Below, one piece after another: positions 1-64,000 of a DNA stretch of 64,000 nt (positions within the stretch are counted from its first letter, which is position 1; each line of letters starts with the position of its first letter). The position numbers were made by a program, and so were the translations under genes. The stretch comes from a virus, in IMG/VR virus record IMGVR_UViG_3300025141_016157, positions 1 to 64,000 of that record, one strand, 5' to 3'. Below the pieces are notes generated by a model. It was not told the DNA's origin and made no database searches. It was given only the letters and a program-made list of their open reading frames with translations.

Positions 1-1
1 G

Positions 2-133
2 GATAGACTAGGTCACGACTTTAGATATTCCATAGATAATAAAAAAATTAAATCTCTAGGCATAAGCCTGGATACAGACTTTAATAAAAACTTGCGAGAA
101 ACAGTTGAAAGTATGTTAGGAGCGTGCAAGTGA
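2..133 (+). CDS. rmlB: dTDP-glucose 4,6-dehydratase, C-terminal end (partial)
   Basis: The window opens inside this gene; only the last 43 codons are present. The visible peptide begins DRLGHDFRYSIDNKKIKSLG and continues to a LRETVESML tail. This is the characteristic C-terminus of RmlB-type dehydratases (RPGHDxRYAID, then KI..LGW, then L..TV.WY). RmlB makes dTDP-4-keto-6-deoxyglucose from dTDP-glucose, the step after RmlA, whose gene follows immediately with the RmlB stop codon overlapping the RmlA start (GTGA). The usual W of the LGW segment is replaced, so divergence is notable. Identification rests on a short tail plus the neighbour, but both agree. Confidence 0.82.
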   Translation, partial: DRLGHDFRYSIDNKKIKSLGISLDTDFNKNLRETVESMLGACK

Positions 134-1023
134 AGGGAATAATTCTTGCAGCTGGGCTTGGTACAAGATTGTATCCTATTACAAGCTGTATTTCAAAACA
201 GCTCCTGCCAATATACAATAAACCAATGATATACTACCCGTTGTCAATATTGATGCTAGGGGGAATAAAAGATATACTCATTATAACAAATCCCCACGAC
301 GCAGATAGTTTTAAAAAACTACTAGGTGACGGATCCTCACTTGGTTTAAAAATACAATATGATATTCAAAAAGAACCAAGAGGGATCGCAGATGCCCTTA
401 TAATAGGCGAATCATTTATTCAGTCTGATTCAGTATGTCTTCTTCTTGGAGATAATATATTCTATGGTCATGAAATGCCAGAATTGTTAAAAAATGTTGT
501 TAACAATGTTGAAACTGGAAAGTCAAGCGCAGTTGTATTTGGATATCCAGTAAAAAATCCAAGAAGATACGGTGTAGCAGTTTGTGATAAGTCTGGTTAT
601 GTTCTAGATATTCAAGAAAAGCCAGATAACCCAAAGTCTGACTGTGCTGTAACTGGTTTGTATATGTACGACAATACATGTGTTAGAAGGTCAAAAGAGC
701 TTGAACTATCCGGAAGAGGTGAATTAGAAATAACAGATTTAAACAAGCTATATTTAGAGGAAAAAATTTTAAATATAGAGATGTTAGGTCGAGGTCATGC
801 GTGGTTTGATACTGGGACATTTGAAAGCTTTTATGAAGCTAGTAATTTTGTTAGAAGTGTTGAAAATAGGCAAGGCCTTATGATATCAAATGTTCATGAA
901 ATAGCTTTTAGATGTGGATATATAACGCGAGATGAATTGTTAAGCTTTGTTGAAAAGTGTGGTGAAAATACATACAAGGAGTATCTTATAAAAGTCTTAA
1001 GCAAGAGTGATAAAGATGGATAA
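130..1023 (+). CDS. rmlA: Glucose-1-phosphate thymidylyltransferase
   Basis: Makes dTDP-glucose from dTTP and glucose-1-phosphate, the entry step to dTDP-deoxysugars. The N-terminus shows the nucleotidyltransferase signature GIILAAGLGTRLYP followed by SKQLLPIYNKPMIYYPLS, close to textbook RmlA. Further on are the LLLGDNIFYG motif with its metal-binding Asp and a VFGYPVKNPRRYGV segment. The length (297 residues) matches the family. I place the start at GTG 130 rather than GTG 124: AGGAG at 118-122 is 7 bases from GTG 130, and the protein then begins MKGIILA as in typical RmlA. The gene overlaps the rmlB stop and runs into the next gene, so it is part of a translationally coupled sugar operon. 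Confidence 0.95.
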   Translation: MKGIILAAGLGTRLYPITSCISKQLLPIYNKPMIYYPLSILMLGGIKDILIITNPHDADSFKKLLGDGSSLGLKIQYDIQKEPRGIADALIIGESFIQSDSVCLLLGDNIFYGHEMPELLKNVVNNVETGKSSAVVFGYPVKNPRRYGVAVCDKSGYVLDIQEKPDNPKSDCAVTGLYMYDNTCVRRSKELELSGRGELEITDLNKLYLEEKILNIEMLGRGHAWFDTGTFESFYEASNFVRSVENRQGLMISNVHEIAFRCGYITRDELLSFVEKCGENTYKEYLIKVLSKSDKDG

Positions 1024-2146
1024 AGATTACCAAAGATTTATATCTGACTTTGAAATTTCTAGCTTTACAGACTATATTTCTAAATCTAAAAAAAGTGAAG
1101 AGAGAACATTTCATACATCAAAAGGTCAAAAAAAATATGCTGACTCTAGCTTAATATTTGAAATAAAAGATGAGTGGATAAAAAAAGATATAAGTCCAAA
1201 ATTTTTATTTGCACACTTTCCACCTTTTAAAAATGAGCTAGAAGCTTTAGATTTTCCACTTTTTGTAAAGACAATTTTTCCTAATTCTATAGTAGATATA
1301 ACATATGATAAGGGAACAACTGACTTTTTATCATTTAGAATTTCTGATAATAAAATAATAAACCAGACTTCTAGTCTTGAGGGTGGATATGACTATGTGA
1401 TAGGTCGTTCTGGTGTTTTTTCTAATATGCTTCGCAGAGAATCTCATAGGGATATGTTAAAAAAATCAGGTCCAAAAATTCAAATAAAGCCAATGGGTCT
1501 TAAAAAAAATAGAGAGAATTGTGATATTTTATTTAATGATGATTTTCTTTTCTGCCCACCATCACCATATTTTAGAAATAGATGCAAAGACATATTAAAA
1601 GAAATTGATAAGAAAAACATAGCTATATTTTTAGGAAAAGTTGGAAGAGAAAAAAATCAACTTGACTATATTAGAAAGATAAAAAATGAAAATATAGGCG
1701 AATATTCAATAGTTTGTCTTGGAAATAATACAAGCGAACCAGTTTATGCAAATAGAATTAGAGAAGAATGTAGAAATAGAGGGCTCAATCTTTACATGAT
1801 CAATCAAGTTGATCACAACGTTGTTCCCGTTTTTACGTGTATAAGCAAGATTCATATTATAAATTGTGACCCAAGACCTTTTGGTCAACCATATGATCCC
1901 ATTCCAAGATGCATAGGGGAGTCTGCTATATCAAATTGTCATTCTCTTGTTTCAAAGACTACGCTTTACAATAGCGAAATGAGTCCATTTTTAACTGAGT
2001 ATGATCATGAATCTGAATCTTCCATTAATAGCAGATTTATATTATCAAAAAATATAAATACTGAAGAGTATTTTAAAAATCTTTTAACTATGGAAGAAAA
2101 GTGTATGATGATTATGAATAGGGTTCTTAGTTATGGCAAAGCATAA
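1016..2146 (+). CDS. Glycosyltransferase-like protein (GT-B fold suspected)
   Basis: A 376-residue protein. The C-terminal half looks like the nucleotide-binding domain of a GT-B glycosyltransferase: a strand-loop IAIFLGKVGREKNQLDYI around residue 205, then YSIVCLGNN, and later an RCIGESAISNCHSLVSK segment where the donor-binding E-rich loop would sit. The classic E-x7-E signature is not obvious, so the family is uncertain. The first half is not recognisable. ATG 1016 is preferred over GTG 1007 because AAGAG at 1003-1007 is correctly spaced. It overlaps the end of rmlA and the start of the deacetylase gene, so it probably acts in the same glycan pathway. It could instead be a non-catalytic GT-B relative. 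Confidence 0.55.
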   Translation: MDKDYQRFISDFEISSFTDYISKSKKSEERTFHTSKGQKKYADSSLIFEIKDEWIKKDISPKFLFAHFPPFKNELEALDFPLFVKTIFPNSIVDITYDKGTTDFLSFRISDNKIINQTSSLEGGYDYVIGRSGVFSNMLRRESHRDMLKKSGPKIQIKPMGLKKNRENCDILFNDDFLFCPPSPYFRNRCKDILKEIDKKNIAIFLGKVGREKNQLDYIRKIKNENIGEYSIVCLGNNTSEPVYANRIREECRNRGLNLYMINQVDHNVVPVFTCISKIHIINCDPRPFGQPYDPIPRCIGESAISNCHSLVSKTTLYNSEMSPFLTEYDHESESSINSRFILSKNINTEEYFKNLLTMEEKCMMIMNRVLSYGKA

Positions 2147-2771
2147 AAAAGAAACTGTGCTGCTAATAGGTCCTCATCCTGATGATGTGTTTATATCATG
2201 TGCAGGATTCGTTATATCAGCTATTGACAAATATGAATTTATTATCTGCTGTATGACAACAATGGGTGAAGATGACTACAGGGAGCGGCTAGATGAAGAA
2301 AGTGCAGCGTGGTCCAGGGTTTCTAAGGATATAGATGTTATCTTTTTTAATTCTGGCACTGATACAGAGCTTGAAAGTAGTAAAAATATCATTATACCTT
2401 TCATAGAGAATATTTGTAATGAAAGAAATCCTTCAATGATTTTTATACCATACCACACTGATACACATCAAGACCATACAGCACTATCGAATGCATGCCT
2501 ATCAGCTTGTAGATATAGAAAAAATATTATATTCTATGAGACACCGTCAACATATAATTTTCAACCAACAGTGTTTTGTGAACTATCTGATGAAAACATC
2601 GATGCAAAGAAAGATATATCAAGAGAGTATAGATCACAAGTATTAGGTGATAAAAATTACAAGATTACACTTGCTGAGATAATAGAGTCAAAAGCTCTAT
2701 CTAATGGTGTGAAAACAAGGGCGTGTAAATATGCTGAGGGATATATGCCATTTAAATACTTTCTAAGGTAG
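2133..2771 (+). CDS. PIG-L/LmbE family N-acetyl-sugar deacetylase
   Basis: Zinc-dependent deacetylase of the PIG-L/LmbE family, which removes N-acetyl groups from GlcNAc-type sugars or related conjugates. The family zinc motif P-H-P-D-D lies at residues 14-18 and the second metal/catalytic cluster THQDH at 111-115, both intact. The length of 212 residues is normal for the family. The ATG overlaps the end of the preceding glycosyltransferase-like gene by 14 bases. In context it probably edits an amino sugar built by the flanking nucleotide-sugar genes. The exact substrate cannot be read from the sequence. Confidence 0.88.
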   Translation: MAKHKKETVLLIGPHPDDVFISCAGFVISAIDKYEFIICCMTTMGEDDYRERLDEESAAWSRVSKDIDVIFFNSGTDTELESSKNIIIPFIENICNERNPSMIFIPYHTDTHQDHTALSNACLSACRYRKNIIFYETPSTYNFQPTVFCELSDENIDAKKDISREYRSQVLGDKNYKITLAEIIESKALSNGVKTRACKYAEGYMPFKYFLR

Positions 2772-2775
2772 AAAC

Positions 2776-3375
2776 ATGAAAGATCTCATAGTAACAATAC
2801 ACCAGCCTGAACATTTTCCATATGAGGGTTTTTTTAAAAAAATGGAAATGAGTGATATTTTTGTAATATTAGATAGTGTAAAATTTAAAAAAAATAATTT
2901 TCAAAATAGAAATAGGCTTGTAAACAATCAGGGAAAAGAAGAGTGGTTTGGATTCCCAGTTCCAAAGAAAAGCAATAGCATGATTATCAATGAAGTAGTA
3001 GCATGCGACGAAAGTGTCAACCCGTGGAGAAAAAAACTTTTAAAAAATCTAAAATACAATCTCGACATAGAGGCTGATAGATTCTATAACCATGAAACAC
3101 TAATTGAAATAAACATGTCAGGAATTAACTGGGTAAGAGATCAGTTAAAAATTAACACTCCCATAGTATATTCATCTCAACTCGCTGCCGCTGGAGCAAA
3201 AACTGATTTATTAGTCGAGATATGTAAAGAGCTAGGGGCATCTGAATATATTTCAGGAAATGGCGGTAGAGAGTATTTAGATTTAGAAATGTTTAAATCT
3301 GAAGATATTAAGGTAAGCTTTTTTCAATCTAAAGTTTCCAACTACTACTCAATGCTATATAATTTATCAAAATAA
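2776..3375 (+). CDS. WbqC-like family protein
   Basis: The N-terminus VTIHQPEHFPYEGFFKKMEM, followed by DIFVILDSVKFKKNNFQNRN, is the hallmark of the WbqC family (HQP.Y.PY.GF..K....D.FV..D.VQF.K....NRN). These proteins are found in O-antigen and exopolysaccharide clusters, often next to genes for amino-deoxysugars, where some act in N-acylation of the sugar. At 199 residues it is slightly shorter than the usual 220-240. It starts four bases after the deacetylase stop. A deacetylase followed by a WbqC-like protein suggests exchange of an N-acetyl group for another acyl group on a dTDP-amino sugar; that is inference. Confidence 0.85.
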   Translation: MKDLIVTIHQPEHFPYEGFFKKMEMSDIFVILDSVKFKKNNFQNRNRLVNNQGKEEWFGFPVPKKSNSMIINEVVACDESVNPWRKKLLKNLKYNLDIEADRFYNHETLIEINMSGINWVRDQLKINTPIVYSSQLAAAGAKTDLLVEICKELGASEYISGNGGREYLDLEMFKSEDIKVSFFQSKVSNYYSMLYNLSK

Positions 3376-3392
3376 AAAAGGCTGGTTTTATA

Positions 3393-4235
3393 ATGAAAAT
3401 TGGAATAATAGGGCAGGGATTTGTTGGATCTGCAATCAAAGCAGGACTTGAAAAATTCTATACAGTTCTTACATACGATATCGATATCTCGAAATGTAAC
3501 AATAGCCACGAAGATGTATGCGAAAATTCAGATATTATTTTTGTATGTTTGCCCACACCCATGAGAAAGGATGGGTCTTGTGATACAAGAATACTAGAAG
3601 ATGAAATTAAAAAAATAGATACTGAGTGCTCAGGTAACAATAGAAATAAACCAATTCTTGTAGTTAAATCTACTGTGCCACCTGGTACAACAGAGTCTAT
3701 AAACAATAAGACTTTTCTTGATGTCTGTTTTAGTCCAGAATTTTTAACAGAGGCAAATTCATTTGATGATTTTAAAAATCAAACAAGAATAATAATAGGC
3801 GGACCAAGACCGGCAACGGGAAAGGTAAAGCGAATGTTCAGAAGAGCATTTCCAACAACACCTATAATAAAAACTGGTCATAGAACTGCAGAAATGGTAA
3901 AGTATTTTACAAACAGCTTCCTTGCTTCAAAAGTTATTTTTGCAAATGAGATGTATGATATATGCACATCTCTAGGAATAGATTATGATAAAGTGACTGA
4001 ATATTCTCTCTATGATAAGCGAATCGGAAGAAGTCACTTGATGGTTCCAGGGCCAGACGGAGATAGGGGATATGGCGGACACTGCTTTCCAAAAGATGTA
4101 GAGGCTATAATTAAATTTTCATCCGAGGCGGGCGTGGATGCTAGTCTTCTAAAGAAAGTTAATGATATAAACAATACCATACGATCAAATAGAGATTGGG
4201 AAAATATGAAAGGAAGAGCTGTAAGTGAAGACTAG
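3393..4235 (+). CDS. UDP-glucose/GDP-mannose dehydrogenase family protein, short form
   Basis: The N-terminal Rossmann motif GIIGQGFVGSA, the VCLPTPMRKDG and KSTVPPGTTE segments and the FSPEFLTEA motif are those of UDP-glucose/GDP-mannose 6-dehydrogenases, which oxidise a nucleotide hexose to its uronic acid with NAD. The catalytic Cys sits in GGHCFPKD (Cys231). Only 45 residues follow this motif, giving 280 residues against about 390-450 in the family, so the C-terminal nucleotide-sugar-binding domain is missing. The stop codon is clean and the next gene overlaps it, so this looks like a compact phage form rather than a recent truncation. Activity and substrate are uncertain. Confidence 0.87.
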   Translation: MKIGIIGQGFVGSAIKAGLEKFYTVLTYDIDISKCNNSHEDVCENSDIIFVCLPTPMRKDGSCDTRILEDEIKKIDTECSGNNRNKPILVVKSTVPPGTTESINNKTFLDVCFSPEFLTEANSFDDFKNQTRIIIGGPRPATGKVKRMFRRAFPTTPIIKTGHRTAEMVKYFTNSFLASKVIFANEMYDICTSLGIDYDKVTEYSLYDKRIGRSHLMVPGPDGDRGYGGHCFPKDVEAIIKFSSEAGVDASLLKKVNDINNTIRSNRDWENMKGRAVSED

Positions 4236-5115
4236 CCTAGTCACCGGTGGATGCGGCTTCATAGGAAGCCACATAGTCGACAGGCTTATAGAGCTAGGGC
4301 ACAACGTAAGAGTTATTGACGACTTATCCGCTCAGGAAAATGAGGAGTTTTATTATAATGATAAAGCAAAATATTGGAAAAAAGATATTTCTAAAGATGA
4401 CTGTTGCAATATTTTTGACAATGTTGATTACGTATTTCACCTTGCTGCCCGTAGTCGCATTCAGCCTACTATTAAAAATCCTGGCTCTTGCTTTGAGGTT
4501 AACGTAGTAGGTACACAGAGGGTTCTAGAATGGTCCAGGTTGAACTCTGTTGATAAAATTGTATATTCTAGTACGTCATCTTTATACGGACAACAGAATT
4601 CAATTCCGTTCCAGCCGAATATGCCTTCTTACTGTCTAAACCCATATTCAATGTCAAAATGGATGGGAGAGCAGGTTTGCAAGCTATACTTTCAGCTATA
4701 TGGAGTCAAAAGCATAGCGCTAAGATATTTTAATGTTTATGGACCTAGAGAGCCAATTAAAGGGCATTATGCTCCTGTTATTGGACTATTTAAGAGACAG
4801 TCATTAGAGGGTAGAAGAATGACTATTGTCGGAGACGGTCTACAGAAAAGAGATTTTACCTATATTGACGATGTTGTCTCTGCAAATATTTGTGCTATGT
4901 CATCAAGTATTAATCACAGTGTGTATAACGTGGGAACTGGTAAAAATTATGAAATTATTGAAGTTGGTGATATGATAAAAAATAATTCTGGGTTTGAGCA
5001 TATAGGCGAAAGGCCAGCTGAGGTAAGAGAGACCCTTGCAGATATTAGCAAGACTACATCTGAACTAGGGTGGAAACCTGTATGGTCACTTGAGGATAAA
5101 ATTAACGAGTATTGA
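4225..5115 (+). CDS. NAD-dependent nucleotide-sugar epimerase/dehydratase (extended SDR)
   Basis: The extended short-chain dehydrogenase fold is clear: GGCGFIGSHIVDRLIELGH at the N-terminus binds NAD, VFHLAARSR follows, and the catalytic YSMSKWMGE (Y-x3-K) is intact with an upstream STSSLYG. The ALRYFNVYGPR segment and the RDFTYIDDVV motif are those of UDP-glucose 4-epimerase and related enzymes. The length (296 residues) is near normal. It begins with GTG inside the end of the dehydrogenase gene (11-base overlap). Whether it is a 4-epimerase, a dehydratase or a decarboxylase on UDP-uronic acid cannot be decided; the adjacent dehydrogenase makes a UDP-sugar substrate plausible. Confidence 0.88.
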   Translation: MKTSLVTGGCGFIGSHIVDRLIELGHNVRVIDDLSAQENEEFYYNDKAKYWKKDISKDDCCNIFDNVDYVFHLAARSRIQPTIKNPGSCFEVNVVGTQRVLEWSRLNSVDKIVYSSTSSLYGQQNSIPFQPNMPSYCLNPYSMSKWMGEQVCKLYFQLYGVKSIALRYFNVYGPREPIKGHYAPVIGLFKRQSLEGRRMTIVGDGLQKRDFTYIDDVVSANICAMSSSINHSVYNVGTGKNYEIIEVGDMIKNNSGFEHIGERPAEVRETLADISKTTSELGWKPVWSLEDKINEY

Positions 5116-5117
5116 TA

Positions 5118-5543
5118 ATGACAAATAAAAAGAAAAGAAACTGGACAAAAAATAGAGATATTCTTAAGTCTATTTCGAATCCTTCAAAAGATTCCTATGA
5201 AATTAAGATGAAAATTCCAGAGCTTACATTTGAGGGAGTACGTGGCCAACCAGATTTTGCAAAGCTTTATATCACATTTTACCCTGGCGACAAAGTTATA
5301 GAGCTAAAATCTTTAAAGGAGTATTTCTTTGCATTTAGATCTCAGCTATATTCTTACGAAAGAATTATCAATGTTATCTATGATGATATGATGGCAGCCT
5401 ACGAACCCTCAAGACTTCGACTTGTTATGACTTGTAATCCAAGGGGTGGTATATCGTCTAAGCTTACTGTAGATTCTGATTGGGGAGTAAGGGGCGGAAA
5501 AGATATCTTTAAAGACTGGGTCGGTCAAACTGATGAGTGGTGA
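5118..5543 (+). CDS. QueF-like T-fold protein lacking the catalytic Cys
   Basis: Resembles the single-domain preQ0 reductase QueF (7-cyano-7-deazaguanine to preQ1, NADPH-dependent). Family landmarks are a GQPDF box (residues 43-47 with its conserved Asp), VIELKSLKEYFFAFRSQ, the substrate-binding Glu in SYERIIN (His-Glu in QueF, here Tyr-Glu), and the terminal NPRGGISS. The catalytic Cys four residues before GQPDF is replaced by Glu39 (TFEGVRGQPDF, against xLCPxTGQPDF in QueF). The thioimide chemistry of QueF should therefore be impossible. It may instead bind or transfer a 7-deazaguanine, as QueF-like amidinotransferases do, although those keep the Cys. ATG 5118 is chosen over TTG 5112. No other queuosine gene is in the window. 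Confidence 0.8.
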   Translation: MTNKKKRNWTKNRDILKSISNPSKDSYEIKMKIPELTFEGVRGQPDFAKLYITFYPGDKVIELKSLKEYFFAFRSQLYSYERIINVIYDDMMAAYEPSRLRLVMTCNPRGGISSKLTVDSDWGVRGGKDIFKDWVGQTDEW

Positions 5544-5739
5544 AATACATGAGTGGCTCGTCTATATAGTTGACAAGCATGGCTTCCCGGGAAGTGTTGC
5601 AAAAGAGTTTCAGGTGAAATCATATACGCTTCTTGGGGCAGCAATGAAAGCAGATAGGATAATTAAAAAAGAACATCCAGGCTGGAATATACAAAGGCTG
5701 TGGTGGCTTAATCCAAAGATGTCAAGAAGAACTGTATAG
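5533..5739 (+). CDS. Small protein of unknown function
   Basis: A 68-residue protein, not recognised. The ATG overlaps the QueF-like stop by 11 bases, which argues for a real, coupled gene. The sequence starts GEIHEWLVYIVDKHGF and has a Trp-rich tail (WNIQRLWWLNPK). The start HEWLVYIVD...GFPGSV followed by a TLLGAAMKADRIIKKEHPGW helix resembles small modulator-type folds, with a hydrophobic strand followed by a helix. Its position might tie it to the QueF-like protein or the nuclease that follows. No function is claimed. Confidence 0.6.
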   Translation: MSGEIHEWLVYIVDKHGFPGSVAKEFQVKSYTLLGAAMKADRIIKKEHPGWNIQRLWWLNPKMSRRTV

Positions 5740-5799
5740 TTTTTATCCTATATTGTGAAAAAATAAGGTTTTTTGTGTAAAATATATGTAGGAGAAAAA

Positions 5800-6651
5800 A
5801 TGAAAGACACTACAAAGAATAGCTTTCCAACTGGAAAACCTCATATTTCTTTTTCTGAAATAAAGATATGGAAAGAGTGCTCATGGCGTCACAAGCTAAT
5901 ATACATTGATAAAATAGATATGTTTGAACCTTCACCCTATTTAGGATTTGGAACAGTCGTTCATGAGGGATGCGAGAATATTCTTGAAGGAAAAGATCCA
6001 GATAAGGAGATTCTATTAAATAATATTAGAGATGATTTTAAAACACACGGATTTGATGATCCCGAATGGGTTGAAAAACAGCCCGGATGGTATAAAAAAT
6101 CATCAAATGTCGGCGTAGAGAAGTGGTGTGAGTGGGCTGTGAATATGTGGACAGAAGTTCCAGACTTCCTAGATAAAACATTCCCGGGCTGGGAATGTTT
6201 TGATGCAGAAGAGTCACTTTATGAGTCAATATCGAAAAGAGATATATCCTTTAAAGGATATATTGATGGAATTATAAAAGTTCCAAAAAAGAGAGGGTCC
6301 GGGTTTAACTATTGGATTATAGACTGGAAAACTGCTGGTACATATGGCTGGAGAAGAGATAAAAAGCAAGACTTGGGAATGACTGCACAGCTAATTCTCT
6401 ACAAGCACTTCTGGGCAAGAAAACACGGTATTGATATAAAAGATGTTAGATGCGGATTTATTCTCTTAAAAAGAGGCGCCAAACCTGGAAAGATATGTGA
6501 GCTTGTGACAGTTTCTGTTGGTCCGAAATCTCTGGATAGAGGAAAAAAATTAATGAACAACATGATAGGTTCCGTTAAAAAAGGAATGTTTTTAAAAAAT
6601 AGAGATTCATGTACTTATTGCCCATATTATCTTACAGACCATTGTAAATAA
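5800..6651 (+). CDS. PD-(D/E)XK exonuclease of the RecB/Cas4 type with Fe-S cluster
   Basis: A 283-residue nuclease of the RecB C-terminal/Cas4 kind. The motif series is complete: His55 (GTVVHEG), Asp156 (GYIDGII), Asp175 and Lys177 of IDWKTA, and Gln197 in the AQLILY motif. Cys27, Cys271, Cys274 and Cys282 have the arrangement that holds a 4Fe-4S cluster in AddB and Cas4 proteins. It probably resects DNA ends for recombination or degrades foreign DNA. ATG 5800 is the start because AGGAG at 5790-5794 precedes it at good spacing; an in-frame TTG at 5773 lacks this. A 60-base gap before it suggests an independent transcription unit. Confidence 0.87.
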   Translation: MKDTTKNSFPTGKPHISFSEIKIWKECSWRHKLIYIDKIDMFEPSPYLGFGTVVHEGCENILEGKDPDKEILLNNIRDDFKTHGFDDPEWVEKQPGWYKKSSNVGVEKWCEWAVNMWTEVPDFLDKTFPGWECFDAEESLYESISKRDISFKGYIDGIIKVPKKRGSGFNYWIIDWKTAGTYGWRRDKKQDLGMTAQLILYKHFWARKHGIDIKDVRCGFILLKRGAKPGKICELVTVSVGPKSLDRGKKLMNNMIGSVKKGMFLKNRDSCTYCPYYLTDHCK

Positions 6652-6666
6652 TATTATGTTCAATCT

Positions 6667-6694
6667 TTAACAGATTTATTAATTTGTGTACTAT
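6667..6694 (+). promoter_or_regulatory. Possible sigma70-type promoter
   Basis: In the 68-base gap before the first GT-B glycosyltransferase there is TTAACA (one mismatch to TTGACA), a 16-base spacer and TACTAT (two mismatches to TATAAT). The region is AT-rich, so chance matches are easy; this is only a candidate. Confidence 0.25.
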
Positions 6695-6719
6695 TTGTTA
6701 GACCGGAGTTCACTACAAA

Positions 6720-7961
6720 ATGAAGAAAAAAATATTAGTTTTATCTGATCATGCACTTTCAACATCTGGCGTGGGAGTTCAGACTAGACATTTAATTGAG
6801 GGTCTATTAAAGAAAAACAAGTACACTTTTAGACAGTTTGGTGCAGCACTAAAGCATGCAGACTACAGGACTGTTGTTGTAAATGATGACTTTATTATCA
6901 AGCCAATAGATGGATTTGGAGATAGAGAGACACTCAGGGTGACACTGGCAACAGAGAAACCAGATGCACTTTTAATATTTACTGATCCCAGATTTTTTAT
7001 CTGGCTTTTTGAAATGGAAGACGAAATACATCAAATATGTCCAATTATATGGTGGCATGTATGGGACAATACACCATATCCGAAGTTCAATGACCCGCTG
7101 TACAGAGCAACAGATTCAATTAACTGTCACAGTTATCATACTTACACACAGCTTAGTGAACACCATAGTGAAAAAACAAATTTTATCCCACACACAGTTC
7201 CAGAAGAGATATTTAAAAAACTTCCAGAAAATGAAAGAATTAACAGTAAGCGAGCTCTTCTTGGAAATAGCAAAGAGGATGACTTTGTAGGAATATGGAT
7301 TAATAGAAACGCAAAGAGAAAGAGATCGTCTGATGTATTAGAATCATGGAAAATTTTCCTAGAAGATCTTGAAAAAAATGAAGGTCATAGAAATGCAACT
7401 CTCATTATGCATTGCGACCCGCATGACCCAGAAGGTGCAAATTTATTAATAGTATCAGAAATGATGGGAATACAAGATAATGTACTATTCTCAAGGGATA
7501 GAATAGATTTTGATCAAATGAATATTCTTTATAATATATCTGATTTTTGTTTAAATATTAGCTTTGCAGAAGGCTTTGGACTATCAACTCTTGAGTCAAT
7601 GCAAGCTGGAACTCCAATAATTGCTGCAAAAACAGGAGGCTTAACACGACAGGTTGTTGATCATAGGGATGGAACTGAAAATGGCGTTGCGCTAGACATA
7701 GATTTCAAAACCCTTGTGGGATCGCAAGGTGTGCCGTACATACATGAAGACTATGTCTCTTCTGAGAATGTAGCAAAGGGAATTATGAAAATGTACAACA
7801 AGACTGATACTGAGAAATCTATGCTCTCAGATAAAGTTATGAGATACGTTAAAAATTCATTTTACTATGATGATATGATAGATTCCTGGGATAAAGAGTT
7901 GACAGCTACAATCCAAAATTGGAAAAATTCATATAAAAGATACAGCATTAAAACAATATAG
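6720..7961 (+). CDS. Glycosyltransferase family 4-type (GT-B)
   Basis: A retaining GT-B glycosyltransferase of 413 residues. The N-terminus KILVLSDHALSTSGVGVQTRHLIEGL contains the Gly-rich acceptor-side loop typical of group 1 enzymes. The C-terminal donor site is textbook: SFAEGFGLSTLESMQAGTPI with the E-x7-E pair Glu284/Glu292, then AKTGG. It sits ten bases upstream of a second glycosyltransferase, so the two probably add consecutive sugars. Possible acceptors are host surface glycan, virion protein or modified phage DNA. No membrane segment is visible, so the enzyme is cytoplasmic. Confidence 0.9.
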   Translation: MKKKILVLSDHALSTSGVGVQTRHLIEGLLKKNKYTFRQFGAALKHADYRTVVVNDDFIIKPIDGFGDRETLRVTLATEKPDALLIFTDPRFFIWLFEMEDEIHQICPIIWWHVWDNTPYPKFNDPLYRATDSINCHSYHTYTQLSEHHSEKTNFIPHTVPEEIFKKLPENERINSKRALLGNSKEDDFVGIWINRNAKRKRSSDVLESWKIFLEDLEKNEGHRNATLIMHCDPHDPEGANLLIVSEMMGIQDNVLFSRDRIDFDQMNILYNISDFCLNISFAEGFGLSTLESMQAGTPIIAAKTGGLTRQVVDHRDGTENGVALDIDFKTLVGSQGVPYIHEDYVSSENVAKGIMKMYNKTDTEKSMLSDKVMRYVKNSFYYDDMIDSWDKELTATIQNWKNSYKRYSIKTI

Positions 7962-7971
7962 GCAAGTTTAG

Positions 7972-9147
7972 ATGATTAGAGCAATTATTAGAGCACCAAT
8001 GTTATCCGTTAGCGGATACGGAGTTCACTCAAGACAGATATTTAGATACTTAGAGAATTCTAAGTTTAACTTTGATGTAGAGACTCAAATAGTAAGCTGG
8101 GGAAATACACCGTGGCTAATAAATCCTAGTTTTGAAAACGGTATAGTAGAAACTATAATGAGCAAAACTCAAGGCAAAGAGTCAATTGCTGATATATCCT
8201 TTCAGGTACAGTTACCTGATGAGTGGGATTCCAATCTTGCTCGTATCAATATAGGAATTTCTGCTGTTGTTGAAACTGATAGATGCAGACCTGAATGGGT
8301 TGATGCATGTAATAAAATGGATGCCATAATAGTTCCATCGAACCATGCAAAATCTTGCCTAGAGCTATCTGGAAATCTAAATGTAAAAGTCTATGTTGTA
8401 CCTGAATGGTTTTTTGAGCAAATCACGGAAGAAGATTTTTCAGAAAATGAATTTTCAAACAAAGACTTTGGAACAGACTTTAATTTTTTAATATTGTCCC
8501 AGCTAACTGGACAAACACCAGAGACTGATAGAAAAAATATATTTTTTACAATTAAATGGATTTGTGAGGAGTTTAAGGATGATCCGGATGTTGGAATTGT
8601 CCTTAAGACAAATCATGGAAGAGGAACAACGATTGATCGAGAACTAACTACAAACCTTTTGAGAAAGCTTGTAAGCGAAGTTAGAGAAGGTCCGTATCCT
8701 AAAATTCATCTTGTTCATGGAAATTTATACCCGGAGGAGATTTCCGGATTATACAGGAACGATAGTATAAAATCGCTCGTAAGCCTTACGAGAGGAGAAG
8801 GCTTTGGCTTGCCTCTATTGGAAGCTGCAGCATCTAACTTACCAGTAATCACAACAAACTGGTCAGCACATACAGAGTTTCTATCTCTTGGAAAATTTTT
8901 AAAAATAGACTATGATTTAATTAATATTCCGAAAGAAAAAGTTGATAATAGAATATTTGCTGATGGAGTCAAATGGGCAGATCCCCACGAAAAAGACTTC
9001 AAGAAAAAAATTAGAAAATTTAGAAAAAAATCAAATATTGCGAAAGAATGGTCAGGGTTACTTGGCGAGAGAATTAGGGCAGAATATTCAAAAGAAGAAG
9101 TTTGCAAAATATATGACAGAGTTTTGGGTGAGATACTAAAACAATGA
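7972..9147 (+). CDS. Glycosyltransferase (GT-B, group 1-like)
   Basis: A 391-residue GT-B glycosyltransferase. The N-terminal strand IRAIIRAPMLSVSGYGVHSR carries the Gly-rich loop, IIVPSNHAKSCL is the interdomain strand-helix, and the C-terminal donor-binding motif RGEGFGLPLLEAAASNLPVI holds the E-x7-E pair Glu276/Glu284, followed by TTNWSAHTEF. It follows the other GT-B gene closely and overlaps the start of the next gene by four bases (ATGA). The two glycosyltransferases are not close copies of each other outside these motifs, so they probably have different donors or acceptors. Confidence 0.88.
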   Translation: MIRAIIRAPMLSVSGYGVHSRQIFRYLENSKFNFDVETQIVSWGNTPWLINPSFENGIVETIMSKTQGKESIADISFQVQLPDEWDSNLARINIGISAVVETDRCRPEWVDACNKMDAIIVPSNHAKSCLELSGNLNVKVYVVPEWFFEQITEEDFSENEFSNKDFGTDFNFLILSQLTGQTPETDRKNIFFTIKWICEEFKDDPDVGIVLKTNHGRGTTIDRELTTNLLRKLVSEVREGPYPKIHLVHGNLYPEEISGLYRNDSIKSLVSLTRGEGFGLPLLEAAASNLPVITTNWSAHTEFLSLGKFLKIDYDLINIPKEKVDNRIFADGVKWADPHEKDFKKKIRKFRKKSNIAKEWSGLLGERIRAEYSKEEVCKIYDRVLGEILKQ

Positions 9148-9461
9148 CATCTTTGTATTTTTTTATATCTTTATCTTCACTGTTTTTTCTGCTTCTCTCT
9201 GCATCAATTTATCTTAATGTAAAAATGGGATTAACGATACTAAAAATTGAAGATTCCATAGAGGAGTCTCTTGACATAATTGATGAAAGATATGAATCGA
9301 TATCAAAAATACTTGAAATTCCTATTTTTTTTGACTCTATTGAAGTTAGACAGGTCGTAGAAGATATTAGGAGAACAAAAGTATCTCTTTTAAAGATTGC
9401 AAACTCACTTTCAAACGTTAATTATGAGAATGAAAAAATAGAAAATAGAGATGTAAAATGA
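9144..9461 (+). CDS. Small membrane-anchored protein
   Basis: A 105-residue protein with one strong N-terminal hydrophobic segment (about residues 4-26, LYFFISLSSLFFLLLSASIY) followed by a charged helical tail rich in Glu, Ile and Lys that could form a coiled coil. This architecture is seen in many T4-like marine phages between glycosyl and sigma genes, but no function is known to me. It is coupled by ATGA overlaps to both neighbours. It is likely anchored in the inner membrane with the helical part in the cytoplasm or periplasm. Confidence 0.75.
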   Translation: MTSLYFFISLSSLFFLLLSASIYLNVKMGLTILKIEDSIEESLDIIDERYESISKILEIPIFFDSIEVRQVVEDIRRTKVSLLKIANSLSNVNYENEKIENRDVK

Positions 9462-10195
9462 TAAAAAGAAAAAGAACTATAAGAAGGGGAAAGAAAAAAA
9501 GTAAAAATAATTATTTTAGTCAAGATACTCATGACGCTATTAGGGTATATCAAAATACTGAAAAGCTTGCTGGTAAGCATGCAATATACATAAAGGATAT
9601 ACTTCCTGCGTTTAACAAACTTGCCGAGAATTTAATTTTTATACACAAGTTTGCAAAAAGCCCAGAAGCATTTGAGAGACTAAAGTGTGATTGTGTAACT
9701 TTTTTATATGAAACACTTCATAAGTTTGATCCAGATAGAGGAACAAAAGCATTCTCTTATTTTAACGTAGTTGCAAAAAATTGGCTTATTATCCAAAGTA
9801 AAAAAACAGCCAAGCAAAGAAAGAGAACTATAAGCATAAGCGATATTGAGGAGAGCACAGGCGCAGAAATAAGCTTTCACGAATCTTTTAAAGTTCAACC
9901 ATCACAAGAAAAAAATATAATTAGAAAGGAATCAAAGCAAGATCTTGATAATATCCTAGTACAGATAAAGTCAAATTTAAAAACAGAGAAAGAGCATGCA
10001 TGCATGGATGCAATAATATCTCTTTTTGACAGGGTTGATGATCTTGAATTATTAAACAAGAGAGCAGTTTTTGTATATTTAAGAGATATATCAAACTTAT
10101 CACCAAAGCAATTATCTGTAACGATGTCTAAAATAAGAAAGCATTATAGAGAAATTTCTGATAAGGGCGATTTCTTTTTATTTTTCGGTGAGTAA
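9458..10195 (+). CDS. gp55: Late-transcription sigma factor, T4 gp55-like
   Basis: A minimal sigma factor of 245 residues. A very basic N-terminus (KRKRTIRRGKKKSK) precedes a sigma region-2-like block: FLYETLHKFDPDRGTKAFSY, continuing into FNVVAKNWLI, at about residues 84-112. This matches region 2 of sigma factors (core binding and -10 recognition) and the equivalent part of T4 gp55. A region 4 helix-turn-helix is not evident, as in gp55, so late promoters should be -10-only. It ends in an acidic/hydrophobic tail (GDFFLFFGE), comparable to the gp55 C-terminal sliding-clamp-binding segment. It stands just before the baseplate genes it presumably activates. Confidence 0.83.
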   Translation: MIKRKRTIRRGKKKSKNNYFSQDTHDAIRVYQNTEKLAGKHAIYIKDILPAFNKLAENLIFIHKFAKSPEAFERLKCDCVTFLYETLHKFDPDRGTKAFSYFNVVAKNWLIIQSKKTAKQRKRTISISDIEESTGAEISFHESFKVQPSQEKNIIRKESKQDLDNILVQIKSNLKTEKEHACMDAIISLFDRVDDLELLNKRAVFVYLRDISNLSPKQLSVTMSKIRKHYREISDKGDFFLFFGE

Positions 10196-10196
10196 A

Positions 10197-10559
10197 ATGG
10201 ATAAAAAAAATAAATCATTTATGCAAAAAGTTAAGGAAAAGGAAGCGAAAATATCTAAATTCTCAGAGCTTCTTGACTCCCTTGAGAACACGGAGGACAA
10301 GAAAAAACTTTTATGGCGTGAGATATATGAAAATGCACTTACTGACAGGGAGAATGCAAATATTCTACTTGTAGATCTGCTAATGCAAACAAAGGGAAGC
10401 CTTGCAAATCACGGATCATACGGGACAATACTATCAAAATATCTAGAAAGAATGTCAAAGTGCAATGATCAAATTTTAAGACTTGCAGAGATTATAGGCA
10501 AGGAGCAAGAAACATCCATTGATATAAACGATATTTACGGAAAGATCAATGAGTCTTAA
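10197..10559 (+). CDS. Small helical protein next to the late sigma factor
   Basis: A 120-residue, highly charged helical protein, with KSFMQKVKEKEAKISKFSEL at the start and an EIYENALTDRENANILLVDL core followed by HGSYGTILSKYLERMSKCND. I recall similar small proteins in T4-like marine phages, and the place beside gp55 makes a role in late transcription (a gp33-like coactivator) possible, but I cannot show similarity to T4 gp33. ATG 10197 is chosen over GTG 10188 because GGTGAG at 10187-10192 can serve as ribosome binding site. The end overlaps the gp5-like gene. Confidence 0.68.
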   Translation: MDKKNKSFMQKVKEKEAKISKFSELLDSLENTEDKKKLLWREIYENALTDRENANILLVDLLMQTKGSLANHGSYGTILSKYLERMSKCNDQILRLAEIIGKEQETSIDINDIYGKINES

Positions 10560-11982
10560 AAGATTTAGAGATTCAACTTCGAATAGTACCAGTACAAATC
10601 CAAATGAAAGCCCTGGTCAGGGAAAAAGTGTTGGAAAACGAGGAAGGATTCTTTATGAGGCTGTTGTAACAAACTTTTTCTCAAATCCTTCATTTGATTT
10701 AGAGCAAAATCCTCCAAATGATCCTGATAAGACTTATGCAGAGTCAATGGAGAAGGGTGTAAATCAGGTAAAAAATACATCTTTTATTAGAAAAATGCCA
10801 AGATCATCTGTCTCTGCCATTGTTGTATCTGACAGGGAGGGTTGGAAAACTCAAAAATCTGAGATATTTTATCCACTCTTTCCCCATCTCACAATGCCAG
10901 TAAAGCCGGGTGAGAAAATATGGATTATATATGATACTATAAATAGAGAAAAATCAAGAAGGGGATACTGGATTGGAAGAATATCATCAAATATTAATAT
11001 AGATGATCAAAACTATACGCATTTAGATAGAGAATTTTTATATTCTAGTGTGGGTGTTTCAACTACAAGTGCCCTTGACGCAGCATCAGGAGGATCATCA
11101 TACGAAGATACTGATATCTATAGTTTTATAGCCGGTGCGGGAAATAGAAATAACAATACCCTTCCAGGATCTGCGCCGTATGACTCTATTGTTTCTAATT
11201 CTATGTCATATGTTGAACAATTTAACGGTGAGCCAGTCCCGAGATTTTCGCCTAGGGTTGGAGATTTTATACTTGAAGGATCAAATAACACTCTCATCTC
11301 ACTTGGCCAAGATAGACCATCTCTTACTGGACCAGTTGATGAATCGGGCATAAAGGGAATAGGGACGATTGACATAGTTGTAGGAAGAGGACAGTCAGAA
11401 TCAACAGCACCTGCAGGTGATCCGATTGAACTGGAGAAAAGAGGAGAGAATTTAGACCCATATAGCGAGACAAATAAATGGCCTCAATTTCAAGATACAC
11501 CTCCAAATGAAGGTGAGGGTAATCCAGATTTTGCAACTGACTTGTCGAGAGTATATGTCTCGATGAAAACAAACGGTGATGCAAATTTTGGGCTAGCATC
11601 TATTAACTCTCTAGGCTCTACGCCTGAAGTTAGTGAGGCACCATATATTATAGGAAAGTCAACAGAGATCAGGCTAGTCTCAAGAGATGGCGGAAGCATA
11701 AGGATGATAAAAGAGGGCGACGCCCAAGCAGAGATTTGCATCGCATCAGATGGAAAAATTGTTATCGAAGGTACAAATTCTGCAAGATCTGCACAAAAAG
11801 TTATACGAGGCGAAGATTTAGCAAAAGCTGTTTCTGACTTTAGCACTAATATTGCATCAGCTATGATAAAAACATTTGGAAATATGGGCGGAATGATAGT
11901 CGATGGCGGAATAGCATCGTCATGCTCAACACTAGCAGCAGATGTAGAGCTTGCACTAAGCTCAGAAGTATTTATTAAGTAG
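10549..11982 (+). CDS. Baseplate hub protein, gp5-like (OB-fold)
   Basis: Probably the central hub/spike protein under the tail tube. Residues about 35-145 (RILYEAVVTNFF, then VSAIVVSDREGW, FYPLFPHLTMPVKPGEKIWI) look like the OB-fold of T4 gp5, which binds the hub and threads the spike. The C-terminal third (TEIRLVSRDGGSIRMIKEGD, later ASDGKIVIEG) has the short beta repeats of spike proteins before a Gly/Ala-rich end. There is no lysozyme domain, in contrast to T4 gp5 but like many marine relatives. It is followed by gp25- and gp6-like genes, as expected for a baseplate cluster. Confidence 0.68.
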   Translation: MSLKRFRDSTSNSTSTNPNESPGQGKSVGKRGRILYEAVVTNFFSNPSFDLEQNPPNDPDKTYAESMEKGVNQVKNTSFIRKMPRSSVSAIVVSDREGWKTQKSEIFYPLFPHLTMPVKPGEKIWIIYDTINREKSRRGYWIGRISSNINIDDQNYTHLDREFLYSSVGVSTTSALDAASGGSSYEDTDIYSFIAGAGNRNNNTLPGSAPYDSIVSNSMSYVEQFNGEPVPRFSPRVGDFILEGSNNTLISLGQDRPSLTGPVDESGIKGIGTIDIVVGRGQSESTAPAGDPIELEKRGENLDPYSETNKWPQFQDTPPNEGEGNPDFATDLSRVYVSMKTNGDANFGLASINSLGSTPEVSEAPYIIGKSTEIRLVSRDGGSIRMIKEGDAQAEICIASDGKIVIEGTNSARSAQKVIRGEDLAKAVSDFSTNIASAMIKTFGNMGGMIVDGGIASSCSTLAADVELALSSEVFIK

Positions 11983-11988
11983 GAAATT

Positions 11989-12537
11989 ATGGGCATTACA
12001 TCACCAATGGCAGACTGCTTATCTGCTCCAGATGAGATATTTACAGCATATTTTGATCCAATAGTTGAAGCTATGATGATGTCTGTAACTCCTATAATAG
12101 AGCCTTTGTGCATAGCCTTGTGGAATAAACCAGACATAAAAATTGCGTTTGAGATCATTGCAGAGTTTGGATTAAAGCTTCCGGATATAGCATTAGATCC
12201 CCTTATACTATTTGAACTTGCAGGAATTGAGCTGCCTAGTATTTTATTAGGTTTTGATATAAGCATGGAAATAGCCATAGATATTGACTTGCCTACATTG
12301 CCAGCTTATAATATCGCTATTGGAATGCTACTTATACCAATTGACATAGTAATAGGCTGGATAGATAGCTTTCCAGTAATTGAGCTTCCAACAATAGATC
12401 TTATAATAGATCTTCTAATCGATCTAGGGTTTGATCCAAGCATAAATCTCGAATGTGTTGCACAAATTATTATGATACCTTTTGAAGTAATAGGCGAAGT
12501 TATGGCAGCTACAGACAAACCGTCTATATGTGAATAA
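11989..12537 (+). CDS. Very hydrophobic acidic protein of unknown function
   Basis: A 182-residue protein with a striking composition: Ile, Leu, Pro, Asp and Glu dominate, Arg is absent and Lys is rare. Short units such as LPTLPAYNIAIG, ELPTIDLIIDLLIDLGFDPS and LKLPDIALDPLILFELAG repeat with a Pro every 10-15 residues. It could be a membrane protein with several short segments, but the regular Asp/Glu in the hydrophobic runs fits a beta-helical or multimeric spike part better. It starts at ATG 11989 with a TAGGAA ribosome binding site. It lies directly behind the gp5-like hub, where T4 relatives encode spike-tip or hub accessories. Not recognised. Confidence 0.72.
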   Translation: MGITSPMADCLSAPDEIFTAYFDPIVEAMMMSVTPIIEPLCIALWNKPDIKIAFEIIAEFGLKLPDIALDPLILFELAGIELPSILLGFDISMEIAIDIDLPTLPAYNIAIGMLLIPIDIVIGWIDSFPVIELPTIDLIIDLLIDLGFDPSINLECVAQIIMIPFEVIGEVMAATDKPSICE

Positions 12538-12538
12538 A

Positions 12539-12814
12539 ATGAGTGTAAAAGATATAAAAGAGGGCTGGCTTAACTATATGAAAAGAGCCATAGGCAGAAG
12601 ATCGCTGGACGAAAAACTATCGCTAGAGGTTGAAAAAAGAGCTAAAATCTGCTCTGATTGCCCGTATTTAAAAGTAATTTCAAAAAGTAATAATAGAATT
12701 TTCTGGGGAATGTGCAAGAGATGTGGGTGTGTTTTTCCCGCTCTTGTCTATTCTCCTTCAAAATCTTGCCCTGAGAATAAATGGAATAGTATACCTGACG
12801 ATAAATTGAGTTAG
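12539..12814 (+). CDS. Small cysteine-rich zinc-binding protein
   Basis: About 91 residues. Cysteines are placed as CSDCP, then MCKRCGC, then SCPENKW, i.e. C-x2-C...C-x2-C plus two more, which is a zinc-ribbon arrangement. Small zinc proteins of this sort occur among T4-like phage baseplate genes without a known role. The N-terminal half is helical and basic. ATG 12539 is placed after the previous stop; GTG 12530, overlapping that stop, is an alternative start. Confidence 0.7.
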   Translation: MSVKDIKEGWLNYMKRAIGRRSLDEKLSLEVEKRAKICSDCPYLKVISKSNNRIFWGMCKRCGCVFPALVYSPSKSCPENKWNSIPDDKLS

Positions 12815-12819
12815 AATAC

Positions 12820-12839
12820 AATTGTGCATTTGCACAATT
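12820..12839. promoter_or_regulatory. 20-base inverted repeat between genes
   Basis: AATTGTGCA-TT-TGCACAATT: two perfect 9-base arms separated by two bases, in the 45-base gap between two small genes. The tiny loop makes a hairpin terminator awkward, though a T-rich stretch follows. As DNA it looks like an operator for a dimeric regulator. It is 20 bases upstream of the next start codon. Confidence 0.45.
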
Positions 12840-12859
12840 TCTAATATTAAGGGGTAGAA

Positions 12860-13054
12860 ATGAAACAAGAAGAAGTAAAAAAGATAGCAGAGCTTAGAAA
12901 TTATATTATAGGATTCTATAAATCAATAGAGGGCACAGAGTCACCAGGATCTGCTGTGATGAAATCAGCAGATATTGCATATTTTTGCGAAAGTGTCATA
13001 AGGAGCGCTGATGATATATTAAAGCCGTATGTAAGCTTTAAAAATTCAAAATAG
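12860..13054 (+). CDS. Small protein of unknown function
   Basis: A 64-residue protein preceded by a good ribosome binding site (AAGGGG at 12849-12854). Mostly helical: KQEEVKKIAELRNYIIGFYK, then a short Gly/Ser turn, then VMKSADIAYFCESVIRSADD. No known motif. It lies between a palindrome and the gp25 gene and may have its own control. Confidence 0.6.
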   Translation: MKQEEVKKIAELRNYIIGFYKSIEGTESPGSAVMKSADIAYFCESVIRSADDILKPYVSFKNSK

Positions 13055-13097
13055 AAATAATAATTGATACTGCGTCTTTCTAAATTTTTTATTCAAT

Positions 13098-13109
13098 ATA
13101 TTTAGATAC
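13098..13109 (+). promoter_or_regulatory. ATATTTA box upstream of gp25
   Basis: ATATTTAGATAC, 11 bases before the gp25 start codon and followed by the AGAGGTG ribosome binding site. It belongs to a set of similar boxes in gaps before genes in this window; see the finding. The role is unproven. Confidence 0.3.
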
Positions 13110-13120
13110 TAGAGGTGTAA

Positions 13121-13609
13121 ATGGGTGCATACGAAGATGAATATGAATGGAAGTCATCTGGGACTATAACGGCAACAATGTCTGGGTCGGAGTTTACTCC
13201 TTCACCAGCGCCTGTCGGTGTTGTAATACCTCTTGCGCCGGGAACAGATCTTTCAGGAATATTTGAAATGACTTACAACGGTGCTAAGCAGATTGCCTAT
13301 AATTTTCAAAATCTTGTAAGCACGAATCACGGAGAAAGAGCAGGAAATCCGGGATATGGTGCAAATCTTAGGCCTCTTTGTGCAGAATATTCAAGACTTA
13401 GCTTGAGTGAGTTTGAATCTGAGGCAATGAGTAGAATTAAAATTGCTGTAGATAAATTTCTTCCTATAGTTGAGCTAGATAATTTCACAACAAGTTATAT
13501 TGAGGATGATGATCCTGCACTTCTTAGGATTGATATGAATATAAAATTTAACATACCAATGTTATTTTCAATGGGAAATAACATAAAGGTATCGTTTGCC
13601 CTACTTTAA
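13121..13609 (+). CDS. gp25: Baseplate wedge protein gp25-like
   Basis: A gp25/W-family baseplate wedge protein that links the wedge to the hub and starts the sheath. The family core is clear: an AKQIAYNFQNLVSTNHGER helix-loop, NPGYGANLRPL, and the following KIAVDKFLPIVEL strand-helix and DPALLRIDMNIKFNI strand. Length 162 residues against 132 in T4 gp25; the extra residues form a Thr/Ser/Pro-rich N-terminal arm. It is followed 12 bases on by the gp6-like wedge gene; in related phages this pair is conserved. Confidence 0.88.
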   Translation: MGAYEDEYEWKSSGTITATMSGSEFTPSPAPVGVVIPLAPGTDLSGIFEMTYNGAKQIAYNFQNLVSTNHGERAGNPGYGANLRPLCAEYSRLSLSEFESEAMSRIKIAVDKFLPIVELDNFTTSYIEDDDPALLRIDMNIKFNIPMLFSMGNNIKVSFALL

Positions 13610-13621
13610 AAAAGAGATAAG

Positions 13622-15472
13622 ATGTCAAGTAAAAAAAATAAATTAAAAAGCATTAGAGAATCGCAGAGATCATATTTGAACAGGGATTTTAATTCCTTCA
13701 GGGCAAGTCTAACTCAATATGGAAGAACATTTTTCTCAGATAAGATTTCTGACTTCAGTGAAAACGGATTTGCCGGAATGATGATAGAGTTAAATGCATA
13801 TGTTGGTGATGTAATGTCATACTATATGGATCATCAATTTCAAGAACTTGATCTTAATCAGGCAACTGAGCCTAGAAATATTGAAAGATTAATAAGAAAT
13901 ACAGGCGTCAAAATAGAAGGGGCATCTCCAGCTGTTGTTGATATTGAGTTTTACATGGAGATTCCAGCAAAACTAGTATCAGGTGAATATATCCCAGATC
14001 CCTTTCTTCTGCCTATTATAAATGCAGGAACAAAGCTTTCTTCATCATCAGGTATAATTTTCTCTCTAACAGAGGATCTTGACATGGGTGAGAGAAAATT
14101 TTCTGGATCTCTGTATGCATCTTATGTTACAATGAAAACAGATGATAGTGGAAATCCTACATCATTCTCAGTAATGAGATCAGGAAAATGTGTATCTGCT
14201 ACTACTTCATCGGAGACATTTGCCATTCCAAATAGATTTAAACCGTTTAGGACTATCATTCTTAAGAAAGCAAATGTCAATGAAGTAATATCAATTATTG
14301 ATTCAGAGGGAAATGAATATTACGAAGTCGACTCTCTTTCTCAAGATACTGTCTACAAGAGGATATTAAATTTATCAAATGACAAAGATGACGTTTCAGA
14401 ATCAATAGAGCTAATACCTGCACCAAGAAGATTTATAACTGAAGCTTCTGTCGTAACAAGAAAGACAACAGTTAGATTCGGGGGAGGATCAGCTCTATCA
14501 ACAGATGATGATATAATGCCAGACCCGTCAGACCTCTCCCTGCCGCTTTATGGAAAGAGAAAGACATTGTCAAACTTTACAATTAATCCAAATAAGCTTC
14601 TCTCTACAACTACACTAGGTGTTGCACCTCAAAATACGACATTGACAGTTATATATAGACACGGAGGCGGTATATCACATAATGTAGGAGAGGGAGACAT
14701 AAGATCTGTAAACTCTCTTTCAACAAAGTTTAAAAAATCAACATCATCAGTAAATGTATCTTCAATTAGATCATCACTGGAGGTGATAAATAGATCTCGC
14801 GCCGCTGGCGGAGAGGATGCACCGAATATAAATGAAATGAGAGGAATAGCAATTTCTCAAAGAAATGCTCAAATGAGAATAGTAACAAGGGAAGATTTAA
14901 TAGCAAGAATATATTCTATGCCAAATAAGTTCGGAAGAGTATTTAGAGTGGGAATAAGATCAAATCCATATAATCCGCTAGCATCAATGATATCAATAGT
15001 TAGCAGAGATTCTTATGGAAATCTCTCGATATCCCCTGATACGCTAAAAGAAAATCTAAAAACTTTCTTAAATCAGTCACGATTAATTTCAGATGCAGCA
15101 GATATAGTAGACGCATCCATTATAAATCTGGGAATATCGTATGGTGTAACTGTTTCTACAAATGCAAATCCAGAATCAGTTATTCAAAAAATAAACAGTA
15201 ATTTAAAAAATTACTTTCAAATTGAAAATTTTCAAATTGGACAACCAATTGTAACAACAGATGTTGTAAATATTATTATTAATACTCAGGATGTAGTATC
15301 TCTAGTAGATTTAAAGTTTTCCAATAAGACTGGAGAAATAGGTGGAAATAACTATAGTGATGTTAGTATGTCTATTTCATCAAATACTTCTAGAGGAATT
15401 ATATCATGCCCGGGGGGTAGCATCTTTGAAGTTAAATTTCCAGATGACGATATAGTAGGAACACAGAGATAA
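13622..15472 (+). CDS. gp6: Baseplate wedge protein gp6-like (baseplate J family)
   Basis: A 616-residue wedge protein related to T4 gp6 and the P2 J family, which forms the iris around the hub. The N-terminal block LNRDFNSFRASLTQYGRTFF, ISDFSENGFAGMMIELNAYVGDVMSYYMDHQ and the EPRNIERLIRNTGVKI helix are family features. The middle is beta-rich, and the second helical section (QRNAQMRIVTREDLIARIYS) introduces the J-type C-terminal domain with the QKINSNLKNYFQIENFQIG helix. The length is near T4 gp6 (660). Its place behind gp25 agrees. Confidence 0.87.
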   Translation: MSSKKNKLKSIRESQRSYLNRDFNSFRASLTQYGRTFFSDKISDFSENGFAGMMIELNAYVGDVMSYYMDHQFQELDLNQATEPRNIERLIRNTGVKIEGASPAVVDIEFYMEIPAKLVSGEYIPDPFLLPIINAGTKLSSSSGIIFSLTEDLDMGERKFSGSLYASYVTMKTDDSGNPTSFSVMRSGKCVSATTSSETFAIPNRFKPFRTIILKKANVNEVISIIDSEGNEYYEVDSLSQDTVYKRILNLSNDKDDVSESIELIPAPRRFITEASVVTRKTTVRFGGGSALSTDDDIMPDPSDLSLPLYGKRKTLSNFTINPNKLLSTTTLGVAPQNTTLTVIYRHGGGISHNVGEGDIRSVNSLSTKFKKSTSSVNVSSIRSSLEVINRSRAAGGEDAPNINEMRGIAISQRNAQMRIVTREDLIARIYSMPNKFGRVFRVGIRSNPYNPLASMISIVSRDSYGNLSISPDTLKENLKTFLNQSRLISDAADIVDASIINLGISYGVTVSTNANPESVIQKINSNLKNYFQIENFQIGQPIVTTDVVNIIINTQDVVSLVDLKFSNKTGEIGGNNYSDVSMSISSNTSRGIISCPGGSIFEVKFPDDDIVGTQR

Positions 15473-15473
15473 A

Positions 15474-17012
15474 ATGTATAGAATATTAACAGCAAGCAAA
15501 GACACTTATATTACAGACAAGATAATAAGCAATACATTTAGAGCAACTGATGCCAATGTTGGAAGGGCTTCTACTCTTGATATATTCAAACTATATGGCG
15601 AGTCATCGTCAGGATCAGCTGAGAATCCATACGAAATATCTCGTGCATTAGTAAAGTTTGATTTAACCCCGTTAAAAGAGCTAACATCTTCTCTGTTAGA
15701 TATTGGATCATCAACTTTTAAGGCATATCTTAGACTTTCAGATGTCTATGGTGGTCAAACCACGCCAGATAATTTTAAGCTAATAGTATTTCCACTATCA
15801 AAGTCATTTGACGAAGGCATGGGAAGAAACATAGTCGACTATTCAGATCTAGATTCTTGTAACTATGTTACAGCATCTGTTTCATCTGGTACACCAGATC
15901 TGTGGTTTACAAGCGGGGCAATGAAACAAGGGCTTTTAGGATCAGATGATATTGATATAATATCAAGTGGAAATCTAAATGACGGGGAGGGCCTAGTTTA
16001 TCTCTGGAAAGAACAAACATTCTCAACAGGAGAGGAAGATCTCAAAGTAGACGTAACAAATATAATATCTGGTACAATCGCTGGGCAAATACCAGATCAC
16101 GGATTTAGAATATCGTACTCTGGATCATTTGAAACTGATCAGAAGACCTATTTTGTAAAGAGATTCGCATCACTACAGACAGATAATTATATTAAAAAAC
16201 CATCTCTTATAGTTCACTATGACGATACTACACAGGATCATCACGGATCATTCTTCTTTGACATGACTGGAAGTCTATTTTTAAATAACTCTGCACGCGG
16301 AGCAAGAAGAAATTTAGTAACTGACAAAGGAGGCACATCTCTTACAGGTGAAAATTGCTTGCATTTAAAACTTATAAGCGGATCTTCTGAAGCTGGTACG
16401 CTTTTTGAAAAAACAATAGTGGGATCACAACACACTATTGGCGATAACAATATACCCGGAATATACTCTGCAACATTCTCAATAAGTGAATTTGAAGATT
16501 CTACTTTGACTTCTCACATAAGGAGAGCACATAGCGCAAGCTTTACTACAATATGGACACCTACAGACGAATCGTTTGCATTTCTTACTTCTTCTCTAGT
16601 TATAAATAGAACTACAAGAACATCATTTGACAATGATGCTGATAGAATTATAGTAAAAGTTACAAATATGAAATCAGTATATAAGAAAAACGATAAAGTT
16701 AGATTCAGGGTATTTGCAGAAGATATAGATAGAAAAATAGTTTTTAAAAAGTTGCCTCTTGAAACAAAAAGCCAGATTTTTACAAAAATGTATTACAGGA
16801 TTAGAGATTCAATATCACAAGAAATAATAATACCATTTGAAAAAAGCAGTAATTCGACCCTTTGTTCAACTGACAGTGATGGAATGTATTTTGATTTTTA
16901 TATGGACTCTCTTGCACCAGGAAGATTATATACAATAGAATTTCAAATAAACAAAAATGGTGAAGACTTACTCTTTGTAGATGCAGCGACAAAGTTTAGG
17001 CTAGAAGGTTGA
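15474..17012 (+). CDS. Virion structural protein with DNRLRE-type domain
   Basis: A 512-residue protein beginning MYRILTASKDTYITDKI, then TDANVGRASTLDIF and SRALVKFDL; this pattern (S.D..I.....N.G....L.I....RSL.KFDL) is that of DNRLRE/CBM96-like beta-sandwich domains, often seen in secreted and phage tail proteins. The rest is beta-rich with many Ser, Gly and Thr. It starts two bases after the gp6-like stop, so it is probably a baseplate or peripheral tail component. The exact place in the particle is unknown. Confidence 0.7.
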   Translation: MYRILTASKDTYITDKIISNTFRATDANVGRASTLDIFKLYGESSSGSAENPYEISRALVKFDLTPLKELTSSLLDIGSSTFKAYLRLSDVYGGQTTPDNFKLIVFPLSKSFDEGMGRNIVDYSDLDSCNYVTASVSSGTPDLWFTSGAMKQGLLGSDDIDIISSGNLNDGEGLVYLWKEQTFSTGEEDLKVDVTNIISGTIAGQIPDHGFRISYSGSFETDQKTYFVKRFASLQTDNYIKKPSLIVHYDDTTQDHHGSFFFDMTGSLFLNNSARGARRNLVTDKGGTSLTGENCLHLKLISGSSEAGTLFEKTIVGSQHTIGDNNIPGIYSATFSISEFEDSTLTSHIRRAHSASFTTIWTPTDESFAFLTSSLVINRTTRTSFDNDADRIIVKVTNMKSVYKKNDKVRFRVFAEDIDRKIVFKKLPLETKSQIFTKMYYRIRDSISQEIIIPFEKSSNSTLCSTDSDGMYFDFYMDSLAPGRLYTIEFQINKNGEDLLFVDAATKFRLEG

Positions 17013-17013
17013 T

Positions 17014-20000
17014 ATGTCTACAAGCAAGACTAAAAAAATAGTTTCAAAGAGACCCTTACTATTTTCAAAAGGTTCCTCTACAGATTCGTCTAGCAAAAAA
17101 GATATAATCTTAAAGCTATTAAAAGATACAAACTTTGGATCTACATCATCGTTTAGATGGGACGCTCCAGGTGTCGGAATTAAAAATACACAGCAAGTAA
17201 GCGTTGACTGGTCAAAGCTAGAGAATCATGTATTTTTTGATTCAGCACAGTCTAAGATAAATGTTGCATTTGATATTATAGTAAATAGCTTTCCCTTCGA
17301 TGGGTCTAAAAAAGAAGTTGAAGCATTCTTTGACAGTCTTACGGGATATGAAAACTATATTTTTTCGAGATTTCCAAAATATGTAGGATATCTATCGCTT
17401 TCTGGCGCACGCGGTGTAGCACCGGACACAGATGGAAACTGGATAGAAGTTTTTGACTCTACTGGCTATGTTTTTCCAAACTTTTCATCAAAAAGAGATG
17501 GATCTTCACCAATTGATTTTTCAATAAACCCTTTTACAATTGAATGTCAACTATATGTTCCAGATTTGGAAAATGATAATCAGATACTTTTTCAAAAGAG
17601 AGACTCGTTTAAAAATGGTGTAACTGTAGCTCTAAGCTCGTCAGCTTCAACTAGTGAGTGCGACATTGTTTTCTCTATATGTTCAGGATCATCTTTTCTT
17701 CTTGCATCAGCCTCTGTTGAAAAGGGTAGGTTCAATCATATTGCAAATATTTACGATAGAGATATAGACAATAAGGCAAAGATATACGTTAATTCTAAGC
17801 TTGTGATGACATCTTCAAAAGCAGAGATATTTAAATCTCTAAGTTTCAATAGGGCATCTTTCATGATAGGCTCTGGATCATCATTTGCCGTTGATAGTAG
17901 AATGTTGCCTGGCGGAGAAGTTGAATTTTCGCCAAGAGAGACAATGTCAGGATCCATAGATGAGCTTAGGGTTTTCCATAGCATAAGATCTAAATTATCA
18001 CAGGAAAAAAATTCACAAAGATCAATATACGCAACGCCTGATTTAAAGCTCTATTTTAAGTTTAATGAGGCTACTGGATCGTATAGGCCAGAAGGGGTCG
18101 TCCTGGATTCGTCAGGAAATTCATTGCATAGTATTATAAAGAATTTTAAAGAAAACCCATGCAGAGTCACAGGATCTGTAGAAAGCCCGATGGAGTATGA
18201 AAAAACTAGCCTTTCTCCAATACTCTTCCCAGATCATTATTTAGTGAGAAGACTAAATGAACAACTACTATACTCTGGCTCAAGATACGATAGGGTGAAC
18301 CCTAATATTATTACGAGACTTGTGCCACCACACTTGTTTCTCGAAGGTCAGAGTGAAGAGGGGTTTGAAACACTTCAGGGGCAATTATTCAATCCTATAA
18401 AAGGACAGTCAATTCCTGGGTCACTTGAAATGGGATCAGCTCAGCGGTTAACTGCTTTTCTTTTCATATACGCAAAAATGTTTGATGAAATCAAGATAGT
18501 TCTAGATACAATATCTAATTTTTTACATGTTAGTTATGATGAGTTTGATACTGTACCTGATCAATTAATACCTGCTGTTGCAAAATATTACGGAATAGAT
18601 TTACCAAGTCTGTTTTCAAATTCAACTATATTTGAGTTTATTGACGGGGAGGGCTTGGGTGATACATATGCATACAGTAGATCACTAAGAGATCTTCAAA
18701 ATCAACTCTGGAAAAGATTTTTAATAAATCTTCCGTATGTCCTTAAGTCAAAAGGAACGCTTCAAAGCGTTAAGTCTACAATTAGATCATTTGGAATAAA
18801 TCCAGATAGCCTTATGAACATAAGAGAGTTTGGGGGACCAACAAAAAAATCTCTTGAAAGTCTCCGACAAAATAGGATAAAGGATATTCCGCTTCTTGAT
18901 TTCTCATCAAGCATGGGAACAGTTCCGGGAACAGAAGACTATCAAGGGTTTGCCTCTAATATTCCACACATTGTGTCTCCGTTCTTAAGCGGATCAAGAA
19001 TAGAGCCTGGATACCCTAATATCCAGGGTGAGTTTGTTAATCGAACAGAGAAAATGAGGAATGGTATTTCAAATAACGCTGAAGATGGATTACACACGTC
19101 TGGGTCATTTACATATGAGGCATATTATAGATTTCTAAGGCCAACCAGGACGGGATATAAACATCAAGCTTCTCAAAGCCTAGCTAGGATTTGTGTTACT
19201 GGGTCAAGTATTGATAAAGGTGCAGTTCTTGCAAACCTTGTCGCATGCTCTGGATCGAACTCTTCTCTTAGGCTGTTTGTTAGATCTTCACTATTTCCAA
19301 CAACACCGGGAATAAAGCTAGAGCTGACTGGAACTTCAATTTTTAACGGAGACCCGTGGTATGTTTCTTTTGGAAGAACTAGAAGTGATGATATTATAAC
19401 ATCTCTTTCAAAAAGCTATTTATCGCCGATGATATCAACAAATGGATCTTCTTCATATTTTCTTAGATGCTCTAGGGTTGCAAATGGTAGAATTGTAGAA
19501 TCACATGAAACAAAATCTTTTCTAAAGGACTTTCTAACAACAACTGGATTTGAGAATATGCTTACATCTTATAATGTAAGCGGAACATTTATTGTAATAG
19601 GTTCTCAAAGTCTCGGTGATTACGGGGCAAGATTTCTAAATGATACGTCGCTTGGATCAGAAACAGGCTTTGACACAGAGGACAATATACCCGCCAAGGT
19701 AACAGATTTTTCCGGACAGGTTGGAAAAATAAGATTCTGGTCTACTGACCTAGGGAAAAGAGAGGCAAAAGATCATGCACTCAATCCTGCATCTATCGGT
19801 AGTAAAAATCCAAATATAAATTACAACTTTGTATCTCAGAATACAGGTTCTTTTCAAAGGGCAAGGCTGGATATTCAACTAGAGCAACCCGCAACATCGT
19901 CAGATAGTAGCGGTGAAATTTCATTAACAAACTTTACACAGACAGTAGGAAACTTTTCTGGACGTGCATTTGAACCAGACGTTGATGTTATAAAGCATGA

Positions 20001-20586
20001 AACAATGTTCTACTCTATGCTTTCACCAAAGTTTGATCTTTCTCAAACTGATGACAAGATAAGGGTAAGAAGTTATAATAACATTGAAAATATAGAAAAG
20101 AGTGATTATGCATCTTCTGCCCCTGTATACGAAGTTAGAAGGTCTGAGGAGCCAGACGACGACAATAGATTTGCCATAGAGTTTTCATCAGTAAAAGCTC
20201 TTGACGAAGATATAATGTCAATATTCTCTGATTTAATATTTTTTGACAACGCGATTGGAAAGCCGAGTTTGATATTCGATGAAATATATCCTGATCTTGA
20301 TCAGGCGAGAAAAGTTTATTTTAGAAGATTATTTTCAAAACCAGAGTTCCAGAATTACTTTTCTATGTTTAAGTGGTTTAATAATTCATTCGGTTATATT
20401 ATTGAACAGCTTATTCCAAGAAATACTAAGTTTTTAGGTATTGATTTCGTATATGAGTCACATCCTCTTGAAAGAAATAGATTTAGATATTTATTTGATG
20501 ATATATACCTTCTTTCAAATGAGAGATCATTTGATAGAGGCGACATTTTACTATCACAGTTTGTCGGTGATATCAAAAAATTCTAG
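17014..20586 (+). CDS. Large baseplate protein with two LamG-like folds and a gpI-like segment
   Basis: 1190 residues. Residues about 145-340 form a LamG/concanavalin-like sandwich (INPFTIECQLYVPDL, FNHIANIYDRDIDNKAKIYV, GSIDELRVFHSIRS). Residues about 480-620 are helical, with VPDQLIPAVAKYYGIDLPSL and LWKRFLINLPYVLKSKGT followed by VKSTIRSFGI; this order of an LP..A..YG, a W..R and a KGT..S....IR..GI resembles the P2 gpI/T4 gp7-type wedge. A second sandwich is at about 690-930 (GSFTYEAYYRFL, GKIRFWSTDLGK). By position after gp6 it is the best gp7 counterpart. The two sandwiches may bind glycans. Starts two bases after the previous stop. Confidence 0.72.
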   Translation: MSTSKTKKIVSKRPLLFSKGSSTDSSSKKDIILKLLKDTNFGSTSSFRWDAPGVGIKNTQQVSVDWSKLENHVFFDSAQSKINVAFDIIVNSFPFDGSKKEVEAFFDSLTGYENYIFSRFPKYVGYLSLSGARGVAPDTDGNWIEVFDSTGYVFPNFSSKRDGSSPIDFSINPFTIECQLYVPDLENDNQILFQKRDSFKNGVTVALSSSASTSECDIVFSICSGSSFLLASASVEKGRFNHIANIYDRDIDNKAKIYVNSKLVMTSSKAEIFKSLSFNRASFMIGSGSSFAVDSRMLPGGEVEFSPRETMSGSIDELRVFHSIRSKLSQEKNSQRSIYATPDLKLYFKFNEATGSYRPEGVVLDSSGNSLHSIIKNFKENPCRVTGSVESPMEYEKTSLSPILFPDHYLVRRLNEQLLYSGSRYDRVNPNIITRLVPPHLFLEGQSEEGFETLQGQLFNPIKGQSIPGSLEMGSAQRLTAFLFIYAKMFDEIKIVLDTISNFLHVSYDEFDTVPDQLIPAVAKYYGIDLPSLFSNSTIFEFIDGEGLGDTYAYSRSLRDLQNQLWKRFLINLPYVLKSKGTLQSVKSTIRSFGINPDSLMNIREFGGPTKKSLESLRQNRIKDIPLLDFSSSMGTVPGTEDYQGFASNIPHIVSPFLSGSRIEPGYPNIQGEFVNRTEKMRNGISNNAEDGLHTSGSFTYEAYYRFLRPTRTGYKHQASQSLARICVTGSSIDKGAVLANLVACSGSNSSLRLFVRSSLFPTTPGIKLELTGTSIFNGDPWYVSFGRTRSDDIITSLSKSYLSPMISTNGSSSYFLRCSRVANGRIVESHETKSFLKDFLTTTGFENMLTSYNVSGTFIVIGSQSLGDYGARFLNDTSLGSETGFDTEDNIPAKVTDFSGQVGKIRFWSTDLGKREAKDHALNPASIGSKNPNINYNFVSQNTGSFQRARLDIQLEQPATSSDSSGEISLTNFTQTVGNFSGRAFEPDVDVIKHETMFYSMLSPKFDLSQTDDKIRVRSYNNIENIEKSDYASSAPVYEVRRSEEPDDDNRFAIEFSSVKALDEDIMSIFSDLIFFDNAIGKPSLIFDEIYPDLDQARKVYFRRLFSKPEFQNYFSMFKWFNNSFGYIIEQLIPRNTKFLGIDFVYESHPLERNRFRYLFDDIYLLSNERSFDRGDILLSQFVGDIKKF

Positions 20587-20597
20587 AGGTTTTTAAA

Positions 20598-21458
20598 GTG
20601 CCAATACAACCATTTATAGATAGACCAAAAATTGACTTAGATAGGGCATATTATATGCCAGAAGTTGTTACAGGAAGCCTAGCATCGGGTGATATTACAA
20701 AGTATAAACAGGGTGTAAGCATAAGATCTACGTCAGATGCTTTGAAAAAACTGACTCCAATGCTCAGCTCTATGGGCCTTCCTGAAAATGTTAGAAGTTC
20801 TATTGACTATAGCCTTGAGAAGACTACATATGGATATGTCCAGCTATTTATAGACTCTGACAATGAAATAGATGTTGCACCATATAATGATATAGCAACT
20901 TTAAATGATCCCGTTAAGTTTCTTCAAGATGATGGAATTACTGCTTATCCGCAAATAATGCTTAGCCCTAACTGGCTAGATCCCGGAATGATGAACGGTA
21001 TTATAGAACCTTTGCAAGTAAGAGGTACTCTTCCCGGTGCGTCTATTGAATCTCCATTCGTTGCACATACAATTAGATCGTCATTAATGTCTTCACCCGT
21101 CCAGTATGAAAGATATTTTAATCAAGATGGAGGAGATAAGTTTAATAATGCTGTTCCGTTTATAGATTCACAAGATTTGGCAATGACAGGGGATGGTCTT
21201 AAATTATCAACTGATGGAATTGGAGATTTTGGAACAAAACCAATAAGTCCATTTGATGATTATACTACAGTTATACACAACTCACTTAAGTCTCAAAGTG
21301 AGTCACTCTTTAACGATTTTATCGGAGTTGGAATAATTTCTAATAAAGTATCTTCAACTTTTAACTATGACTCGGAGAGGACAGTGATTATTGGCGAGAC
21401 AGGAATAAGAAATGTAACGGGTATTGACTCTATTGCATTCGGGGGCTTGATGAGATAA
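20598..21458 (+). CDS. Virion-associated protein of unknown function
   Basis: 286 residues, not recognised. GTG start preceded by AGAGG. It begins PIQPFIDRPKIDLDRAYYMP, contains SDALKKLTPMLSSMGLPENV and a segment TTYGYVQLFIDSDNEIDVAP, and ends with GETGIRNVTGIDSIAFGGLMR. It lies between two LamG-containing structural genes; its stop overlaps the next start by one base (TAATG). Most likely a baseplate or fibre-connector protein. Confidence 0.68.
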   Translation: MPIQPFIDRPKIDLDRAYYMPEVVTGSLASGDITKYKQGVSIRSTSDALKKLTPMLSSMGLPENVRSSIDYSLEKTTYGYVQLFIDSDNEIDVAPYNDIATLNDPVKFLQDDGITAYPQIMLSPNWLDPGMMNGIIEPLQVRGTLPGASIESPFVAHTIRSSLMSSPVQYERYFNQDGGDKFNNAVPFIDSQDLAMTGDGLKLSTDGIGDFGTKPISPFDDYTTVIHNSLKSQSESLFNDFIGVGIISNKVSSTFNYDSERTVIIGETGIRNVTGIDSIAFGGLMR

Positions 21459-24400
21459 TGCCTGTTTACTTAAAAAAACGAGACTATACCCTAAAGAAAC
21501 ATTTTGTTGGTGGCGGTGGTGTCTATAATCTTCAAGATGCTAGAGATCTAGTGCTTTGGGCGCGATTAAAAGAATCCCCAGAAGACTCAAGCGTAAATAG
21601 TATTACTATATCTTATACGGGCTCACCAACTACTTCAAATCCATTAATTCCGAACAAATCGGTGTGTAGAATAGGAGAGCTTCCAGCAGCAGAATTTCCT
21701 TCATCATCTGAGTTTGCCGCAGTAGCTGCATCGTCTCACTTAGATTTTTCCGGAGAGGTGCCCTTTACTATATCAGGGTGGGTCAAGCTGGAGACATCTG
21801 GAACCAAGACTATTGTATCAATGCCCAATGTTGCAAATTCAGATGCAGGATGGTGGCTACTTATTAAAAATTCTTCACTACAACTTTCCCTCGGGGGTAC
21901 GGGCGGAGGTGCAATTATATCATCCCAGCTTCCCGGTGCAATTCCACCAGATGTGTGGAGTCACTTTGCAGCAACGTATGATGGAAGGGGTCACTATACG
22001 GGAATTAATCTTTACGTAAATGGTAGAAAAGCAATAACCAAGAACGACTCTGCAGGAACATTTACATCACTTGATGCTGATGGATCAAGATCATTAAAGA
22101 TAGGCATAGGGTGGAATTCTACTATCCACCCCCTACAAGATAGTCTATCCGAAGTTTCAATATGGAAAAAAGAGCTTTCTAAGTCTGCTGTAACAGCGCT
22201 TTATCATGCAACTGCCGGAAGGTATGTGGCAAAATCAGGAATAGTATCACTTCCGAATAGAGTAAGACTTAGAGATGTTGATAGCCTAACAGGTTCTTAC
22301 CCAACACATCTAAGAACAACTGGCTTTTCTGGAAGCCTCAAGGGAAACGGGAAGCAGATTTTTAACGATACAAAAACTCAAATATTTAAATCAATACCAG
22401 ATGCAATATTTCCTCTTGTAAATGATAAAGAAAATTTAGAAAATGCAAATTTAACAAACCTAATTGCGTCACCAAACCAAAATTCAAACTTAGTTGGGAA
22501 AGGAATTGCTGGTCCGTTTTTATCAACTCAAGGATTTAGAAGTCATATTGATTATGGAATGGAGAATCATGCATTTGATGAAACAAGAGTCTCACTTTTG
22601 CCAAAAGAAGTGCACTTTTATGCATCAGGAACATCTGGAAGTATCTATAGCGGATTTTCATCACCCCTAAGGGACAAGATAGCGATATCTATCCCGATAA
22701 ATAACTCTACTGAGAAGATGATTACTAGGTTTAATACAAAGGAGCTTCCGTGGTTCGACTCAGAGAACGAGGGTATCTATCCACCAGGTTTTCAATCAAC
22801 TGGATTTTACTATTATAACTTTTCAGGTTCAAGGTGGGAAGACAAGGGGTTTGAATACTCAAGCTTTAGCGGTGACGCTATAAACACTATGTTCTATTAT
22901 AGCGACACACCTATGGGATATAATACAATATATCTAGGTCGGCAAATTCCTCGATGGGATGGCACTCTTCTTCCAGCATTTGTTGGCGGGGGACCGAAAA
23001 TGGAAAAGTGGACAAAGATGCAACAATTTAAAATGTCTGATCATTCAGGAGTTGTTATTGATTCAAAAGCTGATCCCCAGCGATTCAAATCTGAAGATCC
23101 CTATGCTATCCTTACAGCATCTTTAGCATATGACAAGATAGGTGCACCAACAGTTACTGGATTGGCACCTGCAAATTCAAGATATCATGCTACTAGTAGT
23201 CAGCTAGTACCTCTTTCTGACTACATTGCAAGACCATTTCTTTTAGAAAAGGCTGTACTGGAAATACCTGTAATTGTTCAAAGACAAAGGGGCGACTACA
23301 AATATAACGATCCTAACACCCGATACTACGAATCTTCAAGGGATATCGATAATTATACGTTTTTCCTGTATAGGCAGCGCAGAGCTCCCGGCGCAGAAAG
23401 AGATGTGCATAGAGATGAAAATGGATCTACTAGAATGCTTGTTGCAAGTGGATGTGCATCTTTCTACAATAGCAATGCATTTTCCGGCAGGGTTCCAGAG
23501 ATGATTAAGTCACGAGGTCTCCCGCATGGGCCAGCATTTTCTCATGACTGGGATGTATCTGCCAATGTTGAATCAGGGCTTGCAGGAGCACCGCTTATAA
23601 CAGCATTTACAGGAACAATCAGGATAGAGATGGAAGCAGCTGTTGGAAATGGACAACCGCTAGGCAGCTCAAGATTTCCAATAATTTCTACATCTGTTGC
23701 TGCCCCATCAACATCATCGCTAGCAATGCCAAATGGGTTCAGAAGTGTATGTACACAAGATTTTTGGTGTGGCGGAGTCCAAAATTACTCTGGATCAACC
23801 CCATATAATAAATCAGTATCTTCTGACCAGGCAGTCTCTCTTCCAATTAATTCAAGTAACTTTATAGGTGATATCAAAAACACTGTTGTTGCAGCATTGT
23901 CACCGTACGGAATAGGTCAGACAAGCACTCCTTCAACATGCTCAATGGGTCCCAATAATTTTTCAATATTTAGAAGCGAAAGATCACTTCTTCCTCTTTC
24001 ACTAGGAACGTCATTGTGGAATGAACCAAGGAAAAGAGTTCACGGCGACACAAACACACAGCCAGCTCATGATGGAAAGCTAGCACCATACCCAAAAGAA
24101 TCACTTGGAATCATAGGATATACAAATATGTACTATCCGACTACTGCAGGAACTTTATTTAGAATCTATCCTACATTTTTTGGACCATATGCAGCTTCTC
24201 AAACATCCCCATTCCTATTTTTCCCTGGCGACGATCTTGTTCTCGGGATAGATGCAGGAATATCAATGCTCCAGGCATCAGGATCAAGTGCTAATTTAGA
24301 TTATATAGCTATAGGGGCTGATGCTGGATCTGACCTTGGCTTCTATTCTGCTAGCGCGGCAGATAGAGAGAACTTTGGATGTATGTCTGGCTCATTTATG

Positions 24401-25720
24401 AAAATACTTACAGGGGAAGCAAATATCACGTTGTTTGGATCTGAAGTAAAAGAAAATCATGAGATGCTTCTATCTACAAATCAAAATTTAACATCAAATG
24501 CAATTCACGAGGCAATTGGAACTGAAAGGGTTCTGGATCAGTTTGAAATAATGTCAAGACTTGATATGTCAGGATCATACCTTGACAGACATGTTGTAGG
24601 TGCAATGGTAAAAAGTATGAATACCTCTAATGCCCTGTCAATTGATGGCGGATTAAACTGGGCCGGTGATGGAATACAGTTCGACGATGCTGTAGCCACC
24701 GTCTCGCCTGCAAGAAGAGTTCTAGGATTGCATTCAAAAAGATATATCAAAGTACCATCTGCATATGGAGCAGCAGCGTCCAAGGATTCTCGCAAAATAT
24801 TTGGGATAACAGAGTTTCCCGTTTCTGATCCAGAAACAGGAACACCGCCCTGGATGAAGTGGCCAATCTCGGGGTGGGAGATCACTAGAGATCCTGGGTT
24901 TATAACACCCGGTCCCGCAACTGTTATAGGAGCACCAATAAACTCTCTTCAGAGATTTATCACTCTAAATACTGTGGATGAAATATTCTATGATAGTATG
25001 GAACCCTCTATTACAGATCTAGTATCACGATCAGAGGGAATGATATACATTCCAAACGGAGTTCATAATGCAACTGCTGCTGGAAAGATTCCAATGCTTG
25101 ATTTTTCTGCAACATCATCTGTTGACTATGTATATAGAACCAATCCACAGAGATATATGCAACAAAACTTTGTTCTTAGGTTGCATGCAACAAAAGAGGG
25201 GCACATCTCACCTTCTACTATTTATCTAGATTTTTATAATAAAAATAGTTTATCAGCGCAAAGAATAAGAAGGATTTCAGTTTTTAATCGTGGATTTTTT
25301 ATTGAAACTGGAAAAGCTCCGCTAACACCGACCTCGGTGGATAGAGAGTTTGATTACGGAAAAGTTCATGGCCAAGGAGCATACGGAACAAGATATGGAA
25401 TGATCTCACCGACAATTAAAAAATCAAAATCTATATTTAGAATGAACAGATACGGACAGTTTCGTGATATGCTTGAGCAAAGAAATGATACAAAATATTT
25501 TGGAATGCTTGACAATGAGACAAGAACACTAGTTGGAGACGGTCCAATACAAGTAAAATTTGTTAACCAGTCAGATGGTGTAACTCCTGTGGATCCATAT
25601 TCCACAGATTCATTTAACTTCTGGCCAGAATATTCATCTTCATGCCCATATAATGAAAGTGATCCCACCACAGTCGATAGTGATGCACACCTAGACTATA
25701 TACTGGAATTATTGAGCTAG
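21458..25720 (+). CDS. Giant LamG-domain virion protein
   Basis: 1420 residues. Residues about 20-260 form a LamG/concanavalin sandwich: LVLWARLKE, HLDFSGEVPFTISGWVKLE, PDVWSHFAATYDGRG, INLYVNGRKAI, LSEVSIWKKELS. LamG folds in phage tails commonly contact glycans or other virion proteins. The remaining 1100 residues are beta- and Ser/Gly/Pro-rich and not recognised; they contain Trp/Tyr-rich stretches (SGWEITRDPGFITPG) typical of large tail proteins. It sits just upstream of the fibre genes, so it is probably a peripheral baseplate or fibre-base protein. Confidence 0.76.
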   Translation: MPVYLKKRDYTLKKHFVGGGGVYNLQDARDLVLWARLKESPEDSSVNSITISYTGSPTTSNPLIPNKSVCRIGELPAAEFPSSSEFAAVAASSHLDFSGEVPFTISGWVKLETSGTKTIVSMPNVANSDAGWWLLIKNSSLQLSLGGTGGGAIISSQLPGAIPPDVWSHFAATYDGRGHYTGINLYVNGRKAITKNDSAGTFTSLDADGSRSLKIGIGWNSTIHPLQDSLSEVSIWKKELSKSAVTALYHATAGRYVAKSGIVSLPNRVRLRDVDSLTGSYPTHLRTTGFSGSLKGNGKQIFNDTKTQIFKSIPDAIFPLVNDKENLENANLTNLIASPNQNSNLVGKGIAGPFLSTQGFRSHIDYGMENHAFDETRVSLLPKEVHFYASGTSGSIYSGFSSPLRDKIAISIPINNSTEKMITRFNTKELPWFDSENEGIYPPGFQSTGFYYYNFSGSRWEDKGFEYSSFSGDAINTMFYYSDTPMGYNTIYLGRQIPRWDGTLLPAFVGGGPKMEKWTKMQQFKMSDHSGVVIDSKADPQRFKSEDPYAILTASLAYDKIGAPTVTGLAPANSRYHATSSQLVPLSDYIARPFLLEKAVLEIPVIVQRQRGDYKYNDPNTRYYESSRDIDNYTFFLYRQRRAPGAERDVHRDENGSTRMLVASGCASFYNSNAFSGRVPEMIKSRGLPHGPAFSHDWDVSANVESGLAGAPLITAFTGTIRIEMEAAVGNGQPLGSSRFPIISTSVAAPSTSSLAMPNGFRSVCTQDFWCGGVQNYSGSTPYNKSVSSDQAVSLPINSSNFIGDIKNTVVAALSPYGIGQTSTPSTCSMGPNNFSIFRSERSLLPLSLGTSLWNEPRKRVHGDTNTQPAHDGKLAPYPKESLGIIGYTNMYYPTTAGTLFRIYPTFFGPYAASQTSPFLFFPGDDLVLGIDAGISMLQASGSSANLDYIAIGADAGSDLGFYSASAADRENFGCMSGSFMKILTGEANITLFGSEVKENHEMLLSTNQNLTSNAIHEAIGTERVLDQFEIMSRLDMSGSYLDRHVVGAMVKSMNTSNALSIDGGLNWAGDGIQFDDAVATVSPARRVLGLHSKRYIKVPSAYGAAASKDSRKIFGITEFPVSDPETGTPPWMKWPISGWEITRDPGFITPGPATVIGAPINSLQRFITLNTVDEIFYDSMEPSITDLVSRSEGMIYIPNGVHNATAAGKIPMLDFSATSSVDYVYRTNPQRYMQQNFVLRLHATKEGHISPSTIYLDFYNKNSLSAQRIRRISVFNRGFFIETGKAPLTPTSVDREFDYGKVHGQGAYGTRYGMISPTIKKSKSIFRMNRYGQFRDMLEQRNDTKYFGMLDNETRTLVGDGPIQVKFVNQSDGVTPVDPYSTDSFNFWPEYSSSCPYNESDPTTVDSDAHLDYILELLS

Positions 25721-25723
25721 AAA

Positions 25724-28144
25724 ATGGCAGTTAAGAAAAAAACTATTAAAAAAATTGAAAAGATAATACGAAGAAAGAAACCGTCTGGTGAGATTGAAAG
25801 TGTTAAATTTCCAAATCGAATAGAGATGGGTCTTGATGATGAAGAGTTTCAAACCGGTCTGCAAGTTTATGGAAATTTATCTATAACCGGATCAGTTATT
25901 ACCAAGGAGTACGTGAACTTTGGTGAATCTCCCGGAGAGGGTGGATATGGATTTAGAGATAGTGGAGGAACTATTCAGTTTAGAAATAAGCCTGGCCTAT
26001 CTCCTACATCTTGGACAAATCTAGGGCAAGGCGGCGGCGGATCTCCCGGAGGATCAAACACACAGGTTCAATTTAATGATAGTAGTGCTTTCGGCGGAGA
26101 TTCAAACTTTATATTTAATAAAACAAGCAATACTCTTACTGTCTCTAATATTTCTTCATCACTCACGAGGCTGTCATCTGGAGAATCATACATAGCTGGA
26201 GGAACAAATATAACTGTCGTCTCAAGCTCTGCAGGTCAAATAACAATTTCAGCATCAGATTTTGGTGCAAATATAGTTTCAGGATCTACTGAGATAGATG
26301 ATGTATCAAAGTTAAATGTAACAAATCTTGCCCTTATGAGTAATCTTGGTAGCGGAGTTGTTGCGCTTACTGGAACTATTGGAAATCCAGAGGACGGCTC
26401 TTACTCTGACGGTCTATTTACAGACTTCTTTGAAGGAACACCTGTTGGGACTGCAATTGATAGATTCAATGAGGTTCTAAAGGGCCTTGCACCTGCTGCT
26501 GCACCCTCTCTTGACGATATAGACTGTAATGACTCAGGGGCTAATGCAAAACTATCATTTGGGTCATCTCAGTCAATATCCGGATATACAAATGCACAGC
26601 CAAGCACATTGACACCTGCAAGCAGTCTTTCTGACGTTAACATAAATGGAGCATATAGCTCAGCAATCACTAGCAATGATGTTCGAGTTGCATGTTTTAG
26701 CGGAGCAACTGTTGTAGATGGAACTCTCAATGCAGATATAGCAGCTGATAGTCCAAACTATGCAGCAGACTCATTTGGAAATGGAAATCAGGGAACACTT
26801 AAACTATTTGTAAATAATAACACAACAGAAATTCACTCTGTAGACTTGAGCTCATTTGGATCTGGCAATTCTTTAAATGGTAATGGATCAGGTTTTAATC
26901 TAACGGCAACGACCCCGGGACATTTCTCTGACGGAAGTAATTTCGCAACGTTTCAGCACAGGCAGGGAACATATACAATAGCGACATCTGACCAAAGAAA
27001 CGGCTGGAACTATGCAAGGGTTGTACAAACTATAGGCGGGACAGACACAACATGTAACTATGTTGAATGGATCAATGATAGTGATAACAATGCACTGGCA
27101 GCAGCGGGTTCAGCTCTAGATACACTTTCAATGACAGGCCTTAAAACACTATCGGGTGTTAGGTACAATACAGGAGGAACTGCACAGTACCGCGTAAGAG
27201 TAACAAATGCATATAGGAACGTATACTCACAAAACAGTATAACATTTACTGATGCAAATTGCAGCGTTTCATCACAGTCATTTCCTTCTATAAATTATGC
27301 TGGGGGCGAAAATGAGCAAAAAATTCTTCATCTAACGGGATCTGCAACAATAAATGCTGATCCAATCTTAAATGAATCAATAACAGTAAGTGTCAATGTA
27401 CCACACCCACTAAAGTCCAATCTTTCCAATGCAGGATCTCAGTCAATTGCAGGAATATTACTTTATAATCTTTCAAATAATTCAACTGTAACATCAGAAA
27501 CTTTTAGAGCAGAGAATTATAGAAAGCTTTCTGGAAGCTATGGTTCACAGTCTGATATTACTAGCAACTCTAACAACTGGGTTTCTTCTTATCACATGAG
27601 TGGAACAAATACAGGATATCAAGACGGTCTTATGTTCTATGACAGCAGGCTTAGGGCACCAAGACAAGGAGCAAATAACGGAGACTTTAGAAACTCATCG
27701 GATGGTGGCTCTATTTCTAACGGTCCTGATGAGAATGTAAATTATAGCACAATAACTAGCGGAAAAAGAACATTCTATAGATACTTTCAAAACAATTCTG
27801 GCGGAGCAAAAACAGATTTTTCATTAACTATTAACGGATCGGGAACAATTGTCTCACAAGGAACATCCCTGGGAACCGGAAATATTTCAGCTCTTGTTAA
27901 GTTACCTACAACATCTGGGAATCAGTCAACAGGATGGATGGATCTTGCAGTTCCATTTTCTACAGGTGAGACTTCTGATGGTGATGGATGTCTCAATGGA
28001 TCGTTCGATAGCTCTCTCAATGCAACAAATAATGTAACATTTGGAACAGTGTTTGTTGATAGCAATGAATATATTATGTTAAAAATAGAAGCAGACGCAT
28101 CGTTTACAGGAAATATTAATACTATTTCTATTTCTTGGTCGTGA
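25724..28144 (+). CDS. Tail fibre-type protein
   Basis: 806 residues. A basic N-terminus (AVKKKTIKKIEKIIRRKKP) is followed by short fibre-type segments: YGNLSITGSVITKEYVNFG, GGGGSPGGSNTQVQFNDSSA, SSLTRLSSGESYIAGGTNIT. This is typical of phage fibres that start with a particle-binding end, then thin trimeric shaft repeats, then larger beta domains. The unit SSLTRLSSGESYIAGG, followed by a Val/Ser strand, recurs in the next gene. The C-terminal half is Asn/Ser/Gly-rich beta sequence and probably receptor-binding. Starts three bases after the previous stop. Confidence 0.75.
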   Translation: MAVKKKTIKKIEKIIRRKKPSGEIESVKFPNRIEMGLDDEEFQTGLQVYGNLSITGSVITKEYVNFGESPGEGGYGFRDSGGTIQFRNKPGLSPTSWTNLGQGGGGSPGGSNTQVQFNDSSAFGGDSNFIFNKTSNTLTVSNISSSLTRLSSGESYIAGGTNITVVSSSAGQITISASDFGANIVSGSTEIDDVSKLNVTNLALMSNLGSGVVALTGTIGNPEDGSYSDGLFTDFFEGTPVGTAIDRFNEVLKGLAPAAAPSLDDIDCNDSGANAKLSFGSSQSISGYTNAQPSTLTPASSLSDVNINGAYSSAITSNDVRVACFSGATVVDGTLNADIAADSPNYAADSFGNGNQGTLKLFVNNNTTEIHSVDLSSFGSGNSLNGNGSGFNLTATTPGHFSDGSNFATFQHRQGTYTIATSDQRNGWNYARVVQTIGGTDTTCNYVEWINDSDNNALAAAGSALDTLSMTGLKTLSGVRYNTGGTAQYRVRVTNAYRNVYSQNSITFTDANCSVSSQSFPSINYAGGENEQKILHLTGSATINADPILNESITVSVNVPHPLKSNLSNAGSQSIAGILLYNLSNNSTVTSETFRAENYRKLSGSYGSQSDITSNSNNWVSSYHMSGTNTGYQDGLMFYDSRLRAPRQGANNGDFRNSSDGGSISNGPDENVNYSTITSGKRTFYRYFQNNSGGAKTDFSLTINGSGTIVSQGTSLGTGNISALVKLPTTSGNQSTGWMDLAVPFSTGETSDGDGCLNGSFDSSLNATNNVTFGTVFVDSNEYIMLKIEADASFTGNINTISISWS

Positions 28145-28151
28145 GGATTTA

Positions 28152-29801
28152 ATGGCTCTTTCAGATACCAGTAAAATTAACATATCAATAAAGAAGCTAA
28201 GTGGAAAAGCACAAACTTCAAATGATAAAGACCTGGCAAATGAGGGATTACCTACTGGTCTTACTCTTTCAGCAGAAACAATATTTGGAGATTCAATACC
28301 TACTTCTCCTACAAAGGGCTCACTTTACGATACTACAGCAGGTACTGTTGAATACCTAAGGCTTTCTGCATCATTCATTGCAGGTACTGATACTTCGAGT
28401 GGAAGGCATGCATTTGCACTTAAGCTTCCTGATAACTATGAATCAAATTCATCAAATAGTAAAGCTGGAACATATCCGTTTATAAATAGTCAAGTTATAT
28501 ACATCACAAGCGGAGCACTTCAACTAGTCCCTACTTCGTTTTCAACAAACTATGAGGCAGTTCCTTACCACACTGGAAGTGGTGAAACTTCTATACCTGT
28601 TCTTGATGCAAGAGATTGGAATTTAGATTATTTCAACGGTATATTTTTTCAACAAGACCCACCAGCAACGGGCGATAGTAATCAAAACCCTAGATATGTT
28701 GATGCATTTCTATATATCGGATCTTCAGTAAAGGATAGGACTGCTAGTGGTAATGGAGATCCAAACGCTCAATATCTTGTTTTATCTGCAACAGGGTCAC
28801 TGCCGAATGAAAGAGTTTTTACTCCAGGATTGGGAATAGATGGTGTCGATGCAGGTGTGGGATCTTCATATACACTAAAAATAAAAGATTCAATTGTTGC
28901 AACATTAACAGGATCTCAGTTTTCTGGAAATGTAGGTATAACAGGATCATTTGGAGTTACATCAACATCAATATTTGGAAATGGCAGTAGTTTATCTGGA
29001 GCAGATAATAACTTTTTTGTGTCTGGTGCTATAGGTTCTAGGGGCACCACAATAAAAGGTACCTCCGTTTTCGGCGGGGATGTTGTAATATCTGGATCAC
29101 TCTATGGCGGAAGCCCTCTCACTATTGGTGACGGAATCTTTGTAACGGGATCTTCTGAATTTTCATCAGGTTTATCAGGTTCATTAACTAAGCTAACTGA
29201 TGGGACTTCATACTTAATAGCTGGATCTGGAATCAGTATTGCTTCAGCATCAGGAGGTCCGGTAACAATTACTGGAACAGCAGTCAGTGCTGAATGGACT
29301 GATGAAGGAGATATTCTAAGACCCAATGATGGTGTTGGTGAGCAGGCAGGATTCGGCTCAACTGGTAATAACCCGGCTTCATATCATACACTGATAGGAT
29401 CGGGAAGCATCAAGACTATTGGATTTGTCACTGCATCGATGGGATTCTCAGGCTCTCTTACAAGACTTCCAGATGGCTCCAGTTATCTTGTAGCAGGAAA
29501 CAGTATAAGTATATCAAGTGCTTCAAACGGAAGCATTACAGTAGGGTTTATCAGCCCAGAAAGAGTAAAATCTGATAGACTTCTTGACTCTGTAATCTTT
29601 GCAGGCCAAGATTGTGATATTTCTGCAAACTTTAGCTCTGCAAACTATAGCTTTAATAAAGTTGATATATTTGTAAATGGACAGTTGATGATAAGTGGAT
29701 CTTCAAGAGATTATATGCTAAATACTAGCAAAACAGGAAGTATACGCTTTAATTTTGACCTACTTAAAAATGATATAGTAGTCTCAGTTGTGAATACTTA
29801 A
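28152..29801 (+). CDS. Tail fibre-type protein with repeated shaft unit
   Basis: 549 residues. Two copies of a shaft unit are visible: SGSLTKLTDGTSYLIAG and SGSLTRLPDGSSYLVAG, each followed by a GISIASAS.G.I strand (about residues 340-465); the same unit is in the preceding fibre. ITGSFGVTSTSIFGNGSSLS, FGGDVVISGSLYG are shaft-type repeats. The C-terminal domain (VDIFVNGQLMISGSS, then IRFNFDLLKNDIVVSVV) matches the C-terminus of the 880-residue protein two genes on, so the two proteins share a terminal module, perhaps for trimerisation or attachment. Confidence 0.76.
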   Translation: MALSDTSKINISIKKLSGKAQTSNDKDLANEGLPTGLTLSAETIFGDSIPTSPTKGSLYDTTAGTVEYLRLSASFIAGTDTSSGRHAFALKLPDNYESNSSNSKAGTYPFINSQVIYITSGALQLVPTSFSTNYEAVPYHTGSGETSIPVLDARDWNLDYFNGIFFQQDPPATGDSNQNPRYVDAFLYIGSSVKDRTASGNGDPNAQYLVLSATGSLPNERVFTPGLGIDGVDAGVGSSYTLKIKDSIVATLTGSQFSGNVGITGSFGVTSTSIFGNGSSLSGADNNFFVSGAIGSRGTTIKGTSVFGGDVVISGSLYGGSPLTIGDGIFVTGSSEFSSGLSGSLTKLTDGTSYLIAGSGISIASASGGPVTITGTAVSAEWTDEGDILRPNDGVGEQAGFGSTGNNPASYHTLIGSGSIKTIGFVTASMGFSGSLTRLPDGSSYLVAGNSISISSASNGSITVGFISPERVKSDRLLDSVIFAGQDCDISANFSSANYSFNKVDIFVNGQLMISGSSRDYMLNTSKTGSIRFNFDLLKNDIVVSVVNT

Positions 29802-29808
29802 GAATTGG

Positions 29809-30042
29809 ATGGTTTTAAACGTGATAAAAAAATATACAACATCTGACATTGGGCTTGCATCATATATTCTTTTAAGCGGAGGTAAATTACTTTCAGTTGC
29901 AAAAGGTAGATCTGGATATGAGATATCATTTGACGACTCAGATGACAAATGTTTAAACTTCTCTGTACAGTATTTAAATTCAGAATTTACAAAATATGAC
30001 ATGTACTCAAAAAACTTAAGACTTTTATTAAAGAATTGTTGA
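29809..30042 (+). CDS. DUF5659-like small protein
   Basis: A 77-residue protein (73 if GTG 29821, with GGATGG at good spacing, is the true start). The pattern KYTTSDIGLASYILLSGGKL, then GYEISFDDSDD and a final helix YSKNLRLLL, resembles the small DUF5659-type domain (Y.T.DL..AAYL...G..L......G...F.F.D......F....), found in phages and bacteria without a known function. It sits between two fibre-type genes, so it may be a small virion or assembly factor, but nothing in the sequence proves that. Confidence 0.62.
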   Translation: MVLNVIKKYTTSDIGLASYILLSGGKLLSVAKGRSGYEISFDDSDDKCLNFSVQYLNSEFTKYDMYSKNLRLLLKNC

Positions 30043-30154
30043 AAAGTTAAAATTATAGAATATATAGGATTGTTCGTTCTCTTATTTGATTGTTTGCTTA
30101 CATAAAGTTTAGTTGTTTTCCTAATAAAGCTATTAACAAACAAGGAGAACAAAA

Positions 30155-32797
30155 ATGGCTACATTTTCACAATTAAGGCTCGAACAAGTTACGGGATCTA
30201 TTAAAGATCTTACATATTCCGGGTCCAACTCTTCCGCAGCACAGGCTGAAACGCTCGTCGATGCTGACTTAGGCGCAGTCCTTGGACAATTTGCCGGTGC
30301 AATCGGAAGAATTACAGGAAAGACAGGTACTGGTGTTACCTCTTTCACAAACCAGGCTGCGGGTATTTTTTCTACCAACCCAAGCCCTGATTCTGACGGT
30401 GGTCGCAATCTTGGTAGTTCCGGTGCTGAATGGGGAGAATTGCACGTTAACCAAATTGATTCTGCTGCTGCTCTTGACATTAATGTCACGACTGGTCTTA
30501 CAGTAGACGCGACAACAATATCAGTTGATGGTACGGATGATTCAAACATCACAGTTACGGGAGCTGCAAAAGATTTGATTCTTGCAGTTGCCGGTGGTAA
30601 TGCACAAAAACTACAGCTTGATTCTGCTGGTACAGGTACTGATGCTATCGACATTTCGGCTTCTGCTGGTGGTGTTGATGTTGACGCAGCTGGTAAGCTA
30701 GCACTTGACGGTGCTGGTGGTATTGATATTGGTGTCGCAGCTGATGTTGCTATTGATATTGATGCTTCAACTTTCGATCTAGACGCTTCTGGCGCAGTTA
30801 CTGTTGATGGTGCTGGTATTGCCTTAGCTGGTGGTGCTAACGCTTCTAGCTTTAATGTTGCAACTGGCGGTGGTGATGCAAAAGACTTGACAATCTCTGT
30901 CACAGGCGGTGGTGACTCCAGTCTACTTCTCAGCTCTGCTGGTACTGGAGCAGATGCAGTTAGCATTGATGCTTCTGCTGGTTCTGTAGTTATTGCACCA
31001 TCCCTTGCTGATGAGCAAACTTTGAAGCTTGGTAAGGTCGGCGCAGCACAGATGGTATTTACGCCTTCTGCTACTCCTGCAAATGAGAAGATATCACTCA
31101 TCAATACAGCTGGTACAGCTGATGATGCGATCTTAATTGATTCAGTAGCTGGTGGTTTGAAATTATCAGCTGGAGATGATTCACTTCATATTGATGCTGA
31201 CGGTACTGATGCTGATGCATTGAATATAGATTCTGCAGGTGGTATCGATATTGATGCTGCTGGAGCAATTGATATTCTTGGTGGCAGTACACTATCTATA
31301 GACGCTGTTGATGATTCAAATCTTACTGTTACAGGAAATGGCAAAGATTTAACTATTGCAGTTGCCGGTGGTGGCACGCAGCAGCTTATTCTTACATCAG
31401 CTGGTACAGCAGGAGATTCTATAGAAATTGAATCATCAGCTGGCGGTATTGAGATTGAATCAGCTACAACTCTAGACGTTGATGCTGCAGGTCTTGTATC
31501 CATTGATTCAACAGCAGGATCTATGACAGTTGGTGCAGTATTGGCTGATGCTCAAACTCTGAAGCTTGGTAAAAATGGCGCCGTTGAGATGATATTTACA
31601 CCTCACGGTACACCTGCAGATGAGAAGATATCACTCATCAACACGTCCGGTACGGCTGATGAAGCGATCTTAATTGACTCTGTTGCTGGTGGTCTGAAAC
31701 TGGCGGCTGGAGATGATTCACTTCATCTTGATGCAGCTGGTACTGATGCTGATGCATTGAATGTAGACTCTGCTGGTGGTATCGATATCGATGCTGCTGC
31801 TGCTATTGATATTCTCGCTGGCACTACTGTTTCTGTAAAGGGTGCAACATCAGCTACTTTCGGTGATGATACCGGTGTCCTAGTCTTTGACGGATCTGGT
31901 AATGTTTCTGATACTGGAATTGTTAACTTTTCAGTTATAGCGGGCGGAACGATGACAGCAACAGGTGCTGGACTCTCTATGTTCGGTGATGATACTGCAA
32001 CACTTGAGTTCGATGGATCTGGTGCAGTTTCAACAGTTGGTATGACAACACTTGACCTAGACGGATCAGGTGCACTTCAGATCAACTCATCTGGTGGTGC
32101 TATTAGTATTGGTAATGATAATGTTGCACAAAACATAAGTGTCGGTACTGCTGGCGCAAGAACTTTAATCGCACTTGGTAGCTCTGCAGCTACTGAGACT
32201 CAGATTGAAGGAGCTCTTGTAGATGTCAACTGGGGTAACTCAGGGGGACTCTTTGCCGGTGCAGGTCCAGGTGTTCTTGATTCAACATCTTCTGCTGTTA
32301 TCCTATCGGGAGCGCTAGGTGTTGCGCTTTCAGGATCTGGCGGAGTTTCATTCTCATCTGACGGCGGTATGACTTCTGGTCCTACTACAGAGATGAAATT
32401 TGCAACATGGGGCGAGTTTAGCACGTTTAGAAGTAAATCTCTATTTGATGCTAGCACAACAGTTGTGGGAGCCCTAAATGCTCTTGCAGGTGCAGCTTCA
32501 GGCGGTGTAAAAGGACTCGCAGTTCTATCTGGTACAACTGTAGCAACAGCAGCATTCACGCTGAATGATGCACAGCTAACTGATAGGGTTGGTTATGACA
32601 CTGACGGAATTAGCCTTGTAGAGGCATCAGTTTCAAACACTGAAGTCTATGTCAATGGTCAACTTCTAGTATCAGGATCATCAACACTAAATGGTGACTA
32701 CTTTGTCTCATCGGCAGCAAATCCAGGCGTACTTAAGTTTGCCTTCGACTTGCTTCCTAATGATGTAGTTCTAGTAAAGACAACTGCTGATCAATAA
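30155..32797 (+). CDS. Large repetitive beta-structured virion protein
   Basis: 880 residues made mainly of Asp/Ala/Gly/Ile repeats (AGGIDIDAAGAIDILGG, DDSNLTVTG.GKDLTIAVAG, SAGTGADAVSIDAS), the look of a beta-helix or long fibre. A block of about 95 residues starting LADEQTLKLGKVGAAQMVF recurs 179 residues later as LADAQTLKLGKNGAVEMIF, nearly unchanged. The C-terminal domain (VYVNGQLLVSGSS, LKFAFDLLPNDVVLVKT) is shared with the gene at 28152. The gene is less AT-rich than its neighbours and favours GCT, GGT and GAT. With an AAGGAG ribosome binding site (30140-30145) and a dedicated terminator behind it, it is probably an abundant virion protein. Confidence 0.8.
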   Translation: MATFSQLRLEQVTGSIKDLTYSGSNSSAAQAETLVDADLGAVLGQFAGAIGRITGKTGTGVTSFTNQAAGIFSTNPSPDSDGGRNLGSSGAEWGELHVNQIDSAAALDINVTTGLTVDATTISVDGTDDSNITVTGAAKDLILAVAGGNAQKLQLDSAGTGTDAIDISASAGGVDVDAAGKLALDGAGGIDIGVAADVAIDIDASTFDLDASGAVTVDGAGIALAGGANASSFNVATGGGDAKDLTISVTGGGDSSLLLSSAGTGADAVSIDASAGSVVIAPSLADEQTLKLGKVGAAQMVFTPSATPANEKISLINTAGTADDAILIDSVAGGLKLSAGDDSLHIDADGTDADALNIDSAGGIDIDAAGAIDILGGSTLSIDAVDDSNLTVTGNGKDLTIAVAGGGTQQLILTSAGTAGDSIEIESSAGGIEIESATTLDVDAAGLVSIDSTAGSMTVGAVLADAQTLKLGKNGAVEMIFTPHGTPADEKISLINTSGTADEAILIDSVAGGLKLAAGDDSLHLDAAGTDADALNVDSAGGIDIDAAAAIDILAGTTVSVKGATSATFGDDTGVLVFDGSGNVSDTGIVNFSVIAGGTMTATGAGLSMFGDDTATLEFDGSGAVSTVGMTTLDLDGSGALQINSSGGAISIGNDNVAQNISVGTAGARTLIALGSSAATETQIEGALVDVNWGNSGGLFAGAGPGVLDSTSSAVILSGALGVALSGSGGVSFSSDGGMTSGPTTEMKFATWGEFSTFRSKSLFDASTTVVGALNALAGAASGGVKGLAVLSGTTVATAAFTLNDAQLTDRVGYDTDGISLVEASVSNTEVYVNGQLLVSGSSTLNGDYFVSSAANPGVLKFAFDLLPNDVVLVKTTADQ
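31004..31829 (+). repeat. Internal direct repeat in the 880-residue protein
   Basis: Two copies of a roughly 285-base unit, beginning at 31004 and 31541 (offset 537 bases, 179 codons). Both encode LAD.QTLKLGK, then NEKISLINT or DEKISLINT, AILIDSVAGGLKL, DALN.DSAGGIDIDA. Similarity at the DNA level is also high, e.g. GAGAAGATATCACTCATCAA in both. The unit looks like a duplicated beta-helix section. Confidence 0.82.
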
Positions 32798-32826
32798 TAA
32801 ATAAATTTGGAAGTCTAAAGATTTCC

Positions 32827-32861
32827 ACGGGCTCCGATTTACATCGGAGCCCGTTTTTTTT
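32827..32861 (+). terminator. Strong rho-independent terminator
   Basis: Perfect 12-base stem (ACGGGCTCCGAT, positions 32827-32838, with ATCGGAGCCCGT at 32843-32854), a four-base loop and an uninterrupted run of T to 32861. It is the only strong terminator in the window and stands 30 bases behind the 880-residue virion protein, isolating that gene from the next operon. Confidence 0.95.
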
Positions 32862-32889
32862 ATAATAGCTGTGTTCAATGGAGTAGAAA

Positions 32890-33324
32890 TTGAGTTTTTT
32901 ATTAAAAATAGATTCTAGAATTAAAGATTTGGAAAATGAGCTTGCGAAAACTAGAAATGCAAGAATTGACAAGTCTTTTCATATCAATTTTGTTTCACAG
33001 AAATTAAACGATCTAATAAGAGATCTGGCAAAGAACAATCCCGAAAATCCTGCACAAACACTGGGTGAAGCACTGACAAAAGTTTCAGATATTATAGGTG
33101 ATTCATTTGATCACATAGAGAGAGTAGAGTCAAATATTTTTGTAACAATTAACGCATACAATAGAATTAAAGATGATTTTATTGCATACGAAAATAAAGA
33201 AAAGCAGTCTGCTCAGCAACCTGATCAAAAAAATAGAGAAATAAGATCAGTGGGAACTAGGCCTGAAAATAAGCTAAAAGAAAGAAAGAAAAAAATAAAA
33301 AAGAAAAGTAAAAAACGTGATTAA
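32890..33324 (+). CDS. Coiled-coil protein with strongly basic tail
   Basis: 144 residues. A helical N-terminus (LLKIDSRIKDLENELAKTRN) precedes a helical middle and a very basic C-terminal tail (ENKLKERKKKIKKKSKKRD). TTG start preceded by GGAG at 32880-32883; no better in-frame start exists. First gene after the strong terminator. The Lys tail could bind DNA or membranes; no family recognised. Confidence 0.65.
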   Translation: MSFLLKIDSRIKDLENELAKTRNARIDKSFHINFVSQKLNDLIRDLAKNNPENPAQTLGEALTKVSDIIGDSFDHIERVESNIFVTINAYNRIKDDFIAYENKEKQSAQQPDQKNREIRSVGTRPENKLKERKKKIKKKSKKRD

Positions 33325-34171
33325 TTTTAAAAAAACTTTACAAGAGCATAGTGATAAACTAGACAGAAAATTTGTTTTTTTACAAATTGGGTGCAATGAT
33401 GGCAAGATGGCAGACCCTATCTCTGATTTGATTATTGATAATGGTTGGTCTGGCCTTATGGTAGACGCTAATTCATATTATCTTGAGCTTGCTTACAGAC
33501 ACCACAAAGATAAAAATATAATAAATTTTAAAAATAAAGAAATAATGTTTCTAAATACAGGAGTTATACCAATAAGTGATAATAGTGAAGCTCAGTATGT
33601 GGTAAAAAAGTTTTATTCAATAAATCCAAAATCAATTAGACCGGAAATTCATACTAGAAATGGGCAACCATACTTTGTATATGGCGATATAGCTATGGCT
33701 GTAGAGTCATCAAATAATTGTGCTTTCAATGAAAGTGATAACCCGCTAGACTATCTTTGTGGAATAAATAGCTTTGATTATAACACTGTTCTAAGTCATA
33801 TAGAGATTGCATGTAAGAAAGATGATGTCTCTGGTCAAATAGCCAGGCAAATATTTTCTAATGATAAAGATATTTGGCCATCTTTCATAAATATAGACTA
33901 TGTAAGATCAACTGATATAAATAATCTGTTTTTAGCTTTAGAAAGCTCAATTAATAATTCAAGTATTGATCTTTTACAGACTGATCTGGAGTTTTGGGAT
34001 GTGAAAATAATGAATGAAATTGAACAATTTGAAAAAAAGCCAAAATTTATTCATTTTGAAGCGCCGGGTGGGATGGATTCCTCTCTTAGGGATAAGTTTG
34101 ATAGATGCGGATACGACATATTTGTTCCTGAAGATACAGGTGATCAATTTGCAATTCTAAGAAACCCTTAA
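33317..34171 (+). CDS. FkbM-like SAM-dependent methyltransferase
   Basis: 284 residues, GTG start overlapping the previous stop. FVFLQIGCNDGKMADPISDL is a SAM-binding motif I, followed by NGWSGLMVDANSYYLELA with the acidic residue that holds the SAM ribose; later LLQTDLEFWDVKIMNEIE corresponds to the FkbM motif (...ID.EG.D...I.....). FkbM enzymes methylate hydroxyls of small molecules or sugars. This one may cap a glycan made by the sugar cassette at the left of the window, but it lies far away, inside structural genes. Motif I is GCNDG rather than GxxxG. Confidence 0.7.
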   Translation: MINFKKTLQEHSDKLDRKFVFLQIGCNDGKMADPISDLIIDNGWSGLMVDANSYYLELAYRHHKDKNIINFKNKEIMFLNTGVIPISDNSEAQYVVKKFYSINPKSIRPEIHTRNGQPYFVYGDIAMAVESSNNCAFNESDNPLDYLCGINSFDYNTVLSHIEIACKKDDVSGQIARQIFSNDKDIWPSFINIDYVRSTDINNLFLALESSINNSSIDLLQTDLEFWDVKIMNEIEQFEKKPKFIHFEAPGGMDSSLRDKFDRCGYDIFVPEDTGDQFAILRNP

Positions 34172-34223
34172 TAAAATATAAGATTAAAAGTTTCAAAGAA
34201 TAAATCGCAATATCTATTTTTAG

Positions 34224-34235
34224 ATATTTATCTAC
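34224..34235 (+). promoter_or_regulatory. ATATTTA box upstream of the J-domain gene
   Basis: ATATTTATCTAC, 9 bases before the start codon, with a CAGGG ribosome binding site overlapping its 3' end. It resembles the boxes before gp25 and the head genes. The short distance to the start would leave almost no leader if it were a -10 box. Confidence 0.25.
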
Positions 34236-34244
34236 AGGGTACAA

Positions 34245-34922
34245 ATGTCATCTCGTAGAAAAAGAGAGATTAAAAGAAAGCTAAGAGTACTAAGGTCAGA
34301 GCATAAGTATTTTAGAACGGCCCTGAGAGATATAAAAGACGATTTTGAGCTATATAAGTCTGAGTGGAATACTGACTTTAACACTCTAGTAAATAAATTT
34401 CAAAAAAGTGACAATTCATGCACTAAAACAGAAAAAATAATCTCACAGATAGACGAAAAACAAGGTGATAATTGTTATAATAGAGATGAAAACAAGGAAA
34501 AAATAAATAAAAACAATGCACCAAAATGGGCAAAGTCTCTTTACAAGAAAATTGCTAGAAAGACTCACCCAGACGTTGCAAGAGAGATCGATGATATTAA
34601 AAGAATGTCCTCTATTTTTCAAGATGCAGCAAAAATTATTGAATCAGCAGATTATGAAAAACTTTTTGATATTGCAATTGATCTTGGTATATCTGTAGAT
34701 TTAAACGAAGAAGAGCTTGTAGTTAGAATGAAAAAAATAGTTGCAATGTTAAGGGAGGAAATATCTAAAATAGAGGATAGCCCTGCATGGGTCTGGGGTG
34801 AATCTTTTGGAATGGATGACATAAGATTAAAAGTTGCAAAGATTTCGCTAGAGTCTATAAGCATATCAGTTGAAGATAAAAAACTTTTAGCATCTATAAA
34901 GGAAATAGAGAGCAATATATAG
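34245..34922 (+). CDS. J-domain (DnaJ-like) protein
   Basis: 225 residues. A charged coiled N-terminus (RKREIKRKLRVLRSEHKYFR) is followed by a J-domain-like helix-HPD-helix at about residues 90-145: WAKSLYKKIARKTHPDV, then KRMSSIFQDAAKIIESADYE. The HPD tripeptide, which contacts DnaK, is intact. The domain is internal and the protein lacks the Gly/Phe and zinc regions of DnaJ, so it probably recruits host DnaK for folding or assembly of phage proteins. It is placed just before a run of large virion genes. Confidence 0.78.
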   Translation: MSSRRKREIKRKLRVLRSEHKYFRTALRDIKDDFELYKSEWNTDFNTLVNKFQKSDNSCTKTEKIISQIDEKQGDNCYNRDENKEKINKNNAPKWAKSLYKKIARKTHPDVAREIDDIKRMSSIFQDAAKIIESADYEKLFDIAIDLGISVDLNEEELVVRMKKIVAMLREEISKIEDSPAWVWGESFGMDDIRLKVAKISLESISISVEDKKLLASIKEIESNI

Positions 34923-34946
34923 CATTTGAAAAAAATGATTAAATGT

Positions 34947-34978
34947 TTGTTTTAAAGTAATTTTTATATTAGTATAAT
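34947..34978 (+). promoter_or_regulatory. Possible promoter before the virion gene run
   Basis: In the 79-base gap upstream of the GTG at 35002 there is TTGTTT (34947-34952) and a perfect TATAAT (34973-34978), 20 bases apart, or TAGTAT at 34970 with the normal 17-base spacer. The region is AT-rich, so confidence is low. Confidence 0.28.
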
Positions 34979-35001
34979 TATAATCACACAAGAGGACTAA
35001 A

Positions 35002-36162
35002 GTGTCAGGTATTCTCGATTCAAAGACTAGAATTTTAGATGCAGTAATAACCCAAGAGGGAAAGCGCCAGATAGCAAATGGTGGACTAAGGGCAGTTTAT
35101 GCAACTGTTTCTGATAAGTCATCTTATTATGAATTTAGTGAAGCTAGTGGTTCATCAGATGCATCTAAAAGGATATATTTTGAATCACCAATAGAAGATA
35201 TAAACGATTCAATAATTATGGAATCTGATGATTCAGGAAAGCTACTTGGATATCCTGTGCAGGGCTCAGAGTTTTATAGCACTGACGGGGTTGTAACTGG
35301 AAGATCATCTGTAAGCGGAACACTAACTTATGCTACAACGGGTTCAGTTTCTGGATTTAATAGTCTTGCAGACGGCATAGTAAGCTCATCTATTGAAAGA
35401 TTTAAAAATTTATATACAATAGGGACAAGAGATGCAGGAGAGCCAGATAGCCTGCAGATGAAAATCTATCCATCGTCGTATAGCTTTACAATGAATAACA
35501 AGTATCCTTTTACAAAAGGTCCAACATCAGCAACAAGCAATGTTGACTTTATTGATCCTTTATTTTTTGATGATATGTTAGCAAATGTTGAGAATTTTAA
35601 ATATCTCCCTCCCTTAAAAAACCCGCCAGCGGAAACATCTGGAGATGATACAGATCAGCCAAGAAGCAATATGTTAGGATTGTATACAAAGTTTCAGAGA
35701 CCCGAACCCCTAGATTTACAAAAGATATTAAATCATATGAATATCTTTACAGATCTTTCAGGAAGCACTGCGATGGAAGGAGATCCAGATGCAGTTTATG
35801 ATACAAGCGAAACATCAGATGACAATCCGTATACAAATGAAAATACATCTGGTGACTACGGTGTAAGAGAGTCAGAAAGAGACGGATCTTCTCTAAATCT
35901 ATCTCTAGATCAGCTTCCAAGAGAGAGAGTTTCTGTTTTTTTTGAAACAACATCTAGAACTAACAATCTTATGATGCAAATGTTTGAGCTTGATTCAAGC
36001 TCTTCGAAGTTAAAAAAGCTAGACGTAATAGATTTTGGAAGTGTTTATGATGAAAACGACTCTATCCATCCTGAAAAACAGATATTTTTTGCAGGTAAGA
36101 TATTTATAAACTCAATCGGCTTACCTGCATTTGTCAAATTATTTACAATTATAATGGATTAA
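35002..36162 (+). CDS. Virion protein with ILDAV-T-G N-terminal module
   Basis: 386 residues, GTG start behind AGAGGA. The N-terminus SGILDSKTRILDAVITQEGK, then RQIANGGLRAVYATVSD, closely parallels the N-terminus of the protein at 45307 (FLDHSTNNIILDAVLTDKGR, QLLANG). I recall this module from structural proteins of large marine myophages. The rest is Ser/Asp-rich and beta-like. The next gene starts two bases downstream. Probably a tail or neck component; the exact role is not known. Confidence 0.7.
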   Translation: MSGILDSKTRILDAVITQEGKRQIANGGLRAVYATVSDKSSYYEFSEASGSSDASKRIYFESPIEDINDSIIMESDDSGKLLGYPVQGSEFYSTDGVVTGRSSVSGTLTYATTGSVSGFNSLADGIVSSSIERFKNLYTIGTRDAGEPDSLQMKIYPSSYSFTMNNKYPFTKGPTSATSNVDFIDPLFFDDMLANVENFKYLPPLKNPPAETSGDDTDQPRSNMLGLYTKFQRPEPLDLQKILNHMNIFTDLSGSTAMEGDPDAVYDTSETSDDNPYTNENTSGDYGVRESERDGSSLNLSLDQLPRERVSVFFETTSRTNNLMMQMFELDSSSSKLKKLDVIDFGSVYDENDSIHPEKQIFFAGKIFINSIGLPAFVKLFTIIMD

Positions 36163-36163
36163 A

Positions 36164-38914
36164 ATGGCTCTTAAAATTAAAAAGAAAAATACTAGAATCA
36201 TGTCTGTGTACCATGGCCAGAATTCATTTATATCAAAAATAGGGAAAGAAAGGTTCTACAAGATTAAAAAAAATGACATGGGTGAAGATTATCCATCCGC
36301 AATAGAAAGGGATGTAACTGAGTATAATATATTTTTCAATATTGACATGAGAAAATTGCTCGGGTCTAAAGTTCAATCACTTGATTTTTCAATTCTTAAA
36401 TCCTCTACATTAAAATCTCTGGGAATGTTTGATCTAGCTGGAAACCTAGATCAGGAAAATATTGCAGCATCTCTATACTCATCAACATCAGAAGCTAGAA
36501 GAAGAATTTACCAAGATATTCAAGAAAAAACTATACATACAGGAAAGATAGATCTTACGAAAAAAATAAATGGGGTAAAATTTTCAAAAGATTTTAAAAA
36601 TAGAACAGATGATGAGCTTTTTGGAAAAATAAAAAGAATAAAACTAGTTGATCCAAAATCTTTAGGCAAAAAAGGTCTCAATAAAATAAGACTTGCGCAG
36701 GCAGATACTTCAACATTTGATATAGACAGTATCGACAGTCAAACATCTTTTTCATCTGTATATAAAGATGCAATATGTAACAATATGGATCCTGGTAGTG
36801 CATTTTTTCCTGTAGAGAGCACAATTAGCCTTTTGCCAAAAATAGGCCATACAAATATTGGAAAATTATCAAATTTTTATACAAATAGAAATATAAAAAA
36901 TATTAATACTCTTAGAAGTAAGTTTGAAAATGCATACACGGGTTTAAATACTTCTATTGGTGATGTGATAGAGGGAAAGCCTAAAAGGGTGGGAATAGTT
37001 GTAGAAGAACCGCATAGAATTCAAACAATTAATCACATATTTAAAGTTGATTCTTCTATTATTGATCCTCATGATTCATTTGTAGTTCTAGTTTCTGCTA
37101 GAGATCAATCAACTGGGCTTATAAGTGAAGCATTTGAATTTAGAGTAGCTCATAAAATCAATATTGAAAACTACTATATTCCCGAAGTTTTACCAAATTT
37201 ATCTATAATTAGAGATAAACCACAAAAGGGATATTCAAATATTAACGGAATAATTGATTACGTAGATAGTAAAATAAAAGGTATTGAGATATCTACAAGG
37301 ACTGTAGACGATGATTTTAGTATATCTAATTCATCATTTTCTGATATTACAAGCCTTGAAAGTATTAATGAAATAAAGAATCAAGATTGTTATAAAATTT
37401 CAAATATATCTAGTATAAACATGAGCCAGATGGGGATTGTAAGAATTATTCCTACAACTGTAGCAGATTTAAAAATATTAAATTTTAGCAGTGACTCTGT
37501 TCGAGGGGAAAATTTTAAATATATCAACTCTGGCCTCTATACATCTAACATGAGAGATGGCATTTGCGTAAGATATTTCGTAGATTCAACAAAAGTTTCA
37601 GGTATTGGCATATACAGAAAGCTAAAGCACGAAAAAGAATATTCTCCAATTAGATATGGGACAGAGTCTTCATGGGGACCAGGAGGCTTTAGTGATGCTA
37701 TATACATAGGGAGCCCACCGATTTCTCAAAATGCTAGAAAAGTAGGCAGTCTAAATGTTGTTGACACAATTCCTAGGGCTAATGATGTAATTGACTATAG
37801 ATTAAGACTTTTCCTTAAAAACGGAGGCGACGAATATTCAAAGGCAATATCTACAATTAAGAGAATTGAGCCAGCCAATATTGTAAACGTAAAGCTATCA
37901 GAGCCACAATCCTCTGCTGATATGGATTCTAGATTTATAGTCTCAAAGTTTAATATTGATTTTGAAATGGTTGAGACAAGCGGTGATAAGATATTAAAAA
38001 TACTTAGGGAAATAGGCAATGAAGACATATTTGAGTCTGAAATTGAAATAACTAAATCTTCACTTTCTGATATGTGTGTATTCGCTGTAAGAAGAATAAA
38101 TCTTTTAAATTCTGAATCAACATTTTTAGGATATCATCCGGCAGGAGATTTTGTAGATCGGGGTCCTCTCATTAGCGGCAATGTGTATACTTATTATGTT
38201 ACAGCGCACCTAACAAATGCAGATCAAGTTCAAAAAAGCTTCAATCTTTCAAAGCTTACTAGTAAGAATATAATATCTACAACAAAAGATATAAGATCTC
38301 CAAGCACAATCTCTAGAATTCAAAGCGCACAGTCTGTAGCAGTTCCACCAGATGATCGTGCAATATCAGCTGTAACAGGATTGACTAGCGCCGAAGAGCT
38401 TTCTGAGCTTGAGAAAAGATATGAACTTATAAAGGAAGAAAAGTCATTTTCATATAGATCTTTAATTAGCGGGATGATTTTTTCATCCAATAGAACTTCA
38501 CAGCTATACGATTTCAATAAATACAACACAGGAGATCATGCGTCTGTATCATTGAGGATTGTAAAATCTTCATACAATATTACAGGCAAGAGTGGTGTAA
38601 CACTGACAAGGTCTAATATGGGTGCCCCGGTTATCAGATTTTCAGTTTCACCTGTGGGAAATTCTAGAATGAAAACGCTAGACTGTGTTGTCATTACCTG
38701 CGTTAGAAACGGAAAAGAAATTATTTGCGGTGCATGTCACAATGATGGAACTGGAGATTTTGTATTTATAGATTACGGAAGTAAAAACTATCAAGGTAGT
38801 ATTCAATATTTTGCAACTACTGTGACAACTTCTGGCGTTCTTGGAAATAAAAAAATGATTGCTTCAAATGTTCTTTTAGAGCTTAGACCGAGTAATATAA
38901 AGGTTGGAAATTAA
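36164..38914 (+). CDS. Large virion protein of unknown function
   Basis: 916 residues. A basic start (ALKIKKKNTRIMSVYHGQNS) leads into a charged, partly helical N-terminal third and a beta-rich remainder. Residues about 590-710 (NVKLSEPQSSADMDSRFIVS, VYTYYVTAHLTNADQ) and about 790-916 have the strand pattern of fibronectin-III-like or Ig-like folds. Directly coupled to the genes before and after (gaps of one or two bases). No T4 counterpart recognised. Confidence 0.66.
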   Translation: MALKIKKKNTRIMSVYHGQNSFISKIGKERFYKIKKNDMGEDYPSAIERDVTEYNIFFNIDMRKLLGSKVQSLDFSILKSSTLKSLGMFDLAGNLDQENIAASLYSSTSEARRRIYQDIQEKTIHTGKIDLTKKINGVKFSKDFKNRTDDELFGKIKRIKLVDPKSLGKKGLNKIRLAQADTSTFDIDSIDSQTSFSSVYKDAICNNMDPGSAFFPVESTISLLPKIGHTNIGKLSNFYTNRNIKNINTLRSKFENAYTGLNTSIGDVIEGKPKRVGIVVEEPHRIQTINHIFKVDSSIIDPHDSFVVLVSARDQSTGLISEAFEFRVAHKINIENYYIPEVLPNLSIIRDKPQKGYSNINGIIDYVDSKIKGIEISTRTVDDDFSISNSSFSDITSLESINEIKNQDCYKISNISSINMSQMGIVRIIPTTVADLKILNFSSDSVRGENFKYINSGLYTSNMRDGICVRYFVDSTKVSGIGIYRKLKHEKEYSPIRYGTESSWGPGGFSDAIYIGSPPISQNARKVGSLNVVDTIPRANDVIDYRLRLFLKNGGDEYSKAISTIKRIEPANIVNVKLSEPQSSADMDSRFIVSKFNIDFEMVETSGDKILKILREIGNEDIFESEIEITKSSLSDMCVFAVRRINLLNSESTFLGYHPAGDFVDRGPLISGNVYTYYVTAHLTNADQVQKSFNLSKLTSKNIISTTKDIRSPSTISRIQSAQSVAVPPDDRAISAVTGLTSAEELSELEKRYELIKEEKSFSYRSLISGMIFSSNRTSQLYDFNKYNTGDHASVSLRIVKSSYNITGKSGVTLTRSNMGAPVIRFSVSPVGNSRMKTLDCVVITCVRNGKEIICGACHNDGTGDFVFIDYGSKNYQGSIQYFATTVTTSGVLGNKKMIASNVLLELRPSNIKVGN

Positions 38915-38916
38915 AA

Positions 38917-41900
38917 ATGAAACTACCTACTAACTTATCAATAAATCCCGTAAGGGACTATGCAATCGAAGCACCAAATGTTTCAAATACTTCACTTGAC
39001 AATGTTTTAAAATCAGAGCATACGTCTATGGCTTCAAGCGCTGTAGCAATTGATCAAAACTATGACAGCTTTTACTTAAATCCAAGCTTAGAATCGCTTC
39101 TAAACAAAAGAGGATTTTCAACACAAAGAGCAGAAATACTTGGAATGTTCAACTATGACCCACCATTGGCAAAATCTGAATCCGGATCATCATCAACAGA
39201 TTCATCGTTGATCATAACATCATTTGGTGAGCTATATGATTATCAGTGCCAACTTAAGCAAATGAGATACAGCGATGCATTATCATTTTTTGACCAGGTT
39301 GTTGGCTTTAATATTAGAGAATCATCAGATGGAACTAGATCCCTCTACGTCCCAGCATTTCAAAACACAAACGGAGAATCTATAGATACGCTATCTAGCC
39401 TAGAGGAGAATTATGAAAATCAAATGGAAATAGCAGATAAGGTTTTAAACTATCTTGCTGAGATATACAATGCTATTTCTGGATTCATTGATGCGCAAAA
39501 TATTTCAGATGCATATAGTACCTATATGACACTTTTAGATATAGCTGAGGTTGCATTTAAAGTTCCTGAAAATATTACACTAAGGAATCCTGTTACTAAT
39601 TCATGGAATAATATTGCAGGAATTCTGCCAGCAGGAGATATAAATGTTAGCGCACTTCCATTTCTGGATAATGAGCAGAGACTTACTGTAGGGCAATTTC
39701 TAAGAGGTGTGTTAAAAATACAAGATGATTCTGATACGTATTCTGCTCTACTTAGAGGCTCAGGAACATGCGATATGCTTAACTTGTTGCATATTATGGC
39801 AGCTGGTGCACTTGGGATAGAGGCATATGTAGGATTAAAAGAAAACGATACTGATTTTGAAACAATAAATACAAGTTATACTACTGGAAAGCTAATTGGT
39901 ACCAATGCTTATACGCCAGACTCATATCCAGATATTTTAACAAATTCAATCACTGGTGACATAGTAGAGTGGAAAGATGGAGTTGACTTTGATGTAGGTA
40001 GCTTTTTTGGTGCAGGTGTAGGTGATGCAACAGCAGATGCTACAGCTGATCCTTTTCAAGATCTAATACTAAAGAATGCTACAGGTGAAACACTTGACAT
40101 AGAGACTATTTCAATAAAACAATCTATGAATCATAACGGTACTGCTACTGATAACGGGTACTTATCAGATCTTATTCATTATGTTGGCCTTGATGAAATG
40201 CAAGTATCTGTCTTAAAGGGATCTAGCAATATCGGGGGCGTTTCAACATCATCAGTTTCGTCTATTGAAGACCTTGTAGAAAAAACAATGGGCAGGAACA
40301 TAAGTGAATCATATGATTCAATACTTGACAATCTACCTGAATCAGAAGATTGTATTACAAGGCATGTTATTACAAAAAATAGAGATACAACAACATCTGA
40401 TAGTAGGGATGCTGTAGAATCGCTGACATCTACAAACTATCAACTAGCTGGAACACTAAGTGATGTTCGATCTGGTAGATCATACTATTGTGATGAAATA
40501 CCAACAATAGAGTTTGATGAATCAATTGAAAGATTGCGCGACTTTAGAAACTCTTCTGCTAGCTTGCTATCATCAGTAAAAGATTATGCAAAGCTATCTA
40601 CATTTAAATATAGAGAATCTTATCTCAAGGATTCAAATTTTCAGTGGGGATACCTTGGAAAAGAAAGCACACTTGAAATAGTCCCAAGCACGTTTTTTCA
40701 CTATATACTGAAATCAATGAGAGATTCAATTGACACTTACATACAAGAAGATCAAGCTCATGTTGGATATGGTAATCCTACTCATGATTACAATAATTCA
40801 CTTACGTTTGTAGCAGCAGCTCTATCTACATATGATGAGGCTATAGCATATCGTGTTGCAGCACTAAATCTTTCATATGCAGATTTTGTTGACGGAAAGA
40901 TAAGCCAGTCTCAGTGGAATAGTAGAGCTAAATCTTTTGAGATTTCAGTTATCAAAAGACTAATTGAGGGACACTCTAGTGCGTGGAATGGCGGCGGCGC
41001 TTCTGGCTACGGGCACCTTATAACATATGGTAAATGCGCTGTCTCTGACGAAAAAGTCAAGCATAATGTTATATATGATCACGTGGTTGGCAACGCTAAA
41101 CTAAATAGTGATTATATTTTTAGACCATGGGACTCAGCAGGGCTTTATATTGACTCAAATGCATCAATGGCCTCAATTTTAGATACTTTCTGGAGTATGG
41201 GAGCGTCTCATGATAAAATAGAAGACATTTGGAATGTGCTTGGCGGTGCATGTAAAAATTTTGGATGGGACTCTAAATATACTAGTGATGCTCCAAGAAA
41301 TATTTTATTATCACCGTATCATGCAATGAGAAAATTTCGAGAAGATACGCGCTTAGCAAACGGAGCTGACGCACCATCCCCAGGAGATAGCGGAGCTTCG
41401 AATTCTCTAAGGTCAATCTCAGATACAAATAAGATAGTTGCATCATTTTTAGTTCAGAAAAAATTATGGAAGATAGGTCTTAAGTGTGGTCTATATATTC
41501 AAAATGAAGGACTTTTCGATATGACTAATTATTCATCTGATACAAGTGGTAGAGGAAGAATACTATATTGTTTAAACAAGAGGGGAATGACCTCATTTGT
41601 AAATGCAGTTGATTTATTTCAAAATAATCAACCCTTGGGAATGACTTTGAATGGAAAATTTTTCGCAACTAATGACGATAGTGCATATTTCGATCCAGAT
41701 ACATTACTAAACAGGAAGGGGGATTCAATAATTGATGATGATCACTATGGTAAATTTACTGCAGCTTCACCTTATGATGGGTATGGATCACCTTACTGGT
41801 CAATGGGATATGGACCGCAAATTGCAGAGATGATTGGTGTATTTAAAAATATGTTAACACCTTCAATCTGTAGAGAAAGGACTTGCCAGCTATCAATGCT

Positions 41901-43221
41901 ACTTATCGGTAGAATAATTGATCAAATAGATGGAGCATCTATTAACCTTCTAAGTGCAATAGTATCATCTGATACTCAGGAGCAGGAATATAATAATGCA
42001 CTATCTCTTGTAAAGTCAGATCCTGATTTTCAATCTTCAGCACTTCTTGGGATAACGAGAGATCAACTTACTCTTAACCGCGCAATTAAAGATTCATTTT
42101 CATCTCCAAATAGAGAGTATCCGTATCTCCCGGCATCAAAAGCTATCTTAACAAATCAGTCAAAAAATCTAACTGGATTTTTAAGTCTCGATGAAATGCT
42201 TGGAAGCAATACAGCTGGAAGAAAATTTATAGCTCCAATAGGAATACCTGCTGGGCTCGTAGAGTCACTAAGAAATAGAATGATGGATGAAACAGGCTCC
42301 ACAAAGTATAGAACTCAAGGAAACCTAGTTGAGATATCAATATGGAAAAGAGATCTCTTGCACGAAAGAACACTCTATAGTCCAAAAAAGTATGTATTTG
42401 ATATGACAAAATTTATAATAACGGGAAGGTCAGATCCAACTGCTGAGGGGGCAAATCTACTGGACGCTGCGGCAGATCCGCCAAACTCACAAGATTTTAA
42501 TACTGTAATGAGAAATGTAGTAAGTAGAAAATACTCGCCTGATGGCAATATTTCTACGACTATTGGAAAGCTTGCATATAATAATTGGGATTCAAATGAA
42601 ACTAGTTTGACATCTGAGGAAGTGTTTAAAAATCATATAGTTGATAATTATTTAAAAACATTTATGAAATTGACTTCTGGGTTTGATGTATCTGAGGATG
42701 TTTTTCCCTTTCTCGAGGGAAATGTATTTTTTGAAGGCTCAGACCCTGATCAGCAGGACCTTCTAGAATCTCTTTCAAAAACGGCAGAAGAGCTGTTTGT
42801 TGATAGAGACGCAGAGACAGCATTAAACTACAAGCGATTAATTGGAGAGATTACAAGATCAGTATATCTAAGTCCAGAAAAATATAGAAATAGAATAATA
42901 TACCCTAAGATATTTGATAGAGTTTTTTGTATAATGATCGACCCAGACGACTTTGAAATTTCAGATTCTATGTTTGATGGCGGGCCAGCTGACAGGGGTC
43001 CTGATCTTGGTTTTTTAGAATTTTCAGGTAATACAGATGAATATACACAATACTACTGCACAATTTCGATTTTGCCACCCTTGACTTGGGAGGACTATAC
43101 CTTTCGTGATTCTGGAACAGGTGAGGTTGAATCATCAGCACCTGTAGAAATGAGAGAAGTTGAAATTGATGTAAGTGATGCTGTATTGGGTGCAGATAAT
43201 ATAAAAGATAAGTTTCTATAA
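38917..43221 (+). CDS. Giant virion protein of unknown function
   Basis: 1434 residues, the longest protein in the window. It begins KLPTNLSINPVRDYAIEAPN, has mixed helix and strand, many Asp/Ser, and Trp-containing blocks such as SMGASHDKIEDIWNVLGGAC. There are no long coiled coils or TMs as in a tape measure protein. The C-terminal part (ITRSVYLSPEKYRNRIIYPK, then FDRVFCIMIDPDDFEI) looks like a compact domain. Its neighbours suggest a tail or baseplate-attached component. Confidence 0.66.
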   Translation: MKLPTNLSINPVRDYAIEAPNVSNTSLDNVLKSEHTSMASSAVAIDQNYDSFYLNPSLESLLNKRGFSTQRAEILGMFNYDPPLAKSESGSSSTDSSLIITSFGELYDYQCQLKQMRYSDALSFFDQVVGFNIRESSDGTRSLYVPAFQNTNGESIDTLSSLEENYENQMEIADKVLNYLAEIYNAISGFIDAQNISDAYSTYMTLLDIAEVAFKVPENITLRNPVTNSWNNIAGILPAGDINVSALPFLDNEQRLTVGQFLRGVLKIQDDSDTYSALLRGSGTCDMLNLLHIMAAGALGIEAYVGLKENDTDFETINTSYTTGKLIGTNAYTPDSYPDILTNSITGDIVEWKDGVDFDVGSFFGAGVGDATADATADPFQDLILKNATGETLDIETISIKQSMNHNGTATDNGYLSDLIHYVGLDEMQVSVLKGSSNIGGVSTSSVSSIEDLVEKTMGRNISESYDSILDNLPESEDCITRHVITKNRDTTTSDSRDAVESLTSTNYQLAGTLSDVRSGRSYYCDEIPTIEFDESIERLRDFRNSSASLLSSVKDYAKLSTFKYRESYLKDSNFQWGYLGKESTLEIVPSTFFHYILKSMRDSIDTYIQEDQAHVGYGNPTHDYNNSLTFVAAALSTYDEAIAYRVAALNLSYADFVDGKISQSQWNSRAKSFEISVIKRLIEGHSSAWNGGGASGYGHLITYGKCAVSDEKVKHNVIYDHVVGNAKLNSDYIFRPWDSAGLYIDSNASMASILDTFWSMGASHDKIEDIWNVLGGACKNFGWDSKYTSDAPRNILLSPYHAMRKFREDTRLANGADAPSPGDSGASNSLRSISDTNKIVASFLVQKKLWKIGLKCGLYIQNEGLFDMTNYSSDTSGRGRILYCLNKRGMTSFVNAVDLFQNNQPLGMTLNGKFFATNDDSAYFDPDTLLNRKGDSIIDDDHYGKFTAASPYDGYGSPYWSMGYGPQIAEMIGVFKNMLTPSICRERTCQLSMLLIGRIIDQIDGASINLLSAIVSSDTQEQEYNNALSLVKSDPDFQSSALLGITRDQLTLNRAIKDSFSSPNREYPYLPASKAILTNQSKNLTGFLSLDEMLGSNTAGRKFIAPIGIPAGLVESLRNRMMDETGSTKYRTQGNLVEISIWKRDLLHERTLYSPKKYVFDMTKFIITGRSDPTAEGANLLDAAADPPNSQDFNTVMRNVVSRKYSPDGNISTTIGKLAYNNWDSNETSLTSEEVFKNHIVDNYLKTFMKLTSGFDVSEDVFPFLEGNVFFEGSDPDQQDLLESLSKTAEELFVDRDAETALNYKRLIGEITRSVYLSPEKYRNRIIYPKIFDRVFCIMIDPDDFEISDSMFDGGPADRGPDLGFLEFSGNTDEYTQYYCTISILPPLTWEDYTFRDSGTGEVESSAPVEMREVEIDVSDAVLGADNIKDKFL

Positions 43222-43242
43222 GATTTTCGCAAGAGGGAAAAA

Positions 43243-45243
43243 ATGTCAGCAGTAATAAATACAAACCTAGAAGATAAAACAAAAATAGCATCTGATGATA
43301 GTGTTGAAACTTTTGCAGAAATGCTTGCTACTGAGCTAGGCTACGCAGGTTCATCTACTTACGTTTCTACGCCTGTGACATTTATCGATCTTGATGAAGT
43401 CAATAGCATTACATCAGAGTTTTTCTATAATTACTACACAAAAGATGAAAGAACAGTATCAACTGGAAAGTCGACAATTATAGATATAAGCTCAAATGAT
43501 CAAGATGTTGAATTTATAAAAAATCAGAGTAGAATGCCAAGGTCAGTTCTTTTAAAAATTAAATCACGAGAAAAACAAGCTTTTGGAGAAACAAGCTATC
43601 TTGGTAATTTTGCAAATTCCAATATAAACGGTAGATTTATCTCTAATAATATAGATAAGATAGTTTTTGAAGGTGCAGTTGCAAATTCACGATTTTCAAC
43701 TGTAATATTAAAAGATAATCAGATTGATGAAACTTTCTATAATCAGATAACGGGATCAATAGCATTTGATGATTCTTTTTCAAAAACTGATACTAATAGT
43801 CAATTTGTAAATGATTTGTGCGAAAAATATTTCTCACCAACTGCAGAAGCAACCCAGTCTCCCTCAACAATAAGACGAGCATTTTCAAATTTACAACCAG
43901 CTGGTGTTGCATATGCACCAACTGATGCAAGGCTTGAAAGTATAACAGAGGCAATGAGAGATGTTCGGTTTGTAGAAATAGGATTTTCAATTAATCACGC
44001 AGTTATAAACAACATGATATTAGGAAGCGTCGAAGATATGGGAAATATTTATCAGGATGAGCTTTTATCCCTAGCGGATAATGCAAAAGCAATTCAACAA
44101 AAATATGTTTCAGAAATGTCTCCATCTGTCATAGATTCTGCTGATTTTGAAATGGAAATGGCACCTATATACACTGTTACAGTAGATCAGGCTGAATCTC
44201 AAGGTCTAAATGTTAATGAATCTTCTTACCCGATAGGATTTTATATTGAAAAGGTTGAGTTTTTTACAGATGAAAACGGAATAATGACTTCAAGAAATAT
44301 GGATCCAATAGTGGTAGATTCATATGGAAGCTTTACAATTCTTGATTCTGACATAAAATATGGAGCAACATATGTCTATAATACGAAGATAATATATCTA
44401 ACAGCATATGAGGCAACAGCAATAGATCCATCTGGCGATTCGCCAGATGAAGTAGTCTTTGCCATAAGCATGGTTGCATCTGAAGGTAAAAAGACTCAAG
44501 TTGCCTGCTTAGAAAATATTCCTCCAAATCCACCCCAAAATTTAAGATTTAACTATAACTTTATGTCTAATTGTCTTGATATATTCTGGGAAGAGCCGGT
44601 AAATCCGCAAAGAGATGTTGTTAGATATCAGATATTTAGAAGAAAAAATACAAGCCAGTCGTTTGTATTGCTTTGTGAATTAGATTTTGATAATTCAACA
44701 TCAAGGGTTGTACCGCTAGAGACTGCGCCAGAAGATAAAATAATTAGAGTAACAGGTCCAAGAAAGCTTTTCAGAGATAAATCATTTGAAAAAGATTCAG
44801 ACTACATATATGCTCTTGCGTGTGTAGATGCAAGAGGGCTAACCTCATCTTACTCTGAGCAAGTAAAAGTAAGGTTTAATAGATTCAAAAATAAAATAGA
44901 AAGACAAAGGATATCTGCGCCAGGTGCTCCCAAACCATATCCCAATCTATATTTAAAAAGAGATCTGTTCGTCGATAGCATGAATTCTTCAGGTGCTAGA
45001 AGAATGAGAGTTTTCTTTGACCCTGAGTATGCTGATCTTGTTAGAACTGTTATACAGGATGCAGGAGACGGATCACAAAACAATGTAGATTCATCTCTTG
45101 ATCTAATATCAAATAATTATAAAATTCAAATGATAAATTTAGATCTTCAGAATTCACAAGTGTTCAATATAGATATAATAGATAATACAGGGCCAGCATT
45201 AGAGGTTCCTGTAACATCTGCAACAATTAAAAGCATACTGTAA
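43243..45243 (+). CDS. Virion protein with fibronectin type III-like domain
   Basis: 666 residues. Residues about 425-545 form an FN3-like sandwich: PPNPPQNLRFNYNFMSNCLD, IFWEEPVNPQRDVVRYQIFR, then SDYIYALACVDARGLTSSYS, showing the family's Trp, the Y-I-F-R strand and the final VKV strand. FN3 domains decorate many phage tails and may bind surfaces. The N-terminal 400 residues include helical segments (SLADNAKAIQQKYVSEM) and are not recognised. AGAGGG at 43229-43235 serves as ribosome binding site. Confidence 0.72.
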   Translation: MSAVINTNLEDKTKIASDDSVETFAEMLATELGYAGSSTYVSTPVTFIDLDEVNSITSEFFYNYYTKDERTVSTGKSTIIDISSNDQDVEFIKNQSRMPRSVLLKIKSREKQAFGETSYLGNFANSNINGRFISNNIDKIVFEGAVANSRFSTVILKDNQIDETFYNQITGSIAFDDSFSKTDTNSQFVNDLCEKYFSPTAEATQSPSTIRRAFSNLQPAGVAYAPTDARLESITEAMRDVRFVEIGFSINHAVINNMILGSVEDMGNIYQDELLSLADNAKAIQQKYVSEMSPSVIDSADFEMEMAPIYTVTVDQAESQGLNVNESSYPIGFYIEKVEFFTDENGIMTSRNMDPIVVDSYGSFTILDSDIKYGATYVYNTKIIYLTAYEATAIDPSGDSPDEVVFAISMVASEGKKTQVACLENIPPNPPQNLRFNYNFMSNCLDIFWEEPVNPQRDVVRYQIFRRKNTSQSFVLLCELDFDNSTSRVVPLETAPEDKIIRVTGPRKLFRDKSFEKDSDYIYALACVDARGLTSSYSEQVKVRFNRFKNKIERQRISAPGAPKPYPNLYLKRDLFVDSMNSSGARRMRVFFDPEYADLVRTVIQDAGDGSQNNVDSSLDLISNNYKIQMINLDLQNSQVFNIDIIDNTGPALEVPVTSATIKSIL

Positions 45244-45266
45244 GTTAATGATTAGATTTACAGAAG

Positions 45267-45275
45267 TTATTTATC
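45267..45275 (+). promoter_or_regulatory. ATTTAT box before the 45307 gene
   Basis: TTATTTATC, 31 bases upstream of the GTG start, in a 63-base gap that also has AAGGAG just before the start. A looser member of the ATATTTA set. Confidence 0.2.
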
Positions 45276-45306
45276 GTAATATATAATGATGTAAGGAGTT
45301 TATAAA

Positions 45307-46014
45307 GTGGGATTTTTAGATCATTCAACAAACAACATAATTCTTGATGCTGTGCTAACTGACAAAGGTCGTCAGCTATTGGCTAACGGTGTCGGAAATT
45401 TTTCAATAGCAAAATTTGCGCTAGCAGACGATGAAGTTGACTATAACATTATAGAGCAGTTTGGAAGAACTGTGGGAAAAGAAAAGATTGAGAAGAATAC
45501 ACCTGTTTTAGAAGCGTGTACTACTGGATATCTTGGAGTAAAATACAGAAACCTAAGTCTTAATAATAATAGTCTTTCTGTTCTTCCCACACTAACACTG
45601 GAAACTACTCTTAAAGATGGTGCAATTACAGTATACAGGGGATCAATAGGGGGTGCCGGAGTATCATCCGTAACCCTAAAACAGACAGCGCCAAATGGTG
45701 TAACAATAGATAGTGATAATACAGATTATTCATTCAGAGTAACAGTTGATAATCTATTTCTTGCAATACAGGGTTACGTCCCTGAAACTGTTGACAACTA
45801 CAACATTGCAACATATACTATTCCAGCAAATGCTGCAATAGATTCAGCAAATTTATCACAGGTAACATTTTCAATTATTGCTAAAAGCGTATCTCAGGAT
45901 GTTTTTGATACATATTCGTATACATCTGCACAGGCTTCAACAGTCTCAAGAGTTGTAACAGTCTCTGGGTATAATTCAGGACAGTTTGCAAGCTTTAATG
46001 TTGATGTTAATTAA
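45307..46014 (+). CDS. Virion protein with ILDAV-T-G N-terminal module
   Basis: 235 residues, GTG start behind an AAGGAG site. The N-terminus GFLDHSTNNIILDAVLTDKG, then RQLLANGVGNFSIAKFALAD, is related to that of the 35002 protein. The remainder is beta-rich with Thr/Val/Ser strands. It is 16 bases upstream of the next gene. I infer a tail, neck or fibre-attachment role only from context. Confidence 0.7.
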   Translation: MGFLDHSTNNIILDAVLTDKGRQLLANGVGNFSIAKFALADDEVDYNIIEQFGRTVGKEKIEKNTPVLEACTTGYLGVKYRNLSLNNNSLSVLPTLTLETTLKDGAITVYRGSIGGAGVSSVTLKQTAPNGVTIDSDNTDYSFRVTVDNLFLAIQGYVPETVDNYNIATYTIPANAAIDSANLSQVTFSIIAKSVSQDVFDTYSYTSAQASTVSRVVTVSGYNSGQFASFNVDVN

Positions 46015-46029
46015 GAGGAAAAGAAGTAA

Positions 46030-47286
46030 GTGAGTACATTTAAACAGTTAAACGCAGCAACAGATATAAAGTCTTCAAGATCAGTTCTTAACCAGCTTGT
46101 TGATATAATTGAAGAAAATATTTCAGGAAGCTTTTATAGAAAAAAATATGAAGTATTTGTAACAGGGGGCGTTGGACCAGGTGTGACATCGTCACTCTTT
46201 CAAACATGCTTTGATCAAGACTATACATTGCAAACTGCAAACGCATTTATGGATATGTCAGTTGGATTATTTTCAGGATCAGACCTTGTATTTAGTGCAT
46301 CTACCGGTATAGACACAAGCGGAAAAGTTTTGTTTCAATCTACATCTATAATGATGAGAGAGAAGGTATCCGGATATAAGCAATTTGCACAATTACTTCT
46401 AGGGAATGCAGAAAGTAGGTTTACAGCACCGTTTGCAGGAACAACTCTTGAAGAGGATAATATTGATGAAGCTCTATTTTTAAACTTTAAGAGATTATTT
46501 TCAAGAGATAAGATAAAGAGAGATTCTTTTGCAATGAGATTTTATAGGTCTGCATCTCACAGCCTTGATATCCATAAGCCAAATTTATGGGAAACATCGG
46601 AAAGTGGATCAGAGATTTTCTCAGATGTAGGATCTTCTGCAAATGTCCAGTCTAGCTTTGGCGGCGAGGTTGGAAATATTGTCAATGCATCTAATACTGG
46701 TGAAACTGTAGGATTGCTTTTTTATCAAAAGGGTATTGCAGTTCTAGATGTCAAGAAGATAATATCGGGATCAGAACACGTATCGGGAACTATATCTGCT
46801 GTAACTAATGCTACTCTTCCGTCAGGATTGGGCAAAGTTTGCCTTGGATACGGGCGCACTACAGCTACGGTCCCAAGCGACGAAATACCTGGCACAAATG
46901 CATATGCCAGGTTCATACCAGATCTTCTCACCTCAGCATCAGTTGATGATATAGTTGATCATTTTGCATCTTGCAGGATGTCATCTGGGTCAAACACAGC
47001 AATTACATTTCAAAACTTAACTAATATTAACTCTACTCTTGTTTTTTGCAGAGCAACGGCAGATGAATTCAACTATTCATCAAATCCAACTTATGTCAAT
47101 CCAGCTACTAATAAGATTAGAGTTATAGAATCAGGAAACGAGTCTACCCAGCATGCATTCTCATATATTACTACTGTTGGTCTCTACGACGAAAATGATA
47201 ATTTAATAGCAGTTGCAAAGACGTCTAGACCGATAGAGAAGAACGATGAGAAGGATATAACTATTAGGGTAAGGCTTGACTTCTAG
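46030..47286 (+). CDS. Virion protein of unknown function
   Basis: 418 residues, GTG start behind GAGGAAAAG. It begins STFKQLNAATDIKSSRSVLN, and contains MREKVSGYKQFAQLLLGNAE and a helical block NIDEALFLNFKRLFSRDKIK. The end LYDENDNLIAVAKTSRPIEK, then ITIRVRLDF, resembles the end of the following protein (IHDENLNVIARTSFAQPIKK, LIRFKMDF), so the pair shares a C-terminal module. Probably a structural protein. Confidence 0.68.
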   Translation: MSTFKQLNAATDIKSSRSVLNQLVDIIEENISGSFYRKKYEVFVTGGVGPGVTSSLFQTCFDQDYTLQTANAFMDMSVGLFSGSDLVFSASTGIDTSGKVLFQSTSIMMREKVSGYKQFAQLLLGNAESRFTAPFAGTTLEEDNIDEALFLNFKRLFSRDKIKRDSFAMRFYRSASHSLDIHKPNLWETSESGSEIFSDVGSSANVQSSFGGEVGNIVNASNTGETVGLLFYQKGIAVLDVKKIISGSEHVSGTISAVTNATLPSGLGKVCLGYGRTTATVPSDEIPGTNAYARFIPDLLTSASVDDIVDHFASCRMSSGSNTAITFQNLTNINSTLVFCRATADEFNYSSNPTYVNPATNKIRVIESGNESTQHAFSYITTVGLYDENDNLIAVAKTSRPIEKNDEKDITIRVRLDF

Positions 47287-47295
47287 AGTCTTGTC

Positions 47296-49788
47296 ATGTC
47301 AATTGTTAAAATACCACCAGAGAGAATTGAAAGATTTTCACTTACACTTCACCCAGAAATAGATTATCTAAGTTCTAGCATAGTTATAAGTTCGCTAGGC
47401 GTAAGACCGGGAACATCAGGATCAATTCCGCTTAGAGCTAGACCAAGCCCGCTTATAAAAGAGCTTGTTGCACCAGGTGTTGGTAGACAGGTAGGAAATG
47501 ACATTAATGCTGGGCCGTCTGCAAGACCATTTAACTCACTAGACTTTGCATCTCTAATAAGCCTTAAATACGCAGTTGATAAAACAGCTGAAGCCAACTT
47601 AGAAAACACAACTGTTGATGTAAAAAGCTATGTTGAAAATTATATGTCAGGTGTTAATCATTCGCCTCAGCCAATTTCAAGCACAAAGAAGATGTATATT
47701 ACAAGGTTCGACCCTCCGTTTTCTTTAAATGATGTAGCTGTAGAAAAGGCAGTAATAAGAAATAATCTAATGACATTTTATGAATCAAGGTATGATTTAT
47801 GCGAAATGTCTTACACAAATTATCATAATTTAAACTTTATGTCTGCCCCGAATGCACCTGGATCTCCTGAAGTTGGGTCTGTCGGTGCAATACCAAATGA
47901 CTCTGCTATAATATATCAAAACTTTGCAACTGGCTCTGGAATGCTTAGACCGTACTCACCAAGCGGATCATTCTCATTTGATTTTTATATAAATCCAAAA
48001 TATCATAATGAGCATCCTGATCTCGAATTCAAAGCTGGTACAATACTACACCTCTCTTCTACGTTTTGTGTATCCCTAGTCTCAGGAACAAGTAGAGATT
48101 CAAGCGGTCTTTTAGACGGCTATAGGTTGATGCTACAGCTTAGTCATAGTGCTGATATATCACCAAGCACTGTTGGGTATGGGTCAACATCTGTTTACCC
48201 AAGAGATTTAATTTTTCTTTCTGATGACAATTCTTTAAGTAGAAATAAGTGGCACCACTGCACAATTCGGTGGGGAACAGATATGCTAAACAATGGAACG
48301 GGAAGCATTATTATTGATAAAAAACCTCATGATTTTGCATGTCCTTCTGCATCCATTATGCCCCCTCCACATGTATCAAATGCTGCTCTTATGGTTGGAA
48401 ATTACTATGAAGGGTCAGATAATGAAGCAAAATTCTTTAACAAGTCTACTCTTTCAGAGGGTGTGTATCCAACATTAGATTTTGGAACTGGATTCAACGT
48501 TGATCCTGAGTGTATCCTTCGACACCCGCTAAATGCAGAAATACATGAAATAAAAATGTTCCAAAGATTTGTATCACTTAGTGAAATAGAATCATTTTCA
48601 AAAACATCACCCACTAATATGAATGATTTATCATTCTATGTACCACCAATGTTTCTCCCAGATACTAGAAAAAGAGAAATGCTTATAACACCTTTCCAGC
48701 AACAAGATACAAAATCAACTAAACCGTTCAATGAAATATTTTCGTTTGGTGTAGGCGGATTTATTATGAATCTTGAAAATCATGTTAAAGATTTTGCAAC
48801 AAGTAATAGGCCAAGATGTTTAAATTTAACAGCTTCTACGATAGATACAACAGTCCAGGATATTACTGCTACTGAATACTGTTATCATACAGGATCTATA
48901 AAAAAGAGAAATTTGACAATTTTACCATGCGATAATGGATATTTTAAACCAAATTATTCAATAATTGCAACTTCGTCAGATAATTCTCCATCAAGATCTA
49001 GAAAGCATGGGGGTTCAGATCTAAGTGTTATATCTTTGGAAAATATGGTTCCAGAGGGCAAGATTTTTAAAGGGCTTCCAACCACTACAGTTAGTGATAT
49101 GAATGCAGTTCTTGACGATGATGCATCAACACTTCCAGATGATCTAAGCGCAACATCAATAGCAGGTCTTGTTGCAGGTGTAACACCCGAGAGTATGGGT
49201 GGTGATTCTGGTCCAATACTTACAATTGCTCAGAGAACTAGAGATTTGTCATCAAATGAAATTTGCTTCTTTGACATTTCTAATATTTACTATGGCGATC
49301 AAATTCTAGAGGATACGCTTTATGTATCTGACCCGTCTTTAACTGGGTCAGACGGAAAAATAAAAATGACCCTTAGGGATAACGGAAGAGGGGGCATGTA
49401 CAGATGCGATTCAGATGGCCCTCACCCCAAGTGGTCAAATGTGGGAAATGCTCTTTACAAAGAAGGTGTTGCAATAATTAAATCTCCACCGCTTACTTTT
49501 TTTGGAAAAGATTGCTTTGAGATAAAAATGAAAGGAGAGCAGAATGTTCATGTTTCAATAGTAAATGTTCCTCTCGCGTCTGGAATGTTCAACTCTTCTA
49601 GCAATCCGTCATTTAAGATACTTTCAGCATCTGGATCCCCCTCTGATACAGGAAAATCTTTCGTGTATATTGATTCTTTAAATATTCACGATGAAAATCT
49701 GAATGTAATTGCAAGAACATCATTTGCGCAACCGATAAAGAAAAGAGTTGAAGATAACATGCTTATTAGATTTAAAATGGATTTCTAA
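47296..49788 (+). CDS. Virion protein with LamG-like domain
   Basis: 830 residues. Residues about 220-435 form a LamG/concanavalin-like sandwich: GSFSFDFYINPKYH, NKWHHCTIRWGTD, GSIIIDKKPHDF, LNAEIHEIKMFQRFVSLSEI. The C-terminus (IDSLNIHDENLNVIARTSFA, QPIKKR, MLIRFKMDF) repeats the C-terminal module of the upstream gene. The last base of the stop codon overlaps the next ATG (TAATG). A fourth LamG-type fold in the virion genes of this window. Confidence 0.71.
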   Translation: MSIVKIPPERIERFSLTLHPEIDYLSSSIVISSLGVRPGTSGSIPLRARPSPLIKELVAPGVGRQVGNDINAGPSARPFNSLDFASLISLKYAVDKTAEANLENTTVDVKSYVENYMSGVNHSPQPISSTKKMYITRFDPPFSLNDVAVEKAVIRNNLMTFYESRYDLCEMSYTNYHNLNFMSAPNAPGSPEVGSVGAIPNDSAIIYQNFATGSGMLRPYSPSGSFSFDFYINPKYHNEHPDLEFKAGTILHLSSTFCVSLVSGTSRDSSGLLDGYRLMLQLSHSADISPSTVGYGSTSVYPRDLIFLSDDNSLSRNKWHHCTIRWGTDMLNNGTGSIIIDKKPHDFACPSASIMPPPHVSNAALMVGNYYEGSDNEAKFFNKSTLSEGVYPTLDFGTGFNVDPECILRHPLNAEIHEIKMFQRFVSLSEIESFSKTSPTNMNDLSFYVPPMFLPDTRKREMLITPFQQQDTKSTKPFNEIFSFGVGGFIMNLENHVKDFATSNRPRCLNLTASTIDTTVQDITATEYCYHTGSIKKRNLTILPCDNGYFKPNYSIIATSSDNSPSRSRKHGGSDLSVISLENMVPEGKIFKGLPTTTVSDMNAVLDDDASTLPDDLSATSIAGLVAGVTPESMGGDSGPILTIAQRTRDLSSNEICFFDISNIYYGDQILEDTLYVSDPSLTGSDGKIKMTLRDNGRGGMYRCDSDGPHPKWSNVGNALYKEGVAIIKSPPLTFFGKDCFEIKMKGEQNVHVSIVNVPLASGMFNSSSNPSFKILSASGSPSDTGKSFVYIDSLNIHDENLNVIARTSFAQPIKKRVEDNMLIRFKMDF

Positions 49789-50333
49789 TGGTATCTCTTG
49801 GTCTTGATATTTCTACTTCTTGCACAGGGTGGTGCATACTTGACAAAGATGGTATAATCTTAGAGATAGGCTATATAGACTTGTCAAAAAAACAGGGCCT
49901 GTTTGAAAAAGCAAAGCATGTAAAGCGAAAAATATCCGAGATACACATTAATCATTGCGTTGAAAATATTTTTATTGAAGAAAATCTTCAGTCATTTAGA
50001 AGTGGATTTTCCTCTGCTAAGACAATATCAACTCTTGCAAAGTTCAATGGAATAGTTTCATTTATATGTTTTGAAGAATTTTCAACTACACCCATCTTCT
50101 TTAATGTAAATAGTGCTAGAAAGTCTCTCGGAATATCTATAAAGAGAAAAAAAGATGGGGGACTGCCTGTTAAAGAGCAGCTTTTAGAGTGGGCTCTAAA
50201 GAATGTAGAATATTCATGGCCTAGAAAAATATTAAAATCTGGGCCTAGAAAAGGCCAGAACGTTCCAGACCCTAGATCATATGATATGATTGATGCCTAT
50301 ATAGTCGCAAAAGCCGGCGCAGCAAATTTGTAA
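49788..50333 (+). CDS. RuvC-like Holliday junction nuclease
   Basis: 181 residues with an RNase H-type RuvC fold. MVSLGLDISTSCTGWCILD holds the first catalytic Asp (Asp7), IFIEEN the Glu (Glu64/65), and SYDMIDAYIVA the C-terminal Asp pair (Asp166, Asp169). Such phage enzymes resolve branched DNA before packaging, the job done by endonuclease VII (gp49) in T4. A Lys-rich loop (SIKRKKDGGLPVKEQL) may touch DNA. It overlaps the last virion gene by one base and precedes primase and recombination genes. Confidence 0.85.
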   Translation: MVSLGLDISTSCTGWCILDKDGIILEIGYIDLSKKQGLFEKAKHVKRKISEIHINHCVENIFIEENLQSFRSGFSSAKTISTLAKFNGIVSFICFEEFSTTPIFFNVNSARKSLGISIKRKKDGGLPVKEQLLEWALKNVEYSWPRKILKSGPRKGQNVPDPRSYDMIDAYIVAKAGAANL

Positions 50334-50372
50334 ATAACTTGGGAATAGTATATTATTACACTAAGAGTTATT

Positions 50373-51326
50373 TTGAAATCAAATTTAGAAAAAATTCAAT
50401 TTATAAGAAGTGTTCTTGGTACAACAAAGGTTGCTCGTGACGGAGTTAATGTAGCAGTTAAGTGCCCAAGTTGCAATGAGAAGAAAGGTAAATTTTCTAT
50501 AAATATAGAAAACTGGATGTGTCATTGTTGGATATGTGGAACTAAGAGCAAAAGTTTATATTTTATACTAAAGAAGCATTGTAAAGATGATTCTTCGTTT
50601 AAATTTTTAAAAAATTTTGGACCACCAAAAGGCATAAAAAAAGAAGAAAAAAATATAGAAAGGTTTGTTGAAATACCTGACGGATTTATACTTCTTTCAA
50701 GGTACAGCGGAAAAGATCCCGATATCAGATCAGTAATTCAATATTGCAAAAAAAGAGGAATATCAGATCGAGACTTATGGTATTTTAGAATTGGAGCATC
50801 AAGTGATAAAATGCTGAGAAGAAGAGTTATTATTCCATCATTTGATAAAAAGGGAGATATCAATTATTTTGTATCAAGAACGATAGACTACAATGGATTT
50901 CCAAAGTATTCAAACTCTAAGGCGAAAAAGACAGAGATTATTTTTAATGAAATGAATATAGACTGGAAGCGAGAGGTTACTGTTGTTGAGGGACCGTTTG
51001 ATCTAATGAAAGTTAATGATAACTCAACATGTCTTCTAGGTTCAAAACTACCAAAATCTGGAAAACTTTTTGCAAAAATAGTTGAAAATAAGACACCTAT
51101 TCTTCTAGCGCTTGACAATGATATGTCGCATGAGTCTCATAGAATAGCAAAGCTTTTAAACTCTTATGGTGTAACAGTTAGAATTTTTAAAAATACTTCA
51201 AATACAGATGTTGGAGGAATGAGTAAGAAAATATTTAAAAATATGTCAATTTCATCACCTATCTGGTCTGAGGCTTCAATTTTAAAATTTAAAATAAATT
51301 CAATAAAGTCAGGATCTATTTTTTAG
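50373..51326 (+). CDS. gp61: DNA primase, gp61/DnaG-like
   Basis: 317 residues. An N-terminal zinc ribbon (CPSC at 31-34, CHCWIC with Cys52/Cys55) and a TOPRIM core (VVEGPFDLMKV with Glu206; ALDND with Asp248/Asp250) define a DnaG-type primase that lays RNA primers for lagging-strand synthesis. T4 gp61 is similar in size (342). TTG is the only plausible start; AAGAG lies upstream. The replicative helicase partner (gp41-like) is not in the window. It sits between the RuvC-like nuclease and the Mre11-Rad50 fusion. Confidence 0.88.
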   Translation: MKSNLEKIQFIRSVLGTTKVARDGVNVAVKCPSCNEKKGKFSINIENWMCHCWICGTKSKSLYFILKKHCKDDSSFKFLKNFGPPKGIKKEEKNIERFVEIPDGFILLSRYSGKDPDIRSVIQYCKKRGISDRDLWYFRIGASSDKMLRRRVIIPSFDKKGDINYFVSRTIDYNGFPKYSNSKAKKTEIIFNEMNIDWKREVTVVEGPFDLMKVNDNSTCLLGSKLPKSGKLFAKIVENKTPILLALDNDMSHESHRIAKLLNSYGVTVRIFKNTSNTDVGGMSKKIFKNMSISSPIWSEASILKFKINSIKSGSIF

Positions 51327-51328
51327 TA

Positions 51329-51338
51329 ATATTTATAC
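51329..51338 (+). promoter_or_regulatory. ATATTTATAC box
   Basis: ATATTTATAC 18 bases upstream of the ATG at 51357, followed by CAAGGGG. Among the best matches to the recurring box described in the findings. Confidence 0.3.
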
Positions 51339-51356
51339 TATGCAAGGGGTTTTGAA

Positions 51357-51713
51357 ATGAACAGAGAAGCGTTTAGAAAGATTATTCATGAAGAAATTAA
51401 GTCTGTTTTGCAAGATGATGCATTGTTTAAAAATAGGGATATTCCTGGAATTCTTGACGCTTACGAAACTTTTGACGACTCTGGTGATGGAAGAAATTTA
51501 AGCTACGGTAGCAATAAGTCAACAGATCATGAGGGAAGTATGACAAAGGGTGAGCTATATGACATATTTACAAAATCACAAAGCCTGTACGACATGTTAG
51601 AAGATAACGATGATCTACCTGAATGGGTTCAAAGTAAAGTTTCAAAAGCTTCAGATAGAATAGAGTCAGTTTACAGTTATCTTAAGAGAAAAATAAAGAC
51701 ACATGATTATTAA
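51357..51713 (+). CDS. Small acidic protein, possible head/core-associated
   Basis: 118 residues. It begins NREAFRKIIHEEIKSVLQDD, an amphipathic helix similar to the starts of small proteins near the prohead genes, then GSMTKGELYDIFTKSQSLYD and MLEDNDDLPEWVQSKVSKAS, a pattern I know from hypothetical proteins of T4-like marine phages. AAGGGG precedes the ATG. The short acidic, helical build would suit a prohead core or injected protein, but this is inferred. Confidence 0.66.
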   Translation: MNREAFRKIIHEEIKSVLQDDALFKNRDIPGILDAYETFDDSGDGRNLSYGSNKSTDHEGSMTKGELYDIFTKSQSLYDMLEDNDDLPEWVQSKVSKASDRIESVYSYLKRKIKTHDY

Positions 51714-51740
51714 CACATGTACACTCTTCATGAATGTGTA

Positions 51741-51751
51741 ATAATTTATAC
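51741..51751 (+). promoter_or_regulatory. ATAATTTATAC box
   Basis: ATAATTTATAC 21 bases upstream of the Mre11-Rad50 fusion start; one insertion away from the ATATTTATAC box before the previous gene. A weak hairpin (ACACAT...ATGTGT, 51715-51739) stands just before it. Confidence 0.25.
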
Positions 51752-51772
51752 AATAATGTGCAAAAGTAAGTT

Positions 51773-54700
51773 ATGAAAATAGTCCATATAGCAGATGTTC
51801 ACTGGAGAGGTCTCTCTCGACATGAAGAATATACTGCATCATTTATTGAGTTTTTTAACCAGTGTAAAAATATTAATCCTGATGTCATATACGTCGGAGG
51901 CGATATAGTTCACTCTAAGACCCAGGGTATATCCCCTGAGTTAATTGATAGACTTAGCTGGTGGTTTACAAAGATGGCTGAGATATGTCCAACACATGTA
52001 ATTCTCGGTAATCACGATGGATTAATGAATAATAAAGATAGACAAGATGCAATTTCGCCAATTATTTCAGCGCTTGATAATCCCAATATATATCTATATA
52101 AAAAATCTGGCGTATATCCAACAGGTTTTGACGGATTTAACTGGTGTGTATTTTCATGCTTCGACGAAGAGGGTTGGCAAAGAGTTAGGCCAGTCCCTGG
52201 TGAGATAAATATAGCACTTTTTCATGGCGCTGTGTGGGGATCAAAGACTGATATAGACTGGGAGATTGAGGGTGAAGTTACAGTAGACTTATTCGACAAC
52301 TTTGAATTTGGAATGCTTGGTGATATTCATAGAAGACAATTTCTAAATAGTAAAAAATCAATAGCATACTGCGGAAGTACAATACAACAAAACTACGGTG
52401 AGGATAGCGGAAAAGGATTTCTTTTATGGGACATTAAGGATAAAGATGACTTCACTGTTAGCTTTCATGAAATACAGCATTGCTCTCCATTTGTAACAAT
52501 TGACTGGGGGGGATCTGTAAAAGATACGCTTTTAATAGCAAAGAAAGAAAAACCAGGGAGCAGGTTTAGAATAAAGTCAAAATCTCAAATAACCCAGGCG
52601 CATGCACAGGAAATATCAGCTAGACTTAGAGATAGCATGAATGCAGCTGAGACAGTTTTCAAAAGTGAGAATCAATTTGATACATCAGAATTTTTAACTA
52701 GAAATGATTCAAAGGGTTCAAATCTAAGAGAGGTAACGACTCACTATGATTTGTTTGGAGAATATTTAAAAAATTATAATTTAACGCAAGAGGAAAAAGA
52801 TGACATAAAAGATCTAATTGATAAATATTTTTTCTCTGCAACTTCTAGTGAAGAGGTTTTAAGAAACTCTCGATGGGAAATTGAGAAAATGAATTTTGAT
52901 AATGTTTTTTCCTATGATCAGGAAAACGTCATAGATTTTACAAAAAATACAGGAATTACCGGAATATTTGGAAAAAATACAAAGGGAAAATCATCTATTA
53001 TTGGTGCTTTAATGTACTGTCTTTTTAACACGACTGATAGAGGCCCTATAAAAAATCTTCATATTATCAATAGCAGAAAGAATTTTTGCAAATCATCTGT
53101 TGATATTAAGCTAAATGGTGAAATCTTTAGAGTTACAAGAGGAACAGTAAAACATACTACGAGAAAGGGTGAGACTTATGCATCTACATCCTTAGATCTT
53201 GAGAAAGTATCTAAAGATGGAACAGTTGAAAATCTAGCAGAGGAGCAAAGAAGAGAGACAGAAAAAGTCTTAAGAAGTCTAATTGGAACATCAGAAGACT
53301 TTCTAATGACTTCTCTTGCAAGTCAGGGTGGAATGAATAGATTTATAGGAGAAGGCTCAACATCTAGAAAGACTATACTGACAAAATTTTTAGATCTTGA
53401 AGTATTTGAAAAAATGAGTGATCTTTGTAAGCAAGACTATTCAGACCTTAGGGCAATTTCAAAATCAATAAAACAAGAAGACTGGGATAAAAAAATAGAT
53501 GAAGAAAATGAATGTCTAAAGGTTTCAAATGAATTATTGAATAGCGTAAAGTCAAAAATAAAGTCAGATAGAAAGCTTCTTCACAAGCTTATACAGAGAA
53601 AGAATAAGCTCGGGTACTCTATTGAAGATTCATATACACAAGGCCAAATAGAAGAAAAAAGATCAGAAGTTTCCCTTCTAAAGGAAGATCTATCAGGGAA
53701 AGAAAGTGAAATTGAAAAATTAAAAAAAGAAACATCAGAGAAAATCTCAAAGCTAGAAAAGATAAAAGACGTATGTGATAGCACATCAATTGATTCATTA
53801 AGGGAGCAAAGAGATACAAAAATAGCTTTGGAGAAAAATTTAATAAAGCTAAAAGCAATCCACGAGAAATCACTTATCAGGCTAGAAAAACTAAAAGAGT
53901 CTGCAGATATGTTAAATAAAGTTCCATGTGGAAGCTCTTATCCTGCATGTATGTTTATAAAATCATCTCACGAAGATAGAACTATGATAGATGATCAGGC
54001 TGAAATAGTCAATGCTTCTTACGAAAATCTAAGTTCATGTAATAAAAGTCTTGAAATTATCAAGAAGATAGACCCAGCTTCTAAAATTAAAAAATACGAT
54101 ATTCTATTTTTAAAATTAAAAGATCTTGAAGGTAAAATTAATATATCTAAAGAAAGATTTATCAATCTTGAAAATGGAAGGCTGTCACTTACATCATCAA
54201 TAGAGAAAGAATCTGCAGAGCTAAGGCGGATGGTGGTCCTATCAGAAGGCAACAGTAATTCTTCAGCATTAGACGTACAAGAAAAAATAAACAATATTCA
54301 AAAAGAAATAGAGGCACTAGAGAGGAATCAGTCAGAGATTATTGGAAACATTGCTGCAAGCAAGATTAACGTAGAAAGCCTTGTTGCTGATAGAGAAAAT
54401 CATGATTCAATAAAGCAACAAATGAGATCATATGATTTTTTTATTCAAGCAGTATCGAGAAAAGGAATACCATCAAGAATTATGATGTCAAAGCTGCCAG
54501 CAATAAATAATGAAATATTAAATATACTACAAGGTGTTGTTGACTTTACTGTATCCCTAGAAACTGATACAACAACTAGTGCTATGGATATCTATATTGA
54601 TTATGGTGATAGCAAGAGAATTATTGAGCTTGCTTCTGGTATGGAAAAAATGATTGCATCTTTAGCAATTAGAGTTGCTTTGATCAATACATCATCACTT

Positions 54701-54907
54701 ACAAAAACAAATATGATGATAATAGATGAAGGTTTTGGATCTCTTGATGCAACAAATCTTGAAGCTTGCACAAGATTGCTGGAATCTTTAAAAAAATGGT
54801 TTAGAAATATAATAGTTATATCACATGTAGACGCAGTAAAAGACTGCGTAGATAACTCTGTAGAGATAATAAAGAAAGGTAAGGATTCTCATGTCATGTT
54901 TACATAA
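51773..54907 (+). CDS. Mre11-Rad50 fusion (gp47-gp46 in one chain)
   Basis: 1044 residues combining two proteins that are separate in T4 (gp47, gp46) and in bacteria (SbcD, SbcC). Residues 1-350: Mre11 phosphoesterase with Asp8/His10 (IADVHW), Asp44 (GGDIVH), Asn80-His81-Asp82 (GNHDG), His151 and GDIH (Asp184, His186), all intact. From about 365: Rad50 ATPase with Walker A GKNTKGKSS (400-408), long coiled coil, a zinc-hook-like C-x6-C (Cys719, Cys726) at its centre, signature ASGMEKM (about 954) and Walker B MMIIDEGFGSLD (981-992). It resects double-strand ends for recombination-dependent replication. No frame break joins the halves. Confidence 0.93.
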   Translation: MKIVHIADVHWRGLSRHEEYTASFIEFFNQCKNINPDVIYVGGDIVHSKTQGISPELIDRLSWWFTKMAEICPTHVILGNHDGLMNNKDRQDAISPIISALDNPNIYLYKKSGVYPTGFDGFNWCVFSCFDEEGWQRVRPVPGEINIALFHGAVWGSKTDIDWEIEGEVTVDLFDNFEFGMLGDIHRRQFLNSKKSIAYCGSTIQQNYGEDSGKGFLLWDIKDKDDFTVSFHEIQHCSPFVTIDWGGSVKDTLLIAKKEKPGSRFRIKSKSQITQAHAQEISARLRDSMNAAETVFKSENQFDTSEFLTRNDSKGSNLREVTTHYDLFGEYLKNYNLTQEEKDDIKDLIDKYFFSATSSEEVLRNSRWEIEKMNFDNVFSYDQENVIDFTKNTGITGIFGKNTKGKSSIIGALMYCLFNTTDRGPIKNLHIINSRKNFCKSSVDIKLNGEIFRVTRGTVKHTTRKGETYASTSLDLEKVSKDGTVENLAEEQRRETEKVLRSLIGTSEDFLMTSLASQGGMNRFIGEGSTSRKTILTKFLDLEVFEKMSDLCKQDYSDLRAISKSIKQEDWDKKIDEENECLKVSNELLNSVKSKIKSDRKLLHKLIQRKNKLGYSIEDSYTQGQIEEKRSEVSLLKEDLSGKESEIEKLKKETSEKISKLEKIKDVCDSTSIDSLREQRDTKIALEKNLIKLKAIHEKSLIRLEKLKESADMLNKVPCGSSYPACMFIKSSHEDRTMIDDQAEIVNASYENLSSCNKSLEIIKKIDPASKIKKYDILFLKLKDLEGKINISKERFINLENGRLSLTSSIEKESAELRRMVVLSEGNSNSSALDVQEKINNIQKEIEALERNQSEIIGNIAASKINVESLVADRENHDSIKQQMRSYDFFIQAVSRKGIPSRIMMSKLPAINNEILNILQGVVDFTVSLETDTTTSAMDIYIDYGDSKRIIELASGMEKMIASLAIRVALINTSSLTKTNMMIIDEGFGSLDATNLEACTRLLESLKKWFRNIIVISHVDAVKDCVDNSVEIIKKGKDSHVMFT

Positions 54908-55139
54908 CACAAAGGGATTTTTTTGCGAAGTATGCGGATATCTCTCTTTGACATCAATGGATCACAGGTCAAAAATTTCAATAGGTGCTTGCAGGGGATG
55001 TGAGCTAAAGTTTTTTGAGCCAAATGTGGAAAAATGGAAAAACGGATGGCGACCAAAAAAGAGAGAGATAAACTCTTTTAATAAAGAGAATCAAAAAAGT
55101 GTCTATTCGATTTTGTCGGAAATAAATAATTACATCTAA
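54891..55139 (+). CDS. Small zinc-finger protein
   Basis: 82 residues. CEVC and CRGC pairs (C-x2-C...C-x2-C, FFCEVCGYLSL...IGACRGCELKF) suggest one zinc ribbon. The C-terminal half is basic (KWKNGWRPKKREI). The ATG overlaps the end of the fusion gene by 17 bases. It may bind DNA or assist recombination or packaging; no known family. Confidence 0.68.
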   Translation: MSCLHNTKGFFCEVCGYLSLTSMDHRSKISIGACRGCELKFFEPNVEKWKNGWRPKKREINSFNKENQKSVYSILSEINNYI

Positions 55140-55151
55140 AGGATTACAAAT

Positions 55152-55538
55152 ATGCTTACATCACAAGAAATTGACTGTCTGGGACAATTAACAAATAATA
55201 CATGGGGCTATCCCGGAGGAATGAATAGCAAAGTACCAACTGCTGCTATAAATGTATCTCTTCAGGGAGATATAATGATCTGTACATATAGTACAATTGT
55301 AAATCTCATGAGTGATAGAAATCTAAGGGATCAGTCAAAAGGTTTTGAAGAAGAATCTGTTAAAATAGTTGCAGAATATATAAAAGAGCTAAAGAAAGGA
55401 TTTAAGAAAAAATCAGAAAGATCTTTAAAGCTAAAAGAAACAGACACTAGAGATTCAATAGAAATTATTACAGCATCTCCTTTCTCTCCTAAGAGAACTG
55501 CATACTATAGGAGATTTACAACATTTAAAGTTGATTAA
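55152..55538 (+). CDS. Conserved-type hypothetical protein upstream of terminase
   Basis: 128 residues. A strand part (TAAINVSLQGDIMICTYSTI) is followed by a helix (GFEEESVKIVAEYIKELKKG), a basic segment and a last strand with SPFSPKRTAYYRRFTTFKV. I recall this pattern from hypothetical proteins of other myophages. It lies directly upstream of the terminase large subunit, where a small terminase (gp16) might be expected, but there is no clear helix-turn-helix, so I do not assign it. Confidence 0.7.
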   Translation: MLTSQEIDCLGQLTNNTWGYPGGMNSKVPTAAINVSLQGDIMICTYSTIVNLMSDRNLRDQSKGFEEESVKIVAEYIKELKKGFKKKSERSLKLKETDTRDSIEIITASPFSPKRTAYYRRFTTFKVD

Positions 55539-55539
55539 T

Positions 55540-57168
55540 ATGGCACCACCTAAAAAAAGTAGACAGGTACAAGAAATAATCAAGTGTGGAAAAGATCCTT
55601 CATATTTCTTTAACAATTACGTAAAAATTCAACACCCTGTTCGCGGATTAATAAAGTTTGATACATTTGAGTTTCAAGATAGCTGTGTTGAAACATTTTC
55701 TGAAGAAAGATTTTCAATAGTTTTAAAATCAAGACAGCTAGGCCTCTCTACACTTGTTGCAGCCTATTCCCTGTGGATGGCTCTATATCAGAGAGATAAA
55801 AATATTCTTGTAATTGCTACAAAGCTTACTGTTGCACAAAATTTTATTACAAAAGTAAAGACTATGCTGAGATCTCTTCCGCCATGGGTTGTCTTGCCTG
55901 AGCTTGTTGCAAACAATAAGCAATTATTGCAATTTAGTAATGGATCAACAGTAAAGGCAATTCCGACTTCTGATGATGCTGGAAGATCAGAGGCACTTAG
56001 CCTGCTTATCGTTGACGAAGCAGCGTTTGTTAAGAACTTTGACTCATTGTGGATGGGACTATATCCTACAATTTCAACTGGGGGAAGGGTTATAATACTT
56101 TCAACACCAAACGGTGTAGGTGGGCAATACCACAAGCTCTATACAGATGCAGAAGCAGGTTTAAATGAGTTTAAATCAATAAAGCTTCCATGGGATGTTC
56201 ACCCAGAAAGAGATGATGAGTGGTTTGAAGAAACTACAAAGAATCTATCAGATAGACAAATTGCCCAGGAGTATCTCTGTGACTTCTCTGCCTCTGGCGA
56301 AACCTTTCTATCAAAGAACGACCTAGAGTATATCAGACAGTCTGCCAGAGCTCCTATTGAAAGGTCTGGACCATCATCGTGTGTATGGACTTGGAAATAC
56401 CCACTTTCTGAGCATGAGTATATTATTTCTGCAGATGTTTCAAGGGGAGATTCTCGAGATTATTCAACATTTCATGTCATAGACATTAATGAGAGTGAGT
56501 GTGTTGCAGAATACAAGGGGAAGATACCCCCTGATAGATTTGGTGAGTTATTAGCAGAATATGGAAAAAAATATAATAACGCATTAGTCTGCCCGGAAAA
56601 TAATTCATACGGGTATGCGACAATTTTAAAATTAAAGGAAATTCAATATCCCAATTTGTATTTTAAGAGAAGAAAGGCTGTTTTTATAGGCGATTATATT
56701 CCTGACTCAAACCCAGATCTAGCTGGATTTACAACTAGCGGAAGAACAAGATCACTAATTTTAACAAAGCTTGAAGAAGTTTTAAGAAATAAAATGGTAA
56801 AAATCTATAGCACGAGATTTTACGAAGAGTTAAAAACTTTTATATGGATAGGTAGCAAAGCACAGGGAATGAAAGGTCACAATGATGATCTTGTCATGAG
56901 TATGGCAATTGGTGTCTGGCTTTTTGATGCTGCTGACGGATATAGTAAATCAAGTAGAGATGTAAACAATGCAATGCTAAAAGCAATGTCAGTTACGAGA
57001 AATCCATACGAAGATTTGCCAGACGCAATACTTGAAGGAAGACCTCATAACAACCCAGGAAGTGAAAGAAAAAATGTAGATCCGTCAAATCCTGTAAAAA
57101 GAGGTATTCACAGTTCGGATATAAAGAATAAAATAAAGATACTTAATGACTGGAAATGGATTTTATAG
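55540..57168 (+). CDS. gp17: Terminase large subunit, gp17-like
   Basis: 542 residues. The packaging motor: an ATPase half with a Walker A of the deviant type KSRQLGLST (63-71; the Lys sits at the front instead of in GKT), Walker B LLIVDEAAF (about 155-163) and the coupling STPNG; and a C-terminal RNase H-type nuclease with SADVSRGDSRDYS, CPENNSYG and GHNDDLVMS holding the acidic residues. The deviant Walker A is common in myophage terminases. ATG 55540 follows the previous stop by one base; an upstream TTG 55531 is less likely. Followed by the portal gene as in T4. Confidence 0.95.
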   Translation: MAPPKKSRQVQEIIKCGKDPSYFFNNYVKIQHPVRGLIKFDTFEFQDSCVETFSEERFSIVLKSRQLGLSTLVAAYSLWMALYQRDKNILVIATKLTVAQNFITKVKTMLRSLPPWVVLPELVANNKQLLQFSNGSTVKAIPTSDDAGRSEALSLLIVDEAAFVKNFDSLWMGLYPTISTGGRVIILSTPNGVGGQYHKLYTDAEAGLNEFKSIKLPWDVHPERDDEWFEETTKNLSDRQIAQEYLCDFSASGETFLSKNDLEYIRQSARAPIERSGPSSCVWTWKYPLSEHEYIISADVSRGDSRDYSTFHVIDINESECVAEYKGKIPPDRFGELLAEYGKKYNNALVCPENNSYGYATILKLKEIQYPNLYFKRRKAVFIGDYIPDSNPDLAGFTTSGRTRSLILTKLEEVLRNKMVKIYSTRFYEELKTFIWIGSKAQGMKGHNDDLVMSMAIGVWLFDAADGYSKSSRDVNNAMLKAMSVTRNPYEDLPDAILEGRPHNNPGSERKNVDPSNPVKRGIHSSDIKNKIKILNDWKWIL

Positions 57169-57179
57169 GTTAGAAAATT

Positions 57180-59222
57180 ATGGCAGAAGAACCAGCAACA
57201 TCACTGTTTAGAAGACTTACAACACTTTTTAGAAGTGGGCCAGTAATCAAGAGAAAGGTTAGGAACCTTGATTCTTCGATGAAAACATCGTCTGCATTTG
57301 AACTCTTTAGAAAAAACCAGAGTCACGTCTACAGTAGTGCAATGAGTGCGTATGGCACATACGATAGAATGGCAAGGTATTCAGATTTTAGTGAGATGGA
57401 GTATACACCTGAAATTTCAAGTGCACTAGATATATACTCTGAGGAAACAGTTGCAGCAGATGAGCACGGAAGGGTTCTACACGTATATTCTGAAAATCAC
57501 ACGATTGAAAAACTTTTAAATGATTTATTTTATGATACTCTTAATGTTGAGTTTAATTTAACTGCATGGGCAAGAAACTTATGCAAATATGGAGACTTTT
57601 TTCTTTTTAATGATGTATCTCCTGAGCATGGAGTTATCAGTGCATTTCCTATACCTGTTAATGAAATAGAGCGTGAAGAGGGCTATGATCCAGAAGATCC
57701 CATGGCTGTAAGGTTTAGATGGGTTACACAGGGTAATCAAGTTCTTGAAAATTGGCAAATTGCACACATGAGAGTTTTGGGAAATGATGCATTTTTGCCG
57801 TATGGGTCTTCTGTTCTAGAGGCAGCAAGAAGAATTTGGAGACAGCTTATCCTTGTTGAGGACGCAATGCTTGTATATAGAATAGTAAGGTCTCCTGAAA
57901 GAAGGGTATTTTATATAGACGTTGGAAATGTCCCCCCGGAAGACATTCCAAATTATATGGAGCAGGTTCAATCAACTTTGAAAAAAGCACAAGTTGTCGA
58001 TAAGACAACAGGAAGAGTTGACTTAAGATATAATCCGCTATCTGTAGACGAAGATTACTACCTTCCTGTTCGAGGAAGTGATTCAGGAACGAAAATAGAC
58101 ACACTTGCCGGTGGACAAAATGCAACAGCAATTGAAGATGTCGAATATATACAGAAAAAATTATTTGCTGCTTTAAAAATTCCAAAAGCATACCTCGGAT
58201 ATGACGAAGGTCTTGGGGCAAAGGCAACACTATCTCAGGAAGATATTAGATTTTCTAGAACAATTGCTAGAATACAGCGAACTGTAATTGCTGAATTAAA
58301 TAAAATGGCAATTATTCATCTTTATTGTAATGGTTTCGAGGGTGAAGATTTACTTGATTTTGATCTAAAGCTATCCAATCCGTCTACAATTGCACAGCAG
58401 CAAAAGCTTGAACTATATAGAACAAGATTTGATGTTGCCACAACAGCAAACAATATAGAAGGTCTCGTAAGTAGGGACTGGGTGAGAAAAAGAATATTCA
58501 ACATGACAGATGATCAAATAGACGATCTTAAGATCCAAAGAGAGACAGATAAGCTAGATGATCTTAGAATAGAATCTGTTACACTGCCGCAGACTGAAGG
58601 GGCCGGTGAAGAACCTGAAGTAGATACTTCACTGCCCGGTGGTCCACCAGGAGGGGTAGAAATTGAGGATCTTGCAGACTCTGACAATAACAAGACTCTT
58701 CCGATTCTAGCGGAACCATCGTTCGTTGCAATGAGCATGAACGATGATAACTCTCCTATCAAGGCTCAGGAAAAAGTTGACAATATTTCGAAAATTTTAA
58801 ATTCAACCTTGTCAGAAGAAACATCGATTGTAGAAAAAGCAAATGATAAAGGTTATGACAATAGAAAAAGAAGAAAGAGAAATTCTCTAAATACAAATCA
58901 TGCAGCTATGACAATGCACGACCATGACGATACCGATGATTCACTTTCAGGAGATCCAGTAAAAGATATGAGGGAAAAAGAAGCTTCAAAGAGAAAGGAA
59001 GATGCAAATCCTGCAAGTCTTATAAATAGAGAGCTAAAAAATGCATCTAGCCTCCCTTCTGTATTTGAATCAGATTCAGCTTATATGTCAGCTTATTTTA
59101 ATGATAAGGTAAATGTTCAAAATAGAATGTCAGATAGATTAAGATCTACATTAAAATCCCTTGAGAGAAACATACATATTAAAAAGAAAAAGACATTATT
59201 GTCTGAAGAAAATGAGGTGTAA
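57180..59222 (+). CDS. gp20: Portal protein, gp20-like
   Basis: 680 residues. The dodecameric portal at the capsid vertex, through which the terminase pumps DNA. Typical blocks are YTPEISSALDIYSEETVAAD, ENWQIAHMRVLGNDAFLPYG, SSVLEAARRIWRQLILVEDA, VYRIVRSPERRVFYIDVG, KIPKAYLGYDEGLGAKATLS and EDIRFSRTIARIQRTVIAEL. T4 gp20 has 524 residues; the extra length lies in a C-terminal, polar, partly disordered extension (from about residue 480, rich in Pro, Gly, Asp, Ser and Lys) that may contact the prohead core. Position after the terminase supports it. Confidence 0.93.
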   Translation: MAEEPATSLFRRLTTLFRSGPVIKRKVRNLDSSMKTSSAFELFRKNQSHVYSSAMSAYGTYDRMARYSDFSEMEYTPEISSALDIYSEETVAADEHGRVLHVYSENHTIEKLLNDLFYDTLNVEFNLTAWARNLCKYGDFFLFNDVSPEHGVISAFPIPVNEIEREEGYDPEDPMAVRFRWVTQGNQVLENWQIAHMRVLGNDAFLPYGSSVLEAARRIWRQLILVEDAMLVYRIVRSPERRVFYIDVGNVPPEDIPNYMEQVQSTLKKAQVVDKTTGRVDLRYNPLSVDEDYYLPVRGSDSGTKIDTLAGGQNATAIEDVEYIQKKLFAALKIPKAYLGYDEGLGAKATLSQEDIRFSRTIARIQRTVIAELNKMAIIHLYCNGFEGEDLLDFDLKLSNPSTIAQQQKLELYRTRFDVATTANNIEGLVSRDWVRKRIFNMTDDQIDDLKIQRETDKLDDLRIESVTLPQTEGAGEEPEVDTSLPGGPPGGVEIEDLADSDNNKTLPILAEPSFVAMSMNDDNSPIKAQEKVDNISKILNSTLSEETSIVEKANDKGYDNRKRRKRNSLNTNHAAMTMHDHDDTDDSLSGDPVKDMREKEASKRKEDANPASLINRELKNASSLPSVFESDSAYMSAYFNDKVNVQNRMSDRLRSTLKSLERNIHIKKKKTLLSEENEV

Positions 59223-59225
59223 CTC

Positions 59226-60080
59226 GTGACAAAATCTCACAACAAGAAAAGAAATGTAGGTGTGGTATACGAGCTTCTTTTAAGAAGGGTCTCTGAGTGC
59301 TTAGTAAGTGAAAATAAAAAAGAAGCACAAGAGACTTTAGATATTCTTTCAAGGAAGTTTAAAAAAGGGACAAATCTTTACAAAGAGTTTAGGCTTTTCA
59401 GAGCACTCGCAAAATCACAAGTATCTGATAGTGAAACTGCAAGGGCAATATTAAGAGAAGCAAAGGGTGCAGCAATAAGAACTGACCTAAAATCTCTTGA
59501 AAAAGAAAAGTCTTCTTTAATTAGAGAGATGAATTATAAATTAAAAGATTCAAATCTATATAGAAGGTATGTTCCAGATTATAAGACGCTTGCAACGATT
59601 CAGACACTGCTAAATGACTGGCGAGACCAAGATGACACAAATATAGAAAGAATAGCACTTTATGAATCAAAAGTAGTAGATCATCTTTTGAAAGAAAAAG
59701 ATAGTCTTGACATTGAAAATCAAACAAATCCTGATATTGATAGTCTTGTTGTAAAGATAATGACAGAGAAAATTAATAAGAAGTATGATAAACAATTCAA
59801 CTCTGACCAAAGAGAGATTTTAAAGCTTTATGCATTTTCCGGTACAGATGACGACACGTCAAATAAAAAATTATCTACATGTCTTGAAGAGATTTCTAAA
59901 AAATCGCTTAGAGATATTGTAAGGCTTAAAAAGAGCACATCAAATGAAACAATTATAGAAAAGATATCAAGTGTTAAGAATCAAATACTCTTAGAATCAA
60001 AAAGAGACATAGATGATAAAAAAATAGTTAGATTTTTAACGCTAATAGATCTTTGCAAAGAAATAAGGGAGTCTGTATAA
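59226..60080 (+). CDS. Helical protein between portal and protease (prohead core candidate)
   Basis: 284 residues, GTG start behind GAGGTG. Almost entirely charged helix: NVGVVYELLLRRVSECLVSE, KKEAQETLDILSRKFKKGTN, KSLEKEKSSLIREMNYKLKD. T4 places the small core proteins gp67 and gp68 here, between gp20 and gp21; this protein is larger and not visibly related. Likely a core or scaffold component. Its stop overlaps the protease ATG by one base (TAATG). Confidence 0.7.
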   Translation: MTKSHNKKRNVGVVYELLLRRVSECLVSENKKEAQETLDILSRKFKKGTNLYKEFRLFRALAKSQVSDSETARAILREAKGAAIRTDLKSLEKEKSSLIREMNYKLKDSNLYRRYVPDYKTLATIQTLLNDWRDQDDTNIERIALYESKVVDHLLKEKDSLDIENQTNPDIDSLVVKIMTEKINKKYDKQFNSDQREILKLYAFSGTDDDTSNKKLSTCLEEISKKSLRDIVRLKKSTSNETIIEKISSVKNQILLESKRDIDDKKIVRFLTLIDLCKEIRESV

Positions 60081-60694
60081 TGTCTAATTCAATGAAACTT
60101 TTAACAGAGTGGATGCCTTTAAAGGTTGATAAGAGTATTATCTCTGAATCAAAGAGGGAGCACGGCGGAAAATTATTCTTAAAGGGAGTTTTGCAAAGAT
60201 GTGATACTCTAAACCAGAATGGAAGAATTTATCCAAAGTCTGTTCTTGAAAGAGAAATGATAAACTATCAAAAGTTTATAAAAGAAAACAGAGCGCTTGG
60301 TGAGTGTGACCATCCAGATACAAGCGTAATTGAATTGAAAAATGTCTCACACATTGTCCGAGAGGCACATCTTAATGGTGACGATGTTGTTGGAACTATA
60401 GAGCTTTTGGACACACCTGCAGGAAAAATATTACAAAGTCTAGTTGAATCTGGTGTTACCCTGGGGATAAGCTCACGAGGCGTAGGATCTACTATAAATG
60501 AAAGCGGAAATCAGATCGTTCAAGACGACTTTCAGCTAATTTGCTTTGATATGGTGTCAGAACCCTCTACACCCGGAGCATTCATGCTTAACGAGGGGAA
60601 AAACATATCCAGGAAAGATCTAGACAAACACTTTAACTCTTCTGACAAAATAGATAGAATTTTTAATGAAATATTGATGTGGGAAAATGAGTAG
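60080..60694 (+). CDS. gp21: Prohead core protease, gp21-like
   Basis: 204 residues. Serine protease that degrades the scaffold and trims capsid proteins during maturation. Core motifs: NQNGRIYPKSVLEREMINYQ, GECDHPDTS with catalytic His78, VSHIVREAHLNGDDVVGTIE and GISSRGVGS with catalytic Ser (131 or 132), then FDMVSEPSTPGAFM. The size agrees with T4 gp21 (212). The ATG at 60080 follows AAGGGAG; an in-frame TTG at 60053 would give nine extra residues but lacks a ribosome binding site. Confidence 0.93.
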   Translation: MSNSMKLLTEWMPLKVDKSIISESKREHGGKLFLKGVLQRCDTLNQNGRIYPKSVLEREMINYQKFIKENRALGECDHPDTSVIELKNVSHIVREAHLNGDDVVGTIELLDTPAGKILQSLVESGVTLGISSRGVGSTINESGNQIVQDDFQLICFDMVSEPSTPGAFMLNEGKNISRKDLDKHFNSSDKIDRIFNEILMWENE

Positions 60695-61094
60695 CAAATT
60701 ATCTAAATCAGATCTTAAAGCGATAGTCAAAGAATGTCTTGTAGAAATTTTAAAAGAAGGCATTATGAGCCCGTCATCTACTTCTAGCTCACTAAATGAA
60801 AATAAAAGATCTAGAAGGTCATCTTTTGACCATGTATCATGGGCAAAAGAATCACACCCAGAAGAAAAAATTGATTATAATGAACATGCAAGAAGTTTAA
60901 CTGATAATTCAATTCTTGCTGAAGTGCTTGCTGATAGTCAAAATACAATGATAAACCAGATAAACGCTGAAAAGATGGGAAAGTCAGCAATGTCAGGTGA
61001 CTTTGCTGAAAGAAAGGTTGCGTCATCTGATCCGGCTGATCTTTTTGGCGATGCAGCTGGAAACTGGGCAGCACTAGCATTTGGAAATAAGTGA
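60687..61094 (+). CDS. Small protein behind the prohead protease
   Basis: 135 residues, start overlapping the protease stop by eight bases. It begins SKLSKSDLKAIVKECLVEIL, an amphipathic helix like those of the proteins at 51357 and 61164, then a Ser-rich linker and helices (DNSILAEVLADSQNTMINQI, DPADLFGDAAGNWAALAFG). The setting within the head module suggests a core or head protein, possibly a protease substrate. Confidence 0.7.
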   Translation: MSSKLSKSDLKAIVKECLVEILKEGIMSPSSTSSSLNENKRSRRSSFDHVSWAKESHPEEKIDYNEHARSLTDNSILAEVLADSQNTMINQINAEKMGKSAMSGDFAERKVASSDPADLFGDAAGNWAALAFGNK

Positions 61095-61108
61095 CATCCA
61101 CTTTTTTT
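61089..61108 (+). terminator. Weak hairpin with T-run
   Basis: AAGTG-ACATC-CACTT followed by a run of seven T (61102-61108). The stem has only five pairs and overlaps the stop codon of the upstream gene, so termination would be partial at best. A 69-base gap before the next gene supports a transcription boundary. Confidence 0.35.
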
Positions 61109-61139
61109 ACTTTTTGCTGATAATAATTGATCCATTAGC

Positions 61140-61148
61140 ATATTTAAC
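61140..61148 (+). promoter_or_regulatory. ATATTTAAC box
   Basis: CATATTTAAC just upstream of AGGAGG and the ATG at 61164. The same ten bases recur before gp22 at 62675-62684. Confidence 0.35.
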
Positions 61149-61163
61149 ATCAGGAGGAATGTG

Positions 61164-61406
61164 ATGTCTTCACTTACTGTAAGTAAATTAAAGCAAATTA
61201 TAAAAGAGGAAAAGAAAGCACTTAAAGATGCGGGGCTTATATCTTCTGAAACAGTTGATGGCGCATGGTCTGGGGGCGATAACCTTGTTCACAAAATTGA
61301 TTATGTTAAAAAGCTTGGAATCAAAGAGAGAAAGCTAAGAAAAAAAGCAGAAATCTATAGACAGCTTAGAGAAAAACTTGAAAGATCAATAAAGAGGAGT
61401 AAGTAA
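61164..61406 (+). CDS. Small helical protein in the head module
   Basis: 80 residues. ATG 61164 is chosen over GTG 61161 because AGGAGG (61152-61157) is then six bases away. SSLTVSKLKQIIKEEKKALK is an amphipathic start related in pattern to other proteins here; the C-terminus is a basic helix (KERKLRKKAEIYRQLREKLE). Possibly a core or DNA-binding head protein. Confidence 0.66.
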   Translation: MSSLTVSKLKQIIKEEKKALKDAGLISSETVDGAWSGGDNLVHKIDYVKKLGIKERKLRKKAEIYRQLREKLERSIKRSK

Positions 61407-62005
61407 TGCCCACACAGTCACAAATACTCATAGACGGAAATTCAAAAGCAATAAGCCCTAAAAGAACATATGGTGATAGAAATCAAGCTTCTCTTGACCT
61501 TATGTTCCCAGGATCGCCAGTTTACACAAACCTGCTTACTGATGATGGTCTCAAGGAGACCTATGACCAGATTATTAATGGAAAACCAACTGATGCACTT
61601 CAGTCAGGTACTGGTCTTACATATGGTGGCGGATCAGGCTTTGGGCTAGCTTCCTTTGATACAAATTATATATCTAATGGCGCACCAGATATTGGAGCAA
61701 ATGCTGCTACTAAAGATGGCAAGCAATTTGGAAAAGGCGAGGGTGCACCTACAACGCCATATGTTCCACCTCTTACTTCACCTGGTGTAGGAAGCGTTGC
61801 CGCAGCAGACCAGCCACCTTATGACATCAAAGCCGGACCTCTTCTTGGGTATGATTCAGACGGAAAGCTTGAAGCACAGAATGAGTTTGGATCCGGCTAT
61901 GGATCAACTGCAAACCCAGCTGTAACAAGTGATGAGATAGACAACCAGTCTCTTGGAACTCTAATCTCAGGAAGATCGTATACAAATTCAGATACCCTTG
62001 GATAG
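61406..62005 (+). CDS. Gly/Pro-rich head-module protein of unknown function
   Basis: 199 residues, ATG overlapping the previous stop by one base. Low-complexity, rich in Gly, Ala, Pro, Thr, Ser; MFPGSPVYTNLLTDDGLKET and TGLTYGGGSGFGLASF are typical stretches. Probably flexible; might be a structural linker or injected protein. Not recognised. Confidence 0.62.
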   Translation: MPTQSQILIDGNSKAISPKRTYGDRNQASLDLMFPGSPVYTNLLTDDGLKETYDQIINGKPTDALQSGTGLTYGGGSGFGLASFDTNYISNGAPDIGANAATKDGKQFGKGEGAPTTPYVPPLTSPGVGSVAAADQPPYDIKAGPLLGYDSDGKLEAQNEFGSGYGSTANPAVTSDEIDNQSLGTLISGRSYTNSDTLG

Positions 62006-62010
62006 CCAAG

Positions 62011-62643
62011 TTGTCTAGATACTACTATAACCCATCATCCGCCAACAGTGATGGCCGGACAGGCATGGGTTATGGAAAGTCTCAAAAAATACCTTCAGCA
62101 AATACAGGTCTAGGATCAACATGGGCAATGGGTTGGGAAACTGGAATATATCCGCCTGAACCTCCAGATGATGAAGATGTTGAGTTGCCATTTGATGATG
62201 AAGATGACTTCGTTGAATTTCTATCCAAGATTAACTTGGGTTATCAATCTGCAGATTCTGTAAGGCCACGTGCTGATTTCTCTTCCTATGCCAGTACTAG
62301 TAATAGATTTTCAACTGTTGGTCTTGCAGAACAAAATATTGCAACTATGAAAGGAATGGTTCCCATAACAAGGAAGGTAAAGTATCCAAGCGGCCTTGGC
62401 ATGGCTACTGGCGGCTCTTCAAGTGAGTTTGGATCTACAAGAACTGCTCCGGGAAAGGTCGGAGGAGACGGTACACAGTTTGGTTTTGCTAGAAGAACTC
62501 TTGACCTAGACGGTCAAGGCGACATGGAAATAATGTCACTTTTGGATATACTTGGTATGTCTGATGATGAGAGAAATTTTCTAAGACAGCAGAAAAAAAT
62601 TAAAGATACGCTAATGGTAGTTGAATCTTTACTTAATAAATGA
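62011..62643 (+). CDS. Head-module protein of unknown function
   Basis: 210 residues from TTG 62011; a later ATG (MGYGKSQK, residue 19) is an alternative because the ribosome binding site before the TTG is poor. The protein has a disordered Ser/Gly/Tyr-rich start, an acidic segment (PPDDEDVELPFDDEDDFVEF) and a helical end (EIMSLLDILGMSDDERNFLR). Not recognised; probably a head or scaffold partner. Confidence 0.62.
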   Translation: MSRYYYNPSSANSDGRTGMGYGKSQKIPSANTGLGSTWAMGWETGIYPPEPPDDEDVELPFDDEDDFVEFLSKINLGYQSADSVRPRADFSSYASTSNRFSTVGLAEQNIATMKGMVPITRKVKYPSGLGMATGGSSSEFGSTRTAPGKVGGDGTQFGFARRTLDLDGQGDMEIMSLLDILGMSDDERNFLRQQKKIKDTLMVVESLLNK

Positions 62644-62649
62644 TAAATA
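62642..62649 (+). promoter_or_regulatory. T4-type late promoter candidate
   Basis: GATAAATA, seven of eight bases of the T4 late consensus TATAAATA, 55 bases upstream of the gp22 start and overlapping the previous stop codon. T4 also drives its capsid genes from such promoters. Exact TATAAATA copies occur by chance inside genes here, so this is only suggestive. Confidence 0.3.
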
Positions 62650-62675
62650 TTGATATAAGTTTTGTCTTTTAAGAC

Positions 62676-62684
62676 ATATTTAAC
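62676..62684 (+). promoter_or_regulatory. ATATTTAAC box upstream of gp22
   Basis: CATATTTAAC followed by CGAGGAG and the gp22 start 20 bases later; identical to the box at 61139-61148. Confidence 0.35.
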
Positions 62685-62704
62685 TTTCGAGGAGTCATAG
62701 CAGA

Positions 62705-64000
62705 ATGTCATCTAAAATTTATGAAGAAGCATTAGCAGAAGCAAAGCAGCTTAGAGAGATAGCTGAGCAAAATGCTAAGAACGCTATCGTAGAGGCCGTA
62801 ACGCCAAAAATAAGAGAGTTTATTGATAATCAATTAATGGGAGAATCTGGCAATAGATCCAATAGTGATTCTAGTGTTGATGAAATCATATCAGAGTCTC
62901 TCGGTTTTGATTCAAGTAGCGAAGATGTCATCTTGGATGACAGTGCTATGCAATCTCTTGCCGGACTACTTGGTTCAGCAGGATCAAATAAAGAAGTTTT
63001 AACAATGCTAGCTGAGTCAATTAATGAGCTAGAACCAACACAAGCTGATCTTGTTTTATCTGCAGCTAAAAAATTAGATTCAACAGGTAATAGTTTCGAC
63101 TCAGACAAAAAAAATAAAAAAGTAGAAAATCTACAGGAGAATAACCAAATGGCATCAAACGAAAGAATTTATGAAGTTGACCTCGGCCTGTTAAAGGAAG
63201 AGCTGTCAAGAGGATCACTATATGAGGTTGGCGATGAAGAGCCAGAAGAACCAGATAGTGATGAAACTGATCAGTCAGAAGAAAAACAGCTTAAGGAAAT
63301 GTTAAGAAGTCTTGGACTACTTAACGAAGACAAGATAGAGATTGATCTTGGAGAAGATGTTGAGCTTCCAGAAGATGTTCAAATAGTTGCAAGACTTCTT
63401 CAAGATGAAGATGAAGATCTTGAAGCTGATCTTGAACTCGATGATGAGGTTATGGATGTAGAATTAGACGATGATGAGGTTGTCGAAGATGACCTTGACG
63501 TATCTCTTGACGAAACATTTGAAATTAACGCAACAGTTCTTAAAGAAGAGCTTCTCAGGATGAAGCGATTGGTAAGAGAGGCTAAAAGCCTTGCAGATGC
63601 CAAGGGCGGAACAGATTCCAAAGAAGACTCCTGGGGCGGAAAAGGAAATGCAAAGGCAGGTCTTAAGCATGCTTATGGCGGCAAAGGCTCTGGCAAAGGA
63701 AATGCATTTGGCGGCGGAACTGAAAAAGGTGACGTCTATAAGGTTAAACTCAATGCCCTCAAGGAGACATTGAGAAAAGAGTTGCGCAAGAATCGCACTC
63801 TAGAGACGAGGCTCGATGAATACAGAAGTGCAGTTGAAACACTTCGTGAGCAATTAACAGATCTCAATCTGTTCAACGCAAAACTACTCTACGTAAATAA
63901 ACTCTTCCAGGATAAGTCAGTTACTCCTACACGACGCAGGTCGATGATGGAATCAATTGATGGAGCAAAGAGTTTGAGAGAGGTCAAGCTAATTTATAAG
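62705..64000 (+). CDS. gp22: Prohead core scaffold protein, gp22-like (partial, runs off the end)
   Basis: The frame from ATG 62705 is open to the window end (432 codons, no stop). The protein begins SSKIYEEALAEAKQLREIAE, a coiled helix typical of scaffolds, has a strongly acidic middle (DDEVMDVELDDDEVVEDDLD at about 63440-63500), a Gly/Lys-rich linker (WGGKGNAKAGLKHAYGGKG, about 63630-63700) and a helical end with LTDLNLFNAKLLYVNKLFQD and AKSLREVKLIY, which matches gp22-type scaffolds of T4-like phages. It fills the prohead and is digested by gp21. The major capsid gene is expected just beyond the window. Confidence 0.88.
   Translation, partial: MSSKIYEEALAEAKQLREIAEQNAKNAIVEAVTPKIREFIDNQLMGESGNRSNSDSSVDEIISESLGFDSSSEDVILDDSAMQSLAGLLGSAGSNKEVLTMLAESINELEPTQADLVLSAAKKLDSTGNSFDSDKKNKKVENLQENNQMASNERIYEVDLGLLKEELSRGSLYEVGDEEPEEPDSDETDQSEEKQLKEMLRSLGLLNEDKIEIDLGEDVELPEDVQIVARLLQDEDEDLEADLELDDEVMDVELDDDEVVEDDLDVSLDETFEINATVLKEELLRMKRLVREAKSLADAKGGTDSKEDSWGGKGNAKAGLKHAYGGKGSGKGNAFGGGTEKGDVYKVKLNALKETLRKELRKNRTLETRLDEYRSAVETLREQLTDLNLFNAKLLYVNKLFQDKSVTPTRRRSMMESIDGAKSLREVKLIYK

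Follow-up and report, generated by a model that had tools for sequence, protein, structure and literature searches.

A QueF subfamily without the catalytic cysteine, predicted to be a T-fold methylene-tetrahydrofolate reductase in bacteria and large marine phages

What does a protein of the QueF type do when the catalytic cysteine is gone? QueF is defined by Cys55, Asp62 and Glu97 together with the Glu78 motif, and sequences lacking any one of these are excluded from the family (PMC5372742). The question is raised by a gene in the window, by which we mean the whole stretch of DNA analysed (64,000 nucleotides, positions 1-64000 of a 160,346-bp virus record). Judged from its sequence, this gene belongs to a hitherto undescribed subfamily of QueF, here called Q. 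The gene and the parts of it that bear on the question are:

5118..5543, + strand: Q, the QueF-like gene without the Cys (141 aa), predicted to encode a methylene-tetrahydrofolate reductase with a T-fold (family matches, relatives, AF2 model).
5226..5249, + strand: codons 37-44, remodelled loop TFEGVRGQ replacing the catalytic TSxCPxTG(Q) loop, with one residue deleted.
5235-5237, + strand: Gly40 codon, aligned with Cys55 of QueF.
5253..5255, + strand: Asp46 codon, the counterpart of B. subtilis Asp62, found without exception in Q (157/157) and ordinary QueF (21/21); predicted general acid.
5301..5318, + strand: codons 62-67, ELKSLK, the QueF motif with NADPH-binding residues, kept.
5358..5360, + strand: Glu81 codon; this residue, which anchors the purine or pterin, corresponds to B. 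subtilis Glu97 and never varies (157/157 Q, 21/21 QueF sequences).
5472..5483, + strand: codons 119-122, DSDW, a signature of the Q subfamily not found in ordinary QueF.

The open reading frame starts with ATG and is a real gene within an operon-like series of + strand genes. It is number seven in a + strand run for sugar nucleotides and surface polysaccharide; sugar nucleotide genes upstream (124-5115) include a nucleotidyltransferase, a PIG-L deacetylase, WbqC, UDP-glucose dehydrogenase and an epimerase. A Pfam scan of the protein returned only QueF (PF14489, E=2.6e-21) and QueF_N, with no match to MetF (PF02219). The NCBIfam model QueF-II (TIGR03139, preQ1 synthase) matches with 94.4 bits (trusted cut-off, 86.9), as do structures of B. 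subtilis QueF (4fgc, E=2.4e-16). The AF2 model has a mean pLDDT of 80 and its closest PDB match in a Foldseek search is again 4fgc, with a TM score of about 0.7 (0.71); by model and structure search, the protein has the T-fold of QueF. Its identity to unimodular QueF (TIGR03139/PF14489; B. subtilis, PDB 4F8B, 4FGC) is about 35%. Isolate phages in GenBank gave 37 matches, each below 60% identity.

Searching with the protein sequence and with alignments of it, we obtained 10, 34, then 80 viral loci; in bacteria, 80 of the 189 confirmed loci were analysed. Q is a family under purifying selection, not a degenerate gene: between the window gene and eight viral relatives there are 0.73-0.84 synonymous changes per site, which is near saturation, and 0.06-0.11 non-synonymous ones. 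True members score about 210-254 bits against the Q profile (248-252 in a scan of Bacteroidota genomes) and ordinary QueFs at most 83 bits, and Q forms a single clade with a long stem in the tree (local support 0.95). TIGR03139 matches all 46 members scanned, taken by best match, as the curated cut-off was applied to the window protein alone; NCBIfam would annotate members of Q as preQ1 synthase.

We aligned 157 members of Q (the window protein and 156 relatives) with 21 ordinary unimodular QueFs, 20 from Bacteroidota genomes and one from B. subtilis. Where the B. subtilis sequence used was aligned with PDB 4f8b/4fgc, the two are in agreement. The column of the catalytic cysteine (Cys55/194) contains Cys in 21/21 ordinary QueFs and Gly in 157/157 Q sequences, and the Q loop is shorter by one residue, the Gly preceding QPDF. 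A first-pass annotation of the locus had noticed the missing Cys but assigned its position to Glu39; the absence extends to the whole subfamily, while the aligned residue is Gly40, and Glu39 is Leu in most members. The same annotation saw a second departure in a Tyr replacing the His of the His-Glu pair. This is no departure at all, as the His96 column of ordinary, Cys-bearing QueFs holds 11 Tyr, 9 Phe and a single His (20/21 Tyr or Phe). Nor did the alignment reveal another active-site Cys, which the annotation had named as a possible outcome: none is conserved anywhere among the 157 members. A Cys one position later (Val41 in the window protein) was rejected as nucleophile, being present in only 3/157 sequences, all near relatives; C106 (VMTCNPRGG) was rejected likewise, being invariant in close phage relatives and Phe or Ser elsewhere. 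By the family mechanism, a normal, thioimide-forming preQ0 reductase is excluded, as the annotation had concluded, and since Q lacks Cys55 it is not a QueF by the published definition (PMC5372742).

All other defining residues of QueF (Asp62, Glu97 and the Glu78 motif) are invariant in 157/157 Q sequences. Functions have been assigned to the Asp (PMC5372742, PMC5485725) and to Glu97 as the anchor (PMC5372742), and the QueF motif reads E(S/L)K(S/A)hK(L/Y)(Y/F/W) (PMC5372742). The ELKSLK segment was correctly recognised in the first-pass annotation as a kept feature. In the numbering of the window protein, Asp46, Glu81, Glu62, Lys67 and Arg109 are invariant in Q, and Lys64 is Lys or Arg. Invariant in Q and ordinary QueF alike (B. 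subtilis numbering) are Asp62, Glu97, Glu78, Lys83, Arg90 and Arg125, with Lys80 being Lys or Arg. Residues invariant in Q only include Phe38, Lys32, Ser79, Arg82, Arg99, Arg101, the DxDW signature (119, 121, 122), Gly126 and Gly127; the basic ones among them could hold the glutamate tail of a folate.

In bacteria, the conserved neighbours of Q are genes of the methionine/SAM cycle and of folate metabolism, not queuosine genes. Neighbours were identified by sequence alone; taking bacteria and viruses together, Q is found next to MetH, MetE, MetK, SahH, Pfs, ThyX or homocysteine-synthesis genes. In bacteria, one or more genes of these pathways lie within 5 kb at 52/80 Q loci and at 1/26 ordinary QueF loci (Fisher p=2.5e-8, a value that overstates independence, as the counts include related species). 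The arrangements differ among phyla. At four loci, in Cyclobacteriaceae, Flammeovirgaceae and Crocinitomicaceae, Q is located between the N- and C-terminal parts of a split MetH. Five of the seven Q-bearing Cytophagales, with small genomes of 1.3-1.6 Mb, have MetK, Q, MetH(N) and MetH(C) in series, preceded in three of the five, in the stretches read, by SahH. MetH lies beside Q in divergent orientation in two Gammaproteobacteria (Pleionea and another genome), and precedes Q in a Halanaerobiales MAG. Chitinophagaceae have Q between cystathionine gamma-synthase and homoserine dehydrogenase, some with MetX as well, and in Deltaproteobacteria ThyX is followed by Q at about ten loci.

Viral loci have similar neighbours. 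A 273-kb virus contig (L008) carries MetK, Q, MetH and SahH consecutively (6968-13256); its MetH is full-length (1178 aa) and of the B12-dependent type (TIGR02082, 1406 bits), and the contig appears to encode a near-complete methyl (SAM) cycle. Two other contigs have Q followed by the B12-independent MetE (L185, 8414-10549; L189, 8402-10555; NF003556, 838 and 826 bits). Q, MetK and SahH occur together on five contigs, and APRT, MetK and Q on seven, with Pfs next where the contig extends far enough. We noticed no LuxS near six of these runs, in which the last gene encodes a Pfs-like nucleosidase. MetH and MetE are unrelated proteins, and what they share are the substrates homocysteine and 5-methyl-THF. 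Given that SahH already supplies homocysteine in such viruses, Q is best placed on the side of 5-methyl-THF.

On two viral contigs the order is Q, ferredoxin, SahH. Altogether, six viruses (L003, at 8418-8654, L004, L009, L010, L133 and L134) have a gene for a small ferredoxin with a single cluster (PF13370) after Q; the ferredoxin is possibly an electron donor, or its position is a coincidence. A 306-kb "bacterial" contig, L053 (NHDW01000006.1, from the Methylococcaceae MAG TMED69), shares synteny with the viral contig L009 and probably comes from a large phage that was binned wrongly.

If Q makes 5-methyl-THF, its distribution should be compared with that of MetF, the presence of which we scored as a match to PF02219. 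MetF is absent from 27/50 Q-bearing genomes and present in 23/50, so that Q is not always the sole enzyme. Where MetH adjoins Q, 12/15 genomes are without MetF. One of the three exceptions is L053; the MetF of TMED69 is on another contig, and with L053 taken as a phage it is no evidence against a reductase. In a random sample of the phylum Bacteroidota, Q was present in only 2/296 genomes, one of them the centre genome. As this is too rare for a comparison, we turned to the order Cytophagales, from which 194 genomes were drawn without regard to Q. MetF is absent from 7/7 Q-bearing genomes compared with 36/187 of the others (present in 151/187; p=1.8e-5, ignoring kinship, the seven genomes representing at least two lineages rather than seven independent events). 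In the order of Pleionea, MetF is present in 86/119 genomes, and 4/5 Q-bearing gammaproteobacterial genomes are without it (p=0.025, weak). By neighbourhood and distribution, Q is linked to methionine synthase and stands in for MetF, as a methylene-THF reductase would, with MetF still in 23/50 genomes.

Putting neighbourhoods, residues and distribution together, we infer that Q quite probably reduces 5,10-methylene-tetrahydrofolate to 5-methyl-tetrahydrofolate with NAD(P)H and without a flavin, doing the job of MetF on an unrelated fold. The three known types of enzyme, MTHFR, Mfr and Mer, are all TIM barrels in which protonation turns the substrate into a 5-iminium cation, which then accepts a hydride; in Mfr, NADH itself gives up the hydride and no flavin takes part (PMC11094777). 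In QueF, the nitrile is trapped as a thioimide on Cys and receives a hydride, the imine is released, and a second hydride follows (PMC5372742). This last step, from imine to amine, needs no Cys, and the iminium reduction proposed for Q would resemble it. Glu81 would hold the pterin ring, as in other T-fold enzymes; methylene-THF would open to its 5-iminium form, with Asp46 giving the proton; and the hydride would come straight from NADPH, which Arg109 and the ELKSLK motif would keep in place. With an iminium to reduce and no nitrile to trap, such an enzyme would need no Cys. We also consider it likely, with a shade less confidence, that Q constitutes a fourth, non-TIM-barrel class of methylene-THF reductases, which arose from QueF by loss of the Cys, takes over from MetF in several lineages of bacteria and also occurs in large marine phages, some with a whole methyl cycle (MetK, Q, MetH or MetE, SahH or Pfs).

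The predicted enzyme would share reaction and pathway position with MetF and is found where MetF is missing, but MetF is an FAD-containing TIM barrel and Q a T-fold protein of 141 residues with no detectable sequence match to it. Q would resemble the mycobacterial Mfr in passing a hydride directly from NAD(P)H to the 5-iminium cation, whereas Mfr is a TIM barrel with a catalytic Glu, reported only from mycobacteria (PMC11094777). The archaeosine synthase of Crenarchaeota, QueF-L, which was among our structure search results, is likewise a T-fold relative of QueF with a different reaction, but its Cys (Cys21) is retained and ammonia takes the part of NADPH (PMC5485725); Q has no such Cys and does have the NADPH motif. 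If our reading is correct, a family that now carries the automatic label preQ1 synthase belongs to one-carbon metabolism, the 5-methyl-THF of bacteria with MetH and without MetF is accounted for, the QueF group has a third chemistry, iminium reduction, besides nitrile reduction and amidination, the TIM barrel is no longer the only fold known for the reaction, and viruses with a near-complete operon for SAM regeneration are revealed. In the open-access literature we found no paper linking QueF with MTHFR or MetH; an earlier description elsewhere is possible. Counting against a reductase are the 23/50 genomes with MetF, a single gene run in Marinoscillum that contains both MetF and Q, the fact that most Q-bearing assemblies are MAGs, in which an absent MetF can be missing sequence, and the lack of any match to MetK, MetH or SahH in the window phage genome.

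The co-occurrence with MetF would be explained if Q were not a reductase but served the methionine/SAM cycle in an accessory or regulatory way, for instance as a sensor that binds folate or by assisting MetH. So would the tight arrangement of MetH(N), Q and MetH(C). We consider this unlikely: Q also adjoins the B12-independent MetE, which needs no helper of the MetH type, both the acid Asp and the NADPH motif are retained in it, and the source of 5-methyl-THF in genomes with MetH and without MetF would be left unexplained.

The database label raises another alternative, that Q is a preQ0 reductase, or other deazaguanine enzyme, working without a covalent thioimide. It has in its favour the TIGR03139 matches and six Deltaproteobacteria genomes (L067, L076, L084, L085, L087 and L101) with a strong QueC match, in which Q is the only PF14489 protein. 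Against it, QueC is absent from 36/50 Q-bearing bacterial genomes, which therefore cannot make preQ0. In genomes with a second PF14489 protein, of the ordinary type, QueC is present in 7/7, compared with 7/43 of the others (p=3e-5). The occurrence of ordinary QueF thus follows queuosine, whereas that of Q does not. The phage itself gave no match to QueD, FolE or a TGT domain in its 160,346 bp, and neither did the contigs of ten relatives, many of them fragments, which gave no QueC either (DpdA was covered only through the TGT model PF01702). The sole QueC match in the phage, at 148175-148828, is weak and comes from a PP-loop protein of the TilS type (TIGR02432, 118 bits). With methionine genes as neighbours, and a mechanism defined by the Cys (PMC5372742), we regard a preQ0 reductase as very improbable.

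Equally improbable is a role with a different folate, be it that of an alternative dihydrofolate reductase or one in some other step feeding ThyX and methionine synthase. T-fold enzymes bind pterins, and ThyX adjoins Q at the deltaproteobacterial loci mentioned above, but neither ThyX nor MetH or MetE yields dihydrofolate, and so they call for no dihydrofolate reductase. The first-pass annotation had offered two roles for a Cys-less QueF, a new step, which we agree is possible, and binding of a deazaguanine base; the latter, as a shield of phage DNA from restriction, has a precedent in phages with QueF-like genes and 7-deazaguanine DNA (PMC6884629) but is scarcely credible here, given that the queC, queD, folE and dpdA search proposed by the annotation (together with queE) gave the results described and that bacteria carry Q in their chromosomes, next to methionine genes.

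As a methylene-THF reductase, Q would raise the level of 5-methyl-THF in phage infection for host or viral synthesis of methionine and SAM. In the window phage it probably supplies 5-methyl-THF to the host methionine synthase, for SAM in phage methylation or for methionine. A ThyX-like gene is also present in the phage (108589-109575; PF02511, E=2e-22). Elsewhere in the record, the TilS-like tRNA lysidine synthetase gene is followed by a gene that, by eye, is IMP dehydrogenase/GMP reductase-like (148175-149855 for the pair); also by eye, we noted genes resembling cysteine synthase (101325-102188), GroEL (141505-143094) and sigma-70 (143940-144665).

Follow-up and report, generated by a model that had tools for sequence, protein, structure and literature searches.

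A predicted single-chain Mre11-Rad50 protein of Far-T4-like phages and its re-split relatives

The stretch of marine phage DNA analysed here (the window) comprises the first 64 kb (64,000 nucleotides) of a virus record of 160,346 bases (IMGVR_UViG_3300025141_016157). At positions 51773-54907 on the plus strand it carries a single frame of 1044 codons that runs uninterrupted from ATG to stop and encodes a 1044-aa fusion of Mre11 with Rad50 (SbcD-SbcC). The initial annotation had placed nuclease and ATPase in one frame of this length, as is confirmed by the open frame, and had taken the gene for a genuine phage fusion of Mre11 (SbcD/gp47) with Rad50 (SbcC/gp46), a view upheld by the ORF, the domain matches and the conserved motifs. 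Mre11-Rad50 is a universal DNA-break-processing machine, and in the window its gene lies among the following neighbours.

49788..50333, plus strand: RuvC-like Holliday junction resolvase (phrog_159, 6.6e-15)
50373..51326, plus strand: DnaG-type primase, zinc ribbon and catalytic core (phrog_47, 6.4e-39; PF08275, 4.9e-6)
51357..51713, plus strand: 118-aa ORF with no assigned function, detected in some relatives only, mostly closer ones
54891..55139, plus strand: 82-aa Cys-rich (zinc-ribbon-like) ORF overlapping the fusion stop, recurrent beside the fusion in relatives
55152..55538, plus strand: 128-aa ORF between the fusion and the terminase, recurrent in relatives
55531..57168, plus strand: terminase large subunit (phrog_2, 5.5e-48)
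57180..59222, plus strand: portal protein, gp20-like (phrog_213, 3.9e-76)
60053-60694: prohead protease

The fusion itself is divided into the following parts, with residues numbered as in the window protein.

51773..52543, plus strand: Mre11/SbcD phosphoesterase (nuclease) domain, residues 1-257 (PF00149, 2e-12; residues invariant in 79/79 sequences; model)
52562..52666, plus strand: Mre11 capping region, residues 264-298, strand-helix-strand (AlphaFold2 model)
52733..52843, plus strand: helix-loop-helix (HLH), the Rad50-binding domain of Mre11, residues 321-357 (model)
52844..52870, plus strand: linker from the HLH to Rad50 beta-1, residues 358-366 (model and 79-sequence alignment)
52871..53398, plus strand: Rad50/SbcC ATPase head N-lobe, residues 367-542 (W368; Walker A GKNTKGKS, 400-407; Q-loop Q518)
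53399..54454, plus strand: short antiparallel coiled coil, arms 543-715 and 730-894, apex 716-729 (model helices)
53918..53959, plus strand: hook-like apex PCGSSYPAC, C719-x6-C726 (C719 in 78/79, C726 in 79/79 sequences)
54467..54904, plus strand: Rad50/SbcC ATPase head C-lobe, residues 899-1044 (SGME, 955-958; Walker B MMIIDE; D992; H1018)

The AlphaFold2 model of a single chain (mean pLDDT 86.3, pTM 0.63) predicts the order nuclease, cap, HLH, 9-aa linker, Rad50 head and short coiled coil. Both the capping domain (strands 264-269 and 293-298, helix 275-289) and a C-terminal HLH of Mre11 type (helices 321-332 and 339-357; 37 aa long in 70 of the 79 aligned sequences) are predicted, and the loop between them (299-320) is modelled with low confidence. 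When the model was compared with PDB structures, head complexes of Mre11-Rad50/SbcCD came out on top and SbcD chains were matched separately (7dog, 6s6v). Among BFVD models, long proteins of Tupanvirus, Harvfovirus, Yasminevirus and others ranked first and the Tenacibaculum phages pT24 and PTm1 were also found, these matches being aligned across nuclease and ATPase together. A further BFVD entry, the 1009-aa 'recombination exonuclease' of Listeria phage LMTA-57 (A0A068CB47), spanned the greater part of the fusion in alignment; the remaining Listeria phage entries listed each match a single half, and this one could be a joined annotation.

The nuclease half is recognized by Pfam Metallophos (PF00149, residues 1-186, 2e-12, 48.4 bits against a cut-off of 21.5) and the ATPase half by PHROG 77 (SbcC-like, residues 293-1039, 1.2e-49), with additional matches under the cut-off to Pfam SMC_N (370-1034) and SbcC_Walker_B (951-1004). 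The curated NCBIfam models for SbcD (TIGR00619, 35.1 bits against 77.65) and SbcC (TIGR00618, 92.4 bits against 478.5) do not reach threshold, and scores so far under the cut-offs mark the protein as a distant member of the family, neither an SbcD equivalog nor a cellular SbcC. The motifs DxH (8, 10), GDIVH (43-47), GNHD (79-82), H151 and GDIH (183-186) make up the nuclease site, of which D8, H10, D44, N80, H81, H151 and H186 are present in 79/79 sequences. The ATPase head is split around the coiled coil and has Walker A, Q-loop, signature, Walker B, D-loop and H-loop, with G405-K406-S407, Q518, S955-G956-E958, D985-E986 and D992 kept in all 79 sequences and H1018 in 78. The expectation that every catalytic motif would be intact was thus correct for the presence of the nuclease and ATPase motifs but not for motif V, which reads GDxH in place of GHxH: in 79/79 sequences Asp 184 replaces one of the usual metal-ligand histidines, and motif II, GDxxH, likewise has a His (H47) for the third Asp in 79/79. 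The phosphoesterase fold and the metal-binding motifs are otherwise present; to judge from the sequences, the substitution in motif V could alter or weaken nuclease activity.

At the apex of the coiled coil the CxxC zinc hook is absent from the window protein, which has C-x6-C there instead, and this form (PCGxxFPxC) is kept across the Far-T4-like clade. CxxC is found in T4, E. coli and four of the relatives (L013, L015, L016 and L107); most of the remoter fused phage proteins, like most of the split ones examined, carry it too, and the split Rad50 of a Moorella phage has C-x7-C.

The joint between the two halves is short. From the HLH to Rad50 beta-1 there are 7-11 residues across the 79 sequences (9 in the window), according to the alignment and the model, rather than the 15-40 first estimated, a longer count that probably includes the HLH; the accompanying statement that the C-terminal region of Mre11 adjoins the Rad50 head holds good, as the HLH lies right before Rad50. 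This length is in line with Thermotoga maritima, where the distance of about 28 A from the Mre11 C-terminus to the Rad50 N-terminus corresponds to 9-12 residues (PMC3175470). A strict constraint on linker length was considered as a sign of selected geometry and was dropped, since the other loops of the protein, used as a control, vary as little as the linker (loop-length standard deviation 0.60). It is conceivable that the fusion is made as one chain and works as two proteins after proteolytic processing or through an internal start, given that phages use prohead proteases, one of which is encoded here, and that the low-confidence loop 299-320 could be accessible. Against this, the linker is short with the HLH immediately before Rad50, ATG with a ribosome-binding-site-like sequence occurs at the joint in 0/79 sequences, and any start codon with such a site occurs there in only three of the 79. 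An internal start giving free Rad50 is rejected on this absence of a conserved one, and the two-protein reading as a whole is considered very improbable.

A search of viral contigs with the window protein returned 11 loci, each matching both halves, and a profile search returned at least 585 contigs that were confirmed; the analysis took the best 80 of them, under a ranking that favours full-length matches. Across the 102 related loci analysed, 95 have one frame through both halves, and the remaining seven run off a contig end, are interrupted at another place or are nuclease-only (L109); no break at the Mre11/Rad50 joint was found among the relatives examined. Because profile ranking favours full matches, a scan for the motif IQQNYGE, which does not select for fusion, was also run: among the matches listed, 80 loci comprised 56 with both parts in one frame, eight truncated where the stretch ends and 16 with a stop inside Mre11 (one of them, L134, apparently through a change of frame in a variable loop), and none of the 80 had a full Mre11 followed by a stop, or a stop between HLH and Rad50. 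The fused relatives come from many metagenomes, at roughly 29-68% identity, and from isolate genomes that include Mel-JY01 and Tenacibaculum, Chryseobacterium and Sphingomonas phages. The initial annotation had named a stop or frameshift overlooked at the joint as a finding that would undo it. Such an accidental joining of two adjacent genes might be suspected in view of T4 and T5-like phages, in which both genes are close by and in some cases (PR1, D254) overlap by a few bases; it is refuted by the same frame recurring in 95/102 loci of such varied origin, and the chance of an artefact is negligible. The fusion is widespread: it is the standard form in the Far-T4-like phages sampled from a large uncultured T4-like group, and it occurs besides in jumbo phages of Bacteroidota and in huge phages. 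It is moreover the sole Mre11-Rad50 locus in 11/11 long Far-T4-like phage records, no second, separate Mre11/Rad50 locus being present in these 11 fused records. A plasmid collection gave partial Rad50-like matches only. Fused genes were also seen on contigs binned into bacterial or archaeal MAGs (L102-L107), most of them with terminase, portal or primase neighbours, from which it appears that these bins probably include phage contigs.

The order RuvC-like resolvase, primase, fusion, two small ORFs, terminase and portal forms a conserved cassette. The resolvase is present in 55 of the 61 loci having at least 3.5 kb of upstream sequence, the primase lies upstream of the fusion in 72/75 loci, and the terminase lies downstream in 75/78, at a distance of 584-776 nt in 71 of those; the 82-aa Cys-rich ORF gave nothing in PHROG and, in Pfam, a match below threshold only. 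RecA is encoded at 93730-94533 in the window's own genome and also in nine of ten other long IMG/VR fused records. The nearest isolates for terminase and portal by tblastn are Microcystis phage Mel-JY01 and Flavobacterium phage immuto, with Rhodothermus phage RM378 next for the portal, which suggests a Far-T4-like phage (PMC4360716). No fusion gene was detectable in immuto or RM378, and the paper on Far-T4 phages mentions none of gp46, gp47, SbcC or a fusion (Roux, 2015; PMC4360716).

The locus is best read as a Far-T4-like phage gene for an Mre11-Rad50 (SbcCD) enzyme made as a single chain, homodimeric and serving recombination-dependent replication and the processing of DNA ends and branches, a reading to which a probability of roughly 0.8 is given. 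The fused frame and its conservation, the catalytic residues, the predicted domain order, the sole locus, the cassette and the grouping of fused against split forms (below) are direct results; we infer docking in cis and, from T4 gp46/47 and SbcCD, the homodimer stoichiometry, enzymatic activity and a role in replication or packaging. Two fusion chains would probably form a homodimer equivalent to M2R2, the ABC heads would dimerize on ATP, and the HLH of each chain would dock in cis on its own Rad50 coiled-coil root. ATP hydrolysis would then expose the nuclease sites to DNA ends and, together with the phage RecA, RuvC-like resolvase and primase, the enzyme would most likely make 3' ends for recombination-dependent replication; branched DNA might also be trimmed or resolved ahead of packaging, a link suggested by gene order alone. 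A protein acting mainly in host-DNA degradation or as a counter-defence nuclease is an unlikely alternative: T4 gp46/47 are annotated as also taking part in host DNA degradation, and PADLOC LmuB (Lamassu) matches the Rad50 part at 2.5e-26, but the resolvase/primase/terminase cassette and the RecA elsewhere point to recombination and replication, and the LmuB match is limited to the Rad50-type ATPase, as expected of any relative. The LmuB match was rejected as a family placement on the same ground, that it spans the ATPase only. If the preferred single-chain reading is correct, a natural enzyme with a fixed 1:1 stoichiometry would be a useful tool for studying how Mre11-Rad50 couples ATP hydrolysis to cutting.

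Fusions of this kind are not new, contrary to what was initially implied, as they were described in Mimivirus (R555), Bacillus phage 0305phi8-36 and plasmids (Yoshida, Claverie and Ogata, 2011; PMC3175470). The R555-like metagenomic genes of that study were inferred to be viral, possibly from aquatic phages, and lay on scaffolds that also carried primase and endonuclease genes, and R555 itself was noted to have His for the third Asp of GDxxD and Asp for PfMre11 His206 (PMC3175470). H47 and D184 of the window family (79/79) are these same two substitutions, and by comparison with the published description of R555 the window gene fits the R555-type family, including both unusual active-site letters. 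The two also have in common Mre11 first and then Rad50, a retained HLH and a short linker, and the fold search, a measure of fold similarity only, ranks long proteins of Mimivirus-like viruses (e.g., Tupanvirus) first. Unlike R555, the window protein is from a phage, has 1044 aa against 1351, has a shorter coiled coil and is encoded next to primase, resolvase and terminase. Large T4-like phages of aquatic habitats, as yet uncultured, may be home to many of the 'R555-like' sequences found in metagenomes in 2011. T4 gp47/gp46, a pair that recombination and host DNA degradation both require, and E. coli SbcD/SbcC share the domain set and catalytic motifs but are encoded by two separate genes and have GHxH as motif V and a CxxC hook, and the T4 genes lie in the early replication region away from the terminase, whereas the window fusion lies beside it. 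Single-chain Mre11-Rad50 proteins on the same side of the tree are encoded by the Bacteroidota jumbo phages pT24, PTm1, PTm5 and MA9V-1, Sphingomonas phage PAU, the huge phages LR756501 and LR756508, and Mel-JY01; the jumbo forms differ in being longer (about 1300 aa) and having CxxC hooks, and their annotations go no further than metallo-phosphoesterase, DNA repair, exonuclease or AAA protein. The kind of protein has thus been known since 2011, and what is new is its status as sole locus, the conserved cassette, the grouping of fused against split forms in the tree, and a re-split clade.

In a tree of concatenated Mre11 and Rad50-head sequences, which is unrooted, has long outgroup branches and leaves out giant-virus and cellular fused sequences, all 23 fused phage proteins (including those of Bacteroidota jumbo phages, huge phages and Mel-JY01) fall on one side of a branch and 10 split pairs on the other, with support of 100/99. 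When five re-split forms were added, this branch stayed at 100/99 and the re-split clade (100/100) fell among the fused forms. The simplest reading of these sequences is probably one ancient fusion event followed by a split at a different place, and the tree suggests that fusion happened fewer times among phages than under the recurrent creation put forward in 2011, a proposal that reaches beyond the phages sampled here. The fuller history, in which an ancient phage fusion founded a single-chain Mre11-Rad50 lineage with kin in Mimivirus-like viruses and one branch was re-split inside Mre11, is offered tentatively, at a little short of even odds.

Six re-split loci were found.

L131, 450-4000
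L150, 2-5305
L153, 4998-9637
L168, 10443-14508
L170, 1821-5272
L173, 9018-12472

Each has a nuclease-only ORF of about 260-280 aa and a later ORF of about 780-810 aa that starts with the capping and HLH region and runs on into Rad50, the first ORF of L131 and the second of L150 being incomplete in the sequence at hand. The gap between the two ORFs measures 0.2-2.9 kb and holds a conserved unrelated ORF, and primase or RuvC neighbours recur at some of these loci. A model of the second ORF of L168 (pLDDT 73.3, five sequences) has strand-helix-strand, two helices, linker and first Rad50 strand in the same order as the fusion. On that history this partition, nuclease alone and cap-HLH-Rad50, would suggest from sequence comparison that selection acts to preserve the covalent link between HLH and Rad50, and the re-split relatives amount to a natural experiment on which joint matters. 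No description of such a partition was found in the open-licence papers searched, and later accounts may have been missed. Introns were rejected as the source of the interrupted relatives, as there is no Rfam match at the gathering threshold; they are also disfavoured by the unrelated conserved ORF between the halves in the re-split clade.

Right after the nuclease-only ORF, in the six loci and in L139, lies a small conserved ORF with the motif 'xxFCxxNxIxD...GFxIxKYG', and upstream of the start of the second ORF an MDLF/MNLF-like N-terminal peptide is seen in L131, L150, L153 and L168 that resembles a sliding-clamp-binding motif by eye. In LR756508, a 484-kb phage (L015, 2944-7169), a 305-aa ORF interrupts the fused gene after GDIHKRQ; it has several Cys pairs and looks, by eye, like a homing endonuclease. 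The frame change of L134 (reverse strand), near 2977 of the reverse complement, lies in the same variable loop after GDIH, and its two ORFs share a few bases.
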